Source: Thermodesulfobacteriota bacterium (lineage in GTDB: Bacteria; Desulfobacterota; Desulfobacteria; Desulfobacterales; Desulfosudaceae). From it: a DNA stretch of 53,560 bases. Below the pieces are notes generated by a model. The model was not told the origin of the DNA and did not search any database. It was given only the letters and a program-made list of their open reading frames with translations. Shown one piece after another: positions 1-53,560 of this stretch (its first letter is position 1; every line of letters begins with the position of its first letter). The position numbers and the translations under genes were made by a program. The DNA lies in assembly GCA_040753795.1 (NCBI GenBank), contig JBFMDX010000026.1:1-53560 (forward strand), written 5' to 3'.

Positions 1-480
1 GAACACGAACAGGGGCACGTCCAGCTTTTCCGCCTGGATCTGAAACCACTTCCAGTGGGTGTCGCAGATGGTATTGGTGCAGGTGATGATATCCGGCCGG
101 GCGATGCCGCCGTGTTTCAGGGGCGCGGCGGTGTCCACCGCGCCGATGTTGGTTTTGCAGTAGGAGCAGAGGTCCCGGGAATACCCCATGCTTTCGGCGT
201 GCTCGATCAGCCGCCGGGACTGCTTCTGGGCCGCGGCCACGGTGGCCATGTTCTCCGGGTGCAGCGGGAAAATGTCGAGCCCCAGCAGCAGTTCGATGGG
301 GAAACCGGCGCAGGTCCAGGCGGTCTTTTTCCACGGCAGCAGGCTGTAAAGCTTGCCCGTGAGAAAATACCAGGTCATGGGCCAGCGGAGGTCTCCGGCG
401 TGGGGCAGGGTCTCGACCCGGACAGGGGCGTTCGGGTCCATGGCGGGAGTTGTCGGTTGTTCAGCGTTCATGATGTTCAT
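1..480 (-). CDS. 2-hydroxyacyl-CoA dehydratase/benzoyl-CoA reductase-type subunit, 3' end cut off
   Basis: The first 160 residues are in the window; the gene continues past the left edge. The visible part has the signature of the BcrB/HgdA-type subunit of radical dehydratases/reductases: a TCAGFPIELL segment near residue 55, a CSYCKTNIGAVD motif near 105 and TCTNTICDTHWKW near 135, cysteines that in this family hold the [4Fe-4S] or double-cubane cluster. The start is taken at 480, because its ATG overlaps the TGA of the upstream gene (ATGA at 477-480), a typical sign of translational coupling; an in-frame ATG at 471 is the alternative. With the upstream gene it forms a two-subunit pair. Substrate cannot be told from the sequence; 2-hydroxyacyl-CoA dehydration, aromatic ring reduction and small-molecule reduction by double-cubane proteins are all possible. 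Confidence 0.85.
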   Translation of the reverse strand, partial: MNIMNAEQPTTPAMDPNAPVRVETLPHAGDLRWPMTWYFLTGKLYSLLPWKKTAWTCAGFPIELLLGLDIFPLHPENMATVAAAQKQSRRLIEHAESMGYSRDLCSYCKTNIGAVDTAAPLKHGGIARPDIITCTNTICDTHWKWFQIQAEKLDVPLFVF

Positions 481-1508
481 CCCATCTCAGCGAAGGCGGC
501 CAGCCGGGTGGCCAGCGGGTTGTCCGGGGTAGCCGTATACTCCCGTTCCACATGGAGGACCCGGTACCCCCTGCTTTTCAGGGCGTTGTTCACCAGCACG
601 GCGTCATAGGCATAGGGCTCGCAGAACTTGAGGTTCTGGGAAATGACGGCCCTGATGCCGGACTGCGCCAGGGCCGCTTCCAGGTATGCCAGCCGCTGGC
701 GCAGGCCCACCTTGGTGGCGGGCCTGGGTATGGACAGGTAGTACCGCGCCAGCGATTCCACTGGGTCGCCCTCATCGGGAATCCGGCTGGCGAAATATCG
801 CTCGCCCAGGGAGAGGTCGTCCCGGACCACCCGGAAACCGGCCTCGTCGATCTGGTCCATCAGTTCCGGGTAGGTGACGTCCGACCCGGTCAGCAGGGCC
901 TTCACCTTGTCCCCGGGGAAAGGCCCTCTTTGGCTGATCGTGTCGATGGCGGCATCTACTTCTTTGATGGCCTCGGCTCTGGGCAGGGTCATGCTTTTGA
1001 TCATGACCGAGAGGTATTCCCGGTTGGTCATGTCCTTTTCCGCCCGGAGGCCGGAAAAAACCCGGAGCCGCTCCTTGAGGCGGTTGGATTCCTGGTTGGC
1101 CCGGGCCAGCATCTCGCCGGTGACAAGGATGCCGAACTGGCGCTGGATGGCGTCCATCAGCCGCCACAGTTCGGATTTCATGAACCGGACGGCCGCTTCG
1201 TCGTCCTTCAGCGGCGTGTTGAACCAGTGCAGGAACGGCGTGGGCACATGCCGCTTCCACACGTCATAATGACGGTTGGTGGCGTTGCACCCCTGGGCGA
1301 CGACGATCCCGGCCCATTGCCCGGACCGGGCCAGTGCCTCGGTCATGATGCTGCGCGCGGCCGGGCAGAAAAAGGCCGGCAGATAGCGGTCGGCCGGGTC
1401 GTTGGCGGCGCGCACGTCCCCGAGGATCTTGTACGGTGCAAAACCGGCGGCGGCGATGACCTCCTCGGGCATGTCGTGGGAGGTGTCAAAATAGGCGATG
1501 GTTTCCAT
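477..1508 (-). CDS. 2-hydroxyacyl-CoA dehydratase D-component family subunit (BcrC/HgdB-like)
   Basis: This protein of about 343 residues belongs to the smaller-subunit branch of the benzoyl-CoA reductase/2-hydroxyglutaryl-CoA dehydratase family. It shows the three spaced cysteine motifs expected for cluster binding: FFCPAARS near residue 47, AQGCNATNRHYD near 73 and NLKFCEPYAYD near 295, followed by the HVEREYT strand typical of the C-terminal half. ATG at 1508 is preferred over a TTG at 1514. It is translationally coupled (ATGA) to the subunit gene that leaves the window. The only ATPase of a possible activator type nearby is the CooC-like gene 15 kb away; no ASKHA activator is seen. Function is inferred from family only. 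Confidence 0.85.
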   Translation of the reverse strand: METIAYFDTSHDMPEEVIAAAGFAPYKILGDVRAANDPADRYLPAFFCPAARSIMTEALARSGQWAGIVVAQGCNATNRHYDVWKRHVPTPFLHWFNTPLKDDEAAVRFMKSELWRLMDAIQRQFGILVTGEMLARANQESNRLKERLRVFSGLRAEKDMTNREYLSVMIKSMTLPRAEAIKEVDAAIDTISQRGPFPGDKVKALLTGSDVTYPELMDQIDEAGFRVVRDDLSLGERYFASRIPDEGDPVESLARYYLSIPRPATKVGLRQRLAYLEAALAQSGIRAVISQNLKFCEPYAYDAVLVNNALKSRGYRVLHVEREYTATPDNPLATRLAAFAEMG

Positions 1509-1921
1509 TGTCAACGTTTCCGGCAGATTTGGGTTTTCAGCATCAAAATAAGTTGAACGACTGACCGAACTATTTCTTTACCTCACACCGGTCGTTGCCG
1601 TCAAGCAGAATCCGCTTAAAAGCGCGAGGCGTCCAGCAGGTGTATCCCCTCGGCTTTATTTTTCATCAGCCTGATATTTCCCATCGGAATCGGTTACGAA
1701 CAGCATAAAAAACCGGAAATTCCATTCCGCGGGTGGATTTCGGCTAAAAAATCAATCTGGACATCGGAGTGCAAAAAGGGAAAATCTTTACAATCTCTGT
1801 TCTCTAATGTCAAATTATTTTATAGAGTAAGTTCCATTAAAAAAACAACCGGTGAACCGCCACACCGATATTTCGCCATTCGATTTCAGCCTTTTCCCGA
1901 AATGATTGGAAAGGATAAAAT
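1509..1921. other. 413-bp divergent intergenic region
   Basis: No convincing gene lies here. The right half (about 1740-1860) is AT-rich and probably carries the promoters of the divergent dehydratase operon and the flavoprotein gene. A TTTACA box at 1787-1792 could be a -35 element for the plus-strand gene, but the sequence 17 nt downstream (TCAAAT) is a poor -10, so I do not call a promoter. Short in-frame peptides on the minus strand at about 1620-1690 have no ribosome-binding site. Confidence 0.4.
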
Positions 1922-3034
1922 ATGGGCAAACATCTGGTTTTAGCCGGCGGCGGTCACGCCCACCTGATGACCCTGGAGCGGCTTGATGAATTTGTCCGGC
2001 GGGGGCACCGGGTGACTGTGATCGGTCCGGCAGCCTATCACTACTATTCGGGTATGGGGCCGGGCATGCTGGCCGGCGTCTATACCCCGGAGGAGATTCG
2101 TTTTGCCATCCGCCGGGTAACTGAAAAAAAAGGCGGAACCTTTCTCTGCGACGCGGTGGAGACGATCGATCCCCGGGGAAAGACCGTTCGTCTCACCTCC
2201 GGCGGCCAGATCGCTTATGACGTGCTCTCCTGCAACCTGGGCAGTCATGTGCCCCGGGACCTGGTGACAAGGGACGAGGGCGGCGTTTATCCGGTCAAGC
2301 CCATCGAACAACTGCTGGAAGCGCGGCAGCGCCTTCTGGACATCGGCGTCCGCAGGCCGGCGGGCGTGGTGGTTGCCGGCGGCGGACCGGCGGCCGCGGA
2401 GATCGCGGGCAATGTCCATCACCTGGCCCTGACGTCGGGAATAAACCTGCCGGCCATTACCGTCTGCGCCGGCCGGTCTTTTCTGGGGCGGTTTCCGGAA
2501 AGCGTCCGTTCCCGGGTTTACCGTTCCCTGACCGGACGCGGCATCGTTATTGACGAAAGCGGGTTCGTCACGGCCATCCAGACCGGGGCCGTCACCCTTG
2601 AGTCGGGCAGAACCATTACGGCGGATGTTATTTTTGTTGCGCCGGGCGTGAAACCATCGCCCGTTGCCGTCGCTTCCGGCCTGCCGGGCGGACCCGACGG
2701 CGGTCTCCTGGTCAATCAATATTTGCAGTCGCCGACCCATCCGGAAATTTTTGGCGGCGGCGATTGCATTTATTTCGAGCCCCGGCCCCTGGACAAGGTC
2801 GGCGTCTATGCCGTGCGGCAGAACCCGTTGCTTCTTCACAATCTTCTGGCCGCTTTGGAGGGAGGGCCCCTGCGGCCTTTCCGGCCCCAGGACGGTTACC
2901 TGCTGATTTTAAACCTGGGCGATTACCGCGGGGTGCTGAAAAAAGGATGGCTGACGTTCGAAGGCCGCGCGGCCTTCCTGCTCAAGGATTACATCGACCG
3001 GCGCTTCATGAGACGGTTCCAGGCAATGGAGTAG
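1922..3034 (+). CDS. FAD-dependent pyridine nucleotide-disulfide oxidoreductase, 'N-terminal to SelD' type
   Basis: The 370-residue flavoprotein begins with a Rossmann FAD motif in the form LVLAGGGHAH (residues 5-14), which is the hallmark of the NDH-2-like domain found fused in front of SelD (TIGR03169) or free-standing as here. A second dinucleotide motif, VVAGGGPAAAEIAG, lies near residue 155 and would bind NAD(P)H. The FAD-binding GGGDC strand near residue 278 is also present. No redox-active CxxC is seen, so it is more likely an NADH dehydrogenase-like electron carrier than a disulfide reductase. It stands alone on the plus strand, tail to tail with a DUF3047 gene. Its closeness to a TIGR04282 transferase suggests a link with the poorly understood selenodomain gene group (inference). 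Confidence 0.8.
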   Translation: MGKHLVLAGGGHAHLMTLERLDEFVRRGHRVTVIGPAAYHYYSGMGPGMLAGVYTPEEIRFAIRRVTEKKGGTFLCDAVETIDPRGKTVRLTSGGQIAYDVLSCNLGSHVPRDLVTRDEGGVYPVKPIEQLLEARQRLLDIGVRRPAGVVVAGGGPAAAEIAGNVHHLALTSGINLPAITVCAGRSFLGRFPESVRSRVYRSLTGRGIVIDESGFVTAIQTGAVTLESGRTITADVIFVAPGVKPSPVAVASGLPGGPDGGLLVNQYLQSPTHPEIFGGGDCIYFEPRPLDKVGVYAVRQNPLLLHNLLAALEGGPLRPFRPQDGYLLILNLGDYRGVLKKGWLTFEGRAAFLLKDYIDRRFMRRFQAME

Positions 3035-3042
3035 GGGACGGA

Positions 3043-3828
3043 TTAAGGATTTGCCGTTGGCCCTGATTTAAAAATGATGTCGCCGTAATACGCGGTGGCG
3101 GCTTCGCCGGTGTTGTCCGAATCGGTCATAATCGCCACGCCGGTGATCAGGGGCGGCTGCCGGCCGAAACAGTCCAGGTAGTCCTGATAGATATTCCGCT
3201 CTGCCGTGATCCAGGTGTCCGTCCGGTCAGGGCCGCTTTCCACCACGATCATCATGACCCGGTCGGTAAAGGGGTTGGGTACCCGGGTGTCCAGCGGCGC
3301 CCGGCTTTCCCAAATATAATTGACGGCGCTGCCTGGGGGATATTCGCCATATATCAGCCGAGCGCCTTCAAACTGGGCTTTTTCCAGAATACCCGCCTGG
3401 CCGGGATCGTATTCAAAGGCGATATAGATCCGGGCCGGGTAATCATCCCCGCCTTTCCGGGTGACATCGCCGTTTTCGTATACATTGCTGATTTTCCAGC
3501 GCCACTGGATAAGGGGATAAATCATGGGGTCGATGCGGATTTTGCGGATGAGGCCGGAGGCCGAGGCGTTGCTGTCGGCCCGGATAACGGACAGGCCGCT
3601 GTCCTGAACAATATCATAGTCTGTATGATCCTTGATTTTGCGGAAGGTCAGCGGCTGCCACCCTTCCGGGAGGCCTTCAGCGGTAACGGCGGTGTTTGAA
3701 AAATTTCCCACGGCCAGAACATCCCCGGCCGTGACAGCGGCCGGTCCTGACAGAACGAGAAAAAGAACCGCCACAAAGGTGGCCGGTAACCGTTCGCTAA
3801 AGAACCGGATCTGGTCCGATTTGGTCAT
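3043..3828 (-). CDS. DUF3047 family exported protein
   Basis: The protein has about 261 residues. An N-terminal hydrophobic segment with the end VLSGPAAVTA resembles a Sec signal peptide. The rest matches DUF3047: conserved QWRWKISNVYENGD, DDYPARIYIAFEYD, NYIWESRAPLDTRVPNPFTDRVMMIVVESG and ITGVAIMTDSDNTGEAATAYYGDI. The fold is probably a beta-sandwich, often with carbohydrate-like topology; the biochemical role is unknown. The start at 3828 has a good GGAGGAAC ribosome-binding site and overlaps the stop of the preceding transferase gene by 4 bases (ATGA). It is the last gene of the five-gene minus-strand run. Confidence 0.8.
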   Translation of the reverse strand: MTKSDQIRFFSERLPATFVAVLFLVLSGPAAVTAGDVLAVGNFSNTAVTAEGLPEGWQPLTFRKIKDHTDYDIVQDSGLSVIRADSNASASGLIRKIRIDPMIYPLIQWRWKISNVYENGDVTRKGGDDYPARIYIAFEYDPGQAGILEKAQFEGARLIYGEYPPGSAVNYIWESRAPLDTRVPNPFTDRVMMIVVESGPDRTDTWITAERNIYQDYLDCFGRQPPLITGVAIMTDSDNTGEAATAYYGDIIFKSGPTANP

Positions 3829-4532
3829 GAGTTCCTCCGATTGCTGATCATGTTCCGCAGCCGCTTCCGGGTATGAGCGGCCGGGCCGGCGCATTCACGG
3901 CTGTCCGACTCAAGCGCTTTCAGGTCGTCGATGGTGTCCATATCCCGCCAGACCGGCAGCATCCGCGGGGTAATTCCGCGCGCGTCAAATTGCCGCAGCG
4001 TTTCCGACAGTACTGTTCCCGTTCCCCAGGTGATGCCGTCAAACACCTCGGGCAGAAAACCCGCGGCCGTAAACCCGATCAGGTAATACCCGCCGTCCCG
4101 GGCCGGGCCGATGACCGCCGCGTGATCCCGCAGCAGGTCAAAGGTTTCATGGATTATGGCTGCCGGCAGGTCCGGCAGATCGCTGCCGACAACCAGCGCT
4201 CGGGAAAATCCAGCGGCAAAGGTTTCCGTCAGGGCGTTCTTCATCCTTTCTCCCAGGGACTCTCCTGTCTGGGCCAAAAGCGGCCAATCTCCGCCCAGCC
4301 AGGCGCGCGCAAGCTCCCTGTCCCCGGCGGGATAAAAGTAGATCCGCGCCGCCCGTCCGGTTGACGTGAGCATGGCCAGCGCATCCGCTACAAAGCATTG
4401 ATAAAGAGCCAGGGCCTCCGCGTCTCCCAGGGACGCGGCCAGACGGGTCTTGACCGCCCCCTTGACCGGCGTTTTGACAAAAAGAACTATGGCGTCGTCT
4501 TTATCGCTTTTTACGAATTCATCATCATTCAT
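3825..4532 (-). CDS. TIGR04282-type (DUF2064) nucleotidyl/glycosyl transferase
   Basis: The protein of about 235 residues has the GT-A-like fold signatures of DUF2064/TIGR04282: VKTPVKGAVKTRLA near the N-terminus, SLGERMKNAL, VVGSDLPDLPA (the DxD-like nucleotide-sugar site) and GPARDGGYYLIGF. Members have been named rSAM/selenodomain-associated transferase 1, and some act in arsenosugar biosynthesis. The start codon at 4532 lies within the 3' end of the upstream lipoprotein gene (8-base overlap), and the 3' end overlaps the DUF3047 gene, so the three are probably translated from one mRNA. The C-terminal ~25 residues after LESDS are basic and family-atypical. The substrate is unknown. Confidence 0.8.
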   Translation of the reverse strand: MNDDEFVKSDKDDAIVLFVKTPVKGAVKTRLAASLGDAEALALYQCFVADALAMLTSTGRAARIYFYPAGDRELARAWLGGDWPLLAQTGESLGERMKNALTETFAAGFSRALVVGSDLPDLPAAIIHETFDLLRDHAAVIGPARDGGYYLIGFTAAGFLPEVFDGITWGTGTVLSETLRQFDARGITPRMLPVWRDMDTIDDLKALESDSRECAGPAAHTRKRLRNMISNRRNS

Positions 4533-6048
4533 TATATTCAAAATTTTTATCCATTAAATCCGGATCGGAAAAATAGGACCGGCCCACCAGGGTCAGGGCA
4601 TGGTGACCCCGCTGGCGCATGCTGCCCACCTTGGGAATGCCCATGGAGAAAAGAATGTACGGCTCGATCCGGGTGGATTCTTTGGCAATGCCGCTCGTGT
4701 TGAAAAGGCTGGCGTGACCGCCGTTGTCCGTCGGGAGCATTTCCAGGGTCTCATAGGGAACCAGGGAACAAATCGTGCCGTCCGCCGGAACCGGGTCGGC
4801 CGTGAGGCCGACCACCTGATGCCAGTCGGCGTTGACATGGACATTCAGCCGGTTTTCCGGAAAAGACGAGGGCAGGGTCATGGGAGAGAAAGCGTCGATG
4901 GCAAAGGACTGGGGCTTGATGCGCTTGATTGTTCCCTCGGCCGGTACAAAGAAATGATAACACCCGCAGTTGTTCATGATGTCCGCCATCACCGGCCGGC
5001 CGCTGCCGTCCAGGGTGACACGCACGGTCAGCCCGTCCAGGGGGCCGCGTTCCAGCCAGGGGGATTTCGGCCCCTGCCTGGCCGCGTACCAGACGGCGTA
5101 GTTGATCTGGAGAACCGGTTTGCCCCGGTAAAAGGCGTTGGTGCAATACCAGTATATCGCCGATCGTTCCTCATCCACCCGGATGTTTTTGTCCCGCCAT
5201 TGGATCGTGCCGAAGCGGTCGGAATCGCCGCTGATCTCCTGGGTGATGGTCGGCGCGAAGTTCTCGGCCAGCATGCGGCGGGCAACGGTATCCGGCCGGG
5301 GCACGGCCAGGGCGTTATCTGATGACGCCGAAAGAATCCGGCCGATTTCTTCTTCGCTCAGAACCGGCGCTTTTTCCGGCAGATAGCAGACGCTTTCACT
5401 GCCCGGCGGGATGGGGCCGGGCGGTTTGGAAAGCCAGTCGCTCATCCGGCGGTGGGCCTTCCGGGTCAGGTAGACTACCGGCAGGGCCGTCAGGGGATAG
5501 GCGCCGACGGCCCGCATCCAGGTTTCATATACTTGCGGGCATTCCATGGCCGCGGTCACTGCCTCATGAAAATCGGGCTGTTTGCGCCGGGCCGCGAGCA
5601 GGGCGGCGGCGGCTGTCTCGGCATAATCGGCCAGTTCGTCGGCCGCGGGCGGAACCCCGGCCAGGCGGGACAGCCTTTCCCGGGATTCCGCCGGCAGGCA
5701 GAGAATCTCGCCGCAGCGGGCAGCGGCATCTTCAGCTCGCATCCAGTCAATCCAGAGGTCTTTTTCCGCCGCCGTTGAGACGCGGTCCTTCAGGCCGCAC
5801 AGGAACCGGTCGGCACGGAGAAAGGCCAATCCGTCCAGGCGGCCGACGGCGGCATTATTGACCCCGGCCTCGGTCGTCTCCTTATCCAGGGCCTGGAGGA
5901 AGCGGTCGTACCGGGCTGTTTTATCATCCATCGGTACACGGGACGGTTTTATTCCCGAAGAGCAGGCGCCCATGATCAGGGCAATGGACAAGAGCAGGAT
6001 CGATGCCCGGTAATGTTTCCCCGGGGGAAAAGTGTGGTCGATTTTCAT
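4525..6048 (-). CDS. large lipoprotein of unknown function
   Basis: The 507-residue product starts with a lipoprotein signal (LLSIALIMGAC, lipobox cysteine near residue 27), so it is probably membrane-anchored in the periplasm or outer membrane. I do not recognise a domain. Residues 35-200 look helical; the C-terminal 280 residues look like mixed beta structure with distinctive segments such as IMNNCGCYHFF, FAIDAFSPMTLPSSFPENRLNVHVNADWHQVVGL and PYILFSMGIPKVGSMRQRGHHALTLVGR. ATG at 6048 is chosen because it has GAGGAG upstream and directly begins the signal peptide; a longer reading frame upstream lacks support. The 3' end overlaps the transferase gene. Confidence 0.75.
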   Translation of the reverse strand: MKIDHTFPPGKHYRASILLLSIALIMGACSSGIKPSRVPMDDKTARYDRFLQALDKETTEAGVNNAAVGRLDGLAFLRADRFLCGLKDRVSTAAEKDLWIDWMRAEDAAARCGEILCLPAESRERLSRLAGVPPAADELADYAETAAAALLAARRKQPDFHEAVTAAMECPQVYETWMRAVGAYPLTALPVVYLTRKAHRRMSDWLSKPPGPIPPGSESVCYLPEKAPVLSEEEIGRILSASSDNALAVPRPDTVARRMLAENFAPTITQEISGDSDRFGTIQWRDKNIRVDEERSAIYWYCTNAFYRGKPVLQINYAVWYAARQGPKSPWLERGPLDGLTVRVTLDGSGRPVMADIMNNCGCYHFFVPAEGTIKRIKPQSFAIDAFSPMTLPSSFPENRLNVHVNADWHQVVGLTADPVPADGTICSLVPYETLEMLPTDNGGHASLFNTSGIAKESTRIEPYILFSMGIPKVGSMRQRGHHALTLVGRSYFSDPDLMDKNFEYNE

Positions 6049-6116
6049 GTGTTTTTTCTCCTCATGGACCGGATGATAGAAGGGGCAGGGCTTTTTGGCT
6101 GTTTTCAATATCGAAG

Positions 6117-6767
6117 CTATAGACGGTTTGCCAGGTTGATCGCCGTCGGAATCACGCCGAAAAGTATAATTATAAAGGACAGGACGAAGAAACCCACGGC
6201 CATTTTGGGCTTCCTGGCTACGGCTCCGAAAAGGAGGCAAAGGCAGATGGAAACGCTCCAGGGCAGGTAGGTTTCCCTGATCATGGCCCATTGCATGCGT
6301 TGAACATATTGTTTGAAGTCCGGTTCCGGATATCGAACCCGGATTTCCAGGCTGTCAGTAATGTCCGGGTTGTACAGGACCGGCAGCTTTTGTCCTATCG
6401 ATACTTTTTTCTCAAGGTCGGCCCGGTTCTGAACCACGCCGGGAACATATTTGCCCAGCCCGAATTTCTCTTTTTTACCATCGATGTCGCCCTCAACCCA
6501 GTATTTGTCGGCGGTTCTGTGTTTCGTGGCGTTATCCCCTTCGACAAAAACGATGTTTTCGATGGTGAAAACGGCCGGCCTGTAGCCGTCGGCATAATGA
6601 AGAAGATAAATGCAGGTTTCGATACCCGAGGACGTGACCAGGGCCGTCCAGAAGGAAAAGACAACGGACAGCATGCCGCAAAGGATCATCAGTCCGGATG
6701 AAAACGTGACGCTGTCGGCGTAAGGGTTGCCCGGCGTGTTGGCGGTTTTCGGATCGGACGGATTCAT
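6117..6767 (-). CDS. DUF3592 membrane protein
   Basis: The product has about 216 residues with a membrane helix near residues 25-50 and two at the C-terminus (about 160-180 and 185-208). Between them is a soluble beta-rich segment ending in GQKLPVLYNPDITDSLEIR, the pattern of DUF3592 proteins. Start at 6767 has AGGAAG upstream. It lies 13 bases downstream of the DsbA-like gene and 68 bases upstream of the lipoprotein gene, so it is probably part of the same transcript. Role unknown. Confidence 0.7.
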   Translation of the reverse strand: MNPSDPKTANTPGNPYADSVTFSSGLMILCGMLSVVFSFWTALVTSSGIETCIYLLHYADGYRPAVFTIENIVFVEGDNATKHRTADKYWVEGDIDGKKEKFGLGKYVPGVVQNRADLEKKVSIGQKLPVLYNPDITDSLEIRVRYPEPDFKQYVQRMQWAMIRETYLPWSVSICLCLLFGAVARKPKMAVGFFVLSFIIILFGVIPTAINLANRL

Positions 6768-6780
6768 TCCCGCGCTTCCT

Positions 6781-7563
6781 TTATTGTTTTGTCGATCCCG
6801 GCACCGGTTGCGCCAGCAGACGGTCGATGACCGTGCTGAAATAAGCGATATCCTTGGCTCCCTTGACCATGATGCCGTTGATGACAAAGAAGGGCACGCT
6901 TTTTAAGTTGTTGCTCGTGGCCTCTCCCTGGTCCGCCGTGATCACTTTGGCCACGGCTTCGGATTTGCGGTCGGCATTAAAGGTGTCCAGGTTCAACCCC
7001 AGGTTTTTAGCCAGCTGGACATAACCCGCTTCGTTAAGCTTGCTCATATCGGCATAAAGCATATCCCGGAATTCCCAGAACCGGCCCTGGCGGTGGGCGG
7101 CCAGGGCGGCCTTGGCGGCGTCAAGGGCGGCGGCATGATTTGGCAGCGGGTTGTTTTTATACACCAGCCGCAGCTTTCCGGGATACTTATCCATAAGGCT
7201 GTACATGGTTTCGACGGTTCGGGCACAATACGGGCACTGAAAATCCATGAAGGCAATAACGGTGACCGGCGCTTTCTCCGGCCCCTTGGACGGGTTCTCC
7301 GGCCGGACCGGTATCGACAGCGGGTTCTTAAAACTGTTTTCAAGCTGCTGTTGACTGTTCCCGGCCATTTGCTGCTGATAGGCGTTCATGGCGTCATAAA
7401 CCAGCTTGGGATCATCCTTGAGCACTTGGACGATGGCTGCTTTCAGGGTTTCCTTGTCAATGGTAACGGTGCCCACGGCCACATCCTGGGCCGCATCCGG
7501 GATTCGGGGGAAAAAAAACAATCCAGCCAGAACTGTCGCGAGTGCCAGGTTCCATTTATTCAT
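6781..7563 (-). CDS. DsbA-family thiol:disulfide interchange protein
   Basis: The 260-residue protein has an N-terminal signal peptide (about 1-25), a helical leader around residues 38-80 resembling the N-terminal trimerisation or linker segment of ScsC/BdbD-like proteins, then a thioredoxin fold. The active site is C110-P-Y-C113 in FMDFQCPYCART, and the cis-proline loop is SVPFFVING near residue 220. It should act in the periplasm, oxidising or isomerising disulfides. No DsbB or DsbD partner is next to it. The gene is first in the minus-strand run ending at 3043. Confidence 0.9.
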   Translation of the reverse strand: MNKWNLALATVLAGLFFFPRIPDAAQDVAVGTVTIDKETLKAAIVQVLKDDPKLVYDAMNAYQQQMAGNSQQQLENSFKNPLSIPVRPENPSKGPEKAPVTVIAFMDFQCPYCARTVETMYSLMDKYPGKLRLVYKNNPLPNHAAALDAAKAALAAHRQGRFWEFRDMLYADMSKLNEAGYVQLAKNLGLNLDTFNADRKSEAVAKVITADQGEATSNNLKSVPFFVINGIMVKGAKDIAYFSTVIDRLLAQPVPGSTKQ

Positions 7564-7915
7564 GTTGTGCTTCTCCGTGTATTAATATAATGAGGACTAA
7601 TTGACCAGCCAAAACCATAACTGTTTATTATAATATATAAATTTGCAGCAATAAAAGACAGGTGGAAAGTGTCCCGCAAAAGGTCCCATGACCTCCGCCG
7701 GAAGGGGTTCACCCTCCGTGACTATGATCGGCAACCATAACAATTTCGGCGCCGGGCGTCAATTTTATTGCGGTCAAAGCGAAAATCTTGTTGTATTTTG
7801 ATAAATATTCTGTTATTTATGCCCAGTTTTAAATGAGACACACATTATGCATAATGAAAAAAGTTATATAGATCAAAGGCTAAAATAATCAATTAACAAA
7901 CATCAAGGGGGAAAC
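7564..7915. other. 352-bp divergent intergenic region
   Basis: The region separates the divergent DsbA-like and OmpA-like genes. The left part (7620-7650) and right part (7780-7910) are AT-rich. The GC-richer middle, 7676-7740, contains GGTCCCATGACC and other short inverted repeats, but I cannot match it to a known RNA. A candidate promoter for the plus-strand gene is listed separately. Confidence 0.5.
7788..7816 (+). promoter_or_regulatory. candidate sigma-70 promoter for the OmpA-like gene
   Basis: TTGTTG at 7788-7793 and TGTTAT at 7811-7816 are 17 nt apart, each matching the consensus hexamer at four positions. The start codon is about 100 nt downstream, leaving an AT-rich leader that ends in AAGGGGGAAAC. 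The match is moderate only. Confidence 0.35.
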
Positions 7916-8881
7916 ATGAAGCGTCAGGGTTATTTATTGTTGGTTGCGGTTGTATGTATGGTTTTGTCAGTGGCGGGCAATGCGGCGGCCGAACATCGGG
8001 CCGGGTCGTTTACGCTGTCACCCGGTGTCGGTCATTTTGGATTCGATTCGGATCTGGATCTGGAAGATGACATGGCCGGCGGGCTCGGCCTCGGCTACAA
8101 TATCACCGAGAATTTCGGCCTGGAAGCCAGCTACTATTATGCCGATACCGAGGCGAACAACAGGCCCCTGGACCGTGACGGCGATTCAGCGGACGGGGAT
8201 GTGCACTTTGCCCAGTTAAACGCGCTGTATCATTTCATGACGGACAAGAAGGTAGTTCCCTACCTGGCCGCCGGTGCCGGCGTCTTCGTCTATGATCTGG
8301 ATAAGATCACCGGCGACAATGATACCAGTGAGTTCGCCACCAACGTGGGCGGCGGTGTGAAATGTTTTGTTCATAAGAATGTGGCGTTGTTTGCTGATGT
8401 CCGTAGTGTCCAGACCTACCCGGAATGCAGCTGGCTGGGCACCGTGGGCATATCCTTTTACATGGGCGGCTGCGAAAAGAAGGCTGAAGCCGCGCCGGCC
8501 GCTCCGCAGCCTGCGGCGGTGGAAGAGCCCGTGGATCAGGAAAGACTGGCTTTTGAGAAAGAAGACATCTATTTTGCTTTTGATAAATCCGATCTTTCCG
8601 CTGATGCGCAGAGCATTCTGAAGAAGAAGGCCGCCTGGCTGGATAAGAATCCCGATGCCGCGGTGACCATTGAAGGCCATTGCGACGAACGGGGCACCAA
8701 CGAATACAACATCGCCCTGGGCGAGAGAAGAGCCACCAGCGCCAGAGATTTCCTAGTCAACCTGGGGACGGATTTGACCCGCCTGACCACGATCAGTTTT
8801 GGCGAGGAACGGCCGGTTGATGCGGGTCACACCGAAGACGCCTGGTCCAAGAACAGACGCGCTCACTTTGTTCTTAAGTAA
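7916..8881 (+). CDS. OmpA-type outer-membrane protein with Pal-like peptidoglycan-binding domain
   Basis: The 321-residue protein has a signal peptide ending VAGNAAAE (about residue 26), an eight-stranded OmpA-like barrel (about 27-185) with features such as [23 protein letters not shown] and [13 protein letters not shown], a short Ala/Pro linker with [14 protein letters not shown], then an OmpA C-terminal domain (about 215-321). The latter carries [35 protein letters not shown] and RRAHF, closer in style to Pal than to E. coli OmpA. It should anchor the outer membrane to peptidoglycan. RBS AAGGGGGAAAC is strong. A perfect terminator follows, so the gene is probably monocistronic and well expressed. 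Confidence 0.92.
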
Positions 8882-8949
8882 GCCCGGATATTATTTCGCC
8901 TGAAAACCGGGAGGAGGTATTACCCCGGGAATGAATAAGGCAACAGCAT

Positions 8950-8990
8950 GGGGCCGCTGAAGATTTCGATTCTCAGCGGCCCCTTTTTTT
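8950..8990 (+). terminator. intrinsic terminator of the OmpA-like gene
   Basis: The arms GGGGCCGCTGA (8950-8960) and TCAGCGGCCCC (8973-8983) are perfectly complementary over 11 bp with a 12-nt loop, followed directly by seven Ts. It lies 69 bases after the OmpA-like stop codon. The T run touches the stop codon of the convergent rubredoxin-like gene. Confidence 0.93.
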
Positions 8991-9141
8991 AGATGCGCTT
9001 GTCGGTGCCTTCGATCTGGCAGTCCGGCGTATAGCAGGTGTTGTCGACAAATTCGCATTTCTGTTTGCAGGAGGGACACTCCTCGGGTGGTTCTTCTTTT
9101 TCAAGTGTGTAACCGCAGTTGGTGCATTTCCAGCTGGTCAT
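8989..9141 (-). CDS. small rubredoxin-like zinc-ribbon protein
   Basis: This 50-residue protein has a CTNCGY knuckle (C6, C9) and a CPSCKQKC segment (C22, C25, C29), plus C36 and C41. The first two pairs have the spacing of the rubredoxin-like domain seen at the end of rubrerythrins and as free small proteins in anaerobes, where they bind Fe or Zn. The ribosome-binding site AAGGAGGAACGCC before ATG at 9141 is excellent. A role in electron transfer or metal binding is inferred from the cysteine pattern; the extra C-terminal cysteines are unusual. Confidence 0.8.
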   Translation of the reverse strand: MTSWKCTNCGYTLEKEEPPEECPSCKQKCEFVDNTCYTPDCQIEGTDKRI

Positions 9142-9225
9142 GGCGTTCCTCCTTAAAGGATAATGGGGGAAAAGCTGCTCCCCTGGTTATGAGTACCTAT
9201 ATCTTCAGCGGGACGGTCCCGTGGT

Positions 9226-9639
9226 TCATGCGTTTTCAGATCCTGGCGAAAGCAACCCGAACTCGGCCAGGTGCCGCAGCAGCAGGGCCTGGTCGATGGG
9301 TTTGACCATATGGGCCGTGGCGCCGGCGCGATGGGCGTCGATGACCTGGGCGGGCTTCCCCACGATGGTGACCATGAGAATTTTTACCCCGTCATTTTCT
9401 TCTATGCCGTATTCTCTTTCCAACTTCCGGATCCGCCTCAACGCTTCCGGCCCGTCCATTTCAGGCATCATGAAGTCTAGACAGATGAGGTCGTAAGGCT
9501 CTTTTTCCATCCTGGCGATGATAAAGGCGTCGACGGCTTCTTTCCCGTTCATGGCCATATGACACTCGCCATAGGGGTTCAATATTTTTTGAAGCATCAG
9601 CCGACTGGTTAAATCATCCTCTACGATAAGCGTTTTCAT
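9226..9639 (-). CDS. CheY-like single-domain response regulator
   Basis: The 137-residue protein is one receiver domain: acidic pocket E7-D8-D9, phosphoacceptor D55 in LICLDFMMPEMDG, conserved T/S region at ILMVTIVG and K113 in HMVKPID. No output domain follows. The start overlaps the stop of the hybrid kinase gene by 4 bases (ATGA), so the two are translated together and this is probably the final acceptor of the kinase's phosphorelay, via its Hpt domain. The output target is unknown. Confidence 0.92.
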   Translation of the reverse strand: MKTLIVEDDLTSRLMLQKILNPYGECHMAMNGKEAVDAFIIARMEKEPYDLICLDFMMPEMDGPEALRRIRKLEREYGIEENDGVKILMVTIVGKPAQVIDAHRAGATAHMVKPIDQALLLRHLAEFGLLSPGSENA

Positions 9640-12600
9640 GCGTTGCTCTCCTCTTTTTCCGTCGTTGACTTGTCATACCAACCGGTCTGTTCCATGGTAT
9701 TCTTTACCAGCGCAATCTGTTCTTCCAACGCGTTCATGAGATCGGTCACTCGCTTCAAATCTCCGGACATGCAAGCCGTTTCCACCGCCAAAGCCGCTTG
9801 CTGAAGACGGTAACAGCCGACATTGGCCGCCGCGCCTTTGATGGTATGGGCCTGACGCTGGACGGAGGATCCGTCGCCGTTGAGCAGATGGCTTTTAATC
9901 GCCGCGGCATAACGGGAAAGGTCAACCAGGAAACCCGCTATCACAGGCCGAACGGAAGCCTTGTCCGCATTCATCCGCCTGAGCAGATTATCGGCATCAA
10001 AGATGCTCGTCTGATCCTGCGCCTGGTCTTTGTCGGCAATAACGGCGGGAACCTCATCGGCCGGGTCCGTCTGGCCTTTCCCGCTCAACCACCGGGCTAA
10101 TCTATCCGCCATTTTATCCGGCTGGATGGGCTTTGTCAGATAATCATCCATCCCTGCTTCAAGGCATTTCCGCCGATCTCCCTCCATGGCGCAGGCTGTC
10201 ATGGCGATGACGGGGACAGCAGGGTTGACCACCCCTGTCCGCCGATTCCGTATCAGCCGGGTGGTTTCATACCCGTCCATATCGGACATCTGGCAGTCCA
10301 TCAGGACAAGGTCATAAGGGATGCGCCGGAGCTCTTTGAGCGCGTCATTCCCGCCGGTTACGGCATCGGCTTGAAAACCGAGTTTGTTCAGAACCGCCAG
10401 GGCCACCTCCCGGTTGGTGAAATTATCCTCAACCACCAGGATGCGGATCCGCTTTTTCAGTGACTCCCTTATGGAGTGCCGGGTAACCAGCTGGCCTTTC
10501 TCTCCGGCCGCTTTGCCGGACAGGACCATTTCCAGGCAGGCCTGCAGCTGCGGCTTGCGGAAGGGTTTGGTCAGATACCCGGAAAAACCGATCAGCTTTA
10601 ACTCGGCGGCGTCGCCCCGTTGCCCCATTGAGGTCATTAGGATCAGAACGGTGTCGCGCAGTTCTTCATCCGCTTTTATTTTTTGCCCCAGTTCCTTGCC
10701 GTTCATCCCCGGCATGGAAAAATCAACAATGGCAACGGAGAAGGGGTCTTTGTCCCGAACCGCCTGCCTGAGAAGTGACAGGGCGCTTTTCCCGTCGGAA
10801 GATGTTTCAAACCGGCACCCCCATGATTTGACAAACGTCGTTACCTGCAGCAGGCTCGGCTCATGATCATCCACCGCCAGCACCTTAACTCCTTTCAGGT
10901 CATGATAAGGCGCCATCTGCTGGATGCTGGCTGCCGGCTGTTTTCGAAAGACGGACGTAAACCAGAAAACAGACCCCCCGCCTTCCTCGCTTTCCGCGCC
11001 GATTTCTCCGCCCATCAGTTCGGTCAACTGTTTGGAGATGGACAGGCCCAGGCCCGTGCCGCCGTATCGGCGCGTGGTTGAACTGTCCGCCTGAACAAAG
11101 GGGCTGAACAGGTCGCTGATCCTTTCTTTTGAGATACCGATACCGGTGTCGGTCACGGTGAAGCGGATCATCACCTGCCGTTCGTCTTCGGATGCGAGTG
11201 CCGCCCGGATGGCAATTTTACCGCTGCCGGTAAACTTTATGGCATTGTCGGTCAGATTGAGAATGATCTGCCGCAGGCGTCCCGGGTCGCCCTGAAGCCA
11301 GGAAGGTACCTCCGGATCGATCCGGCACTCCAGATCAAGGCCTTTCCCTTTTGCTTTGGCTGAGATCATCTCCATCATGTCTTCCATGACCATGCGCAGG
11401 TCAAAATCGATGACCTCCAGTTCCAGTTTGTGGGCCTCGATTTTGGAAAAGTCCAGAATGTCGTTGATCAGCGACAGGAGGGATTCGCCGCTTGACTTGA
11501 CGATAGCGGCAAACTGCCGTTGCCGGGGGGACAGGTCGGTGTCCAGCAGCAGATCGGTCATGGCGATGACGCCGTTCAAGGGCGTACGAATCTCATGGCT
11601 CATGTTGGCCAGAAAAGCGCTTTTGGCCTCATTGGCCGTCTGGGCCTGGGCAGCCATTTCCGTGGCCAGGACCGTCAGCCTCTCCAGGGACAGGTTCGAT
11701 TCGCGCAGCCTGTCTTCCGCCCGACGGCGTTCGGAAATATCCCGGGTGATTCCCATGACGCCTTTGAGATTGCCGTTCTTATCGTAATAAATGCTGGCGG
11801 TGGCCTCCGTCCAGACGGTTGACCCGTCTTTGCGGGTCATCTCCAGTTCGGTGGTGACCGACCACCCGGGGGGATGACGCTGTCCTTTGAGTTCCTGGGA
11901 CAGCTCTCTTTCAAGAACTTCCCTGGCTCGTTTGGCCGATTCCGGCGCCAGCAATTCCTCGAAGCTCTGCCGCATCGCTTCTTCCGCGGTGTATCCCCGC
12001 AGGAGCAGCACGGAGGGACTTACGTAGGTGTACTTCAGGTCAAGGCCGAAGGACCAGATGACGTCACGGGCGTTTTCCGCCAGGATACGGTAACGTTCTT
12101 CGCTGTTGGAGAGGCGTCCCACCATTTTATTCATTTCTCTTGCCAGAGCGCCTATCTCATCATTCCGTTCGGTGCCCGGAATTTCCGAATGATTCGAGGA
12201 AACGCCGATCTGCACCGCCTTTTCAGTCAGGCGGGTGATGGGGGTTAAAATGTACCTTCCCAGTAACCAGGGGACACAGATTAGAATCAGCAATCCGGTT
12301 ATCAGCAGGTGAGTCATGCTGACCTGATATGCCTTTATGCCCCGCTGGCTGATCGGACGCGGCAGAGAAGCCTTGAGGAAGATCGCCGGCTGATTGTCTA
12401 TATCTTTCAATATTGCATAGGTTTCGATGGCGTCGGGTGAGGCGGGCACCACCTTGACGGCGGCAGGATCGTCCAGCAGCGGCATGCATCCGGTCACGGT
12501 CTCCGGTATCTTACCGTTTTTTGACGGCCATGACTCGATCTTCATACCGATATGCTCGGCCAGCGAACGGATGGAATCCGCCGTTAAGAACCGGCCCATG

Positions 12601-13148
12601 ACCATGGCGCCACGACTGGGCCCCATGTTTTGGGAATTCAGGATGGGGTGTGATGCAATCAGCATCGGTCCCAGGCTGGTCTGGATGATCCCACTGGCAT
12701 ACGCATCAGGATTTGTCTGTTCGACAAGTTTCGAAAAAACGAAAGCAGTCAGTTCCTTCGACAGATCAAAGGGGATTTCTTCTTCGGTTTCCAGCCGGTA
12801 TGTCTTTCCCCAGACAAGGCTGCTTTTCTCGTCATATATATGAACGAGGTTAAGACTCTGATCGGCAAATGTGGTCAGGGTCAAATTAATGGCGGCGTAT
12901 TTCTGGTTGCGGTCCTGGACGAATTCATAGGTATCATCCCATGACGACCAGTCGTGAACGAATTTATCCAGGTGTTTGATCTCAATGTCGACCAGCGCCA
13001 GGAAATGATTCATGGCGCATGAGGCATACGAATTTTCGACCTCGACAAGGCTCTTATAGATTATGAATTTGAAAACAGCTAAGTACGCGAGATGGGCGAC
13101 CAGCACGGCCAGGAAGATGATTAGAAAAGTCTTTTTTTTCAGACTCAT
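9636..13148 (-). CDS. hybrid sensor histidine kinase (CHASE4-HAMP-PAS-HisKA-HATPase-REC-REC-Hpt)
   Basis: The 1170-residue protein contains, in order: a membrane helix (about 8-30), a periplasmic CHASE4-type sensor with HDWSSWDDTYEFVQD (about 50-205 and beyond), a second membrane helix (about 283-303), HAMP (about 304-358), PAS (about 362-482), HisKA with SHEIRTPLNG (His near 525), HATPase with N box NLTDNAIKFT and G boxes DTGIGIS and GTGLGLS, two receiver domains (about 755-875 with VDFSMPGMNG; about 900-1025 with LMDCQMSDMDG) and a C-terminal Hpt with AHTIKGAAANVG. This is a complete His-Asp-His-Asp relay in one chain. The small receiver protein downstream is the probable output partner. 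The CHASE4 ligand is unknown. Confidence 0.95.
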   Translation of the reverse strand: MSLKKKTFLIIFLAVLVAHLAYLAVFKFIIYKSLVEVENSYASCAMNHFLALVDIEIKHLDKFVHDWSSWDDTYEFVQDRNQKYAAINLTLTTFADQSLNLVHIYDEKSSLVWGKTYRLETEEEIPFDLSKELTAFVFSKLVEQTNPDAYASGIIQTSLGPMLIASHPILNSQNMGPSRGAMVMGRFLTADSIRSLAEHIGMKIESWPSKNGKIPETVTGCMPLLDDPAAVKVVPASPDAIETYAILKDIDNQPAIFLKASLPRPISQRGIKAYQVSMTHLLITGLLILICVPWLLGRYILTPITRLTEKAVQIGVSSNHSEIPGTERNDEIGALAREMNKMVGRLSNSEERYRILAENARDVIWSFGLDLKYTYVSPSVLLLRGYTAEEAMRQSFEELLAPESAKRAREVLERELSQELKGQRHPPGWSVTTELEMTRKDGSTVWTEATASIYYDKNGNLKGVMGITRDISERRRAEDRLRESNLSLERLTVLATEMAAQAQTANEAKSAFLANMSHEIRTPLNGVIAMTDLLLDTDLSPRQRQFAAIVKSSGESLLSLINDILDFSKIEAHKLELEVIDFDLRMVMEDMMEMISAKAKGKGLDLECRIDPEVPSWLQGDPGRLRQIILNLTDNAIKFTGSGKIAIRAALASEDERQVMIRFTVTDTGIGISKERISDLFSPFVQADSSTTRRYGGTGLGLSISKQLTELMGGEIGAESEEGGGSVFWFTSVFRKQPAASIQQMAPYHDLKGVKVLAVDDHEPSLLQVTTFVKSWGCRFETSSDGKSALSLLRQAVRDKDPFSVAIVDFSMPGMNGKELGQKIKADEELRDTVLILMTSMGQRGDAAELKLIGFSGYLTKPFRKPQLQACLEMVLSGKAAGEKGQLVTRHSIRESLKKRIRILVVEDNFTNREVALAVLNKLGFQADAVTGGNDALKELRRIPYDLVLMDCQMSDMDGYETTRLIRNRRTGVVNPAVPVIAMTACAMEGDRRKCLEAGMDDYLTKPIQPDKMADRLARWLSGKGQTDPADEVPAVIADKDQAQDQTSIFDADNLLRRMNADKASVRPVIAGFLVDLSRYAAAIKSHLLNGDGSSVQRQAHTIKGAAANVGCYRLQQAALAVETACMSGDLKRVTDLMNALEEQIALVKNTMEQTGWYDKSTTEKEESNA

Positions 13149-13304
13149 GTCTTTTTCTTCAATCGGCGCAACCCACCCGGGTCGGAAACAATCTGAATAG
13201 GCGCTGTTGTTTGTAAAAGCAGGAGCTGTTGACCCTCATCAAAAAATTATTTAATTATAACATATTATTATTACGATTCCAAGACATTCCTGAGGGTTTG
13301 CTTA

Positions 13305-14621
13305 TTACAGTATGTTTTTCAGCAAATGTCCTGATAGGCGTCGGGACATGGTCAGAATGGTTAGCACCGGCGGCAGGCCGAACTCGAAGGGAATGACGCT
13401 GCCGTCGGACACGAACAGGTTTTTGTACCGGGTCTGAAGATCGCTGTCGACGATGTGGCCGATGCGGCAGGTGCCGCCGGGATGGGCCGCGCCCAGGGCG
13501 CCGTTCCAGATATCTCTGGCGCCCATGTTTTTCAGGATTTTGCGGGCCATGATCTTGCCACGGTTGAGCTTTTCCCGGTCCTGGGCGGTCAGCGGCTTGC
13601 TGATGCGGCCGTCCACGTCGATGACGCCGTCCATGACGTCCCGGGCCTTGGTCATGATGCTGACCTGTCCCTTGCTCTTGAAGGCCTTACCGGGCCGGCC
13701 GGCGAGAATATTGAAAGCAATGGACTGGAACCAGGGATTGGTCATGTCGGTCATCATGATACCGTCTTCTTCCAGGTGCATGCCGGCCGCCATGGCCAGC
13801 TCTTTGCCTGGCTCGGTTTTTCCGTCGATGTAGCCGTTGGTCAGCACGAAGGGGTCAAAGAAGAACTTTCGGCCGGCGTCTTCGATGCCGGAGCGCTGTA
13901 GCAGGGTGGGGGATCCCACGCCGCCGGCGCAGATTACCACGACTTTGGCGCCGATTTCATATTCCCGGCCGGACCGGTCGCTGACCCGGACCCCTTCGGT
14001 TGTGCCGTTGCTGACGATGACTTCCTCGCACAGGGTTTGCGGCAGCAGGCGGGCGCCGCGGTTGACCGCGTCCATGACCCACTGGTAGGCCTCCCATTTG
14101 GCCTGGCTCTTGTCCCCGCAGAAGGTGTCCATGCAGCCGATTCTGGCTTTGGACGGATCGATGAATTTGTTGAGTTTTTTCCAGTCATAGCCCAGGTCCC
14201 GGGCCGAAGTCATGATGGCTCTGGCGGCCGGGCCGATGCGGTCATCGGGCAGGGGGCCGACCTTGAGTTCTTTTTTTATTTTTTCCGTTTCATCTTTCGG
14301 CAGGTTCACGCCAAAAGCGGCCAGTTTTTCGTAGGGCGGATCCCAGGCCGAGGCGGTATAAAACATGGTGGTGCCGCCCACGGTCACGGCCCGCACCATC
14401 ATCAGCAGATCGGGCGTGACCATCAATCCTTTTCCCAGGCTGGTGAAGTATCCGCCCATGGCCTTGATGAAGGTGTGCATGTTGCCCCGGGGCTTGTTGT
14501 CCTTGCCCCATTCCACGATGATGACTTTCTTGCCGGCCAGGGTCAGGTCCCTGGCGATGGTGGCCCCGCCGGGGCCGGAGCCCACGACGACGACGTCGGC
14601 GGACAGGTTCCGGTTATTCAT
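13305..14621 (-). CDS. GMC-family FAD-dependent oxidoreductase
   Basis: The 438-residue protein starts with DVVVVGSGPGGATIARDL (FAD Rossmann motif, residues 9-26). It ends with AAHPGGTCRIG and LFVSDGSVIPFEFGLPPVLTILTMSRRLS, the C-terminal GMC motif in which the catalytic His is expected. An internal cysteine motif, GCMDTFCGDKSQ near residue 165, recalls the Fe-S-like CxxxxC of some anaerobe GMC relatives. The chain is shorter than the usual GMC oxidoreductase (500-600 residues). Substrate is probably an alcohol, sterol-like or long-chain alcohol, but this is not shown. ATG at 14621; the upstream leader contains the heptad repeat array. Confidence 0.85.
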   Translation of the reverse strand: MNNRNLSADVVVVGSGPGGATIARDLTLAGKKVIIVEWGKDNKPRGNMHTFIKAMGGYFTSLGKGLMVTPDLLMMVRAVTVGGTTMFYTASAWDPPYEKLAAFGVNLPKDETEKIKKELKVGPLPDDRIGPAARAIMTSARDLGYDWKKLNKFIDPSKARIGCMDTFCGDKSQAKWEAYQWVMDAVNRGARLLPQTLCEEVIVSNGTTEGVRVSDRSGREYEIGAKVVVICAGGVGSPTLLQRSGIEDAGRKFFFDPFVLTNGYIDGKTEPGKELAMAAGMHLEEDGIMMTDMTNPWFQSIAFNILAGRPGKAFKSKGQVSIMTKARDVMDGVIDVDGRISKPLTAQDREKLNRGKIMARKILKNMGARDIWNGALGAAHPGGTCRIGHIVDSDLQTRYKNLFVSDGSVIPFEFGLPPVLTILTMSRRLSGHLLKNIL

Positions 14622-14639
14622 GTCTATACCTTTTTTGTT

Positions 14640-14723
14640 AAGGGTTTAAGGTTTAAGGTGCAGGGTTCAAGGGACAAGGTCCAGGGCTCAAGGGGCCAAG
14701 GCTCAAAGCTCAAGGGGCTGCTT
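14640..14723. repeat. degenerate heptanucleotide tandem array (copy 1)
   Basis: About eleven 7-nt units of the form ARGGNNY run in tandem (AGGGTTT, AAGGTTT, AAGGTGC, AGGGTTC, AAGGGAC, AAGGTCC, AGGGCTC and so on). The same kind of array, in the same orientation, occurs at 23709-23745 and 27425-27483. Confidence 0.8.
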
Positions 14724-14754
14724 CATAAAGCGCTGAAACCCGAAAGCGTTCGGT

Positions 14755-15189
14755 CTATTCGTCTGCTTTCCCATCTATCCTGTCTCTATGTCTTTGCGCG
14801 TTCAGCGAAATCCTCTTTGCCATGGCCTCATAAATTTCTTCTGAAACGCCGAATGACGGTATGGTCTTATTCTCTTGCTTCTCCAGCCTGTCCCTGGCTT
14901 TTTGCTCTTTTACCTGCTTTTTCTCCGCTGCGCTTATCGATAACTTTTCCTGTAAAAGGGAATCCGCATAAACCGATTCCATCAATTCTCCGGATCGGGA
15001 CAGTTCTTTTATCAGGGCTTTTAACCCGTCAATATCCTGGCTTTTGATTTTAATCAGCAGGTCGGCCAGCCGGGCTTTCTCGTAATTCCCATGAGCTTTG
15101 AAAATGATGGACAATTCACGCAGCCTGTCCACATCCTTGTCTTTAAATCTATTGAACAAATCCGTCTTTTCGGAGAGCGACAGGGCCAT
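14755..15189 (-). CDS. hypothetical soluble helical protein
   Basis: I do not recognise this 144-residue protein. It is highly charged and predicted helical, with no signal peptide or membrane segment. Residues 1-75 contain repeated amphipathic helices (KDKDVDRLRELSIIFKAHGNYEKARLADLLIKI) that resemble two TPR-like or HEAT-like hairpins; a Lys/Glu-rich stretch (about 92-112) may form a coiled coil. ATG at 15189 is the first possible start. It lies between the heptad array and the palindromic cassette zone. Confidence 0.55.
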   Translation of the reverse strand: MALSLSEKTDLFNRFKDKDVDRLRELSIIFKAHGNYEKARLADLLIKIKSQDIDGLKALIKELSRSGELMESVYADSLLQEKLSISAAEKKQVKEQKARDRLEKQENKTIPSFGVSEEIYEAMAKRISLNAQRHRDRIDGKADE

Positions 15190-15280
15190 AAAGTTTTAAT
15201 CCTATACAATTAAGGAAGATCTCCTGATCATTCTATCAAACGGAGCGTGGAGCACATGAAGTGGTCGATTCTCCAGACCT

Positions 15281-15330
15281 CTTGCCCTTCGGGCACGGGC
15301 AACGAGTTGCCCGTGTCACCCGGGCGCAAG
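15281..15330. repeat. long hairpin repeat, type A (copy 1)
   Basis: A roughly 50-bp imperfect palindrome: an outer stem CTTGC...GCAAG and an inner stem CACGGGCAAC/GTTGCCCGTG around a short loop. It sits just downstream of the AT-rich lipoprotein gene. A decayed version occupies 15991-16040 in the equivalent position behind the second AT-rich gene. Confidence 0.8.
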
Positions 15331-15346
15331 TGCCAATCTTGATATG

Positions 15347-15715
15347 TTAATTGATCTTTAAAATTCCAATAACTTCATCTTTGGGATTAAAATAGATTCT
15401 ATATGATTTTTCAATATCATCACTACGTTCTAGATAATATACGAAAGTTTTAGATATTTTTTCATATTTTGTGAATAAATCTTTATTGTTAAATAACTCT
15501 ATATCCGGACATCCTAAAAAGGTATTTACATGAGTTATATCGTCACCAATTTTAATTTTAGCTATATTTTCGATTAGTTTTAATGCTTTTTCATTGTCGG
15601 CCCTATAAGGGAATTTCATATTATAACCTATTCCGTCAGGATCGTATTTAGAACTAAAACTGAAGCAGCCGACAAGAAAAAGTGGTAGGAATATTAGCAG
15701 TAATATTTTATTCAT
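15347..15715 (-). CDS. small AT-rich lipoprotein of unknown function
   Basis: The 122-residue product has a classic lipoprotein signal, LLIFLPLFLVGC (lipobox cysteine near residue 17). The mature part contains IKIGDDITHVNTFLGCPD, which recalls the BamE/SmpA-like pattern of a helix followed by a G-x-P turn, but the match is too short to assign. The gene is strikingly AT-rich next to its GC-rich neighbours, which points to recent transfer. ATG at 15715 is preferred because it begins the signal peptide; the longer frame upstream runs into the type B palindrome. Confidence 0.7.
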   Translation of the reverse strand: MNKILLLIFLPLFLVGCFSFSSKYDPDGIGYNMKFPYRADNEKALKLIENIAKIKIGDDITHVNTFLGCPDIELFNNKDLFTKYEKISKTFVYYLERSDDIEKSYRIYFNPKDEVIGILKIN

Positions 15716-15790
15716 ATTTCTAACATAATTATTAGGTGAGTTTTTCCGTTTGCGCCTCAGCAAAAAGCCGTTACTGTCCGGGACGGCTGC

Positions 15791-15980
15791 CGGCGCCGGA
15801 GGTGGTTTTGAAGCGACATGGATCGCTTTCGGGTAAAAATTCAGCAATGGCCTGAGCGTCAAGAATTTCTCGTTGTTTGAGGGCGAAGCCCGAGTTCGAG
15901 AAATTCAGCGAAGGCCGTTGCTGAATCCCGAAAGCAATCTGGAGCTACAAAACACTTCCGGCGCGCCTCCTTTCAATAGC
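15791..15980. repeat. 190-bp long stem-loop element, type B (full-length copy)
   Basis: The two halves are inverted repeats of each other almost end to end. Outer arms GGCGCCGGAGGTGGTTTTG (left) and its partner ending CAAAACACTTCCGGCGC (right) pair; then GCTTTCGGG/CCCGAAAGC, ATTCAGCAA/TTGCTGAAT, GGCCT/AGGCC, and GAATTTCTCG (15863-15872)/CGAGAAATTC (15897-15906), closing on GGGCGAAGCCC at the tip. It lies between the two AT-rich genes. A tip-region relative is at 44870-44920 on the minus strand and a short version is at 16420-16470. Confidence 0.85.
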
Positions 15981-15990
15981 TCCCATCAAC

Positions 15991-16040
15991 CCTCTTGCCT
16001 TCGGTTACGGGTAACGCGTTTCCTATGTCACCTGTGTCTT
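15991..16040. repeat. hairpin repeat, type A (decayed copy 2)
   Basis: The sequence aligns along its length with 15281-15330 (CTCTTGCC-TTCGG-TACGGGTAACG...TGTCACC.G) but with mismatches that weaken the stem. It touches the stop codon of the second AT-rich gene, as copy 1 follows the first. Confidence 0.65.
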
Positions 16041-16383
16041 ATTTTTTCTTTATCGTTTTGAGACTTTCTTTAAAAATCCACCCTGTAACTTTTCCATCTG
16101 TAGTTTTTATCTTAACAACGCCTTTTTTACAGAATGTGCAGGAATCAATAATTATAACAGTTAAATCTATATCATTGAAAAAAATGTTTCCAGATGACAA
16201 TTGATCGCGAATGTATCCATCAATGGCATCTTTTTCAATTTCCTCAAGATGTGCGATCTGAAATTCGTTTGAAAAAATAGCGCTACCTTTTGGCAAAACA
16301 TAATCGCTACCTATTGCATAGCCTATCCAAAATAGAATGATCATAATGGTAATAAGTATTTTTTTCACGTTTAACACCTTCAA
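16039..16383 (-). CDS. small AT-rich exported protein
   Basis: The 114-residue protein has an N-terminal hydrophobic segment (KILITIMIILFWIGYAIGS, about residues 8-26) that is probably a cleaved signal or membrane anchor. The C-terminal part, with DSCTFCKKGVVKIKTTDGKVTGWIFKESL, looks like a single bacterial SH3-like repeat (strand, turn, GWI motif) with a CxxC pair just before it. The gene is AT-rich, like the lipoprotein gene 324 bp downstream, and is framed by the same repeat types. Function unknown. Confidence 0.65.
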   Translation of the reverse strand: MKVLNVKKILITIMIILFWIGYAIGSDYVLPKGSAIFSNEFQIAHLEEIEKDAIDGYIRDQLSSGNIFFNDIDLTVIIIDSCTFCKKGVVKIKTTDGKVTGWIFKESLKTIKKK

Positions 16384-16419
16384 GTAGTTTGGTTAATGAT
16401 GTAGTGTTTTAGTATTAAA

Positions 16420-16470
16420 CTGCCGGGAGTGGTTTTGAAGCGACAGGAGCGAAAAAACACCTCCAGGCGC
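16420..16470. repeat. short palindrome, type B termini without interior
   Basis: GCCGGGAGTGGTTTTGAAGC followed within a few bases by GGAGCGAAAAAACACCTCC reproduces the two ends of the 15791-15980 element with the central ~130 bp missing. It lies just upstream of the second AT-rich gene. Confidence 0.75.
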
Positions 16471-16491
16471 ATGTTGCATTTTTATACTGGA

Positions 16492-16508
16492 CCCCGGCCT
16501 TCGCCGGG
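16492..16508. repeat. GC-rich short hairpin
   Basis: CCCCGGC CTTC GCCGGGG forms a perfect 7-bp stem. It is of a kind of dispersed intergenic palindrome (accccggccttcgccggggt) common in proteobacterial genomes. It lacks a T tract on either side, so a terminator role is doubtful. Confidence 0.6.
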
Positions 16509-16590
16509 GTGACGAAACAAGACGAGCCATTTTTATCGGGATTGTCCGGTCAAGCCGCCTATGAAAAAGTCAAGCCGGACGATGACAAAT

Positions 16591-17364
16591 TTACTCCCCG
16601 ACAATCCGGTCCAGCGCCCGGCCCACGGCTTGAAGGGCAGGGCAGTCGGGTAATTCCAGAATGCTCCTGCCCTCGATGTCATACTCCCGGATGGTGTCAT
16701 CATCCGGAATCCAGCCGGCCAGTTCGATGTCCGTGCGGCCGATGATCTTGTCCGCTTCCTCGGCGCTCCTGATCCGGTTTAAAATAAGGAAGGCCTTCTT
16801 GTACTTCACGGTCCTTTTGCCGGCCACATCCCGGATCTCCCGCACCACGTTCAGCCCCTTGGCCGAGGCGTCCGAGGCCAGGACCAGGTAATCCACCTCC
16901 TCCATGACCCGGCGGTTGACCTGCTCGATACCCGCCTCGCCGTCGATGACCACGTAATCAAAATGGTAGGCCGTGGATTTGATGACGTCTTTTAAAAAAT
17001 TGTTGACCCGGCAGTAGCAGCCCTCGGTCTCCGGCCGGCCGATGGCCAGAAAACCCAGGTTGCCGTTTTCCGCGATGGCGTCAAGGACCTCATAGTCGAT
17101 CAGGGAGAGCAGTTCTTTTTTATCGACGGTACTCTCGGTGTTTTTCACGTTTTTGATCAGGGAAGAGCGGATGTCGTCGATGGTCTTGGTAACCGTCATG
17201 CCCAGGGCCATGGCCAGTCCCACGGCCGGATCGGCGTCAATGGCCAGGACCCGGCCGGCGTTGCGGTCACGCAGCAGCTTGATAATGGCGGCGCTCAACG
17301 AGGTCTTGCCCACGCCGCCTTTGCCGCATAAAGCCAGTATCTTTGTATGTTCAGGTTTTTTCAT
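16591..17364 (-). CDS. CooC-type P-loop ATPase (SIMIBI class) with CXC metal motif
   Basis: The 257-residue protein has a deviant Walker A motif GKGGVGKTS with signature Lys15 and Lys20, the switch-like AIDADPAVGLA, and FDYVVIDGEAGIEQ near residue 137. It carries C116-Y-C118 in PETEGCYCRVNNF, the position where CooC proteins of carbon monoxide dehydrogenase maturation bind a bridging metal at the dimer interface. The family inserts metal or drives conformational change with ATP. No CO dehydrogenase gene is in the window; instead the gene overlaps by one base a 2-hydroxyacyl-CoA dehydratase subunit gene. I infer that it matures or activates that enzyme. Last gene of a four-gene operon. Confidence 0.88.
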   Translation of the reverse strand: MKKPEHTKILALCGKGGVGKTSLSAAIIKLLRDRNAGRVLAIDADPAVGLAMALGMTVTKTIDDIRSSLIKNVKNTESTVDKKELLSLIDYEVLDAIAENGNLGFLAIGRPETEGCYCRVNNFLKDVIKSTAYHFDYVVIDGEAGIEQVNRRVMEEVDYLVLASDASAKGLNVVREIRDVAGKRTVKYKKAFLILNRIRSAEEADKIIGRTDIELAGWIPDDDTIREYDIEGRSILELPDCPALQAVGRALDRIVGE

Positions 17365-18767
17365 TAAATAATCTTCCTTACCTCGAGAAATTCCCGCATG
17401 GCACTTTTGCAGGACTCCCAGCTCCGGGCCCGGTCGTCAAAGGCGTCGGCGAACAGGGCGTAGGAAGGGTAGCCGGCGGCTTCCAGGTCCCGTAAAAAAG
17501 GTTTGACCATGCCCCAGGTGTTGCGGCAGCCCAGAGTACCGACGTAAATGGTGCAGTCCGCCTTGTAGAGCTTGCAGGCCGAAAGCGTGTCCTCCAGCCA
17601 CATGGCCGGCGCGTCATAGGGGCCGCGGATCTGCTTGATCATGGGCATGCGCGAGAGCTGATCGGCCAGGCTGTCGATGATGGCCTCTTCCGAGGAGGCG
17701 TCCATTTTGTAACACTGGTCTTCCCGGCCGGCGGCGTAAGGCGCGCCGCTGGGAAAGAAATAGTTGAGCATGCAGCCCATCATGCTGATATCCAGTTCGT
17801 TGAAGAAATTAAAAAAGCGGAAATCCATGGTGTAGTGTTCGATATAGCTGGGCATGCAGCGGGCCCGCTCTTTTCCGGAGAGGGTGCCGGCGATCCCTTT
17901 GGCGTGGTTTTCCATTGATACCCGCAGCATCTCCTCCAGCACCCGGGTGGCCGAGGCCACGCCGTTGAATCCGAACTTGAGCAGGTAGATGATGGGCTGA
18001 ACCAGCGGCGGCACCGGATTGGGCACGCAGGTCATGAGCTGCTGGATTTCATTGATCAGATCATCCTGCCGCTGAATTTCGTGAATCAGTTCGGCCAGTT
18101 TGTCCCAGTCCACCTTTTTGCCGGTCTGTTTTTCCAGAAAAACGAGCATCCGGCGGAAGTCCTGCCGGTTGTAGCGGACGGCCCGTTCTCCGGTCAGGTC
18201 CGGGGGCGAGTCGTGCATGTACATGGGGATGTTCTTCTTGGAGGTATAAAAATGAAAGGCGTTGGCATTGGAGTCGCAGATGCCGGCGGTATTGGCCAGG
18301 CAGAAGTCGGGCGTGGTGCCCAGTCCGGCCATGAAGGCGCCCATGGAGCCGCGCTGGCCGGAGCAGGAAGTCTCGGTCATGCCCAGTTCCACGCAGTGAT
18401 CCAGATATTCGATCACCCCCCGGTTGAAGATCAGCCCGCCGTAGGCGGCCAGAACCTCGGCGTTGATCGGCACGCAGTCAAAGGCCTTGAGAATGCCCAC
18501 CGGGTAGCAGTAGGTGGTCAGCACCGCCTTTTTCCCCTTTTCCCGGGCATAGGTCAGGTCGTCCAGCCACAGGCAGGTGGCGTCGATCAGATAGAGCATG
18601 GCATTGCCGATCTGCTTTAACATGGCAAAGGTGTTGGCCCGCCGCGGCAGAATACTGAAAATCGCCTCCTTTTCTCCGGGGGTGGTGTTTTCCAGCAGGG
18701 CCTTGAGGTTCTGGAACGTGACCAGAAGCTGCCAGTCATAGTTAAACGCCATTAATTCTTTTTTCAC
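17364..18767 (-). CDS. 2-hydroxyacyl-CoA dehydratase/benzoyl-CoA reductase-type large subunit (BcrB/HgdA-like)
   Basis: The 467-residue protein has the family's spaced cysteine motifs: TTYCYPVGIL near residue 86, ETSCSGQRG near 131, AGICDSNAN near 159 and GTLGCRNTWGM near 425. Length fits the larger subunit (BcrB/BzdO are about 440 residues). Start is GTG at 18767, two bases after the upstream stop, with GAGAGG upstream; ATG at 18752 is the alternative. It pairs with the next-upstream 378-residue subunit. The low-potential reaction and substrate cannot be read from the sequence. Confidence 0.88.
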   Translation of the reverse strand: MKKELMAFNYDWQLLVTFQNLKALLENTTPGEKEAIFSILPRRANTFAMLKQIGNAMLYLIDATCLWLDDLTYAREKGKKAVLTTYCYPVGILKAFDCVPINAEVLAAYGGLIFNRGVIEYLDHCVELGMTETSCSGQRGSMGAFMAGLGTTPDFCLANTAGICDSNANAFHFYTSKKNIPMYMHDSPPDLTGERAVRYNRQDFRRMLVFLEKQTGKKVDWDKLAELIHEIQRQDDLINEIQQLMTCVPNPVPPLVQPIIYLLKFGFNGVASATRVLEEMLRVSMENHAKGIAGTLSGKERARCMPSYIEHYTMDFRFFNFFNELDISMMGCMLNYFFPSGAPYAAGREDQCYKMDASSEEAIIDSLADQLSRMPMIKQIRGPYDAPAMWLEDTLSACKLYKADCTIYVGTLGCRNTWGMVKPFLRDLEAAGYPSYALFADAFDDRARSWESCKSAMREFLEVRKII

Positions 18768-18769
18768 AG

Positions 18770-19906
18770 TTATATCCTCTCGACAAAAGCCTGGGCCCGC
18801 ATCTTGACCCGCTCGGTTTCCACCAGCGGTCCGTATTCACGCTCCAGTCTCAGGCAGGGAATGCCCATAGCCGTCAGGTCCTCGGCGTAGAGGCTGTTTT
18901 CGCAGCCGTGCAGATCGCAGAAGCGGATGTTCTGGAAAATAACGCCCTGGGCACGGGCCTGTTTCACTTTGTCCGCCAGATAATCGCTTCTTTCCCTGAA
19001 CCTTCCGAACATACGCGGATGTTTCAGGCTGAGCAGGTAGGACTTGGCGATTTCGTCCACCGGGTCGTCGCTGTCCTCGGCGATCATGTTGTCGTAATAT
19101 TTTGACCCGAAGGACATCATGTCGCCCACGACCACGGCGCCGGTCTGCTCGATGCTGTCGATCAGTCCCCGGTCGTCGTTGACGCTGCCGACGATAAACA
19201 GCCGCTTGCCCGGCACCGGCCGGTCGCTCTGTTCCAGTTCGGCCAGGAGCGCTTCGGCCATTTCGACGAACTGCTCCATGGGCATGGATACCGCCGCCAC
19301 AAAAACCGACAGGGCATCCGCGCCGGAAATGGGAACATCGGGCCGGCTGCGGATTTCATCCAGTTTCTTCAGCAGGCGGCGGCCGTGATTATAGAGCCTG
19401 ATGGAATCGTTCAGCGCTTCTTTTGTGACCCGGACGCCGAAATGGGCTTCCAGTTCGCGGATGTGGAGGCGCAACTCTTCGCTGAACCATTCCAGGCTGA
19501 AGTCGTATGATTTATGGGGCACCGCGAAATATTTAAAAAAGGGAGGGATAACGGCCTCGCCCTCCCGGGCGGCTTTTCGCCAGCACTCGTCCAGTCGTCG
19601 CATGGTGTCGCAAACCGAAGAGGTGACCGCGCCGTCCAGGAACCGGTATTTCTCTTCCCCGGCCATCTGCAGAAGGCTTTTGGGAAAGCTGCAAACCACC
19701 GGACCGAAATAGGCGTCACCCAGGGTGGTGGCCGTGATCTCGTTGGCGCGAAGCCGGATACCGAGGATGCCGGCGGCATGGTAGACTTCCGCGACCGGCA
19801 CCCGGGAATAGCAGTAGCCGATGACCTTGCCGCCGTTTTTTTTGAAATTCCTTACGTAATCATTTTCAATGGTCGAATATATTTCTCTGAACTTATTATT
19901 CAGCAT
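18770..19906 (-). CDS. 2-hydroxyacyl-CoA dehydratase/benzoyl-CoA reductase-type small subunit (BcrC/HgdB-like)
   Basis: The 378-residue protein carries IGYCYSRVPVAEVYHAAG near residue 30, a SSVCDTMRR motif near 96 and FQNIRFCDLHGCENSLYAEDL near 335, which align with the cluster-binding cysteines of BcrC/BadD/HgdB. LRLEREYGPLVET near the end is also typical. Length matches BcrC/BzdN (about 380). The ATG at 19906 is inside the upstream gene (11-base overlap) with GGGAGA seven bases before it. The order small subunit, large subunit recalls the bcrC-bcrB order of class I benzoyl-CoA reductases, but the bcrA/bcrD ATPase subunits are missing. Confidence 0.88.
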   Translation of the reverse strand: MLNNKFREIYSTIENDYVRNFKKNGGKVIGYCYSRVPVAEVYHAAGILGIRLRANEITATTLGDAYFGPVVCSFPKSLLQMAGEEKYRFLDGAVTSSVCDTMRRLDECWRKAAREGEAVIPPFFKYFAVPHKSYDFSLEWFSEELRLHIRELEAHFGVRVTKEALNDSIRLYNHGRRLLKKLDEIRSRPDVPISGADALSVFVAAVSMPMEQFVEMAEALLAELEQSDRPVPGKRLFIVGSVNDDRGLIDSIEQTGAVVVGDMMSFGSKYYDNMIAEDSDDPVDEIAKSYLLSLKHPRMFGRFRERSDYLADKVKQARAQGVIFQNIRFCDLHGCENSLYAEDLTAMGIPCLRLEREYGPLVETERVKMRAQAFVERI

Positions 19907-21218
19907 TGGCGTCTCCCAGAATACCGGCCAGCCGGGCCAGGGCCGATCGCAAATCTTCAGCGTTGTCTTCAGAATCAGGTGTCAGCAGATCGCACAGACC
20001 ATTGATCAGGGGCGGCAGCAGGATCAGGGCCACGGGCCTGGCCGCCTTGCAGATGTCCCGGATCAGATCGCTTTCCGCCAGAGTCCGGACTTCTTCGGTG
20101 TCAATGGTAGCGGCCAGGGCCGATACGGTTCCGGGGATGCGTTCCGGGTCGCCGGCGGTAACATGGTTGGTTATTTCCAGCACCAGGGAGATCAGGTCAG
20201 CCAGTTCCTGTTCGTCAAAGGCCCCGGCAACTTCGGCGACCACCTCATCCAGGTCACGGCCGGGCAGGTCCGCCAGCACCCGCAGCCGGTTCTTCATGGC
20301 CCGGATCCGGGCGTTTTCCGAGAGGGCCGCGGCGGTGAGCATCTTTCTGCCAAACTCGGGGAAGGCATGCATCATGTCCGAAACGGCGTTTTTAATCGCC
20401 TCCCTGTCCCCCGCTTTTCCGGCCACGGCTTCCGCGTAGCGCTGGGGATCGATTTCGCTGACGATCTCTTTAAGCATGTCTCCGGTAAGGGTTTGCAAGG
20501 CCGGCGTGACGCCGTCCCCGCCCAGGCTGCTGCCGATATGAACTCTCCTGCCCAGTTCATAATAATCGTTGAGCATCCGGCCCACTTCTTTCCAGTCGAT
20601 TTTGCCGTTAAGACCACTGGCAATTTCAAACAACATCTCCGGCGGTAGAACTTTTATCTGGGAGGCAAGGTTCAGGTTCAGGGTATTGGCGGCAAGGCTG
20701 ATGACAGTGGGCAGGGCGGCCAGGACCACCAGTATTTTGCCCTGGTATTGCGGCAGAATTTCATTGAGCCGGCGGGCGGCTTCGATGCGGCCCTCTTTTG
20801 AGGTCTCCAGCAGGGTCTTCCATTGGGACAGGTCGATGTTGTCCAGCAGGGATTTCACAAAGGCGGACTGATTGTCGGCGGCTTCGGTCGGGTTCTCCCG
20901 AATTTCCCGGGTGCGCAGCCTCCACCGCAGGACCAGAAACCGGCCCAGGGTCGCGGCCATGTCCGCCAGACCGCTTTTGTCTCCCGGAGGCAGGGCCGGC
21001 ATGGTTTTCAAGGCCATCCAGGAAATGATTTTTTTGAGAACACTGCCGCCCGACCAGGCCGACATGACGGCACCGGCCACGGCCTGCAGGGTCTGCTGCG
21101 CCTTGGGGTCGCCCATCAGGTTGACCGCCAGTTCCCCCAGCAGACGGTCCATCTCCTTTTTCAATTCTTCGGGGTTTTCCGAAGGGGTTCCTGCCGTCTG
21201 CTTTTTTTCTGTATTCAT
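19896..21218 (-). CDS. unknown 440-residue helical protein, first gene of the dehydratase-type operon
   Basis: I do not recognise this protein. It is rich in Ala and Leu, with no cysteine cluster and no signal peptide. It has many amphipathic helices and several moderately hydrophobic segments (about residues 44-72 and 165-185 with GKILVVLAALPTVISLAANTL, and 385-405 with AARPVALILLPPLINGLCDLL). These could be membrane-associated or buried helices of an alpha-solenoid. The gene overlaps the small-subunit gene by 11 bases, so it is very probably co-translated with it. ATG at 21218 has no clear ribosome-binding site. Its fixed place in the operon suggests a partner or membrane-docking role (inference). 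Confidence 0.65.
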   Translation of the reverse strand: MNTEKKQTAGTPSENPEELKKEMDRLLGELAVNLMGDPKAQQTLQAVAGAVMSAWSGGSVLKKIISWMALKTMPALPPGDKSGLADMAATLGRFLVLRWRLRTREIRENPTEAADNQSAFVKSLLDNIDLSQWKTLLETSKEGRIEAARRLNEILPQYQGKILVVLAALPTVISLAANTLNLNLASQIKVLPPEMLFEIASGLNGKIDWKEVGRMLNDYYELGRRVHIGSSLGGDGVTPALQTLTGDMLKEIVSEIDPQRYAEAVAGKAGDREAIKNAVSDMMHAFPEFGRKMLTAAALSENARIRAMKNRLRVLADLPGRDLDEVVAEVAGAFDEQELADLISLVLEITNHVTAGDPERIPGTVSALAATIDTEEVRTLAESDLIRDICKAARPVALILLPPLINGLCDLLTPDSEDNAEDLRSALARLAGILGDANAE

Positions 21219-21267
21219 AATTAGTTATGTGGCTTTCTGGGCGTTTTAAATCTGACCTTGGCCATCA

Positions 21268-21284
21268 GGTCACCGGCGGTGACC
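21268..21284. promoter_or_regulatory. perfect palindrome upstream of the dehydratase-type operon
   Basis: GGTCACC-GGC-GGTGACC, with outer GGCC arms at 21260-21263 and 21289-21292, lies 50 bp upstream of the operon's first start codon. A run of A follows on the plus strand, which is not a terminator arrangement for either direction, so an operator or mRNA leader hairpin is more likely. Confidence 0.45.
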
Positions 21285-21383
21285 AAGCGGCCAAAAAAAA
21301 ATGAGAAAGAATACTGATTTTTTTAAAAATTATTCTTACCCGTCGGTAGTTGTCAAGAGAAAACATCACCCAATAGGTTTTTA

Positions 21384-21917
21384 TCAAGATGCCTGTCCCG
21401 GTGGAATCTCTTTGAATGATCCGGCATATAACGCGGGTAGTCCGGCATATAACTGCTGGCCCAGGGCGAGCCGCTCCCGGTGCCGGTCGGTGACCGTGCC
21501 GATCTTTTTAGCCGGAATGCCGGCGAAGATTTCATTGGCCGGTATGGTCTGGCGTTTCATGACCAGGGATTTTTCCGCCACCATGGCCCACTGGCAGATT
21601 CGGGCCTGGTCGCAGATCATGGACTGCATGCCGATCAGGGCGCAGTCTTCGATGACGGCGTCATGGATCATGGCCATGTGGCCGATAATGACCCGGCTGC
21701 CGATGGTGACCCGCTCGGCCTCATGAATGATCACCCCTTCCTCCACGGCGGTTTCATCGCCGATGGTAATGACCCCGAAGTCGGCCCGGATGACGGCGTT
21801 AAACCCGATGTAGCAGTTGGCGCCGATGGTGACCGCGCCGATGATTTGCGCCCCGGGCGCGACCCATGTCCCCGGGCCTACGGACGGCCGTTTCCCCTCA
21901 AACTCATATAATGGCAT
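21384..21917 (-). CDS. gamma-type carbonic anhydrase family protein (left-handed beta-helix)
   Basis: The 177-residue protein is built of hexapeptide repeats (VGPGTWVAPGAQIIGAVTIGANCYIGFNAVIRADFG) forming a left-handed beta-helix. Three histidines (IIHEAERV, IIGHMAMIHD) have the spacing of the metal site in gamma-class carbonic anhydrases and PaaY/YrdA relatives. ANEIFAGIPAKKIG is the usual C-terminal turn. The probable role is carbonic anhydrase or a related acyl-CoA thioesterase-like activity as in PaaY. The gene is 9 bp downstream of recJ on the same strand and likely cotranscribed. Confidence 0.85.
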   Translation of the reverse strand: MPLYEFEGKRPSVGPGTWVAPGAQIIGAVTIGANCYIGFNAVIRADFGVITIGDETAVEEGVIIHEAERVTIGSRVIIGHMAMIHDAVIEDCALIGMQSMICDQARICQWAMVAEKSLVMKRQTIPANEIFAGIPAKKIGTVTDRHRERLALGQQLYAGLPALYAGSFKEIPPGQAS

Positions 21918-21926
21918 GTTTACCCC

Positions 21927-23657
21927 TCAACCGGTAATTTCGGCGTGCTCGATAATAATCTGCGGCGCGTTCCTGCCGTTCCATGTGTCCCGCCGGGCCC
22001 GGAAAACAACGCGTCGGAAGTGACCGGTTTCCTGCTGGTCCTCCGGTATGTTGAAACGCATGGCGTTGACCGTCGATCCGCTATTCCCCTGTCTCTGGCA
22101 GAGAGTCATTTTCCGGTGGCGGCCGTTGATCATAAAGGAAGAGTTCACGGCGACGTTTTCCGCCAGGAACAGGGGTTCCGGGTTCTGCTCCCCGAACGGC
22201 TGCAGGGATTCGATTTCCCGGAGCTGCTGCTCCGTGATCCGGTCCAGGGGCAGGATGCCGTCCACCTCCATCACCGGGACAAAGTCCTCCGGCCGCGAGT
22301 TGCGCTGGATAATGAATTCAAACTGTTTTTCAAAACGGGGGATGTTGGCGCTTCTGATCTTGAACCCGGCCGCCCGGGCATGGCCGCCGAAATCTTCAAA
22401 AAGGTCGGCGCATTGGGCCATGGTGTCATAGAGGTTAATGCCCGGAATGCTTCTGGACGATCCCACGCCCATTTCGCCGTTGATGGCGATCAGGGCCACC
22501 GGCAGATGATATTTCCGCACTGCCCGGGAGGCGACAATGCCGATGATGCCCGGATGCCACTGGCGATGGGCCAGCACCAGGGACTTTTTCCCCCGGAGCA
22601 GGGCCGGGTCGGCGGTGATGGCCCGTTCGATTTCGTCGGCCACATCCTCTTCAAAGAGCTGGCGCTTGGTGTTTAAACGGTTCAATATGTCGGCCATCTT
22701 TTTCGCCTGGTCGGCGTCAGTGGCCATGAGCAGCTCCAGAGCCACCTTGCCGTGGTCGATCCGGCCGGCGGCGTTGATTCGCGGCGCGATGACATAGGCG
22801 ATGTCTTCGGCGACCAGGGGCCGCTTTTTTATTTTGGCGGCCTCCAGCAGGGCCTGGATACCGGGACGGGGCTGGCCGTTGATCAGTTCCAGACCGGCTT
22901 TGGTGAAGACGCGGTTTTCGCCGACCAGGGGCACGATATCCGCCACGGTACCGACGGCCACCAGATCGCAGTATTGTTTCAGGTTCGGTTCGGCCGATCC
23001 TTTCCAGAAACCCTGCTCCCGGAGAAAGGATCGCAGGGCGATGACCAGGTAAAAGGCGACGCCGACGCCGGCCAGCATGGTCAGCCCCCCGGAATTATCT
23101 TCTCGTGACGGGTTCACCACCGCCAGGGCGTCCGGGAAAGGCGGCGCGATGCGATGGTGGTCGGTGACCACCAGATCGATACCCGCCCGGCGGCAGGCCA
23201 GGGCCGCTTCAAGGTTGCTGGAGCCGCAGTCCACGGTGATGATCAGGCCGGTGTCGGGCCTGATGGCGCCGCTGGTGACAAGATCGGCCTTGAGTCCGTA
23301 TCCTTCCATGATGCGGTGGGGGATGTAGTACGACACATCGGCCCCGGCGGCCCGGAGGAAATCCACCATCAGGGCGGTGGCGGTGATGCCGTCGGCGTCA
23401 TAGTCGCCGAAAACCAGGACTTTTTCTTTTTTTACGATAGCGTCAGTGATTCTCCGAACGGCGGTATCGATGTCCTTGAGCACGGACGGGGGGGTGATGT
23501 CCGGCAGGGAATCTTTCAAAAAAGCCCGGGCCGCCTTGAGCGTGGTGATGCCCCGGTTGACCAGCAGGGCGGCGGTGACGGGAGTGATATTCAGGGAGCG
23601 GCTTAATTCGTCAACGGTTTGCGGCGACGGCTGCTTAATCCGGATTTCTCTTTTCAT
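21927..23657 (-). CDS. recJ: single-stranded-DNA-specific exonuclease RecJ
   Basis: The 576-residue protein has the DHH-family motifs: FGDYDADGITATAL (motif I), VDCGSSN (II), VTDHHRIAPP (the DHH motif, III) and PRINAAGRIDHGKVALELL (IV). The DHHA1 segment follows with WHPGIIGIVASR and VGSSRSIPGINLYDTM, then the OB-fold-like C-terminal part. Length is normal for RecJ (about 570). It degrades single-stranded DNA 5' to 3' in recombination and mismatch repair. ATG at 23657 follows an AT-rich leader. Confidence 0.95.
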   Translation of the reverse strand: MKREIRIKQPSPQTVDELSRSLNITPVTAALLVNRGITTLKAARAFLKDSLPDITPPSVLKDIDTAVRRITDAIVKKEKVLVFGDYDADGITATALMVDFLRAAGADVSYYIPHRIMEGYGLKADLVTSGAIRPDTGLIITVDCGSSNLEAALACRRAGIDLVVTDHHRIAPPFPDALAVVNPSREDNSGGLTMLAGVGVAFYLVIALRSFLREQGFWKGSAEPNLKQYCDLVAVGTVADIVPLVGENRVFTKAGLELINGQPRPGIQALLEAAKIKKRPLVAEDIAYVIAPRINAAGRIDHGKVALELLMATDADQAKKMADILNRLNTKRQLFEEDVADEIERAITADPALLRGKKSLVLAHRQWHPGIIGIVASRAVRKYHLPVALIAINGEMGVGSSRSIPGINLYDTMAQCADLFEDFGGHARAAGFKIRSANIPRFEKQFEFIIQRNSRPEDFVPVMEVDGILPLDRITEQQLREIESLQPFGEQNPEPLFLAENVAVNSSFMINGRHRKMTLCQRQGNSGSTVNAMRFNIPEDQQETGHFRRVVFRARRDTWNGRNAPQIIIEHAEITG

Positions 23658-23708
23658 TATTTATTTATAGCACTGCCGTTCCGGCCGGGCAATATGGATA
23701 TGTTAAAA

Positions 23709-23745
23709 TAAGGTTTAAGGTTTAGGGCGCAGGGTTCAAGGGGCA
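23709..23745. repeat. degenerate heptanucleotide tandem array (copy 2)
   Basis: Five consecutive 7-nt units (AAGGTTT, AAGGTTT, AGGGCGC, AGGGTTC, AAGGGGC) of the same type and orientation as the arrays at 14640 and 27425. Confidence 0.75.
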
Positions 23746-23772
23746 GCGCTACCTGTCCCGGTTAGGGCCATA

Positions 23773-23801
23773 TTGACATAATGGGCCGGTCTTGCTAATG
23801 A
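23773..23801 (+). promoter_or_regulatory. sigma-70 promoter of the TRAP binding-protein gene
   Basis: A perfect TTGACA -35 box (23773-23778), a 17-nt spacer and TAATGA (23796-23801) as -10. The start codon of the binding-protein gene is 75 nt downstream. The -10 overlaps a Fur-box-like sequence. Confidence 0.7.
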
Positions 23802-23812
23802 TAATGAGTATC
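23794..23812. promoter_or_regulatory. Fur-box-like operator
   Basis: GCTAATGATAATGAGTATC matches the 19-bp Fur consensus GATAATGATAATCATTATC at 16 positions and covers the -10 box, where a bound repressor would block initiation. Confidence 0.65.
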
Positions 23813-23876
23813 CATTCTTTTATTTGATCAGGGGGGATGACAGGCGCCGGGCGACTGTCATCGGGGAGGGGCCATT

Positions 23877-25289
23877 ATGTCAGGAAACAATCAGGTTTTT
23901 ATCCTTCGTTTCATTTTTCCCGGGATATTTCGATTAGGGATGCTGTCCTGCCTGATCGCCGCCATTTTCCTTGTCCGGCAACCGGCCTACGTAATGGCGG
24001 CCGATGTCGCTCAACAGGAAAGCCAGGTCACGGTCCGGGAAACCATGGAGGCGCTGTGGACCGGGAAACCGTTTGACCCGTTGCTGAAACAGAAACAGCA
24101 AAAGCTCAAGAAGCAGCTTGACGCGGGCGCCATCGACAAGGCCGGTATGAAGGCCATGGTTGAAGAGACGATTCTGTCCCTGATGGACCGGCAGGTGACG
24201 TCCCGGTATATCCTGAAGGAAATGGCCGGGCGTATTGATGAAAGCCTATACCCTCACCTGAAAATGGAAGAAGTGCAGAAAGCAGCCTGGAAAGCCATGG
24301 CCTCGGCGGTGAAGGAGGGGAACCAGCTGGTTTTCAGGGTCGGCACCCTCGCGCCCCAGGGCACGCCCTGGCTGAACGTGCCGGAAAAGATCCTGATCCC
24401 CAGATGGAAGGAATTGAGCGGCGGCAGGATTACCATGAAAGTGTATGGCGGGGGCGTCATGGGCGAGGACCAGGAGATTTTGGAAAAAATCGGGTCCGAC
24501 CAGATTGAAGTCTGCGGCTGCACGACCCTGGGCCTGCTGGAGGCCTCACCGGAGATCGCCGTGTTCCTGCTGCCGGGACTGTTCCGCGACTATGAGGAAG
24601 TCGATTACATTTACGAAAAATTCAGAAAGCGGATCGACGCCGGCTTTGAGAAAAAAGGGTATGTCCTGGCCGCGTTCATCGATACCGGTCAGTTTTATCT
24701 GTTTTCGAAAAACCTGATATCCGGTCTGGCGGATTTGAAAAACCAGAAAACCCTTACCTGCTGGGGAACGGTCGAATCGACGCTGTTTAATGAACTTGGC
24801 ATCAGCGCGACGCCGGTGGCCGTGCCGGAAGTCATTTCCGCGCTGAGTTCCGGGACATGCGATACCAACCTGGCGCCCACGGCCTGGATGCTCGGCATGC
24901 AGACCTACCAGTACGCCCGGTACTATCTCAAGCCGCCGCTGCTCTATTCACCGGCGGCCGTCATCATCGGCATTCAGGCCAAAAAAAGACTGCAGAAAAA
25001 TCTGGGCGTGTCCGACACGTTTGCCGACAATATCCAGGAGATCCTGGTTTATGATGTCAATTCGTTTGAACCGGTCTGGAGGGACCAGATCAGAAAATAC
25101 GATCAGGAGGCGCTCAAGGCCTTTGAAACAAAAGCCGGCATGACCGCCATGACACTTTCCGCGGAGGATCAGAAGGCCGTTGAGGAAGCGGGCATCAGGG
25201 TCCGCAAGGTGCTGGCCGGCAAGCTTTTTCCCGAAGATTTCATGATCGATATCCTCAGGGCGCTGGAAGCGTTCCGGAAGAGCAGGTAA
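23877..25289 (+). CDS. TRAP-type (DctP-like) solute-binding protein with extra N-terminal helical domain
   Basis: The 470-residue protein has a signal peptide (about 1-40, ending YVMAADV). Residues 45-140 are an unusual helical, charged region not present in standard DctP proteins. The DctP-like fold follows: FRVGTLAPQGTPWLN near 152, GGGVMGEDQEILEKIGSDQIEVCGC, LLPGLFRDYEEVDYIYEKFR and SSGTCDTNLAPTAWM. It should bind an organic acid or similar ligand in the periplasm. No DctQ or DctM gene is adjacent, so the transporter partner is elsewhere or the protein is a sensor or scavenging component. RBS GGGGAGGGG is strong. The upstream promoter carries a Fur-box-like site. Confidence 0.85.
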   Translation: MSGNNQVFILRFIFPGIFRLGMLSCLIAAIFLVRQPAYVMAADVAQQESQVTVRETMEALWTGKPFDPLLKQKQQKLKKQLDAGAIDKAGMKAMVEETILSLMDRQVTSRYILKEMAGRIDESLYPHLKMEEVQKAAWKAMASAVKEGNQLVFRVGTLAPQGTPWLNVPEKILIPRWKELSGGRITMKVYGGGVMGEDQEILEKIGSDQIEVCGCTTLGLLEASPEIAVFLLPGLFRDYEEVDYIYEKFRKRIDAGFEKKGYVLAAFIDTGQFYLFSKNLISGLADLKNQKTLTCWGTVESTLFNELGISATPVAVPEVISALSSGTCDTNLAPTAWMLGMQTYQYARYYLKPPLLYSPAAVIIGIQAKKRLQKNLGVSDTFADNIQEILVYDVNSFEPVWRDQIRKYDQEALKAFETKAGMTAMTLSAEDQKAVEEAGIRVRKVLAGKLFPEDFMIDILRALEAFRKSR

Positions 25290-25299
25290 TAGGCGCTAT

Positions 25300-25695
25300 T
25301 TACCGTTCAAACACCTTGCAGATCGTTTTCCAGGGGCAGCGCTCCGAGCAGAACGCCAAGGGGGTTTTATTACGGATGAGCGCCGCCAGTTCCCCGGAGG
25401 TCATTCGGTCGCCGTAATCCAGACCGAGGCCTTCCAGGATCCTGGCGTCCCAGCGGCCGACCTTTTCTTCATCCCCCAAAGGATTGACGCACCGGCCGTT
25501 TTCAAGATGAGAGCAATGCGCGCAGACGGCGTCCGCTCCGCGGGTGACTTCGATCCGTTCCTCTCCGCCGGCGATCAGCATGGCGATGGTTTCCCGGTAG
25601 ACGCGGTCAAACACTCCGCCGCGATCCGGCGGCTCGAAGCCGAGGAAACGGATACACAGAATATGGTGGGGCCGCAGCCTGATATGATTTTCCAT
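25300..25695 (-). CDS. DUF1284 family protein, probable Fe-S protein
   Basis: The 131-residue protein starts with IRLRPHHILCIRFLGF, the defining motif of DUF1284. It has further cysteines in VCAHCSHLENGRC (CxxC...C) and FCSERCPWKTIC. Six or more conserved cysteines suggest an iron-sulfur cluster. The biochemical role is unknown. It is convergent with the TRAP binding-protein gene (10-bp gap). Confidence 0.8.
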   Translation of the reverse strand: MENHIRLRPHHILCIRFLGFEPPDRGGVFDRVYRETIAMLIAGGEERIEVTRGADAVCAHCSHLENGRCVNPLGDEEKVGRWDARILEGLGLDYGDRMTSGELAALIRNKTPLAFCSERCPWKTICKVFER

Positions 25696-25877
25696 CCTGT
25701 CTATTACCTCCCGGAAGATATCTGGATTACGGTAAACAAATTATTGTTCAGTTCAGGCAAAAGAACAAGCTGATTCCTCCTTTACGTAAATATTGAGGGA
25801 CGAGCGCCGGTCTGGTATATTCAACAAAGAATCCATATGTCCGTAATCGATTGAAGGTATTCGTGGAACAGCGAAAC

Positions 25878-26435
25878 ATGAAACAACGGCCGGTCTTAGT
25901 CTGGGCGCTGGCGCTGGCGCTGATCGCGTCTCCCGGCCCGGGTGAAACGCCGGGCGGTGGCCCCCAGACAATCAAAACGGGCGCGGGAGCCGGCCGGCCG
26001 GACGACGGCGGGAAAGTGAAGTCCCGGGTTGAACCGGCCCCGGGAGGACTTAACGAGACTAATCCTCCCGGCGCCTACCGACAACTTGAAAACGGCATTG
26101 TCTATGACGCCGCCACCCGGCTGGAATGGCTGGCCGGTCCTGACCAGCGCATGGACTGGAACCAGGCCAAAGCCTGGACGGAAGGGTTGTCCGTCGGCGG
26201 CGGCGGGTGGCGGATGCCTTCCCGGGAGGAACTGCTGACGCTCTACAGCCAAGGCAGCGGTTCCCGCAATATGACGCCTCTCCTGCAGACCAGCGGCTGG
26301 TTTGTCTGGTCAGGGGAAACAAAGGATTTTTCCACCGCCTGGAGTTTCAATTTTTTTTATAACGGTTTTGAACTCTACGACCGCCGCGACGACCGCAATG
26401 GCAACCGGGCCTTTGCGGTGCGGCCCGGGGAATAA
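25878..26435 (+). CDS. DUF1566 (Lcl C-terminal-like) exported protein
   Basis: The 185-residue protein has a short signal peptide (WALALALIASPGPG) and a disordered Gly/Pro linker. A C-terminal DUF1566 domain follows, with NGIVYDAATRLEWLAGPDQRMDWNQAKAWTEGLSVGGGGWRMPSREELLTLY and GNRAFAVRPG at the end. Such domains resemble the C-type-lectin/FGE-like fold and are common in surface proteins of Desulfobacterota. GTG at 25863 and TTG at 25851 are alternative starts; none has a strong ribosome-binding site. The gene ends 8 bp before the radical SAM gene. Confidence 0.75.
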   Translation: MKQRPVLVWALALALIASPGPGETPGGGPQTIKTGAGAGRPDDGGKVKSRVEPAPGGLNETNPPGAYRQLENGIVYDAATRLEWLAGPDQRMDWNQAKAWTEGLSVGGGGWRMPSREELLTLYSQGSGSRNMTPLLQTSGWFVWSGETKDFSTAWSFNFFYNGFELYDRRDDRNGNRAFAVRPGE

Positions 26436-26443
26436 GGGGCCTC

Positions 26444-27424
26444 ATGAGCCTGTCCGCTGCGGGGAAAAAACGGATCGTATCGGAAATTCTGCCCGGTCTG
26501 TGGCAACGGCTGAAACACTGCGACCTCTGTCCGCGGGAATGCGGCGTCGATCGGTTGGCCGGGGAAGAGGGGTTCTGCGCCCTTTCCGGTGACCGGGTGC
26601 CGGTGGCGAGTTATTGCGTTCACCGGGGAGAGGAACCGGTCATATCAGGCAGCCGGGGCTCGGGCACGATATTCTTTGCCCACTGCAACCTGGGCTGTGT
26701 CTTCTGCCAGAACGACCAGATCAGCGACAACGCCCTGAACCCCGGAGAAGCCTTTGTCTCCGTGGCGGACCTGGCCGAGATCATGCGCCTGCTCCAGGCC
26801 ATGGGCTGCCATAACATCAATTTTGTCACGCCCACCCATGTGCTGCCCTATATTATCGCCGCCCTGGAGATCGCCCTGGACAAGGGCTTGACCGTTCCGC
26901 TGGTCTATAACTGCGGCGGCTATGAAAAGGCGGAGGTTATCCGGCTGCTTGACGGCGTCATGGAGGTTTATCTGCCGGACATCAAATATATGGATGCCTC
27001 CCCGGCCGCGATATATTCCAGGGCAAAAGATTATCCACAAATGGCGGCCGAATCCGTCAAAGAGATGTACCGGCAGACGGGCAGCGTCCTGGAGATCGAT
27101 CCGTCTGCCGGCACGGCCGCTCGGGGCATGATCATCCGTCACCTGGTCCTGCCGGGTTGCGTGGAAAACTCTCTGTCCGTGCTGGAGTGGATCGCCGGCC
27201 AACTGTCGCCCGACGTTCATATTTCGCTGATGTCCCAGTACCACCCTTCAGCCGATGCCATGCGATTCGGCGCTCCCCTGAACCGGACGCTCCGGCCGGA
27301 GGAGTACGAGACCGTCAGCGATCGGGCCGAAAAGCTGGGGATTGAAAACGGCTGGTTCCAGGAAATGGAAAGTCACCGGAACTACCGGCCGGATTTCAGG
27401 AAGAAGCATCCGTTTGAAGGCTAA
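26444..27424 (+). CDS. radical SAM protein, PflA-like COG1313 type
   Basis: The 326-residue protein has an N-terminal cysteine motif CDLCPRECGVDR...GFC (C26, C29, C33, C45), followed by the radical SAM cluster motif C81-x3-C85-x2-C88 in HCNLGCVFCQNDQIS. It lacks the glycyl-radical partner usual for true pyruvate formate-lyase activating enzymes. The family (COG1313) is widespread in anaerobes and uncharacterised; a role in activating an enzyme or modifying a protein is likely. It is probably cotranscribed with the DUF1566 gene. A terminator-like hairpin follows. Confidence 0.88.
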   Translation: MSLSAAGKKRIVSEILPGLWQRLKHCDLCPRECGVDRLAGEEGFCALSGDRVPVASYCVHRGEEPVISGSRGSGTIFFAHCNLGCVFCQNDQISDNALNPGEAFVSVADLAEIMRLLQAMGCHNINFVTPTHVLPYIIAALEIALDKGLTVPLVYNCGGYEKAEVIRLLDGVMEVYLPDIKYMDASPAAIYSRAKDYPQMAAESVKEMYRQTGSVLEIDPSAGTAARGMIIRHLVLPGCVENSLSVLEWIAGQLSPDVHISLMSQYHPSADAMRFGAPLNRTLRPEEYETVSDRAEKLGIENGWFQEMESHRNYRPDFRKKHPFEG

Positions 27425-27483
27425 AGATACAGGGTGTAAGGTCCGAGGTGCAGGGTACAAGGTTTAAGGTCCAGGGTGGAAGG
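27425..27483. repeat. degenerate heptanucleotide tandem array (copy 3)
   Basis: About eight 7-nt units (AGGGTGT, AAGGTCC, GAGGTGC, AGGGTAC, AAGGTTT, AAGGTCC, AGGGTGG) in the same orientation as the two other arrays, starting just after the radical SAM stop codon. Confidence 0.8.
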
Positions 27484-27514
27484 AACTCTCTTGCAGGGAT
27501 TGAGAGATACTGGT

Positions 27515-27585
27515 AAAAGAAGGGGTCAAAGGGTCGAGGAGCCAAGGAGCGGAACAAGCCTCGACCCCTTGAACCCTTTTGTTTT
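27515..27585 (+). terminator. large hairpin with T-rich tail after the radical SAM gene
   Basis: Arms around GGGTCGAGG (27531-27539) and CCTCGACCC (27559-27567) pair perfectly; flanking A-rich/T-rich and GGGGTC/GAACCC segments extend the stem with mismatches. The right arm runs into CCCTTTTGTTTT. The arms resemble the heptad repeat and its complement, so the hairpin may have arisen from an inverted array. Confidence 0.55.
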
Positions 27586-27620
27586 ATGAAGGGTAACATT
27601 TGAAATCGCGGAGAATAAGG

Positions 27621-29111
27621 ATGGCAACTCGAAAGAACGATATCCCTGACGATGACGAAGACGACCTGGACCGGGAGGAAGGCCCTTCCCCCGAGTTCGC
27701 TTCGCTTCTGGAATCCTATATTTCGGACACGGGTTCCGAGGTGCGGGTGGGAGACAAGGTCTCCAGCGAAGTGATCGCCATCGGCCAGGACAGCGTCTAT
27801 ATCCATATCGGCGGGAAGGAAGACGGCGTGGTGGAAAGGATAGAGCTCCTGGATGAGAACGGTGAACTCGCCTGCAAGGTAGGTGACCGCCTGGATCTTT
27901 ACGTGGTCCATGCCGGAGACGGCGAGATCCGTCTGTCCAAAACCATTGCCATCAGCGGCAACGCCGATATGCTGATTGAGGCCCGGCAGAACCGTATCCC
28001 GGTGGAGGGCAAGGTCGTGGAAGTCTGCAAGGGGGGGTTCCGGGTCCAGGTGATGGGCCATATCGCCTTCTGCCCGGTCAGCCAGATGGACCTTCATTAT
28101 GTAGATAAGCCGGAAACGTATGTGGGCGCCGTCCTGGAGTTCCTGATCGAGCGCGTGGAATCAAGGGGCCGCAACCTGGTCGTCAACCGCCGCCGGTTGC
28201 TTGAACGGCTGCGGGCCGAAGAACAGGAAAAGTTTCTGTCCCGGATCAATACCGGAGACGTCCTCACCGGTAAGGTGGTCCGGCTCATGCCCTTCGGGGC
28301 CTTCGTGGAGCTGGCGCCCGGCGTCGAAGGCATGGCTCACATTTCCGAACTGGGCTGGTCGCGGGTGGCTGACCCGTCCGAAGCGGTCACCGTCGGACAG
28401 TCCCTGCCGGTCAAGATTCTGACCATCGAGAAAACCGGCAGTAAAACCGGTGGCCTTAAAATATCGCTGTCCGTCAAGCAGGCGGCCGGCGATCCCTGGA
28501 CATCCGTCACCGAAAAGTACAAACCGGGCGACAAGGTGACCGGCAAGGTAACACGCTGCGCGCCCTTCGGCGCTTTTGTCGAACTGGAACCGGGTATCGA
28601 AGGCCTGGTCCATATCAGTGAGATGAGCTATACCCGGCGGGTGGTCAAGGCCGAGGACGTGGCCAAACCCGGCGATACCGTGTCCGTAACGATAACCACT
28701 GTGGATCCCATCAACCGGCGACTGTCCCTGAGCATCCGGGAAGCCGAGGGCGATCCCTGGCTGACCATCGCCAACCGGTTAACCGCCGGGCAGATTGTCT
28801 CCGGAAAAGTCGAACGCAAGGCCGAATTCGGTTATTTTATCAATCTGGCGCCGGGTATTACCGGGCTTCTGCACCGGTCGAGAATCGAGACCGCCGCCGA
28901 CCCCCAGGCCATCGACCGGCTGAAGATCGATGACCCCGTCATGGTCCGGATCGATGCCCTGGACCTTCAGGAGAGAAAGATCACGCTGGCGCCGGCCGAC
29001 GGAACGGACGCGGCCGACTGGAAAACCTTTTCCGGCGGAGAAAAGGAAAAGACATCCGGCCTGGGGTCCCTGGGAGAGAAGCTTCAGGCGGCCATGAAAA
29101 CCAGGAAATGA
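27621..29111 (+). CDS. multi-S1-domain RNA-binding protein (ribosomal protein S1-like)
   Basis: The product has about 496 residues: an acidic N-terminus (DDDEDDLDREEG), then five S1-type OB folds at roughly 40-105, 125-205, 210-288, 297-372 and 383-450. Domains 3 and 4 have the canonical pattern (GKVVRLMPFGAFVELAPGVEGMAHISEL; GKVTRCAPFGAFVELEPGIEGLVHISEM). Domains 1 and 5 are more divergent. It may be a second S1-like protein, acting in translation initiation or RNA binding, rather than the main ribosomal S1 (usually six domains, about 550-600 residues). ATG at 27621 has GGAG upstream; a TTG at 27600 is the alternative. Confidence 0.85.
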   Translation: MATRKNDIPDDDEDDLDREEGPSPEFASLLESYISDTGSEVRVGDKVSSEVIAIGQDSVYIHIGGKEDGVVERIELLDENGELACKVGDRLDLYVVHAGDGEIRLSKTIAISGNADMLIEARQNRIPVEGKVVEVCKGGFRVQVMGHIAFCPVSQMDLHYVDKPETYVGAVLEFLIERVESRGRNLVVNRRRLLERLRAEEQEKFLSRINTGDVLTGKVVRLMPFGAFVELAPGVEGMAHISELGWSRVADPSEAVTVGQSLPVKILTIEKTGSKTGGLKISLSVKQAAGDPWTSVTEKYKPGDKVTGKVTRCAPFGAFVELEPGIEGLVHISEMSYTRRVVKAEDVAKPGDTVSVTITTVDPINRRLSLSIREAEGDPWLTIANRLTAGQIVSGKVERKAEFGYFINLAPGITGLLHRSRIETAADPQAIDRLKIDDPVMVRIDALDLQERKITLAPADGTDAADWKTFSGGEKEKTSGLGSLGEKLQAAMKTRK

Positions 29112-29141
29112 TTTCTTAAATAAAAACAAACGAGGCGGCAA

Positions 29142-29540
29142 ATGACTTCCCATAACGACACCCATCTGAAATCCATCGGCTATATCCTCTGGCTGTTCGG
29201 ATTTACCGGGTCCCATCGTTTTTATTACGGCAGGCCCATCACCGGTACGATTTATTTTTGTACCTTCGGGCTGTTTCTGATCGGCTGGCTGATCGACCTG
29301 TTTCTGATCCCTTCCATGGACCGCCGGGCGGACAGGCGTTATCAGTCCGGTCCCATAGACTATAATCTGGCCTGGATCCTGCTGACCTTTCTGGGTCTGT
29401 TCGGGGTACATCGAATGTATATGGGAAAGTGGATTACCGGCATTATCTATTTTTTTACCGGCGGCCTGTTTTTGATCGGATACTTATATGATTTCTGCAC
29501 CTTAAACGGTCAGGTGGATGAGGTCAACCGCACCCGGTAG
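29142..29540 (+). CDS. tandem TM2-domain membrane protein
   Basis: The 132-residue protein contains two TM2 modules in a row, each with a G-x-H-R-x-Y motif between two membrane helices: LWLFGFTGSHRFYYGRPITG (about residues 17-36) and LTFLGLFGVHRMYMGKWITG (about 82-101). Four helices are predicted. TM2 proteins are small membrane proteins of unknown function. It starts 30 bp after the S1 protein gene and is probably cotranscribed. Confidence 0.88.
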   Translation: MTSHNDTHLKSIGYILWLFGFTGSHRFYYGRPITGTIYFCTFGLFLIGWLIDLFLIPSMDRRADRRYQSGPIDYNLAWILLTFLGLFGVHRMYMGKWITGIIYFFTGGLFLIGYLYDFCTLNGQVDEVNRTR

Positions 29541-29719
29541 GGGCCGGCGCCTTTACCCGGCTCTGATTCCCGCCGACCGGTTTATGCAATCGTTCCGGGC
29601 GATTTTCAAAAAAAGTTGTCGGCCGGAACCGGATGTGTTAATAAAAATAATTAGATATCAGGCGACGGGGGTTTTTGTTGTTAATCCAAACAGGCGAATA
29701 CGCGCCGGGAGAAAGAGAC

Positions 29720-30334
29720 ATGCCGGAACAGTCTTCCTTCAAGGGATTGCGGGAAGGGGAACGCGAGATCCGCAAATCCATTATTCTGGATGCCACTGTC
29801 AACTTGTTTAAGGAAAAAGGATTTCACGCGGTTGGCATGCGGGATATCGCGGCCGTGGCCGGCATTTCCGCGGCCACGATTTACCGGTATTTTCCCAGTC
29901 GGGACGATATCATCGTGGAAGCGCTGATTCAGGGCATTAACGCCATTGAAAAAGAACTCGACACGGTACTTGGGTCCGGCTCCATAACGCTGGAAGATCT
30001 GGCCATCGCGGTGGTGGATTATTTTTTTTACAATGAAACCGTTTTTCAGATGATGTGTTATTTTCTGACCAGCAGCGCCATTGACCCGGAGGCCAATAAA
30101 AAATTCAACATGGTATCCGAATATTTTCTCAATATGTTTAATATGAAGTTGAAGAGCAAGGGGATCGTTACCGACGCCCTGGCCTCCCAGGCGTTTTTCG
30201 CATCGGTTTCCGGGGTGGTCCTGACGTTTCTTCACTATCCGGGTTTGAATGATGATGAAAAAAGAACATACATGCATCGGCTGGCCCTGGCTATTATCAA
30301 GGGTGAAGGAGGGCTGACCCTTCTGGCCGGATAA
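29720..30334 (+). CDS. TetR/AcrR-family transcriptional regulator
   Basis: The 204-residue protein has an N-terminal helix-turn-helix (about residues 18-65) with ILDATVNLFKEKGFHAVGMRDIAAVAGISAATIYRYFPSRDDIIVEAL, the classic TetR DNA-binding domain. The all-helical ligand domain follows. The start at ATG 29720 has GGGAGAAAG upstream. It directly precedes the aldehyde ferredoxin oxidoreductase gene, separated by a structured leader, and may control it. The ligand is unknown. Confidence 0.9.
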   Translation: MPEQSSFKGLREGEREIRKSIILDATVNLFKEKGFHAVGMRDIAAVAGISAATIYRYFPSRDDIIVEALIQGINAIEKELDTVLGSGSITLEDLAIAVVDYFFYNETVFQMMCYFLTSSAIDPEANKKFNMVSEYFLNMFNMKLKSKGIVTDALASQAFFASVSGVVLTFLHYPGLNDDEKRTYMHRLALAIIKGEGGLTLLAG

Positions 30335-30337
30335 TAT

Positions 30338-30392
30338 GGATGGGCGGGGACGCCGACGGCCGTTTGCCCATCCGTCGGCGGTTCGCTTTTTC
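30338..30392 (+). terminator. overlapping hairpins with T tract between tetR and the AOR gene
   Basis: Two stems cannot both form simply: GGATGGGC (30338-30345) with GCCCATCC (30366-30373), and CGCCGACGG (30351-30359) with CCGTCGGCG (30372-30380). The second is followed by GTTCGCTTTTTCT, giving an intrinsic terminator for tetR. The first overlaps its 3' arm by two bases and its loop, so the pair could act as a terminator/antiterminator or as a pseudoknot. Confidence 0.65.
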
Positions 30393-30418
30393 TAAAGTAA
30401 TTTTTACGAGGTGGCGCG

Positions 30419-32290
30419 ATGAAAACCAAGAAAAATATGGCAGGTCCGTCCAACAAGGTTCTCGAAGTGGATTTGTCCTCCCGCAAGGTAGACATTTATA
30501 CGGTGCCCCAGGAGTTGCGGAGGATGTATCTGGGCGCAAAAGGCCTGGGGTTGAAACTGATCTTCGACCGCATGCCGGCCGGGGTTGATCCCCTGGGCGA
30601 TGAAAATATTCTGGCCTTTATGCCGGGCGTGCTTCTGGGCACCGGCGCCCCCTGCACGGGAAGGTTTGACGCTATTACCAAGTCCCCGCAGACGGGCATC
30701 ATGACGTCGTCTTCCTGCGGCGGCCCTTTCGGCATGCAGTTAAAAACGGCCGGGTGGGACGGGCTGCTGATCAAGGGCAAGGCCGACCGTCCGGTTTATC
30801 TGGAGATTACGGCCCAGAACGTTACCTTCAAGGAAGCGGACAGCCTCTGGGGCAAAGATACTGTCACCGCCCAGCAGGAGCTGGTGGACAATAAACAATC
30901 GGCCGCCCTGGTGATCGGTCCGGCCGGCGAGAACAAGGTCCGTTATGCCAATATCGCTTCGGGGCACCGCTTTCTCGGACGCGGCGGCATGGGCGCGGTC
31001 ATGGGCGCCAAAAACCTGAAGGCCATCGTGGCCATCGGCGGTGACTATCGGATCAAGCCGGTGGATGAGGCGGGGTTTGAGAAAGCCAAGAAAACGGCTG
31101 CCAAGTACATTGCCGGCAACAATATGACCTCCGCCGTGTATACCAATTACGGCACCCGGGCCAACGTCAACTTGAGCAACAAGGCCAATATTCTGCCGAT
31201 CAATAATTTTTCCGACGGCCACAGCGACCTGGCGGTGAATCTGTCCGGTGAGAAGATCAGCCAGGAGCATCAGACCCGGCACAGCACCTGCAAACCCTGT
31301 TCCATTCTCTGCGGGCAGAAGGGGATCTTCAACGGCAAGGAACTCCCTGTTCCCGAATTCGAGACGGTCGGCCTGCTGGGTTCCAACATCGGCATATTTG
31401 ACGCCAACCAGGTGGCCGAATTCAATCGCGTCTGCAATGAAACGGGCATGGACACCATTTCCGCCGGCGGCACCATCGCCTGGGTTATGGAGGCTGCGGA
31501 AAAGGGGTTGGTACAGAGCCCCCTGCGGTTCGGATCGGCCGAGGGCGTGGAGCAGGCCCTTCTGGATATCGCCCACTGCCGGGGGTTCGGGGCGGAAATG
31601 GCGCTGGGTTGCAAAGCCCTGGCGAAAAAATACGGCGGCGCCGAGTTCGCCATGCAGGTCAAAGGCATGGAAATGGCGGCCTACGACCCCCGCGGCTCAT
31701 ACGGTCAGGGCCTGGCCTACGCCGTCGCCAACCGCGGCGCCTGTCATCTGTCGGCTTATCTCATCGCCCAGGAGGTGTATTTCAAACTTCTGGACCCGCG
31801 CCGGACATACGCCAAACCGGAGTTTACCAAATTTTTTGAAAGCCTGACCTGCTGCATCAATTCCCTGCAGACCTGTCAGTTCACCATGTTCGCCTATCTG
31901 CTGGAACCGCCCATGTCCAAATACTCCCTGGATGTGGTCCTGGCTTTCCTGATGCAGAACCTGCCGGTCATCGCCATCAAGTTCATCGATTTTGGCGTTT
32001 ACACCAAACTCTGGTCTTCGGTAACCGGCATCAAGATGTCCAACAGCGAGTTTCTTAAGGCCGGGGACCGGATTCATGTTCTGGAACGCTACATGAATAC
32101 CCGGGAGGGGATTTCCCGGAAAGACGACACCCTGCCGCTGCGGCTGCTCCGGGAAGGCCGGAAATCAGACCCCCAGGCCAGGACGGTGCCGCTGGATGAA
32201 ATGCTGGACAAATATTACCGGCTCCGGGGTTTTGACGAAAACGGCATCCCCACCCGCGAGACGTTGAAAAATCTGAATATCACGACGTAG
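30419..32290 (+). CDS. aldehyde:ferredoxin oxidoreductase (tungsten/molybdenum bis-pterin enzyme)
   Basis: The 623-residue protein has the length and motifs of the AOR family. The N-terminal domain contains YLGAKGLGLKL and GPCTGRFDAITKSPQTG-like segments that bind the bis-pterin cofactor (written here as GAPCTGRFDAITKSPQTG). The [4Fe-4S] cysteines are C291, C294 and C298 in STCKPCSILCGQ, with the fourth most likely C486 in SLQTCQFTMF. It oxidises aldehydes to acids with ferredoxin, or the reverse. Start is supported by ACGAGGTGG upstream. It is preceded by tetR and a structured leader and followed 44 bp later by an unknown 562-residue protein that probably works with it. Confidence 0.92.
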   Translation: MKTKKNMAGPSNKVLEVDLSSRKVDIYTVPQELRRMYLGAKGLGLKLIFDRMPAGVDPLGDENILAFMPGVLLGTGAPCTGRFDAITKSPQTGIMTSSSCGGPFGMQLKTAGWDGLLIKGKADRPVYLEITAQNVTFKEADSLWGKDTVTAQQELVDNKQSAALVIGPAGENKVRYANIASGHRFLGRGGMGAVMGAKNLKAIVAIGGDYRIKPVDEAGFEKAKKTAAKYIAGNNMTSAVYTNYGTRANVNLSNKANILPINNFSDGHSDLAVNLSGEKISQEHQTRHSTCKPCSILCGQKGIFNGKELPVPEFETVGLLGSNIGIFDANQVAEFNRVCNETGMDTISAGGTIAWVMEAAEKGLVQSPLRFGSAEGVEQALLDIAHCRGFGAEMALGCKALAKKYGGAEFAMQVKGMEMAAYDPRGSYGQGLAYAVANRGACHLSAYLIAQEVYFKLLDPRRTYAKPEFTKFFESLTCCINSLQTCQFTMFAYLLEPPMSKYSLDVVLAFLMQNLPVIAIKFIDFGVYTKLWSSVTGIKMSNSEFLKAGDRIHVLERYMNTREGISRKDDTLPLRLLREGRKSDPQARTVPLDEMLDKYYRLRGFDENGIPTRETLKNLNITT

Positions 32291-32334
32291 TCCGGAAAAA
32301 TTCCGATAACCGGTCAGGATGGAGACGCCATTCG

Positions 32335-34023
32335 ATGCAGGATTTGACCCGTTCCCAGAAAGCCCGCTTTGCTATCAGTTCCTTTCAGACCATGGCCAAG
32401 GCCCTGGCCCTGCGCGGATTTTTCCGTCCTTCCGGCCGAATGGGCGGTCAACTGGCGGAATACCTGTTGACGTTAAGCCCCGAGATTTACGGGAGCATGA
32501 CCGATTCCCGCGTGGTCGAGCTCAACGGTCTGGAGTATGTGATCGATCGCCTGCCGCGGGGCATCGAAGAGTGTACCCGGATCACCCTGACCGAGGAGGA
32601 TCGTTTCGGGGACAATGTCTTTGAAGAGATCGTGCCGCCGAAGCGGCGACGGACCTGTTACCGCATCAGTGATTCGGAGATGTGCTTTGTCGTCACGCGC
32701 GGATTGAGTGAAATATACGACACGCTGACGCACCTGACGTTTTTGAATATCGAGGCCAGAAAGATCGAGGCGCGGGTGGCGGAGCAGACCGGTAATATCA
32801 CCAATGAATGGCGTGATTTGCAGAAACATGTCGAGTGCCCGGAAGATTTAAGCGAACACGAGCTGGAAAGAGCCATCTGGAATTTGAGCCTGATCGTGGG
32901 CCGCCCCTATTCGGAAACGCGTCAGGCTTATGAGCGCCTGGAAAAGAGCCGGGCGGCCTATCGCAGCAATAACGGCCTTTTTTCCATTGTTTATCACCTG
33001 GGAAAACGGGTGCATGAGGAGAAGAAGGCGCCGGAAAAAATGCTGTTCGTCAACTTTACGCCTTCCTTGATGAATATCATCGCCCATCAGCGCAACGGCG
33101 AACGCTGGGCAGCGGGTATCCGGTCAAAGATCAACGAGTTCGGACTGCAGGATCGTCCGCTGCATATCATCAGCGCCAACATGCACAGCGTCGTCAACCT
33201 GATTTACGGGTATGCCGCGGCCACTACCTGCGCCGCTATTCCGGCTTCCGAGGACAACCTCTATGCCTTTATCAGCTGCATCCGGGAACATGGCGCCGAG
33301 ATTCTGGCCTACGGTCGCGAACACGGCCTGTTTGAAGTCAAGGACGGTTCCGGCAGTCAGGTCGACTGCCAGATCATCGACACGGCCATGATCGCCGACG
33401 TGCCTCAGCATCCGGATCACCGGATCGACTTTACACAGATGGGCAACCCCCCGCCCGTGCTTCTGGTCATGGATTATGCCTTCGGCGCCCAGGCTTACGA
33501 AGTGCTGGATTGTCTTCTCGATCCGGCCACCGGCAATCCGCCCCGCCGTTTGAACGTGAAATCCATCTCCATCATGGGCAAGGCCGGGATCCTGCCCGGG
33601 AAAAAGGGCGATATCATGCTGGCCACCGCCCATGTAATCGAGGGCACGTCGGACAACTATTTCTGCAAAAACGATCTGACGGCGGCGGACTTTGAACCGG
33701 GTATCGATGTGTACACCGGGCCCATGATCACCGTCCTGGGCACTTCCCTGCAGAACCGCGACCTGCTGCAGCGGTTTCAGGAAACCTGGCATACGATCGG
33801 CCTGGAGATGGAGGGGGCCCACTACCAGCGGGCCATCAACGCCGCCATTATCAAGGGATATATTCCCCGGAGCGTGAAGACCCGTTACGCCTATTACGCC
33901 TCGGATAATCCGTTGATCAGCGGCCAGACTTTAGCCGCCGGTGAGATGGGGTCGGAAGGAATCCGGCCGACCTATATGGTCACCCGGGTGATTCTGGAGA
34001 AAATCGTCAGCAATCCCCGGTAA
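32335..34023 (+). CDS. unknown 562-residue protein with nucleoside-phosphorylase-like C-terminal motifs
   Basis: I do not recognise the family with certainty (it may be the one catalogued as DUF6909). The N-terminal 200 residues are helical. The C-terminal half has segments reminiscent of purine nucleoside phosphorylases: LLVMDYAFGAQAYEVLD, SISIMGKAGILPGKKGDIMLATAHVIEGT and, near residue 485, GLEMEGAHYQRAINAA, like the nucleoside-binding GxEME motif. There is no signal peptide. It begins 44 bp after the AOR gene, so the pair is likely one transcript. A link between a phosphorylase-like fold and AOR is not known to me; the motif match is inference. Confidence 0.6.
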   Translation: MQDLTRSQKARFAISSFQTMAKALALRGFFRPSGRMGGQLAEYLLTLSPEIYGSMTDSRVVELNGLEYVIDRLPRGIEECTRITLTEEDRFGDNVFEEIVPPKRRRTCYRISDSEMCFVVTRGLSEIYDTLTHLTFLNIEARKIEARVAEQTGNITNEWRDLQKHVECPEDLSEHELERAIWNLSLIVGRPYSETRQAYERLEKSRAAYRSNNGLFSIVYHLGKRVHEEKKAPEKMLFVNFTPSLMNIIAHQRNGERWAAGIRSKINEFGLQDRPLHIISANMHSVVNLIYGYAAATTCAAIPASEDNLYAFISCIREHGAEILAYGREHGLFEVKDGSGSQVDCQIIDTAMIADVPQHPDHRIDFTQMGNPPPVLLVMDYAFGAQAYEVLDCLLDPATGNPPRRLNVKSISIMGKAGILPGKKGDIMLATAHVIEGTSDNYFCKNDLTAADFEPGIDVYTGPMITVLGTSLQNRDLLQRFQETWHTIGLEMEGAHYQRAINAAIIKGYIPRSVKTRYAYYASDNPLISGQTLAAGEMGSEGIRPTYMVTRVILEKIVSNPR

Positions 34024-34102
34024 CCGGTCGGGACCCAAAGAGCCGCCGTATATGACCGCGTAATCCTTAAGGTGCCCTTATGGTGCGCTTCGTGGGGAGG
34101 GG

Positions 34103-35203
34103 ATGACAAACAGACCCGGAACGGTAAAAATTCCCACTATAATCATTCATGATGGAAATGAACAGGCCGTCCGCATCCGAAGGCTGATCATCGCTTTCAG
34201 CGGTTATGTGCTGGCGTTTTTTTGTGTCGCTTTTCCGGCCCACCTGCTGGGCTTTACCCGCGACCTCAACTGGGCCGCGATTTTCCTGTTTCAGGTACTG
34301 CCTTTTGTCGCTTTCTATATCTGCCTGTTTATCCTTATGCACACCGGCATTAACCGCCGGTTCAGGGATCCCGGGCTGATTTTTATCCAGCAGTTCGTCG
34401 GCATCATCATCACCACCGTCGTCTGTTATTATGCCATCGACTCCATCCGGGGAGCCTGCCTGATCCTTTATATCCATATTTTTTACTTCGGCGCCTTTCA
34501 CCATCGGCCCCGGGGCTTTGTTTTTCTCCTGCTGGAAACCGTTGTGTTGTATACGGTTCTGATCGTTCTGCTGCACCGTTATCATCCCGCCGCCATCGTC
34601 ATAAAAACGGAGGTCATGCGGCTGATCATTCTGATGACAGCCCTGGTCTGGACGGCCGTCATGGGCAATTACCTGGAACTGTTGAGAAGCAAGATCCGGC
34701 AACTGGCCATCCGGGACGAGTTGACGGGAACGCTTAACCGGCGGGAGCTGTTTAAAATGCTCTCCCGTGAAAAATCCCTGGCCGACCGGTCGGGGATTCC
34801 GTTTAGCGTCTGTATGCTGGATCTGGATGATTTCAAGGGAGTAAACGACACCTATGGCCACCAGGTCGGGGATCAGGTGCTAAGGGAATTCGCGCAGACC
34901 GTCAAGGAGAACATTCGGGCCGAGGATTATCTGGGCCGTTACGGCGGAGAAGAGTTCCTGGTGGTGTTTGCCAACTTCGCTTACCGGGAGGACAGCGGCG
35001 ACAATCGGTGCGTTGACCGCCTGCGGGAAGTAACGGAAACGCTGTCTTTCCCTGAAATCGCTCCGGATTTCCGGCTGACGGTCTCCATCGGGGTCAGTGC
35101 TTATCAGGCCGGGGATACCATTGACGCCCTGGTAGCCCGGGCGGACGCGGCCCTTTACGACGCCAAACGGAACGGAAAAAACCGGGTCGTGTTCCGGGCC
35201 TGA
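34103..35203 (+). CDS. membrane diguanylate cyclase (GGDEF)
   Basis: The 366-residue protein has about six membrane helices (residues 30-195) and a GGDEF domain (about 205-366). The domain has RDELTGTLNRRELF, the metal-binding DLDDFKGVNDTYGHQVGDQVL, and an active-site GGEEF in YGGEEFLVVF. The substrate motifs are intact, so it should make cyclic di-GMP. The I-site RxxD before GGEEF is not evident: the residues before it read ENIRAEDYLGRYGG, where RAED could fit an RxxD pattern. It is preceded by GGGGAGGGG. The window also holds a c-di-GMP riboswitch at 50483. Confidence 0.93.
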   Translation: MTNRPGTVKIPTIIIHDGNEQAVRIRRLIIAFSGYVLAFFCVAFPAHLLGFTRDLNWAAIFLFQVLPFVAFYICLFILMHTGINRRFRDPGLIFIQQFVGIIITTVVCYYAIDSIRGACLILYIHIFYFGAFHHRPRGFVFLLLETVVLYTVLIVLLHRYHPAAIVIKTEVMRLIILMTALVWTAVMGNYLELLRSKIRQLAIRDELTGTLNRRELFKMLSREKSLADRSGIPFSVCMLDLDDFKGVNDTYGHQVGDQVLREFAQTVKENIRAEDYLGRYGGEEFLVVFANFAYREDSGDNRCVDRLREVTETLSFPEIAPDFRLTVSIGVSAYQAGDTIDALVARADAALYDAKRNGKNRVVFRA

Positions 35204-35243
35204 TGAACCCACGGTGGGTCCGGAAACACCTGGCCCGGCCGGT

Positions 35244-35882
35244 TTATCCGATATTCAGTATGCTGCCTGCGCCGCCATCAACGTAGATCGTGGAGTAGCG
35301 TCGGCGTATTTCATTGATGTGCTGGGTGCAGTGGGTGGGGCAGACCAGCGACAGTCCGTCCAGAACCTCGAAATTATCAAACCCGTGCAGACCGCCGATC
35401 AGGGCTGAAACCTTCCCGGCAGAGCCGGCCGCCTTCAGAATCGCCTCCACGCCGGGATGGGAACATCCCGCTACGACAGCAACCTGCTCCCCCTGCTTGA
35501 GAACCAGGGATTGCTCGATCCCGGCCAGGGTGCCGGTTGACCAGATGCCGTCATGGAGTTGCTGCGGGGATCGGCCGACCTGGACCGTCGGGAGGTCCTG
35601 CTGCGGTAAAAACGTTTCAGGAATGAAACAGGAACAACGGGTCAGGCCAATAACGGCCGGCAGTCCGCCGATGTGGTCCCAGTGGTCGTGGGAGATGAAG
35701 ATATCGGTAATCTCCGCCGGACGGATGTTCAAATATTTCATGTTGTTGATGAGAATGTTGCCGTTGGCGCCGGTGTCGAACAGGATCTTTCTGCCGGATG
35801 CTTCCACCAGACAGGCAAAGCCCCAGTCCGCCCCCAGGCGCCGGTCCCGGGTGATATTGTCGTAAATGATGGTGATTTTCAT
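35244..35882 (-). CDS. metallo-beta-lactamase-fold hydrolase
   Basis: The protein of about 212 residues has the MBL motif SHDHWDHIGG near residue 65, ACLVEASGRKILFDTGANG at the N-terminal strand, GCSHPGVEAI near 145 and CPTHCTQHINEI near 190. The HxHxDH metal site and the third histidine are intact. It resembles the 7,8-dihydropterin-6-yl-methyl-4-(beta-D-ribofuranosyl)aminobenzene 5'-phosphate synthase-like MBL group, but the substrate is unknown. ATG at 35882 (MKITIIYDN) is preferred as it matches the family start; ATG at 35915 is possible. Divergent from the radical SAM gene. Confidence 0.85.
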   Translation of the reverse strand: MKITIIYDNITRDRRLGADWGFACLVEASGRKILFDTGANGNILINNMKYLNIRPAEITDIFISHDHWDHIGGLPAVIGLTRCSCFIPETFLPQQDLPTVQVGRSPQQLHDGIWSTGTLAGIEQSLVLKQGEQVAVVAGCSHPGVEAILKAAGSAGKVSALIGGLHGFDNFEVLDGLSLVCPTHCTQHINEIRRRYSTIYVDGGAGSILNIG

Positions 35883-35972
35883 GGCCTCCGCCGGCGCCTC
35901 CCTTTGTTTTGACATCTTACGTTTCCATGCTTAATATGACGGTCTCGGGTTGTCAATAGGACAGCCCTTAGC

Positions 35973-37103
35973 ATGGGACAGTCGACAAAACCGATGAGGA
36001 TAACTACCCTGTACATAGATCCGGCGGCCGCGGATTATCCGGAGACGGCAGTCGTGAAAGACCGGGTCGGCGCGGACAAGGTGGCGGTGGCCTCTCCCCG
36101 GGAGGTGTTTGCGGCCGTTGCCGCGGCCGGCGATGTGGTGGCCGCGGGCAAGCAAACTTTGTTCCTGACGGTCAACAAGGCGCCGTTTATCCGCAAATGC
36201 CCCGGAACAAAGCATTACCGCTGCTGTGGTTACCGGATCCTGAATATCGGCCGCTTCTGCACCATGGACTGTTCCTACTGCATCCTGCAGGCCTATTTCC
36301 ATCCCCCCCTGCTTCAATATTATGTCAATCAGGCGGACATGACGGCGGAACTCAAAGACCTGTTTGACCGGCCCGGCCGGATCACCCGCCTGGGGACCGG
36401 AGAGTTTACCGACAGCGCCATCTGGAACGAGTGTACCGATCTGAACCGGCGCCTGGTATCGCTGTTCGCCGGCCAGGACGCGGCCGTGCTGGAGATTAAA
36501 ACCAAGACCGTCAATATCGAGCCGCTCCGGGGCGCGGACCACAACCGCAAAACCATCGCCGCCTGGTCGCTTAACACGGAAGCGGTCATCTCCGGCCAGG
36601 AGCGCGGTTCGGCTTCCCTGGAGGATCGCTTGCGGGCCGCGGCCGCCTGCCAGGCCATGGGCTATCCCCTGGCTTTTCATTTTGATCCCCTGGTTATCTA
36701 CGACGGCTGCCGGGAGGACTACGCCCAAGTCATCCGGCGGCTGTTCTCGGCCGTTTCCGCCGACAACATCGTCTGGATCAGCCTGGGGTCCTTCCGCTTC
36801 ATGCCGGCCTTAAAGCCCATGATCCAGGAGCGTTTCCCGGAGTCCCGGATCGTTTACGGCGAATTTATTACCGGGATCGACCGCAAGGTGCGGTATTTCA
36901 AACCCCTCCGCGTGGATCTGTACCGGTCCGTCATATCCGAGATCAGACGATTCTCCACGGATGTAACCGTCTACTTCTGCATGGAGGACGACGATGTCTG
37001 GCGGCAGTGCCTGGGGTTTACCCCGAGGCAGAAGGGCGGCCTCGCCGCCATGCTGGACAGAAGCGCGGTCGAGCATTGCGGGCTTGATCGGGACAGGGTA
37101 TAA
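35973..37103 (+). CDS. spore photoproduct lyase-like radical SAM protein
   Basis: The 376-residue protein has the radical SAM motif C96-x3-C100-x2-C103 in FCTMDCSYCILQAYF, whose sequence context (CSYC-LQ-Y) is that of the SPL family. GTKHYRCCGYRILNIGRF upstream, and SLGSFRFMPALKP near residue 270, also fit. True SPL repairs spore photoproduct in DNA of spore-formers; here nothing suggests sporulation, so the substrate may be a different DNA lesion or nucleotide. Start at 35973 is weakly supported; ATG at 35994 (MRITTLYIDP) is an alternative. The PAP2 gene follows by 28 bp. Confidence 0.8.
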   Translation: MGQSTKPMRITTLYIDPAAADYPETAVVKDRVGADKVAVASPREVFAAVAAAGDVVAAGKQTLFLTVNKAPFIRKCPGTKHYRCCGYRILNIGRFCTMDCSYCILQAYFHPPLLQYYVNQADMTAELKDLFDRPGRITRLGTGEFTDSAIWNECTDLNRRLVSLFAGQDAAVLEIKTKTVNIEPLRGADHNRKTIAAWSLNTEAVISGQERGSASLEDRLRAAAACQAMGYPLAFHFDPLVIYDGCREDYAQVIRRLFSAVSADNIVWISLGSFRFMPALKPMIQERFPESRIVYGEFITGIDRKVRYFKPLRVDLYRSVISEIRRFSTDVTVYFCMEDDDVWRQCLGFTPRQKGGLAAMLDRSAVEHCGLDRDRV

Positions 37104-37131
37104 TAAAAAAAGAATCAATAGAGGCAAGCTC

Positions 37132-37806
37132 ATGAAAGACGGAAAAAATTTTTCTTCGGCGCAACCCTATTCGGTCACCTTAAAATCCCTGTTTTTGAGC
37201 CTGCTGGTCGCTTTCTATACCGGCGGTTATCTGGGCATCAACCGCTTCAACGCCTGCCGGGACCGGTATTATGATGTCTCCCTGTGGTTCGAGAAGGATA
37301 TCCCCTTTGTTCCCTCGATGATCATCGGCTACTCCTTTGTTTTCGTGCTGATCATCATCCTGTTCCTTGTTCTCGACAACATGCCCGATTTCTGGGACAT
37401 GTGCCGTCGTTTCCTCAACATGACCCTGATCTGTTTCGCCATTTTTCTGATCTTCCCGGTGCGGATGAATTTCCGGCCGGAGGTGGTCATGACCGGGGAC
37501 TGGATCACGGCCCTGGTCAGTTTTTATTTCTGGCTGGACCAGCCCTACAACCTGTTCCCCTCCATGCATTTGGGCGCCTCCTTTTTCGTGGCGTTTTACT
37601 GTCTGCGAAAGGGCCGTATCATCGGCTGGACGACGATGGCCATGGCTGTCATTGTCGCCGTTTCGGTGGTGCTGCTCAAACAGCATTATATTATGGATGT
37701 CATCGCCGGATTTCTGGTGGCCTGGCTCTGCTCCTTTTTCTCCATGAAACAGTTCAGAACCCTTTTCCTCTTGCAGAATATCCCCTGGCGGCGTCAGGTC
37801 GGATGA
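37132..37806 (+). CDS. PAP2-superfamily membrane phosphatase/phosphotransferase
   Basis: The 224-residue protein has about six membrane helices. The PAP2 motifs C2 and C3 are visible: NLFPSMHLGASF (the PSMH motif, residues about 140-151) and KQHYIMDVIAGFLVAW (about 183-198), giving the catalytic histidines. The pattern is close to the PAP2_3/inositolphosphotransferase type. It probably acts on lipid phosphates at the membrane. Start ATG at 37132 has GAGGCAAGC upstream, 28 bp after the SPL-like gene, so the two may form one transcript. Confidence 0.82.
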   Translation: MKDGKNFSSAQPYSVTLKSLFLSLLVAFYTGGYLGINRFNACRDRYYDVSLWFEKDIPFVPSMIIGYSFVFVLIIILFLVLDNMPDFWDMCRRFLNMTLICFAIFLIFPVRMNFRPEVVMTGDWITALVSFYFWLDQPYNLFPSMHLGASFFVAFYCLRKGRIIGWTTMAMAVIVAVSVVLLKQHYIMDVIAGFLVAWLCSFFSMKQFRTLFLLQNIPWRRQVG

Positions 37807-37907
37807 CACGGCCGCATGATATGGCTTGACACCGCGCCCGTAACGCATTAAAAACCATCCCAAAACCGCTGGCTGTGAAATCTGGTCATTTATGATCGCG
37901 GAACCCA

Positions 37908-37929
37908 GGGGAACGGCGAGCCGTTCCCC
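37908..37929. promoter_or_regulatory. perfect hairpin ahead of prfC
   Basis: GGGGAACGGC and GCCGTTCCCC are perfectly complementary around two bases, 34 bp before the prfC start. There is no T tract (TTCAGC follows), so it could be a leader hairpin, a factor-dependent terminator of the PAP2 gene, or a protein-binding palindrome. Confidence 0.5.
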
Positions 37930-37962
37930 TTCAGCAATAGATATAGAAGAGAAAAATAATAA

Positions 37963-39576
37963 ATGGAAAATCTGACGGATAAAAACAGCCTCCAGGAAAT
38001 CGGCCGCCGGCGGACCTTCGGCATTATCAGCCATCCGGACGCGGGTAAGACCACCCTGACCGAGAAGCTGCTTTTATTCGGGGGCGCCATCCAGATGGCC
38101 GGCACCATCAAGGCCCGCAAGGCCAACCGCTACGCCACCAGCGACTGGATGCAGATCGAGCGGGAGAGGGGCATTTCCGTAACCAGTTCGGTGATGCAGT
38201 TTGATTACCGGGATTTTGCCCTCAACTTGCTGGACACGCCCGGTCACCAGGATTTCTCCGAAGACACCTACCGGGTGCTGACGGCCGTGGACAGCGCCGT
38301 CATGGTCATCGACAGCGGCAAGGGCGTGGAGACCCAGACCCGGAAACTGATGGCGGTCTGCCGCATGCGCAACACGCCGATCCTGACCTTCATCAATAAG
38401 CTGGACCGGGAGGGCATAAAGCCCCTGGACATCATGGCGGACATCGAGGAAACCCTGCAGATCGAGTGCGCCCCCCTGACCTGGCCCATCGGCATGGGCG
38501 CCAGTTTCCGGGGGATTTATAACCTCTATGAAAAAACGCTGACCCTGTATGACGCCGGCCAGAAACCCGTCGCCGGCGGAGGATTGCGCATCGACGACCT
38601 GGCCGATCCCCGCCTGGACGAGATCCTGGGAAGTCAGGCCGAAGAACTGCGGGAAGATGTCGCCCTGCTGGAGGGCGCCACCGACCCGTTTAACATGGAA
38701 GACTTTCTCAAGGGCAGCCAGACGCCGGTGTTCTTCGGCAGCGCCATCAACAATTTCGGCGTTCAGGAACTATTGGATACCTTCGTGGAGGTGGCCCCCG
38801 GACCCCTGCCGCGCCCGACTCACTCCCGCACCGTCCATCCCGACGAAAAGGCTTTTTCCGGCTTTGTCTTCAAGGTCCAGGCCAACATGGACCCGGCCCA
38901 CCGGGATCGCATCGCCTTTCTGCGCGTTTGTTCCGGTCGTTTCCAGCGGGGCATGTGGGTGCGTCATCATCGAACCGGCAAGGACCTGTGCATCGCCAAC
39001 CCCATCACCTTCATGGCCCGCAGCCGTTCCCTGGTGGAGGAGGCCTGGCCCGGCGACATCATCGGCATTCATAACCACGGCACCATCATGATCGGCGACA
39101 CCTTCACGGAAAAGGAGCCGCTGACGTTTACGGGGATACCGAAATTCGCCCCGGAGCTTTTCCGCCGCGTACGGCTCAAATCCCCCCTCAAGGCCAAACA
39201 GCTGCGCAAGGGAATCACCCAGCTGGTGGAGGAGGGGGCGGTGCAGATGTTCCGGCCCCTGATCGGCAACGATATCATCCTGGGGGCGGTGGGCCTGTTG
39301 CAGTTCGACGTCACCATGGCCCGCCTTAAGGACGAATATGGCGTGGACGCCGATTATGAGGCGGTGGAGTACACCACCGCCCGCTGGGTGGAAAGCGACG
39401 ACAAGTCCCGGCTGGCCGATTTTGAAAGTGAGCGTCGCTCCGACCTGGCCCTGGACCTGGAGGGCAACCTCACCTGCCTCTCCCGGAGCGAATGGCAGAT
39501 GGATTATCTGATCAAGCAGTGGCCGGAACTAAAGTTTTTCAAGACCCGGGAGATTCACCTGCCGGACGCTGATTAG
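37963..39576 (+). CDS. prfC: peptide chain release factor 3
   Basis: The 537-residue GTPase has G1 [15 protein letters not shown] near residue 23, G3 [14 protein letters not shown] near 90, G4 INKLDREG near 145 and the RF3-typical C-terminal segments [16 protein letters not shown] and ARWVESDD. Length is normal for RF3 (about 530). It recycles RF1/RF2 from the ribosome after peptide release. Its 3' end overlaps the convergent DEAD-box helicase gene by 38 bp. Confidence 0.95.
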
Positions 39577-40975
39577 GACCGCCGCGCTTTTCGGCGTCGG
39601 CGCCGCGGCCCCGGGACCTTCGCTTTCGCCCGGCCCGTTTTTTAGGGGCGTTGGGTTCGGGCAGCTCCAGCCAGTTTTCATCCGGCTCGATGCAGGGCAG
39701 GGGGCGGGCCATGAAATCCTCGATATCGACAATATAAAAGGACTCCCGTTCGTCGGCGAAACTGATCGATGTGCCGGCCGACCCGGCCCGGCCGGTCCGG
39801 CCGATGCGGTGGACATAGTCCTCCGGATCCTGGGGCAGGTTGAAGTTGATGACGTGGTCCATGTCCTCGATGTGGATGCCCCGGGCCACGACATCGGTGG
39901 CCACCAGCACGCGGATCCGGCCGGACTTGAATTCCGCCAGCCGCCGGGATCGCTTTTCCTGGGGCACGTCGCCGGTAAGTGTTTCGCATTTCAGTCCATG
40001 CCGCTTCAGTCTGTCGGCCAGCCGCACGACCGTGTCCTTGCGGTTGCAGAAAACCAGTACCCGCTTCAGATCCTGCTGGACGATGATATTGTACAGCAGG
40101 GCGAATTTGTTGTCGCTGGTGACGATGTATACGATCTGGTCGACGGAGTCGACCGCCACCTGCTCCGGTTCGATGGACACCTGGACCGGGTCGCGGGTCC
40201 AGTTGGCGGCCAGCCGGGTGACGGCGTCGGTCAGCGTGGCGCTGAACAGCATGGTCTGGCGGATGTCTTTCCGGGGGGTGGCGTAGATGATCCGGCGGAC
40301 GTCGGGAATGAACCCCATGTCCAGCATCCGGTCGGCTTCGTCGATGACCAGGATTTCCACCCTGTCGAGCATCAGCAGGCGGCGCTGGAAAAAATCCAGC
40401 AACCGGCCCGGCGTGGCCACGATGATGTCCGCCGGCTGCCCGGTGAGTTGCTTCCGCTGCTGTTTAAAATCCATGCCGCCGAACACCGGGAAGATGTTGA
40501 TCCGTTCATATTTCGCCAGTTGCCGCGCCTCTTCGGAAATCTGCACAACCAGTTCCCGGGTGGGGGCCAGGATCAGGGCCCGGGGAGTTCCCGGTTTTCG
40601 TTTACCCGGGATGGGGTTGTTTCGCAGTCGGGTCAGGATAGTAATCAGAAAGGCGGCCGTCTTGCCGGTTCCGGTCTGGGCCCGGCCGAAAGCGTCCTGC
40701 CCGTCCAGGGTGCTGGGCAGAATGGCGGCCTGGATAGGTGTACAGTAGGCAAATCCCAGGTCATAAATGGCATGCATCAGGGTTTCGGGAAGATCAAAAT
40801 CATGAAAACGGGTTTTCCCCGGCTCGGCCGGAACCTTGAATTGTGAAAGCCGCCACGGGTCGGCATCGGAATCGGAATCCGCCTCGGCGGGCTGATCCGT
40901 CGAATCAGGTTCTTCCGCCGGAGATGCACTGTCGTTGTTCTGTTCCTCGGTCATTGCCTGAAAACCTCGATTCAT
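39539..40975 (-). CDS. DEAD-box ATP-dependent RNA helicase (RhlB/RhlE-like)
   Basis: The product has about 478 residues. An acidic, disordered N-terminus (about 1-50) is followed by the Q motif [26 protein letters not shown], motif I AQTGTGKT, Ia PTRELV, TPGRLLD, motif [12 protein letters not shown], motif III FSAT, then [17 protein letters not shown] and [12 protein letters not shown]. The C-terminal tail is Arg/Lys-rich ([14 protein letters not shown]), likely an RNA-binding tail. It would remodel structured RNA, possibly in mRNA decay or ribosome assembly. ATG at 40975 and 40954 (MTEEQN) are both plausible. An extended -10 promoter lies upstream. Confidence 0.93.
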
Positions 40976-41027
40976 TCGCCTGTAGGTTTATCTTAATCTT
41001 ACACCTGCTTTTCTCTCTATTATTTAA

Positions 41028-41036
41028 TTATAGCAT
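41028..41036 (-). promoter_or_regulatory. extended -10 promoter of the DEAD-box helicase gene
   Basis: On the minus strand the sequence TGCTATAAT is a perfect extended -10 (TGnTATAAT). It lies about 50 bp upstream of the helicase start and in an AT-rich leader. No -35 consensus is visible, which extended -10 promoters do not need. Confidence 0.5.
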
Positions 41037-41172
41037 AATATTGAAATCAGCGTCTTTTATTTTGGCAACGGAGCCGTTTTATCTGGTGCGGTCATTTTGT
41101 ATTATGCTACTATTGCAGAAATTTTAAGGCACATTCTCTTATCAACCATCATATCTTTGGAGAGGAACCGCC

Positions 41173-42141
41173 ATGGCCAGCATCAAAGAAATCAAAGCAA
41201 ATAATATGAACGTGAACCGGTTTATCGCCGACAAAGTCCGGGAGATTCAGGAAGCGGTCGGCGACGGTCTGGCCATCAACGCCCTGTCCGGGGGGGTCGA
41301 TTCTTCGGTCGTCACCGCCCTGGGACACCGGGCCCTGGGGAAGAACCTGAAAACTGTTTTTATCGACAACGGCATCATGCGGGAAGGCGAACCGGCCAAA
41401 GTCGTGGCCGCGTTCAAGAAGATGGATATCCCGGTCGAGGTCATCGACGCGTCAAAAGCGTTTTTCGCGGCCCTCAAGGGGGTTACCGATCCGGAAGATA
41501 AGAGAGAGGCCATTACCCAGACCTTTTACAAGAAAGTCTTCGGCAAGCTGGTGGTCAAAAGCAAGGCCCGATATCTGTTGCAGGGCACCATTCTGACTGA
41601 TGTGGATGAAACCGTGGCGGGCATCAAGCGGCAGCATAACGTTTTCGCCCAACTGGGCATTGATCCGCAGAAGGTCTTTGGTTACAAAATACTGGAGCCC
41701 ATCATCGAGTTGCGCAAGGACGGCGTGCGCAAAGTCGGACGCGGCCTGGGCCTGCCGGAAAGCATTTTCACCCGGATGCCCTTTCCCGGTCCGGCCCTGG
41801 CGGCCCGCGTCATCGGCGAAGCCACGCCCGCCCGCATCGCCCTGGTCAGAAAAGCGACCGCCATTGCCGAAGCGGCCCTCAAGGATGTAAAGGCGTTTCA
41901 ATGCCTGGCCATTCTGCACGAAGACCGGGTCACCGGCATGCGGGACAACCGCCGCGTTTTCGGCAACCAGATTGAAATCCGCTGCTGGGACAGCCTGGAC
42001 GCGCGCAAGGCCAGACCGACCCGGCTGCCTTATCCGGTTCTGGAACGTATCGCCGCCAGAATCACCAGAGACATACCGGAAGTGGTCAGCGTGACCTATA
42101 ACATTACGTCCAAACCCACCTCAACTATTGAGGCGGTTTAG
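41173..42141 (+). CDS. guaA: GMP synthase ATP-pyrophosphatase subunit (free-standing, archaeal type)
   Basis: The 322-residue protein is the PP-loop ATPase plus dimerisation domain of GMP synthetase: NALSGGVDSSVVTALGHRALG (PP-loop, residues about 38-58), VFIDNGIMREGE, FTRMPFPGPALAARVIGE and the C-terminal PYPVLERIAARI...ITSKPTSTIEAV. It lacks the class I glutamine amidotransferase domain that makes up the first 200 residues of bacterial GuaA. It matches the archaeal GuaAb layout and needs a separate glutaminase (GuaAa) or free ammonia to aminate XMP. No such glutaminase is next to it. RBS GGAGAGGAAC is good. Confidence 0.88.
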   Translation: MASIKEIKANNMNVNRFIADKVREIQEAVGDGLAINALSGGVDSSVVTALGHRALGKNLKTVFIDNGIMREGEPAKVVAAFKKMDIPVEVIDASKAFFAALKGVTDPEDKREAITQTFYKKVFGKLVVKSKARYLLQGTILTDVDETVAGIKRQHNVFAQLGIDPQKVFGYKILEPIIELRKDGVRKVGRGLGLPESIFTRMPFPGPALAARVIGEATPARIALVRKATAIAEAALKDVKAFQCLAILHEDRVTGMRDNRRVFGNQIEIRCWDSLDARKARPTRLPYPVLERIAARITRDIPEVVSVTYNITSKPTSTIEAV

Positions 42142-42262
42142 GACGAAAGGGGCAGATATTTTTTTATGTTACTCCCCGGCATTTGATATGGAACAAGCTG
42201 TTCTTTATGGAAGTGATTTTTTTGAGACAGCGGAACAGATCATTTATTTTGGATGGATTGAC

Positions 42263-43195
42263 ATGATAAAACAAAAGCGATTGATGGTGACAATGACGCT
42301 GATCCTTTCCGCGTTGATCTGGCAGCCGGTGATTACCGCGGCGGATGAAAAAGAAACGCTGTTCACCGTGGCGCCGTTTATCGAATATCAGTATCTGACC
42401 GACACGGGCGGCGGCGAGGAGATCTTTGACGAGGTCAATGACGTCCTCGGCGGCTGGCTTCGGGGGTACGAAGACCTTGAGCTGTTCCAGCAACTGTTGC
42501 TGATCGGTGTCGAATTCCGGGCGGCCCGTCCTCAGCAATGGGGCGGGTGGGAGCCTTTTGTGTCGCTGGGTGGTTCGACCGGTTCCCCGGGCACGCTGGG
42601 GGGAGATGATTATGACCAGAGCTATGATCAGGACGATATCGCCGTCTTTCCCGAATACATGGACGCCTGGGATATTCCTTTTGTCGATATCAGTGGCCAG
42701 ATGCGGCTGCGGGTGGACCAGTATCTGGATTATTATGTCCCGCTCCAGGTCGGCGTTCGGTATGAAACCCGCTCGGAAAATCCGCTGTCCTTTTTCGGAG
42801 CGGTTTCCGGCGGTCCGCTGTTTTATAAAGGCGGTCTGGACATCGATGTCGACCTGGACGGTTCCGTGACCACTCCCCTGGTCAACGGGCAGGCCGAGGC
42901 GTCCTACCATGGCAAGGCCGAACTGGAAGATACCGGCTGGCTCATGTCCCTGATGGCCGGTATGCGGTATCGCTGGAAGCCGGGCCTGGCCTCGTCCCTG
43001 GCCCTGGGGTACGGAACCGGCCGGGTGGAAGACGATGTCCACATCCGTGGCAGTCTGAATGGCAACGCCCTGGTCACCACCCTGATGGCGGAAAACGCCA
43101 TCCCGTTCTCGGCGGACCTGATGACGATCGATTCGGTCAGCGCCAGGCTGGACGGATGGCGGGTCCGCCTGGGCATTGTGGAATGGACCTGGTAA
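42263..43195 (+). CDS. outer-membrane beta-barrel protein, unknown family
   Basis: The 310-residue protein has a signal peptide (residues about 1-26, ending PVITAAD). The remainder is alternating hydrophobic/polar strands rich in Gly, Asp and aromatic residues, with the strand-turn pattern of a barrel. It ends in IVEWTW, with the terminal aromatic residue expected for BAM recognition. Internal DDYDQSYDQDDIAVFPEYMDAWD is strongly acidic and may bind calcium. It is probably the second gene of a transcript with guaA and the PNPOx gene. Ligand or pore function unknown. ATG at 42263 is selected by the signal peptide. Confidence 0.7.
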   Translation: MIKQKRLMVTMTLILSALIWQPVITAADEKETLFTVAPFIEYQYLTDTGGGEEIFDEVNDVLGGWLRGYEDLELFQQLLLIGVEFRAARPQQWGGWEPFVSLGGSTGSPGTLGGDDYDQSYDQDDIAVFPEYMDAWDIPFVDISGQMRLRVDQYLDYYVPLQVGVRYETRSENPLSFFGAVSGGPLFYKGGLDIDVDLDGSVTTPLVNGQAEASYHGKAELEDTGWLMSLMAGMRYRWKPGLASSLALGYGTGRVEDDVHIRGSLNGNALVTTLMAENAIPFSADLMTIDSVSARLDGWRVRLGIVEWTW

Positions 43196-43226
43196 GCGAA
43201 TCGATCCGACGCGACGGGAGGCATTG

Positions 43227-43658
43227 ATGCGGGAAGATATTAAAAACATGATTCAGGTTGGCCGGCACTGCGTCCTGGCCACGGCCGCCGATGGCGCGCC
43301 TTACTGTTCCCTGATGTCCTATGCCTCTGATGAGACCTGCCGCCGGATTTACATGGTAACCCTGCGGAATACCCGCAAGTTTTTCAACATTATCAATAAC
43401 CCCCGGGTGAGCCTGCTGATCGATTCCCGGGGCACGTCCCGGCCCCAGGCCCTGACCATTGTGGGAACGGCCCGGGAAGTCACGGCAGCGGCGGAACGGG
43501 AGGAGGCCGTCGGCCTGCTTCTGGCCGCGCATCCCTCCCTGGAGAAGTTTATCCGTCATCCGGACGCGGCTGTTATTTGCGTCGCGGCCGGTCAGGTGGT
43601 CTTTCTGGACGGATTGACGGACGCCCACTATGAAGCCATCGGCGGATCGGAAATCTGA
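43227..43658 (+). CDS. pyridoxamine 5'-phosphate oxidase-family flavin/heme-binding protein
   Basis: The 143-residue protein has a PNPOx-like split barrel: VGRHCVLATAADGAPYCSLMSYASDE at the N-terminus, RKFFNIINNPRVSLLIDSRG in the middle, and VVFLDGLTDAHYEAIGG near the end. Such single-domain proteins bind FMN, F420 or heme, and are usually not real PdxH enzymes (which are about 210 residues). It starts at 43227 with CGGGAGG upstream, 31 bp after the barrel protein gene. Confidence 0.78.
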   Translation: MREDIKNMIQVGRHCVLATAADGAPYCSLMSYASDETCRRIYMVTLRNTRKFFNIINNPRVSLLIDSRGTSRPQALTIVGTAREVTAAAEREEAVGLLLAAHPSLEKFIRHPDAAVICVAAGQVVFLDGLTDAHYEAIGGSEI

Positions 43659-43667
43659 AAGCTTTTT

Positions 43668-44573
43668 TCAGCCCGGATATCTCTTTCGCAAGTCTTTTTT
43701 GAGTTTTAATACCGCCAGTTCCTTGGCCTTGGCCTCCACCTCCACGGTCAGGTCCAGGGCCAGCCAGCTTGCCGGAAAATCTTTCCAGTTGATGAAGTCA
43801 TGGTGCGGGCGGATGTCCGCGGACCGCCAGCCGTTTTTGGGGGACGAGACGTGAAACAGGGGCTCCCGGTTCCAGGTGCGGATTGCCCGGCCGGTCGCTT
43901 CCTCAACGGTCAGGCCGTCCGGCAGGCAGCGGTGGTGATGGACGTCGTACACCAGGGGAATTTTCATTTTTTCGCAGACCGGCAGCAGATCCGCCGGTGA
44001 ATAGCTGATGTCGTCGTTTTCAAGGGTCAGCCGTTTTCTCACGGCCGGGGCCAGCCCGCGGATGGTATTCATGAGGCGGGCCAGGGCGGACGTCTTGTCC
44101 CCGTAAACCCCGCCGGCATGGATGTTGATCACGTCGGCGTGGACCCAGCCGGCAACTTGGGCCTGGTAGTTCAGGTCGGCGATGGAACGGGCCACCACCG
44201 TTGGATCGGGTGAGGACAAAATAATGAACTGGTCAGGGTGAAAGGTGGTCCGGATATGGTGTATTTTTGCGAACGTACCGCAGGATTTGAAGGCCTTGAC
44301 GATTTGCTCCGCGTCCGGCAGGTCGGCGATATCGTACCCGACATCCGGATGCGTCTTTAACGGCAGGATCTGGCTGTTGACGCGGAAATCACCGATGCCC
44401 GCGGCATGGCAGTATTCCAGGGACTTTTTCAGGCTGTCCGCGTTGGACAGGCATATGTCCGACAGGCGGCGTCGCCGGTCCCGGGCGGGAAGGCCGGACA
44501 GGAAACGGGCGGTCGTCCGCCTGAAGGAGATGGGCTGGTCCTTGAATATGCAGCACAGGCCGAGTCTGATCAT
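43668..44573 (-). CDS. uvsE: UV damage endonuclease UvsE
   Basis: The 301-residue protein has the TIM-barrel UVDE pattern: RLGLCCIF at the N-terminus, FRVNSQILPLKTHP, HPDQFIILSSPDP, VINIHAGGVYGDK, LTLENDDISYSPADLL, LVYDVHHHRCLPDG and HVSSPKNGWRSADIRPHHDFI. The metal-binding His/Asp/Glu residues in these strands are present. It nicks DNA 5' of UV photoproducts. ATG at 44573 overlaps the stop of a short upstream reading frame (ATGA). With the SPL-like gene, two UV-lesion-related enzymes are in this window. Confidence 0.9.
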   Translation of the reverse strand: MIRLGLCCIFKDQPISFRRTTARFLSGLPARDRRRRLSDICLSNADSLKKSLEYCHAAGIGDFRVNSQILPLKTHPDVGYDIADLPDAEQIVKAFKSCGTFAKIHHIRTTFHPDQFIILSSPDPTVVARSIADLNYQAQVAGWVHADVINIHAGGVYGDKTSALARLMNTIRGLAPAVRKRLTLENDDISYSPADLLPVCEKMKIPLVYDVHHHRCLPDGLTVEEATGRAIRTWNREPLFHVSSPKNGWRSADIRPHHDFINWKDFPASWLALDLTVEVEAKAKELAVLKLKKDLRKRYPG

Positions 44574-44692
44574 GGAGGTGTCTGTCCTTTGTTTTCAGGC
44601 TTGAACTTTTTGAGGCTTTCATAAAAGCCGTTTGCCCGGGCCATTTCGAGCACAACGCCGACATCGGGCCAAAAGGCGGTTTTCAGAAACAA
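44570..44692 (-). CDS. possible small 40-residue ORF coupled to uvsE
   Basis: The frame reads FLKTAFWPDVGVVLEMARANGFYESLKKFKPENKGQ from a TTG at 44692 and stops (TGA) so that ATGA overlaps the uvsE start. The composition and the helix-like segment look protein-like, but there is no ATG start and no ribosome-binding site. It may be a small coupled protein or the decayed end of a lost gene. Confidence 0.3.
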   Translation of the reverse strand: MFLKTAFWPDVGVVLEMARANGFYESLKKFKPENKGQTPP

Positions 44693-44801
44693 TAGATAGC
44701 CACTGGAACATCATAATACAACTTGTCATCCCCGGGCTATATTTTCATTATTATCTCTCTGTTTAAGCCCGTGAACCCCGAAGAGGGAGCGGAACCCGGA
44801 G

Positions 44802-45130
44802 TCTGGAATGAGGATCGGCCGGGGATAATTTTGTCGCGACGGATCGTTTCCGGGATTCAGCCAAGTCCTTCGCTGGATTTCTCGAACTCGGGCTGCGCCC
44901 TCGGACAGCGAGAAATCCTCTATACCGATTCCAAATCAAAGCGCTCTCTTCGTTGGCTGCGTCGTCGGCTCCTCGGCGTATTGCCAATACGCCTGCGTCG
45001 CCTCCTCCTGGCCGCCTTGAGATCATCTTTGATTTGAAATCGGTATGCGCTCAGCCCTTTTCTGAATTATTCCCCGGAAACGATCAATGTCGCTCCTAAA
45101 ATCATCCCGGCCGATCCTCTCCATCATGCC
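44802..45130. repeat. nested long inverted-repeat element
   Basis: Outer arms: about 44807-44860 (GAGGATCGGCCGGGGATAAT.. GGATCGTTTCCGGGATTCAG) pairs with 45062-45125 (CTGAAT...CCGGAAACGATC...ATCATCCCGGCCGATCCTC), with gaps. A second inner pair, ATACCGATTCCAAATCAAAG (44922-44941) and CTTTGATTTGAAATCGGTAT (45027-45046), matches at 19 of 20. The centre is GGCGTATTG-C-CAATACGCC. The left half also carries a minus-strand copy of the type B tip hairpin (44875-44918). The whole looks like a MITE-like or REP-derived composite without a transposase. Confidence 0.8.
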
Positions 45131-45292
45131 CGGCCTCATGCGGCGCCTGAGCTTCCCAGACAGAGCGCCCTCGTAAAAATTACTTGTAGTTAGGAGATAT
45201 TATGAGTAAGTTTTTGGGAACGGAGATGAAAACGCACTGTCTGTCCACTTGAATAATTTTTTGGGACACAGAACCATGCAACGCAAAGAAGA

Positions 45293-45353
45293 CAGCCAGG
45301 GCGGGCGCGTTTCTATTAACCATCTTTACGAAATTCGGTGGAAGCCCTGGCTG
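45293..45353. repeat. 10-bp perfect inverted repeat with 41-bp spacer
   Basis: CAGCCAGGGC (45293-45302) and GCCCTGGCTG (45344-45353) are exact inverted repeats. The region between includes CGTTTC...GAAATTCGG. It lies 60 bp upstream of the DUF4349 start and might be the end of another small element. Confidence 0.6.
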
Positions 45354-45414
45354 CTTTGGTTGCCGCCGATATGGATCCCCGAGCCCCGGGCCTGACTTTT
45401 TACGGAGGATTTTG

Positions 45415-46116
45415 ATGAAGAATTTTAATGTTACGTTTGCGGTCGTAATCTGCGTATGTCTTGGTTTTGTTTTTACCGGATGTGCCAAAAGACAAATGTT
45501 CGGAACGGCGCCGGCGGCCGCGCGGGCGGAGTCCATGACCCGGGCAATGGCCCCGGAACAGGCGGCGGACTTCCGGGCTGACCGGATGATGATCTGGCGG
45601 GCCTCTCTGACCGTTGAGGTCTATGATATCGCCGAAGCCGTGAACAAGGCCGTGGCCATCGCCGAGGAATTTTCCGGATACGTGGAATACAAGTCCGACA
45701 GCGGCGAAGAATCCGCATCCCTCCGGCTGCGGGTTCCGGCGGACCGGCTTAAAAACGCCGTCGGCGCCGTCGAGTCTCTGGGCAAGGTCAAGGACCGGAC
45801 CATGGCCGGCGAGGATGTGACGGAGCAGTTTATCGACGTGGAAGCCCGTCTGAAGAACCGGATCGAGCTTCGCGACCGTTTGCGGCAGCTCCTTGCCAAG
45901 GCCGTTGACGTCAAGGATATTGTCGCCATTGAAACGGAACTTAACCGGGTACAGTCCGATATCGACGCCATGGAGGGAAAAATCAAATCGCTCAAAGGGC
46001 AGGTCGATTACGCCACCGTGAATGTCACCTTTCAGCGGCAGAAGATTCTCGGGCCTCTGGGGTACCTGTTCAAGGGGCTGTGGTGGGGCATCGAGAAGCT
46101 GTTCGTCATCCGGTAA
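45415..46116 (+). CDS. DUF4349 lipoprotein
   Basis: The 233-residue protein has a lipoprotein signal, ICVCLGFVFTGC (lipobox cysteine near residue 23). The DUF4349 domain (about 55-215) has SLTVEVYDIAEAVNKAVAIAEEFSGYVEYKSDSG, SASLRLRVPADRLKNAV, GKVKDRTMAGEDVTEQFIDVEARLKN and a coiled-coil stretch of about 60 residues before the last strand. A C-terminal hydrophobic helix (GPLGYLFKGLWWGIEKLF) is probably membrane-associated. Role unknown; the family is common in envelopes. ATG at 45415 is preferred over a TTG at 45412 because ACGGAGG fits its spacing. Confidence 0.82.
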   Translation: MKNFNVTFAVVICVCLGFVFTGCAKRQMFGTAPAAARAESMTRAMAPEQAADFRADRMMIWRASLTVEVYDIAEAVNKAVAIAEEFSGYVEYKSDSGEESASLRLRVPADRLKNAVGAVESLGKVKDRTMAGEDVTEQFIDVEARLKNRIELRDRLRQLLAKAVDVKDIVAIETELNRVQSDIDAMEGKIKSLKGQVDYATVNVTFQRQKILGPLGYLFKGLWWGIEKLFVIR

Positions 46117-46191
46117 GAATCCCCGGTGATACACGCCGTGGTTTGATTGGGAATATAACGGGTAGCCGGGATATTTTTTCACGATATTTTT

Positions 46192-47874
46192 ATGTCTGTT
46201 TTATTTGTCGGGGAGCGGGGAGTGGATAGAGGCAAGAACGGTTTAAATGCAGTGCTGCCGGTTTTCCTGTTTTTCGTTTTTGCCGTTATCCTCACCTGGC
46301 CCCTGCTGCTTTACAGTCGCACCTGCCTGCCCATCGGCACCGAGCGGACCACCACCATTCCGCTGTTCGGCCTCTGGTCCCTGCTCTGGGACGCCGACCG
46401 GGCCGGGCATCTGTTCCAAGGCTACTGGGACGCGCCGATCTTTTATCCGACCAGGGGGACGTTTGCTTTTTGCGAGACCATGCTTCCCCAGGGTCTCTTT
46501 CTGGCGGCCGGGCTGATTCTTTCCGGAGATCCGCTGCCGGTTTACAACCTCATGCTCCTGGTGTGCCTGTCCTTAAACGGTCTGGCCGCCTTCAGCCTGT
46601 CCCGCGTCCTCGGCGTCAGTGGTCTGCCAGCCATGCTGACCGGCCTGTTCGCCGTGGCGCTGCCCTACGCGGCTACTGAACTGGGCGTCTGCCAGTTGAT
46701 CGTTCTCTTTCCCGTATTTTATTTTTTTGCCCGGCTATATCAATTCAGCCGTCAGCCGGAACTGAAGCAGGCCCTGCTGATGGGATTGTGGGCCGCGATC
46801 CTGGCGCTGTGCTGCAGTTACTACGGTCTATTTCTGTCGGTCTTTGCCGTTCTGGGGGCGGTCTGTTTTTTTAATCGAAAGATGATTTCCGGCCGGGCCG
46901 TTTTTTATCTGCTCGCTGGTATCGGCCTGGCCGTTCTTCTAACCCTGCCGGTCCTGCTTCCCCAGTATCTGATTACATCCCGGTTCAGCCATGGTTCCGC
47001 GATTTTTCATATGAACAGCTGCCGGCCGGCCGATTACCTGGCCCTGTCGCCGTTATTCCGGGGCGCCGGTGCCATGCCGTGGCTGGGGTCCAGGGACGCG
47101 GTCCGTCCCATGTATCCGGGGACCGGCCTGCTGCTCCTGGCACTTGGCGGCCTTTGGTTTGGCCGGAACCGGGCCCCTCGATGGGTCCTGTTCTGCGCCC
47201 TGGGCGCCGTTCTGGCGATGATCCTGAGCATGGCGGGCAATATCGAGATCGCCGGCCGGAATTTACTGGAGCTGCTTCAGCAATTTTATCCGGGATTCAA
47301 ACAGCTGCGAAACGCCTTCCGATTCGGCGGTTTTGTTCAGATTTTTCTGGTCGGCCTGATCGGTTTTACTCTTGAAAAGATTTATCATTTAAAAGAGAAC
47401 CGGGGAAAACTGCTGCTGCCGCTGATCATGCTGCTAAGCATCCTGGAAGTCCTGCCCGTTACGCAGATTCGTCCGGTCCCGGATGACTCGTTCTCGGCGG
47501 CCTGGTCCGATTTTCTCAAGACACAGCCGGCCGGTCCCGCCCTGATGCTCCCCATGGCTGCCGAAGACCTGCGGGTGGATTACAATTATCTGCCGATTGT
47601 GGTCGGCATGATCCATGCCCTGGATCATGGCAAGCCGCTGGTTAACGGTATGTCGACCTTTCGGCCGGCGGGGTATCTGGAGGTGAAGGAGAAAATGAAG
47701 CGTTTCCCGGATCCGGCCAGTCTGGCCTGCCTGCGCGACATCGGGGTCGCCTATCTGATCATTGATAAGAACATCCTGAATGACGGTCTGTCCGGACAAC
47801 TGGCGGGAATGCCGGATTTTCAGCTGTTGTATGCGGACGGGATGAAGAGCATCTATCGCCTTATTTCCGATTGA
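46192..47874 (+). CDS. multispanning membrane protein, GT-C glycosyltransferase-like
   Basis: The 560-residue protein has about 10-12 membrane helices and a soluble C-terminal part (about 420-560). The layout resembles GT-C/YfhO-type proteins that move sugars from lipid carriers, with an acidic loop FQGYWDAPIFYPTRGTFAFCETMLPQGLFLA near residues 75-105 after the first helix. The C-terminal FLKTQPAGPALMLPMAAEDLRVDYNY and DIGVAYLIIDKN also recall such proteins. The neighbouring convergent GT2 gene (14-bp overlap of 3' ends) supports a role in envelope glycan or lipid-linked sugar transfer, but the donor is unknown. Confidence 0.72.
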   Translation: MSVLFVGERGVDRGKNGLNAVLPVFLFFVFAVILTWPLLLYSRTCLPIGTERTTTIPLFGLWSLLWDADRAGHLFQGYWDAPIFYPTRGTFAFCETMLPQGLFLAAGLILSGDPLPVYNLMLLVCLSLNGLAAFSLSRVLGVSGLPAMLTGLFAVALPYAATELGVCQLIVLFPVFYFFARLYQFSRQPELKQALLMGLWAAILALCCSYYGLFLSVFAVLGAVCFFNRKMISGRAVFYLLAGIGLAVLLTLPVLLPQYLITSRFSHGSAIFHMNSCRPADYLALSPLFRGAGAMPWLGSRDAVRPMYPGTGLLLLALGGLWFGRNRAPRWVLFCALGAVLAMILSMAGNIEIAGRNLLELLQQFYPGFKQLRNAFRFGGFVQIFLVGLIGFTLEKIYHLKENRGKLLLPLIMLLSILEVLPVTQIRPVPDDSFSAAWSDFLKTQPAGPALMLPMAAEDLRVDYNYLPIVVGMIHALDHGKPLVNGMSTFRPAGYLEVKEKMKRFPDPASLACLRDIGVAYLIIDKNILNDGLSGQLAGMPDFQLLYADGMKSIYRLISD

Positions 47875-49030
47875 TCCCCAGAATGCTTAAGAAAAAGCTG
47901 GACAGGACGATCTGGCATCCCAGGATCATGGCCAGGACCGAGGGAACGACCAGCCGCAGGGTCTGCTGGGGATCCAGGTTGCCAAAGGAAACGCTTTCCC
48001 AGACACCCACGGCGTAAAGGGATCCGGCCAGGCCCAGGAGAAAAAGAAGACAGCCGGCGATGAGCCCGCGTTCCAGGGTAAAGACGGTGAACAGGCGGTT
48101 AAAGACCGGGTCCGGGGGCTGGAGATTCTCCGTCAGGGCGAAGATTTTATAGAAGGCGGCGAACAGGATCGATTGGAATCCGATAAACACCGCGGCCGAG
48201 CAGTAGAGCAGGGTGTGGATGTCCAGGGTCACCCCGGCCACGGTGCGGGGACCGGGCAGGAGCCAGGCTCCCAGCGCCAGACCAACGGCAAGCAGCGACA
48301 GGCCGGGATAGAAGAAAAGCCATTTGGGGCTGTAGATCAGCATGAACCGCAGATGCCGCCAGCCGTCACGCCAGGTTCGCAGGTGCGGTTTCCGGCTTCG
48401 CCCGTCCGGGGAGAGCGTCGTGGGCACTTCCACGATGCGCAGGTTTTGCAGCCTGGCCTTGATGATCATTTCGCTGGCAAATTCCATTCCGGTGGTGCGC
48501 AGGTCCAGGGCCGCGATGGCCGCCTTGCGGAACCCTCTCAGGCCACAGTGAAAGTCACCCACCGGCGCCTTGAAGAAGAGCCGGCCGATGCCGGTCAGCA
48601 CGGGGTTGCCCAGGTATTTGTGGAGGAATGGCATGGCCTGGGGGAAGATCCCTCCCTCGAAGCGGTTACCGATGACCAGGTCGAATCCCTGGCGCAGCTT
48701 GTCGATAAACGGGGTCAGCCCGGAAAAGTCGTAGCTTCCGTCGGCGTCGCCCATGATGACCCATTCGCCGACGGCCGCGGTAATGCCGCCCGCCAGGGCG
48801 CTGCCGTAACCTTTTTCCGTTATCTCCACTACCCGGGCGCCGGCTGCCGCCGCGATGGCCCGGGATTGGTCGGTGCTGCCGTTATCGGCGACGACAATTT
48901 CTCCGTTGATACCTGTTTCCGACAGGTATCGCCGGGCCTGCTCGACGCAGCCGGCAATGGTTTCGGCTTCATTGAGGCAGGGCATGACAATGGAGAGTTC
49001 AATTTTATTGTCGGATGGCGGCATCAGCAT
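47861..49030 (-). CDS. GT2-family glycosyltransferase (DPM1-like) with C-terminal membrane domain
   Basis: The 389-residue protein has a GT-A domain: LSIVMPCLNEAETIAGCV near residue 12, NGEIVVADNGSTDQSRAIA, the DxD motif in MGDADGSYDF near residue 93, and GDFHCGLRGFRKAA near 158. From residue 230 on there are four membrane helices. This is the arrangement of polyprenyl-phosphate sugar transferases. It may supply a lipid-linked sugar to the convergent GT-C-like protein. ATG at 49030 or 49024 are possible starts. Confidence 0.88.
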   Translation of the reverse strand: MLMPPSDNKIELSIVMPCLNEAETIAGCVEQARRYLSETGINGEIVVADNGSTDQSRAIAAAAGARVVEITEKGYGSALAGGITAAVGEWVIMGDADGSYDFSGLTPFIDKLRQGFDLVIGNRFEGGIFPQAMPFLHKYLGNPVLTGIGRLFFKAPVGDFHCGLRGFRKAAIAALDLRTTGMEFASEMIIKARLQNLRIVEVPTTLSPDGRSRKPHLRTWRDGWRHLRFMLIYSPKWLFFYPGLSLLAVGLALGAWLLPGPRTVAGVTLDIHTLLYCSAAVFIGFQSILFAAFYKIFALTENLQPPDPVFNRLFTVFTLERGLIAGCLLFLLGLAGSLYAVGVWESVSFGNLDPQQTLRLVVPSVLAMILGCQIVLSSFFLSILGINRK

Positions 49031-49213
49031 CTCTGTTATGATTGTCTTTTTCTAACAAGACCGGCCCGGGGTGTCAATGTTTTTGGCGGGTTGGGGGGAT
49101 AGCGCCTGGCATTTCGGCAATGATTCCCGGCCGCCGGTTTTTGAGGTGGATTTTTTCGCGGCAACCGGATATTTTCATGTCAAAATATTTTTTATCAGCA
49201 GGAGAATGACAAG

Positions 49214-49522
49214 ATGGCGGAACAGCCGAAAAAAGAAGACTGGGTGTATGTGGCCATAGAGAGTGCCGGTAACAGTGAAGGATACGCGGGATACCGGGAT
49301 GCGCCTTCAAACGTTTTTTATATACCGGCTTTTTATGATAAAGACGCGGCCCAAGACTGTTTGATCAACCTTCCCCGGGAAAAGGGGAAAAAATATGAAG
49401 TCCAGGCGGTTCTGTTCGAAGCCCTGGCAGGGGACGCCGCCGTCAACGGTTTTATGATCTTCATGCTGGACAAGGAAGGCCATGTGCTGCTGAAGATTGA
49501 TCCGGCCTCCGCGACCGGATGA
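49214..49522 (+). CDS. small hypothetical soluble protein
   Basis: I do not recognise this 102-residue protein. It has no signal or membrane segment. Strands WVYVAIES, VFYIPAFYD, YEVQAVLFEAL and GFMIFMLDKEGHVLLKID suggest an alpha/beta fold, perhaps of the SseB-like or DUF1292-like size class. ATG at 49214 has AGGAGA 8 bases upstream (CAGCAGGAGAATGACAAG). It is convergent with the PNPOx gene. Confidence 0.6.
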   Translation: MAEQPKKEDWVYVAIESAGNSEGYAGYRDAPSNVFYIPAFYDKDAAQDCLINLPREKGKKYEVQAVLFEALAGDAAVNGFMIFMLDKEGHVLLKIDPASATG

Positions 49523-49543
49523 TGGCCGACTTTATCTGAATTT

Positions 49544-49954
49544 TCAAGCCAGTTTTTTACCGGCGCCGGGTCCGGGAGCCAGACCGTAAATTTCATCAAT
49601 CTTCAGGATGACCACGCCTTTTGACTTCAGCGGGACGCCGACCTTATTGCCCAGATCCTCGATCCAGCGGGCGATTTCCTCGTACCGTGGGCCGCTGGTT
49701 TCTATGGTAACCGTGCCTTTCAACTGATACCCTTCATGACCTTCCCAGAAAGAGACCGCCGCCCTGGGGTTGGCTTTCAGGTTGGCCAGGGTCTTGTTGA
49801 AAAACTGATCGGATATCAGGATGGTTTCATCATCGATCACTTTTTTTGCTCCCACCGGCACGGCATTGGGCATACCGTCACCCGTTGCCGTTGAAAGAAC
49901 CGCCGTGGGAACGGTTTCAAACAGTTTACGCATACGCTCCGTCATTTTTGCCAT
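49544..49954 (-). CDS. pyridoxamine 5'-phosphate oxidase-family FMN-binding protein
   Basis: The 136-residue protein has the split-barrel pattern VPTAVLSTATGDGMPNAVPVGAKKVIDDETILISDQFFNKTLANLKANPRAAVSFWEG, followed by YQLKGTVTIETSGP. It is a typical small FMN-binding PNPOx relative of anaerobes, possibly a flavin reductase-like or FMN-sensing protein. RBS AGGAGGTCAGG is strong. It is the second PNPOx-fold gene in the window and not closely similar to that at 43227. Confidence 0.85.
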   Translation of the reverse strand: MAKMTERMRKLFETVPTAVLSTATGDGMPNAVPVGAKKVIDDETILISDQFFNKTLANLKANPRAAVSFWEGHEGYQLKGTVTIETSGPRYEEIARWIEDLGNKVGVPLKSKGVVILKIDEIYGLAPGPGAGKKLA

Positions 49955-50015
49955 AACCTGACCTCCTTCTGCTGATTAAGAAATGGGTAGAGAAATTTTT
50001 CGTTCCGTTTGATAG

Positions 50016-50045
50016 CTATAACACAATGCCGACAGGTGCTGTCAA
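50016..50045 (-). promoter_or_regulatory. candidate promoter of the PNPOx gene
   Basis: On the minus strand TTGACA (50045-50040) is a perfect -35 box; 18 nt further is TTATAG (50021-50016) as a possible -10. The start codon is about 60 nt downstream. The -10 is poor. Confidence 0.4.
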
Positions 50046-50085
50046 CTCTTTACAAGCGTCTTAACAGGCACTTCCCCACGAAAAA

Positions 50086-50113
50086 GGGGTTGCCCGGTGA
50101 ACCGGATAACCCC
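50086..50113 (-). terminator. intrinsic terminator, probably of the original tRNA-Phe gene
   Basis: Read on the minus strand, GGGGTTATCCGG and CCGGGCAACCCC form a two-part stem with a TTCA-type loop, followed by TTTTTCG. It starts 22 bases beyond the CCA end of the tRNA-Phe fragment. Confidence 0.75.
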
Positions 50114-50134
50114 CCAATCTGACATGCTTTTATT

Positions 50135-50179
50135 TGGTGCCGAGGGACGGAATTGAACCGCCGACACAGGGATTTTCAG
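50135..50179 (-). tRNA. 3' half of tRNA-Phe (att-site fragment)
   Basis: The minus strand reads CTGAAAA (anticodon loop with GAA), TCCCT (3' anticodon stem), the variable loop GTGTC, a T-arm with GGCGG-TTCAATT-CCGTC, the acceptor 3' strand CCTCGGC and ACCA. The expected 5' half (acceptor GCCGAGG, D-arm, AGGGA stem strand) is missing, although CTCAG and GGTAG upstream faintly resemble a D-arm. A 3' tRNA fragment at the edge of foreign DNA is the usual product of tyrosine-recombinase integration. Confidence 0.85.
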
Positions 50180-50480
50180 AAACTACCTCTGAGCTTCCTA
50201 ACCCCCTAAATTTTTTGTAACTTACTGTAGGTACATGGTTTCTATGTCCTACATATTTTCCGATTTTGTGCCATTTTGGCAGATTTTGGAATAAAAGTCC
50301 CACAAAAGTCCCACACGGAATTTCACTGACAAGATAATAAAGAGGCTTGACATTAATATTGTGTCAGGCCTTTCTTGGTGGCTCTCTGTTGCCTTGAGCC
50401 TCTCAACAATCCTATCCGATATCACAAGATTCTTGTTGACATTGATAAAAATGACGTAGTACAAAGCTCAATCAAAATCA
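50180..50480. other. AT-rich junction region of the putative integrated element
   Basis: This stretch has low GC, no supported gene and a tandem repeat (50293-50314). A minus-strand open frame across it (50249-50464) has no clear start or family and could be a decayed integrase-associated sequence. Confidence 0.4.
50293..50314. repeat. two tandem copies of an 11-bp repeat
   Basis: AAAAGTCCCAC occurs twice without a gap, 114 bp from the tRNA fragment. Short direct repeats in this place are typical arm-type sites of tyrosine integrases. Confidence 0.6.
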
Positions 50481-50482
50481 AT

Positions 50483-50565
50483 CTCATGCTAAAGCCAAAC
50501 CCCGGGTAACCGGGGGACGGAAAGCAACGGGTCTTTCACTGGAAAGGCAGCCGGGCCGCCATGAG
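50483..50565 (+). ncRNA. cyclic di-GMP-I (GEMM) riboswitch aptamer
   Basis: All parts of the class I aptamer are visible: closing stem CTCATG (50483-50488)/CATGAG (50560-50565), GCCAAA, a hairpin CCCCGG-GTAA-CCGGGG with GNRA tetraloop, GACGGAAAGC, ACGGGTCT, a second hairpin with CTTTC/GGAAAG, and the 3' strand GGCAGCCGGGCCGCC. The G before CCAAAC corresponds to the guanine that selects c-di-GMP over cGAMP. The usual GGCAAA/GACGCAAAG pair reads GCCAAA/GACGGAAAG, consistent with a G-C to C-G swap of one pair. An intrinsic terminator follows 15 nt later. Confidence 0.88.
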
Positions 50566-50580
50566 GGCAGAAATATCAAG

Positions 50581-50619
50581 CCGGATTGTCTTTCTTAAAT
50601 AAGATGACCCGGTTTTTTT
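50581..50619 (+). terminator. expression-platform terminator of the riboswitch
   Basis: CCGG..GTC..TCTTA (50581-50597) and TAAGA..GAC..CCGG (50600-50612) form a stem with a short loop, followed by seven Ts (50613-50619). Its position right after the aptamer makes it the probable on/off element. Whether c-di-GMP favours read-through or termination cannot be told by eye. Confidence 0.75.
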
Positions 50620-50901
50620 GTTTGGGGAAGGGGCAGGCGGAACTTGAAAAAAATTATCATTCCATCTTCGCGATAACTTTTTCAGCCAGATGCCTGTACG
50701 CCGGTTTAAAACCGGTCCGCAGTCTGCGAAACACAGCCGTATTTAACAATGTTGTAACTTCAGGGATGAAGATTTTTTGGTGATACGATTTTATCGTATC
50801 AAGCCGGGTAGAAGTTTGTGGAGAAGGCGGGGGTTCTGATATTTCCTTTTATATCAGCGCATTAATTTTAAAATCGCCGTTTGTTTTGTAAGAATCGGTC
50901 T
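50620..50901. other. long leader between riboswitch terminator and transglutaminase gene
   Basis: About 280 nt with no supported gene. It contains the palindrome at 50781-50801 and a GATAT...ATATC pair near 50840-50857. It would be the 5' untranslated region of the riboswitch-controlled mRNA, or hold a second promoter. Confidence 0.5.
50781..50801. promoter_or_regulatory. perfect AT-rich palindrome
   Basis: TGATACGAT-TTT-ATCGTATCA has two perfect 9-bp arms. It lies 100 bp upstream of the transglutaminase start and may be an operator or a leader hairpin; T runs are on the 5' side only, so it is not a plus-strand terminator. Confidence 0.5.
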
Positions 50902-51792
50902 ATGAAAAAGAAGTGGCCGCGATACGCGCTGGCGCTTGGCCTGCTGCTGGGAATTGGGCTATTCGTATGGTTTTATCTTACGAAACAAGCCGATTCGTAT
51001 ACACTCCCTAAACAAATCCGGTACAGTTTCACCGTTCAGAATATCACCAATCAGGTGATCAAAGACGGCGTTCTGTCGGTCTACGCGCCGGTAAAGCAGA
51101 CATCCGCCCAGTTATGCACGGCGATCGAAACCTCATATCCTCATGAACTGGTAGTCGACACCCTTGGCAATCAGATCCTGACGTTTTCCTTCAGCGAATA
51201 TCCTCCTTTTGCGACGAAAATAATCACCATCAAGGCCGACCTGCTGTTTGCGGACAAGCCCGTCCGGCGGGCCGTCAGCAGGAAAGACCGCGACCTTTTT
51301 TTACAGCCGGAGAAGTATGTTGAATGCGATCAGCCGGCGATTGCGTCACAGGCGCGAGCGTTTAAAAACTGGCGCGCCCTCCGTACGGCGGAAAATGTGT
51401 TCAAGTGGGTTGCCGATAACATCCAGAGCGATGGTTATGTGCGCAATGAGAGAGGTGCGCTTTATGCCCTGACCGCTAAAAAGGGGGACTGCACCGAGTA
51501 TATGGATCTGTTCACGGCCTTGTGCCGGGCGGCGAAGATTCCGACCCGAAGAGTCGGGGGATATGTTTGTCCCGGTAACGCCGTTCTTTCGGCTTCCGAA
51601 TTTCATAACTGGGCCGAGTTTTATCATAGTCGTCGATGGTATCTGGCGGACCCGCAAAACCGGGTTTTCATGAAAAATGCCGAAAATTATGTCGCCATGA
51701 GAATTATAAGCGATGCCGTGGCAAATGATATGCAGGGCTCCAACCGCTTTCATGTACGGGGAGAAGGCCTGACCGTTAAAATGGATATGTAA
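50902..51792 (+). CDS. exported transglutaminase-like protein
   Basis: The 296-residue protein has an N-terminal membrane anchor or signal (residues 9-26), a beta-rich segment (35-130) and a transglutaminase-like papain fold. The catalytic triad is visible as C197 in GDCTEYMDLFTALCRAAKIPTRRVGGY, H235 in SEFHNWAEFYH and D250 in WYLADPQN. Such periplasmic or surface proteins act as peptidases or crosslinking enzymes. It is preceded by a c-di-GMP riboswitch and followed 40 bp later by a large exported protein, which may be its substrate. Start ATG at 50902 is chosen because it begins the signal segment. Confidence 0.85.
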   Translation: MKKKWPRYALALGLLLGIGLFVWFYLTKQADSYTLPKQIRYSFTVQNITNQVIKDGVLSVYAPVKQTSAQLCTAIETSYPHELVVDTLGNQILTFSFSEYPPFATKIITIKADLLFADKPVRRAVSRKDRDLFLQPEKYVECDQPAIASQARAFKNWRALRTAENVFKWVADNIQSDGYVRNERGALYALTAKKGDCTEYMDLFTALCRAAKIPTRRVGGYVCPGNAVLSASEFHNWAEFYHSRRWYLADPQNRVFMKNAENYVAMRIISDAVANDMQGSNRFHVRGEGLTVKMDM

Positions 51793-51832
51793 GAGGACTT
51801 CTTACGATAAAACCACCATCATGGGGGAAGGG

Positions 51833-53560
51833 ATGAGTACGATCAATCGATTGAAACAAGGGGTTTCCTTTCTGATAGCCGCTGTTTTCTGTGTAACGGG
51901 TGCCTGGACGACCATGGCCATGGCGGAAGGCTCCTACTGCGCCACGGTCAAGATTGAAATCCGGCAGGAATTAACCCTTGAGCGTCAGGCCTTTGACGCC
52001 CATATGCGCATCAACAACGGCCTGACGAACATTGCGCTTACCGATATCAATGTGGTTGTCTCTTTCACGGATGAAGAGGGGAATGTCGTTGAAGCCTCCA
52101 ATGACCCCAGCAACACCACGGCCAGTTTTTTCATCAGGGCCGATTCCGGCAATATCGACGCCTATAATTCTTCTGACGACTGCTGGCCGGTAGACGATGT
52201 CGCTCCGGCCTCATCGTCCGATCTCCACTGGCTTATTATTCCCGCGCCGGGTTCGGCGGATGAGAATCCCGAGGGTAAACTGTATTATGTCGGCGCCAGA
52301 CTGACCTATACCATGGGCGGCGAAGAACATGTCACCGAAGTCTCGCCGGATTATATTTTCGTCAAACCTTTGCCTTTGTTGATGCTGGATTATTTCTTAT
52401 CCCAGAACGTATATGGAGATGATGCTTTTACTCCTGCAACAGAGCCGTCGGTGCCGTTTACCCTCGGGGTGCGGGTCAAAAATACGGGTCATAACACCGC
52501 TTATGATTTAGAAATAGATTCCGCCCAGCCGAAAATTATCGAGAATGAGCACAACCTCCTGATCGGATTTTCCATTATCGGCAGTGAGGTCAATGGCGTG
52601 ACCACTGAAAACAGCCTGCTGGTTTCTTTCGGGGATGTGGCGCCCAATGAGGCCGCGGTCGGACGCTGGCAGATGATCTGCAGCCTGTCCGGTATCTTCA
52701 CCGAATTCAGCGCCACGGTAACGCACGCCGATGAGCTTGGCGGACAATTGACCTCGATAATCGACGGCAATCCCCAGACCCATTTTCTTGTCCGGGACGT
52801 CCTGGTGGACCTGCCCGGCCGGGACGCAAACTGTGATTTTCTGGCAAAAGACGGCGATACCTTGCGGGTATATGAATCCGAGGCCGTAAGTTCCATATGG
52901 GATACCGTCGTTATTGATTATTCCGATGTCGCCACTTTTTCGGGGTCTGGTAATAACTATACTTTTTCTTTCAGCCCCGGAGCCAGTGAATTCGTATATG
53001 CCCGGGCAACGGACCCGTTCAGTGGGCAGAAAACCATCACGGAAGTCATCCGCGGTGATGGCAAACGGATAAAGGCAGCCAATGCCTGGCTCTCAAAAGA
53101 AAGAAAAGACCCGCCGTCCGCGGGTTGGGATTACTATATAAACGTCTTTGACGTCGCCTCTACCGGTGGATATACCGTCGTTTTTGGTACGGCCTCCGCA
53201 AATCAGCCGCCGGTTATCGATCTGGTGATGGCGCAGAACGGCGTCGAAGGTCAGTTGTTGTCATTTGATATCCAGGCCACCGATCCGGAAGGATTGATGC
53301 CGCATCTGTCTATCTCAAATCTTCCGGACGGCGCCAGTTTTACGGACAATGGCGACGGCAGCGGAACCTTCACATGGATGCCTGCCCCGGGTCAGGCCGG
53401 TTCTTACATGCTTTCCTTCCGGGCCTCCGACGACGAACTGATCACCATGCAGATTGTGCCGGTGACCATTTCCGCGGGCAATGACAGCGACGGCGACGGC
53501 ATGGATGATAACTGGGAATTGGAGCATTTCGGAAATCTGGACCGGGATGGCAGCGGCGAT
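51833..53560 (+). CDS. large exported multidomain protein, 3' end beyond the window
   Basis: The frame is open for 576 codons to the window edge. A signal peptide (about 1-36, ending TMAMAEGSYC) is followed by beta-rich repeats that look like CARDB/Ig-like domains: VTLERQAFDAHMRINNGLTNIALTDINV-type strands at 50-180, then 180-320. A putative Ig (He_PIG-type) domain at about 460-545 starts with NQPPVIDLV and has the ATDPEG...SFTDNGDGSGTFTWMPAPGQAGSY pattern. The last residues, NDSDGDGMDDNWE, open a thrombospondin type 3/dockerin-like calcium-binding repeat. GGGGAAGGG upstream of ATG 51833 is a strong ribosome-binding site. A surface or secreted adhesion-type role is likely. Confidence 0.85.
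   Translation, partial: MSTINRLKQGVSFLIAAVFCVTGAWTTMAMAEGSYCATVKIEIRQELTLERQAFDAHMRINNGLTNIALTDINVVVSFTDEEGNVVEASNDPSNTTASFFIRADSGNIDAYNSSDDCWPVDDVAPASSSDLHWLIIPAPGSADENPEGKLYYVGARLTYTMGGEEHVTEVSPDYIFVKPLPLLMLDYFLSQNVYGDDAFTPATEPSVPFTLGVRVKNTGHNTAYDLEIDSAQPKIIENEHNLLIGFSIIGSEVNGVTTENSLLVSFGDVAPNEAAVGRWQMICSLSGIFTEFSATVTHADELGGQLTSIIDGNPQTHFLVRDVLVDLPGRDANCDFLAKDGDTLRVYESEAVSSIWDTVVIDYSDVATFSGSGNNYTFSFSPGASEFVYARATDPFSGQKTITEVIRGDGKRIKAANAWLSKERKDPPSAGWDYYINVFDVASTGGYTVVFGTASANQPPVIDLVMAQNGVEGQLLSFDIQATDPEGLMPHLSISNLPDGASFTDNGDGSGTFTWMPAPGQAGSYMLSFRASDDELITMQIVPVTISAGNDSDGDGMDDNWELEHFGNLDRDGSGD

Follow-up and report, generated by a model that had tools for sequence, protein, structure and literature searches.

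The question raised by this locus is what kind of system is encoded by an operon in which two subunits of the benzoyl-CoA-reductase/dehydratase family stand beside a CooC-like ATPase and a helical protein of 440 residues, with no ASKHA gene nearby. The stretch analysed, hereafter the window, is the complete contig C26 of 41 (JBFMDX010000026.1, assembly GCA_040753795.1; 53,560 nt), and comparison with relatives showed the operon to be a reduced and divergent version of a bacterial gene cluster for a benzoyl-CoA-reductase-like enzyme; this cluster is conserved, apparently previously undescribed, and accompanied by parts that resemble the carbon-monoxide/acetyl-CoA machinery. A description of the cluster was not found in the open-licence PMC literature, in a search too narrow to show absence from print, nor was a joint treatment there of the benzoyl-CoA-reductase/dehydratase family and the pair formed by CooC and an acetyl-CoA-synthase (ACS) domain. 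The 440-aa protein is referred to below as H440, the 378- and 467-aa subunits as HGD378 and HGD467, and the 257-aa ATPase as CooC.

Gene content of the operon

The four minus-strand frames (Table 1), their overlaps of 11, -2 and 1 bases and the CYC motif of the ATPase all proved exact on recheck. Pfam searches matched both subunits to HGD-D (PF06050; E 8e-75 for HGD378 and 5e-41 for HGD467) and the 257-aa protein to P-loop ATPases of the CbiA/AAA_31 type. H440 had been described as helical and unlike known families, and both points were borne out, with 0 Pfam matches at E <= 0.1 and an all-helical AF2 model (20 helices, mean pLDDT 75, pTM 0.58). A structure search with this model found no PDB match at E <= 0.001, and the best PDB match by sequence (E 0.013) is not meaningful. 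Six promoter-like sites were counted in the region, where shuffled sequences gave 2.6 on average (sd 1.9), and the site listed in Table 1 is weak evidence only.

The window also lacks ASKHA and CODH genes, as had been predicted: there are 13 PF01869 matches genome-wide and 0 on the window contig, and both PF03063 matches of the genome lie on contigs C12 and C1, the latter also carrying the full-length ACS. Since the operon is situated ~16.6 and 32.3 kb from the contig ends, a contig-end artefact was rejected as the cause of the missing ASKHA genes. Outside the operon, the window holds two further HGD-D genes (477-1514 and 1-312) and a GMC oxidoreductase gene, none of which had been included in the original prediction.

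Table 1. Features of the operon and its surroundings in the window.
Feature	Coordinates	Strand	Evidence
CooC-type SIMIBI ATPase, 257 aa	16591..17364	-	P-loop ATPase match, C116-Y-C118
HGD467, 467 aa, GTG start, BzdO/HadB-like putative catalytic subunit	17364..18767	-	PF06050; C135, C164, C414
HGD378, 378 aa, BzdN/BcrC-like subunit	18770..19906	-	PF06050; C72, C99, C330 kept
H440, 440 aa, all-helical, fold not recognised, divergent member of ~490-aa cluster-marking family	19896..21218	-	no Pfam match; AF2
Promoter-like site TTGACA-16-AATAAT, ~110 nt upstream of H440 start	21329..21356	-	11/12 consensus bases
GMC oxidoreductase, paralogue of cluster GMC family	13305..14621	-	GMC profile 608 bits

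A conserved cluster in relatives

The H440 family was detected in 58 of the 389 genomes of the class, and 94 examined loci were merged at 99% identity into 67 distinct loci, mostly from Desulfobacterales. Of the 64 H440 places in the class-wide search, 30 were returned together with their loci and the others were retrieved by coordinates, apart from three weak ones (G165, G148 and a third place in G363), of which the first two were covered via the ACS-fragment search. Neighbour counts were restricted to loci with the stated room because many contigs are short, and the profiles used for labelling were built from the same H440 loci, which biases them towards the H440-cluster family. The cluster comprises genes for a GMC oxidoreductase, H440, a BzdN-like subunit, a BzdO-like subunit, two ASKHA ATPases, an ACS middle-domain protein and CooC. 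The HGD378 gene adjoins the H440 gene in 63/64 loci, and CooC lies within 12 kb downstream in 36/42, the window included, and on the same strand in 35 of the 36; the expectation that H440 and the CooC-like ATPase are conserved beside the subunits was thus supported. However, 47 of the 48 loci with room have an ASKHA gene no more than 8 kb downstream, and 41/42 have two, the window being the only exception in either count. The original prediction had named an ASKHA activator in the operons of relatives as a finding that would refute it; the distinct ASKHA-free class that had been put forward is therefore unsupported, and it is rejected for the family.

The same genome carries a sister cluster on contig C4 with H440, two HGD pairs, three ASKHA genes and an ACS-domain gene, and no CooC; ASKHA candidates elsewhere in the genome are found on contigs C4, C9 and C10. 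That the window trio (H440-HGD378-HGD467) arose by recent duplication from contig C4 was unsupported, as the window HGD378 and its C4 counterpart do not group together in the tree and the two H440 copies are 26% identical; the nearest relative of the window H440 is 29% identical. The cluster GMC proteins bear a C-x3-C-x2-C-x3-C motif in 40/46 cases, and it is missing from the window protein and five others. The window GMC retains one of the four motif cysteines and 73/89 invariant residues, the latter count being the lowest among the relatives compared, and a motif-bearing paralogue is encoded on contig C20. No shared pathway was found in the flanking genes (89 ORFs from 21 of 22 chosen loci; L111 gave none); among the 25 families listed of 125, TetR_N had four members, TPR, FtsX and MacB three each, and AFOR two. 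The 'Magic' benzene cluster of Desulfobacterota was also considered as the same system and rejected, its gene set being different in the part of the article drawn on (PMC13101534).

Cluster ligands of the two subunits

The double-cubane ligands of BzdN are Cys36/73/100/263/293/327, as given in the part of the source consulted (PMC11971306). The six corresponding sites of window HGD378 are occupied by Y/C/C/S/H/C, with Tyr at 33, Ser at 265 and His at 296, a loss of three cluster cysteines that had not featured in the original prediction. All ligand counts refer to proteins above a length limit. An early count found the six cysteines in 72/74 proteins, both exceptions being encoded in the window (HGD378 and the other-type HGD gene at 477-1514). 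The latter gene was excluded from later counts, in which the six were kept by 62/63 first-pair and 13/13 second-pair BzdN-like proteins, with the window as sole exception, and by 14/14 HGD378 proteins >330 aa in further loci. The suggestion of a double-cubane type thus stands for the family and fails for the window copy, in which HGD378 is without three of the six ligands. The assignment of these three positions to the distal sub-cluster is drawn from homology with BzdO and not from PMC11971306, and Cys32, the residue next to the site where Cys33 was lost, might still serve as a ligand. HGD467 keeps its cluster cysteines (Table 1), the three-Cys set being present in 71/71 proteins of the family, window included, and the column of BzdO His131 holds Asn in 56/56 first-pair HGD467-type proteins, again including that of the window.

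The reading preferred here, for which the balance of probability is about even, is that the window pair is dehydratase-like and receives its activation in trans, the adjacent CooC serving the C4 cluster. Another explanation, considered rather unlikely, is that the H440-HGD378-HGD467 trio has been decaying after ASKHA loss, CooC alone being selected because the C4 cluster needs it. Decay would fit the low retention of invariant residues in HGD378 (64/70), HGD467 (74/86) and the GMC protein, in each case the fewest among the relatives compared, as well as the end branch of HGD378, at 1.64 the second longest in its tree (median 0.22), the distance of H440 from its nearest relative and the lost Cys motif of the GMC protein; the retention values and the long branch also count against the preferred reading, as do scores of both HGD proteins below the HadB/HadC cut-offs. 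In contrast, all frames are open and closely packed (one 2-base gap, otherwise overlaps of 1 and 11 bases), all three HGD467 ligands are kept, and the losses in HGD378 are concentrated at one site. Three of its six lost invariants are the three cysteines without a BzdO counterpart, a trio that would be lost exactly with a chance of 3.7e-4 if losses fell evenly, and 61/64 of the non-cysteine invariants are kept. Low retention is, moreover, shared by CooC, which at 64/68 invariant residues is second lowest of 36.

The CooC-type ATPase and its ACS-domain partner

The best solved relative of the ATPase is CooC 3kje (E 4e-16), whose own CYC lines up with that of the window protein, in agreement with the description of the ATPase as CooC-like, and the CXC motif is present in 36/36 cluster CooCs, window included. 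The cluster CooCs group in a single clade (SH-aLRT 99) apart from the other CooC-like proteins compared, and the window protein lies inside it on a short branch (0.28), in a quick, unbootstrapped tree whose outgroup branches are long. It is the only cluster-type CooC of the genome, the other three CooC-like matches being 29-38% identical, and shares 72% identity with the G032 protein, whose gene closes the cluster of that genome. The original prediction would also have been refuted by relatives of the ATPase gene lying mainly beside cooS/acs genes, which is not what was seen; in 32 genomes, many of whose contigs are short, no PF03063 match lies nearer than ~110 kb on the contig of the cluster, and the idea that CooC strayed here from a CODH operon is thus unsupported. 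Chance neighbourhood was likewise rejected, given the 36/42 H440 loci and the 37 of 45 ACS-fragment places (a set chosen by a gap in the search scores) in which the ACS-fragment gene has a same-strand CooC gene no more than 1.5 kb away.

The partner of CooC in relatives is a ~247-aa protein with the fold of the ACS middle domain (Foldseek E 1e-11; 1oao, 9c0s). In alignments, its CxxC falls on Cys514/Cys517 of the ACS encoded in the window genome, the fragment ends ~30 residues after the start of its Cys motif, and the CGC nickel motif was found in 0/37 fragments. The gene is absent from the window and present on contig C4.

NifH-type SIMIBI proteins drive reductases, and it had been proposed that the CooC-like SIMIBI ATPase replaces ASKHA here, energising or loading the reductase, H440 being the docking partner. 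The one-base overlap of the ATPase gene with the HGD467 gene and the lack of an ASKHA gene on the contig are consistent with this proposal, but the clusters of the CooC orthologues retain two ASKHA genes, the window CooC lies inside their clade on its short branch with 64/68 invariants kept, and ASKHA proteins are available in trans, all of which makes such a replacement improbable. Little weight is also given to a reading in which CooC would load nickel or another metal into the ACS-like protein or a sister-cluster reductase, the trio being irrelevant and its operon membership the result of a rearrangement. The proximity of the CooC and ACS-fragment genes and the aligned CxxC point in this direction, as does the isoprene case, in which nickel chaperones adjoin a non-hydrogenase oxidoreductase according to the part of the report consulted (PMC10134865). 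The fragments, however, are without the CGC nickel motif, and, in the portion of PMC11971306 used here, BzdNO prepared from E. coli contains both of its clusters, so that the BzdNO clusters would need no such metal helper.

Proposed function and wider meaning

In the full cluster, the pair of ASKHA ATPases would drive electron transfer into the BzdN-like double-cubane subunit and then into the BzdO-like single-cubane subunit. Under the preferred reading, the window 378/467 pair would be dehydratase-like, each subunit holding one [4Fe-4S]-type cluster and a single electron being recycled, and occasional activation by an ASKHA protein encoded on contig C4, C9 or C10 would suffice; HADs recycle one electron, as stated in the excerpt of PMC11971306 consulted. 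H440 is probably a helical scaffold for the pair. CooC would not be an energiser but the usual metal-handling ATPase of the cluster, displaced from the C4 sister cluster, which the window CooC probably serves in trans.

The wider finding is a module of CooC and ACS fragment tied to benzoyl-CoA-reductase-like enzymes. It is conceivable, if doubtful, that the CooC-type ATPase and the truncated ACS domain constitute a metal-handling module for class I benzoyl-CoA-reductase-like enzymes that would carry, or assemble via, a nickel or other heterometal centre, the window operon being a natural variant that has kept the ATPase and lost the distal cubane and ASKHA genes of the ancestor. If true, a heterometal centre in such reductases would be new to the enzyme family. 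The cluster in any case links two areas of anaerobic metal biochemistry, the ATP-driven benzoyl-CoA-reductase/dehydratase family and the CooC and ACS-domain pair.

Comparison with known systems

Like class I benzoyl-CoA reductase BzdNOPQ (8s02), the cluster family combines an N-like subunit with six cluster cysteines, an O-like subunit with three and a pair of ASKHA proteins. BzdN and BzdO are the best solved matches of the HGD378 and HGD467 family profiles (E 1.5e-59 and 8e-25, respectively), whereas the window proteins score far below the bzdN/bzdO equivalog cut-offs (91.8 of 453.8 and 20.7 of 448.6 bits). The family further differs in the replacement of the acid/base His131 of BzdO by Asn and in its additional H440, CooC, ACS fragment and Cys-motif GMC, and the window copy in the lack of three N-subunit ligands and of ASKHA genes. 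With 2-hydroxyacyl-CoA dehydratase HadBC/HadI, the window pair appears from its sequence to share three cluster cysteines per subunit and an incomplete second-cubane set. HadC, a subunit of the solved dehydratase, is also without equivalents of C33 and C265 in the printed alignment, but keeps Cys at position 296, where window HGD378 has His. Unlike the HadBC/HgdC/HadI dehydratases, the window operon has no adjacent ASKHA activator; its pair scores 32.8 and 115.9 bits, far below the cut-offs of 750 and 700 bits in the NCBIfam models for HadB and HadC, and the ancestry of HGD378 lies within the six-Cys family.

DCCP (6eno, 7yyl) has the same six-Cys pattern as the related HGD378 proteins, and its NCBIfam model NF040772 is the best match of window HGD378 (134.2 bits, cut-off 350); DCCP is a homodimer in the part of PMC11971306 consulted, and window HGD378 is without three of its ligands. 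The ~247-aa partner of CooC resembles the ACS middle domain (1oao, 9c0s) in its fold and aligned CxxC, whereas it matches part of ACS only and is without the CGC motif. The window P-loop ATPase is like CooC/AcsF proteins (CooC1, 3kje) in its CXC, which aligns to that of CooC, whereas the cluster CooCs form a separate clade and adjoin HGD and ASKHA genes and the ACS fragment rather than cooS/acs; in the window, the neighbours of CooC are HGD genes.

A conserved H440 cluster and the place of the window operon

The window operon is real and more interesting than ordinary, though not for the reason given in the original prediction: it represents a conserved cluster in reduced and divergent form, and at other loci this cluster carries ASKHA activator genes. 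Its four-gene, minus-strand organisation (overlaps of 11, -2 and 1 bases) was confirmed. In a Pfam search, the 378-aa and 467-aa proteins (HGD378, BzdN/BcrC-like, and HGD467, BzdO/HadB-like) belong to PF06050 (HGD-D), and the 440-aa helical protein (H440) had no match; the 257-aa product is a MinD/ParA/CooC-type P-loop ATPase, whose CYC falls on the CYC of CooC (3kje). The genome (4.75 Mb in 41 contigs, the window being one entire contig) has 19 HGD-D, 13 ASKHA (PF01869) and two CODH-type (PF03063) matches; as predicted, neither ASKHA nor CODH is encoded in the window (0/13 and 0/2).

Among 389 genomes sampled from the class, 58 have H440 relatives (26/147 in the first draw), and a pattern search gave 33 named loci, mostly MAGs labelled Desulfobacterales or Deltaproteobacteria, plus three MAGs of Spirochaetes and one of Bacillota. 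The family may thus extend beyond the sampled class, based on a few MAG contigs for which misbinning is possible. Near-identical loci were merged (94 to 67 distinct H440 loci), and cluster counts were restricted to loci with enough contig, the window being part of every n. HGD378 directly follows H440 in 63/64 loci; the sole exception (L071) also carries it, in a longer open frame. HGD467 is present in all 56 loci with room. A GMC oxidoreductase lies immediately upstream in 35/43 loci, CooC within 12 kb in 36/42 (same strand in 35), an acetyl-CoA synthase (ACS)-domain gene of the cluster in 35/42, and a second HGD378 in 12/30. At least one same-strand ASKHA gene lies within 8 kb in 47/48 loci, and two occur in 41/42, the window being the only miss in both counts, which argues against the proposed ASKHA-free class. 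A fold search with H440 gave no matches, and 89 genes flanking the clusters held no substrate clue.

Two Spirochaetes loci carry a gene of about 210-220 aa between GMC and H440, and such a gene sits immediately upstream of H440 in the Bacillota locus; of these copies, that of L133 is a TetR regulator, and that of L136 shares 46% identity with it. By contrast, 21/67 loci have a cluster-type GntR gene. Elsewhere, the window carries two HGD-D matches outside the described cluster family, and an aldehyde ferredoxin oxidoreductase (AFOR) gene adjoined by one for a DUF6909 protein; AFOR matches were also seen in 2/89 flanking genes.

Coordinates of additional genes in the window and in related loci
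Feature	Sequence	Position	Strand	Remark
HGD-D match	window	1-312	minus	cut by contig end
HGD-D gene	window	477-1514	minus	345 aa, without three further cluster Cys
AFOR gene	window	30419-32290	plus	
DUF6909 gene	window	32335-34023	plus	562 aa
~210-220-aa gene	L133	9384-10016		
~210-220-aa gene	L136	9064-9732		
~210-220-aa gene	L137	9013-9675		

Cluster ligands and divergence of the window proteins

The BzdNO study gives Cys36/73/100/263/293/327 as ligands of the BzdN [8Fe-9S] cluster and Cys95/128/380 as those of the BzdO active-site cluster (PMC11971306). The six matching cysteines are found in 62/63 HGD378 proteins of the first HGD378-HGD467 pair, in 13/13 of the second pair that a cluster may hold, and in 14/14 proteins longer than 330 aa from further loci. 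The only exception is the window HGD378, with Y, C, C, S, H and C at the six sites, where C32, one residue off, might stand in for C33. Having no counterpart in BzdO, the three cysteines lost would be ligands of the distal sub-cluster. The three HGD467 cysteines are intact in 71/71 proteins across the family, the window protein included. The column of BzdO His131 is Asn in 56/56 first-pair HGD467 proteins, so the chemistry need not be benzoyl-CoA reduction.

In the tree, the window HGD378 falls with the first-pair proteins (split 100/100), where its branch is long and has no supported sister. Decay of the window genes is a possible explanation: HGD378 (64/70), HGD467 (74/86) and GMC (73/89) each keep fewer invariant columns than any relative compared, CooC (64/68) is second lowest of 36, and the HGD378 branch is the second longest in the tree. 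Three of the six HGD378 losses are ligand cysteines; were losses even, the chance would be P = 0.007 for at least three of the six cysteines and 3.7e-4 for the exact trio.

The same genome carries a sister cluster on contig C4, ordered GntR-H440-HGD378-HGD467-ASKHA-ASKHA-ACS fragment-HGD378-HGD467-ASKHA, without CooC or GMC. Contig C20 encodes a GMC protein with a four-Cys motif, and the window encodes CooC and a GMC protein that lacks this motif. Of the cluster GMC proteins, 40/46 have the motif, its exact form missing in the window and five other loci. The CooC of the window shares 72% identity with the one ending the full cluster of G032, a genome of the same family, and is placed inside the cluster clade. 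Since this orthology is established and the remaining CooC-like genes of the genome are 29-38% identical to it, the window holds the CooC missing from the C4 cluster.

CooC and its ACS-fragment partner

The conserved gene adjoining CooC encodes about 247 aa corresponding to the middle domain of ACS (PF03598, E 1e-14; PDB profile match, E 2e-11; AF2 model, pLDDT 84, with Foldseek matches to ACS, E 1e-11). C-x2-C-x5-C occurs in 37/37 of these proteins and the CGC nickel motif in 0/37. The leading CxxC aligns to Cys514/Cys517 of the full-length ACS of the window's genome, which we take to be the first two A-cluster cysteines. Separated from full-length ACS by score and frame length, short ACS-like genes were found at 45 places in 241 genomes, 37 with a same-strand CooC no more than 1.5 kb away; some of the other eight are close to contig ends. 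The short matches of L235 (G086) and L240 (G147) each contain one in-frame TAA; the G086 frame is still 240 aa, and its TAA may just be the gene end.

An ACS fragment-CooC-HGD378-HGD467-ASKHA locus on a different contig than H440 was seen in five genomes belonging to a single family (L216, L255, L257, L259, L260). Six H440 loci are without CooC: L068, L069 and L178 come from these same genomes, L081 shares its genome with a CooC-bearing locus (L089), the fifth is the C4 cluster, and only for L182 was CooC not found. Across 32 cluster-bearing genomes, no PF03063 match lies nearer than about 110 kb on the cluster's contig; as far as the contigs show, the cluster CooC genes are therefore not in CODH operons, and the ATPase relatives are not mainly neighbours of cooS/acs genes. 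Another type of HGD cluster that includes a CooC-like gene was observed in L217 (G058, contig C7), ordered HGD-HGD-ASKHA-ASKHA-ASKHA-CooC and followed by SDR and AMP-ligase genes.

Proposed mechanism and comparison with known systems

Gene content and ligand loss are established. More broadly, the analysis shows CooC and an ACS fragment paired with benzoyl-CoA-reductase-like enzymes. The predicted role of the CooC-like ATPase in energising the reductase is unlikely, since clusters with its orthologues also have two ASKHA genes; it is plausible that CooC partners the ACS fragment in metal handling. BzdNO produced in E. coli carries both clusters (PMC11971306), so that Bzd-type clusters as such need no CooC. 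The window HGD378/HGD467 pair would work like a 2-hydroxyacyl-CoA dehydratase (HAD). HADs, unlike class I reductases, are described in the same study as recycling one activated electron over many turnovers (PMC11971306), so it would be enough for the activator to be encoded elsewhere. The putative isoprene reductase operon offers a precedent for nickel chaperones next to an oxidoreductase that is not a hydrogenase (PMC10134865). Compared with HadC in the printed alignment, two of the three cysteines lost from the window HGD378 are missing there too, whereas the third is present.
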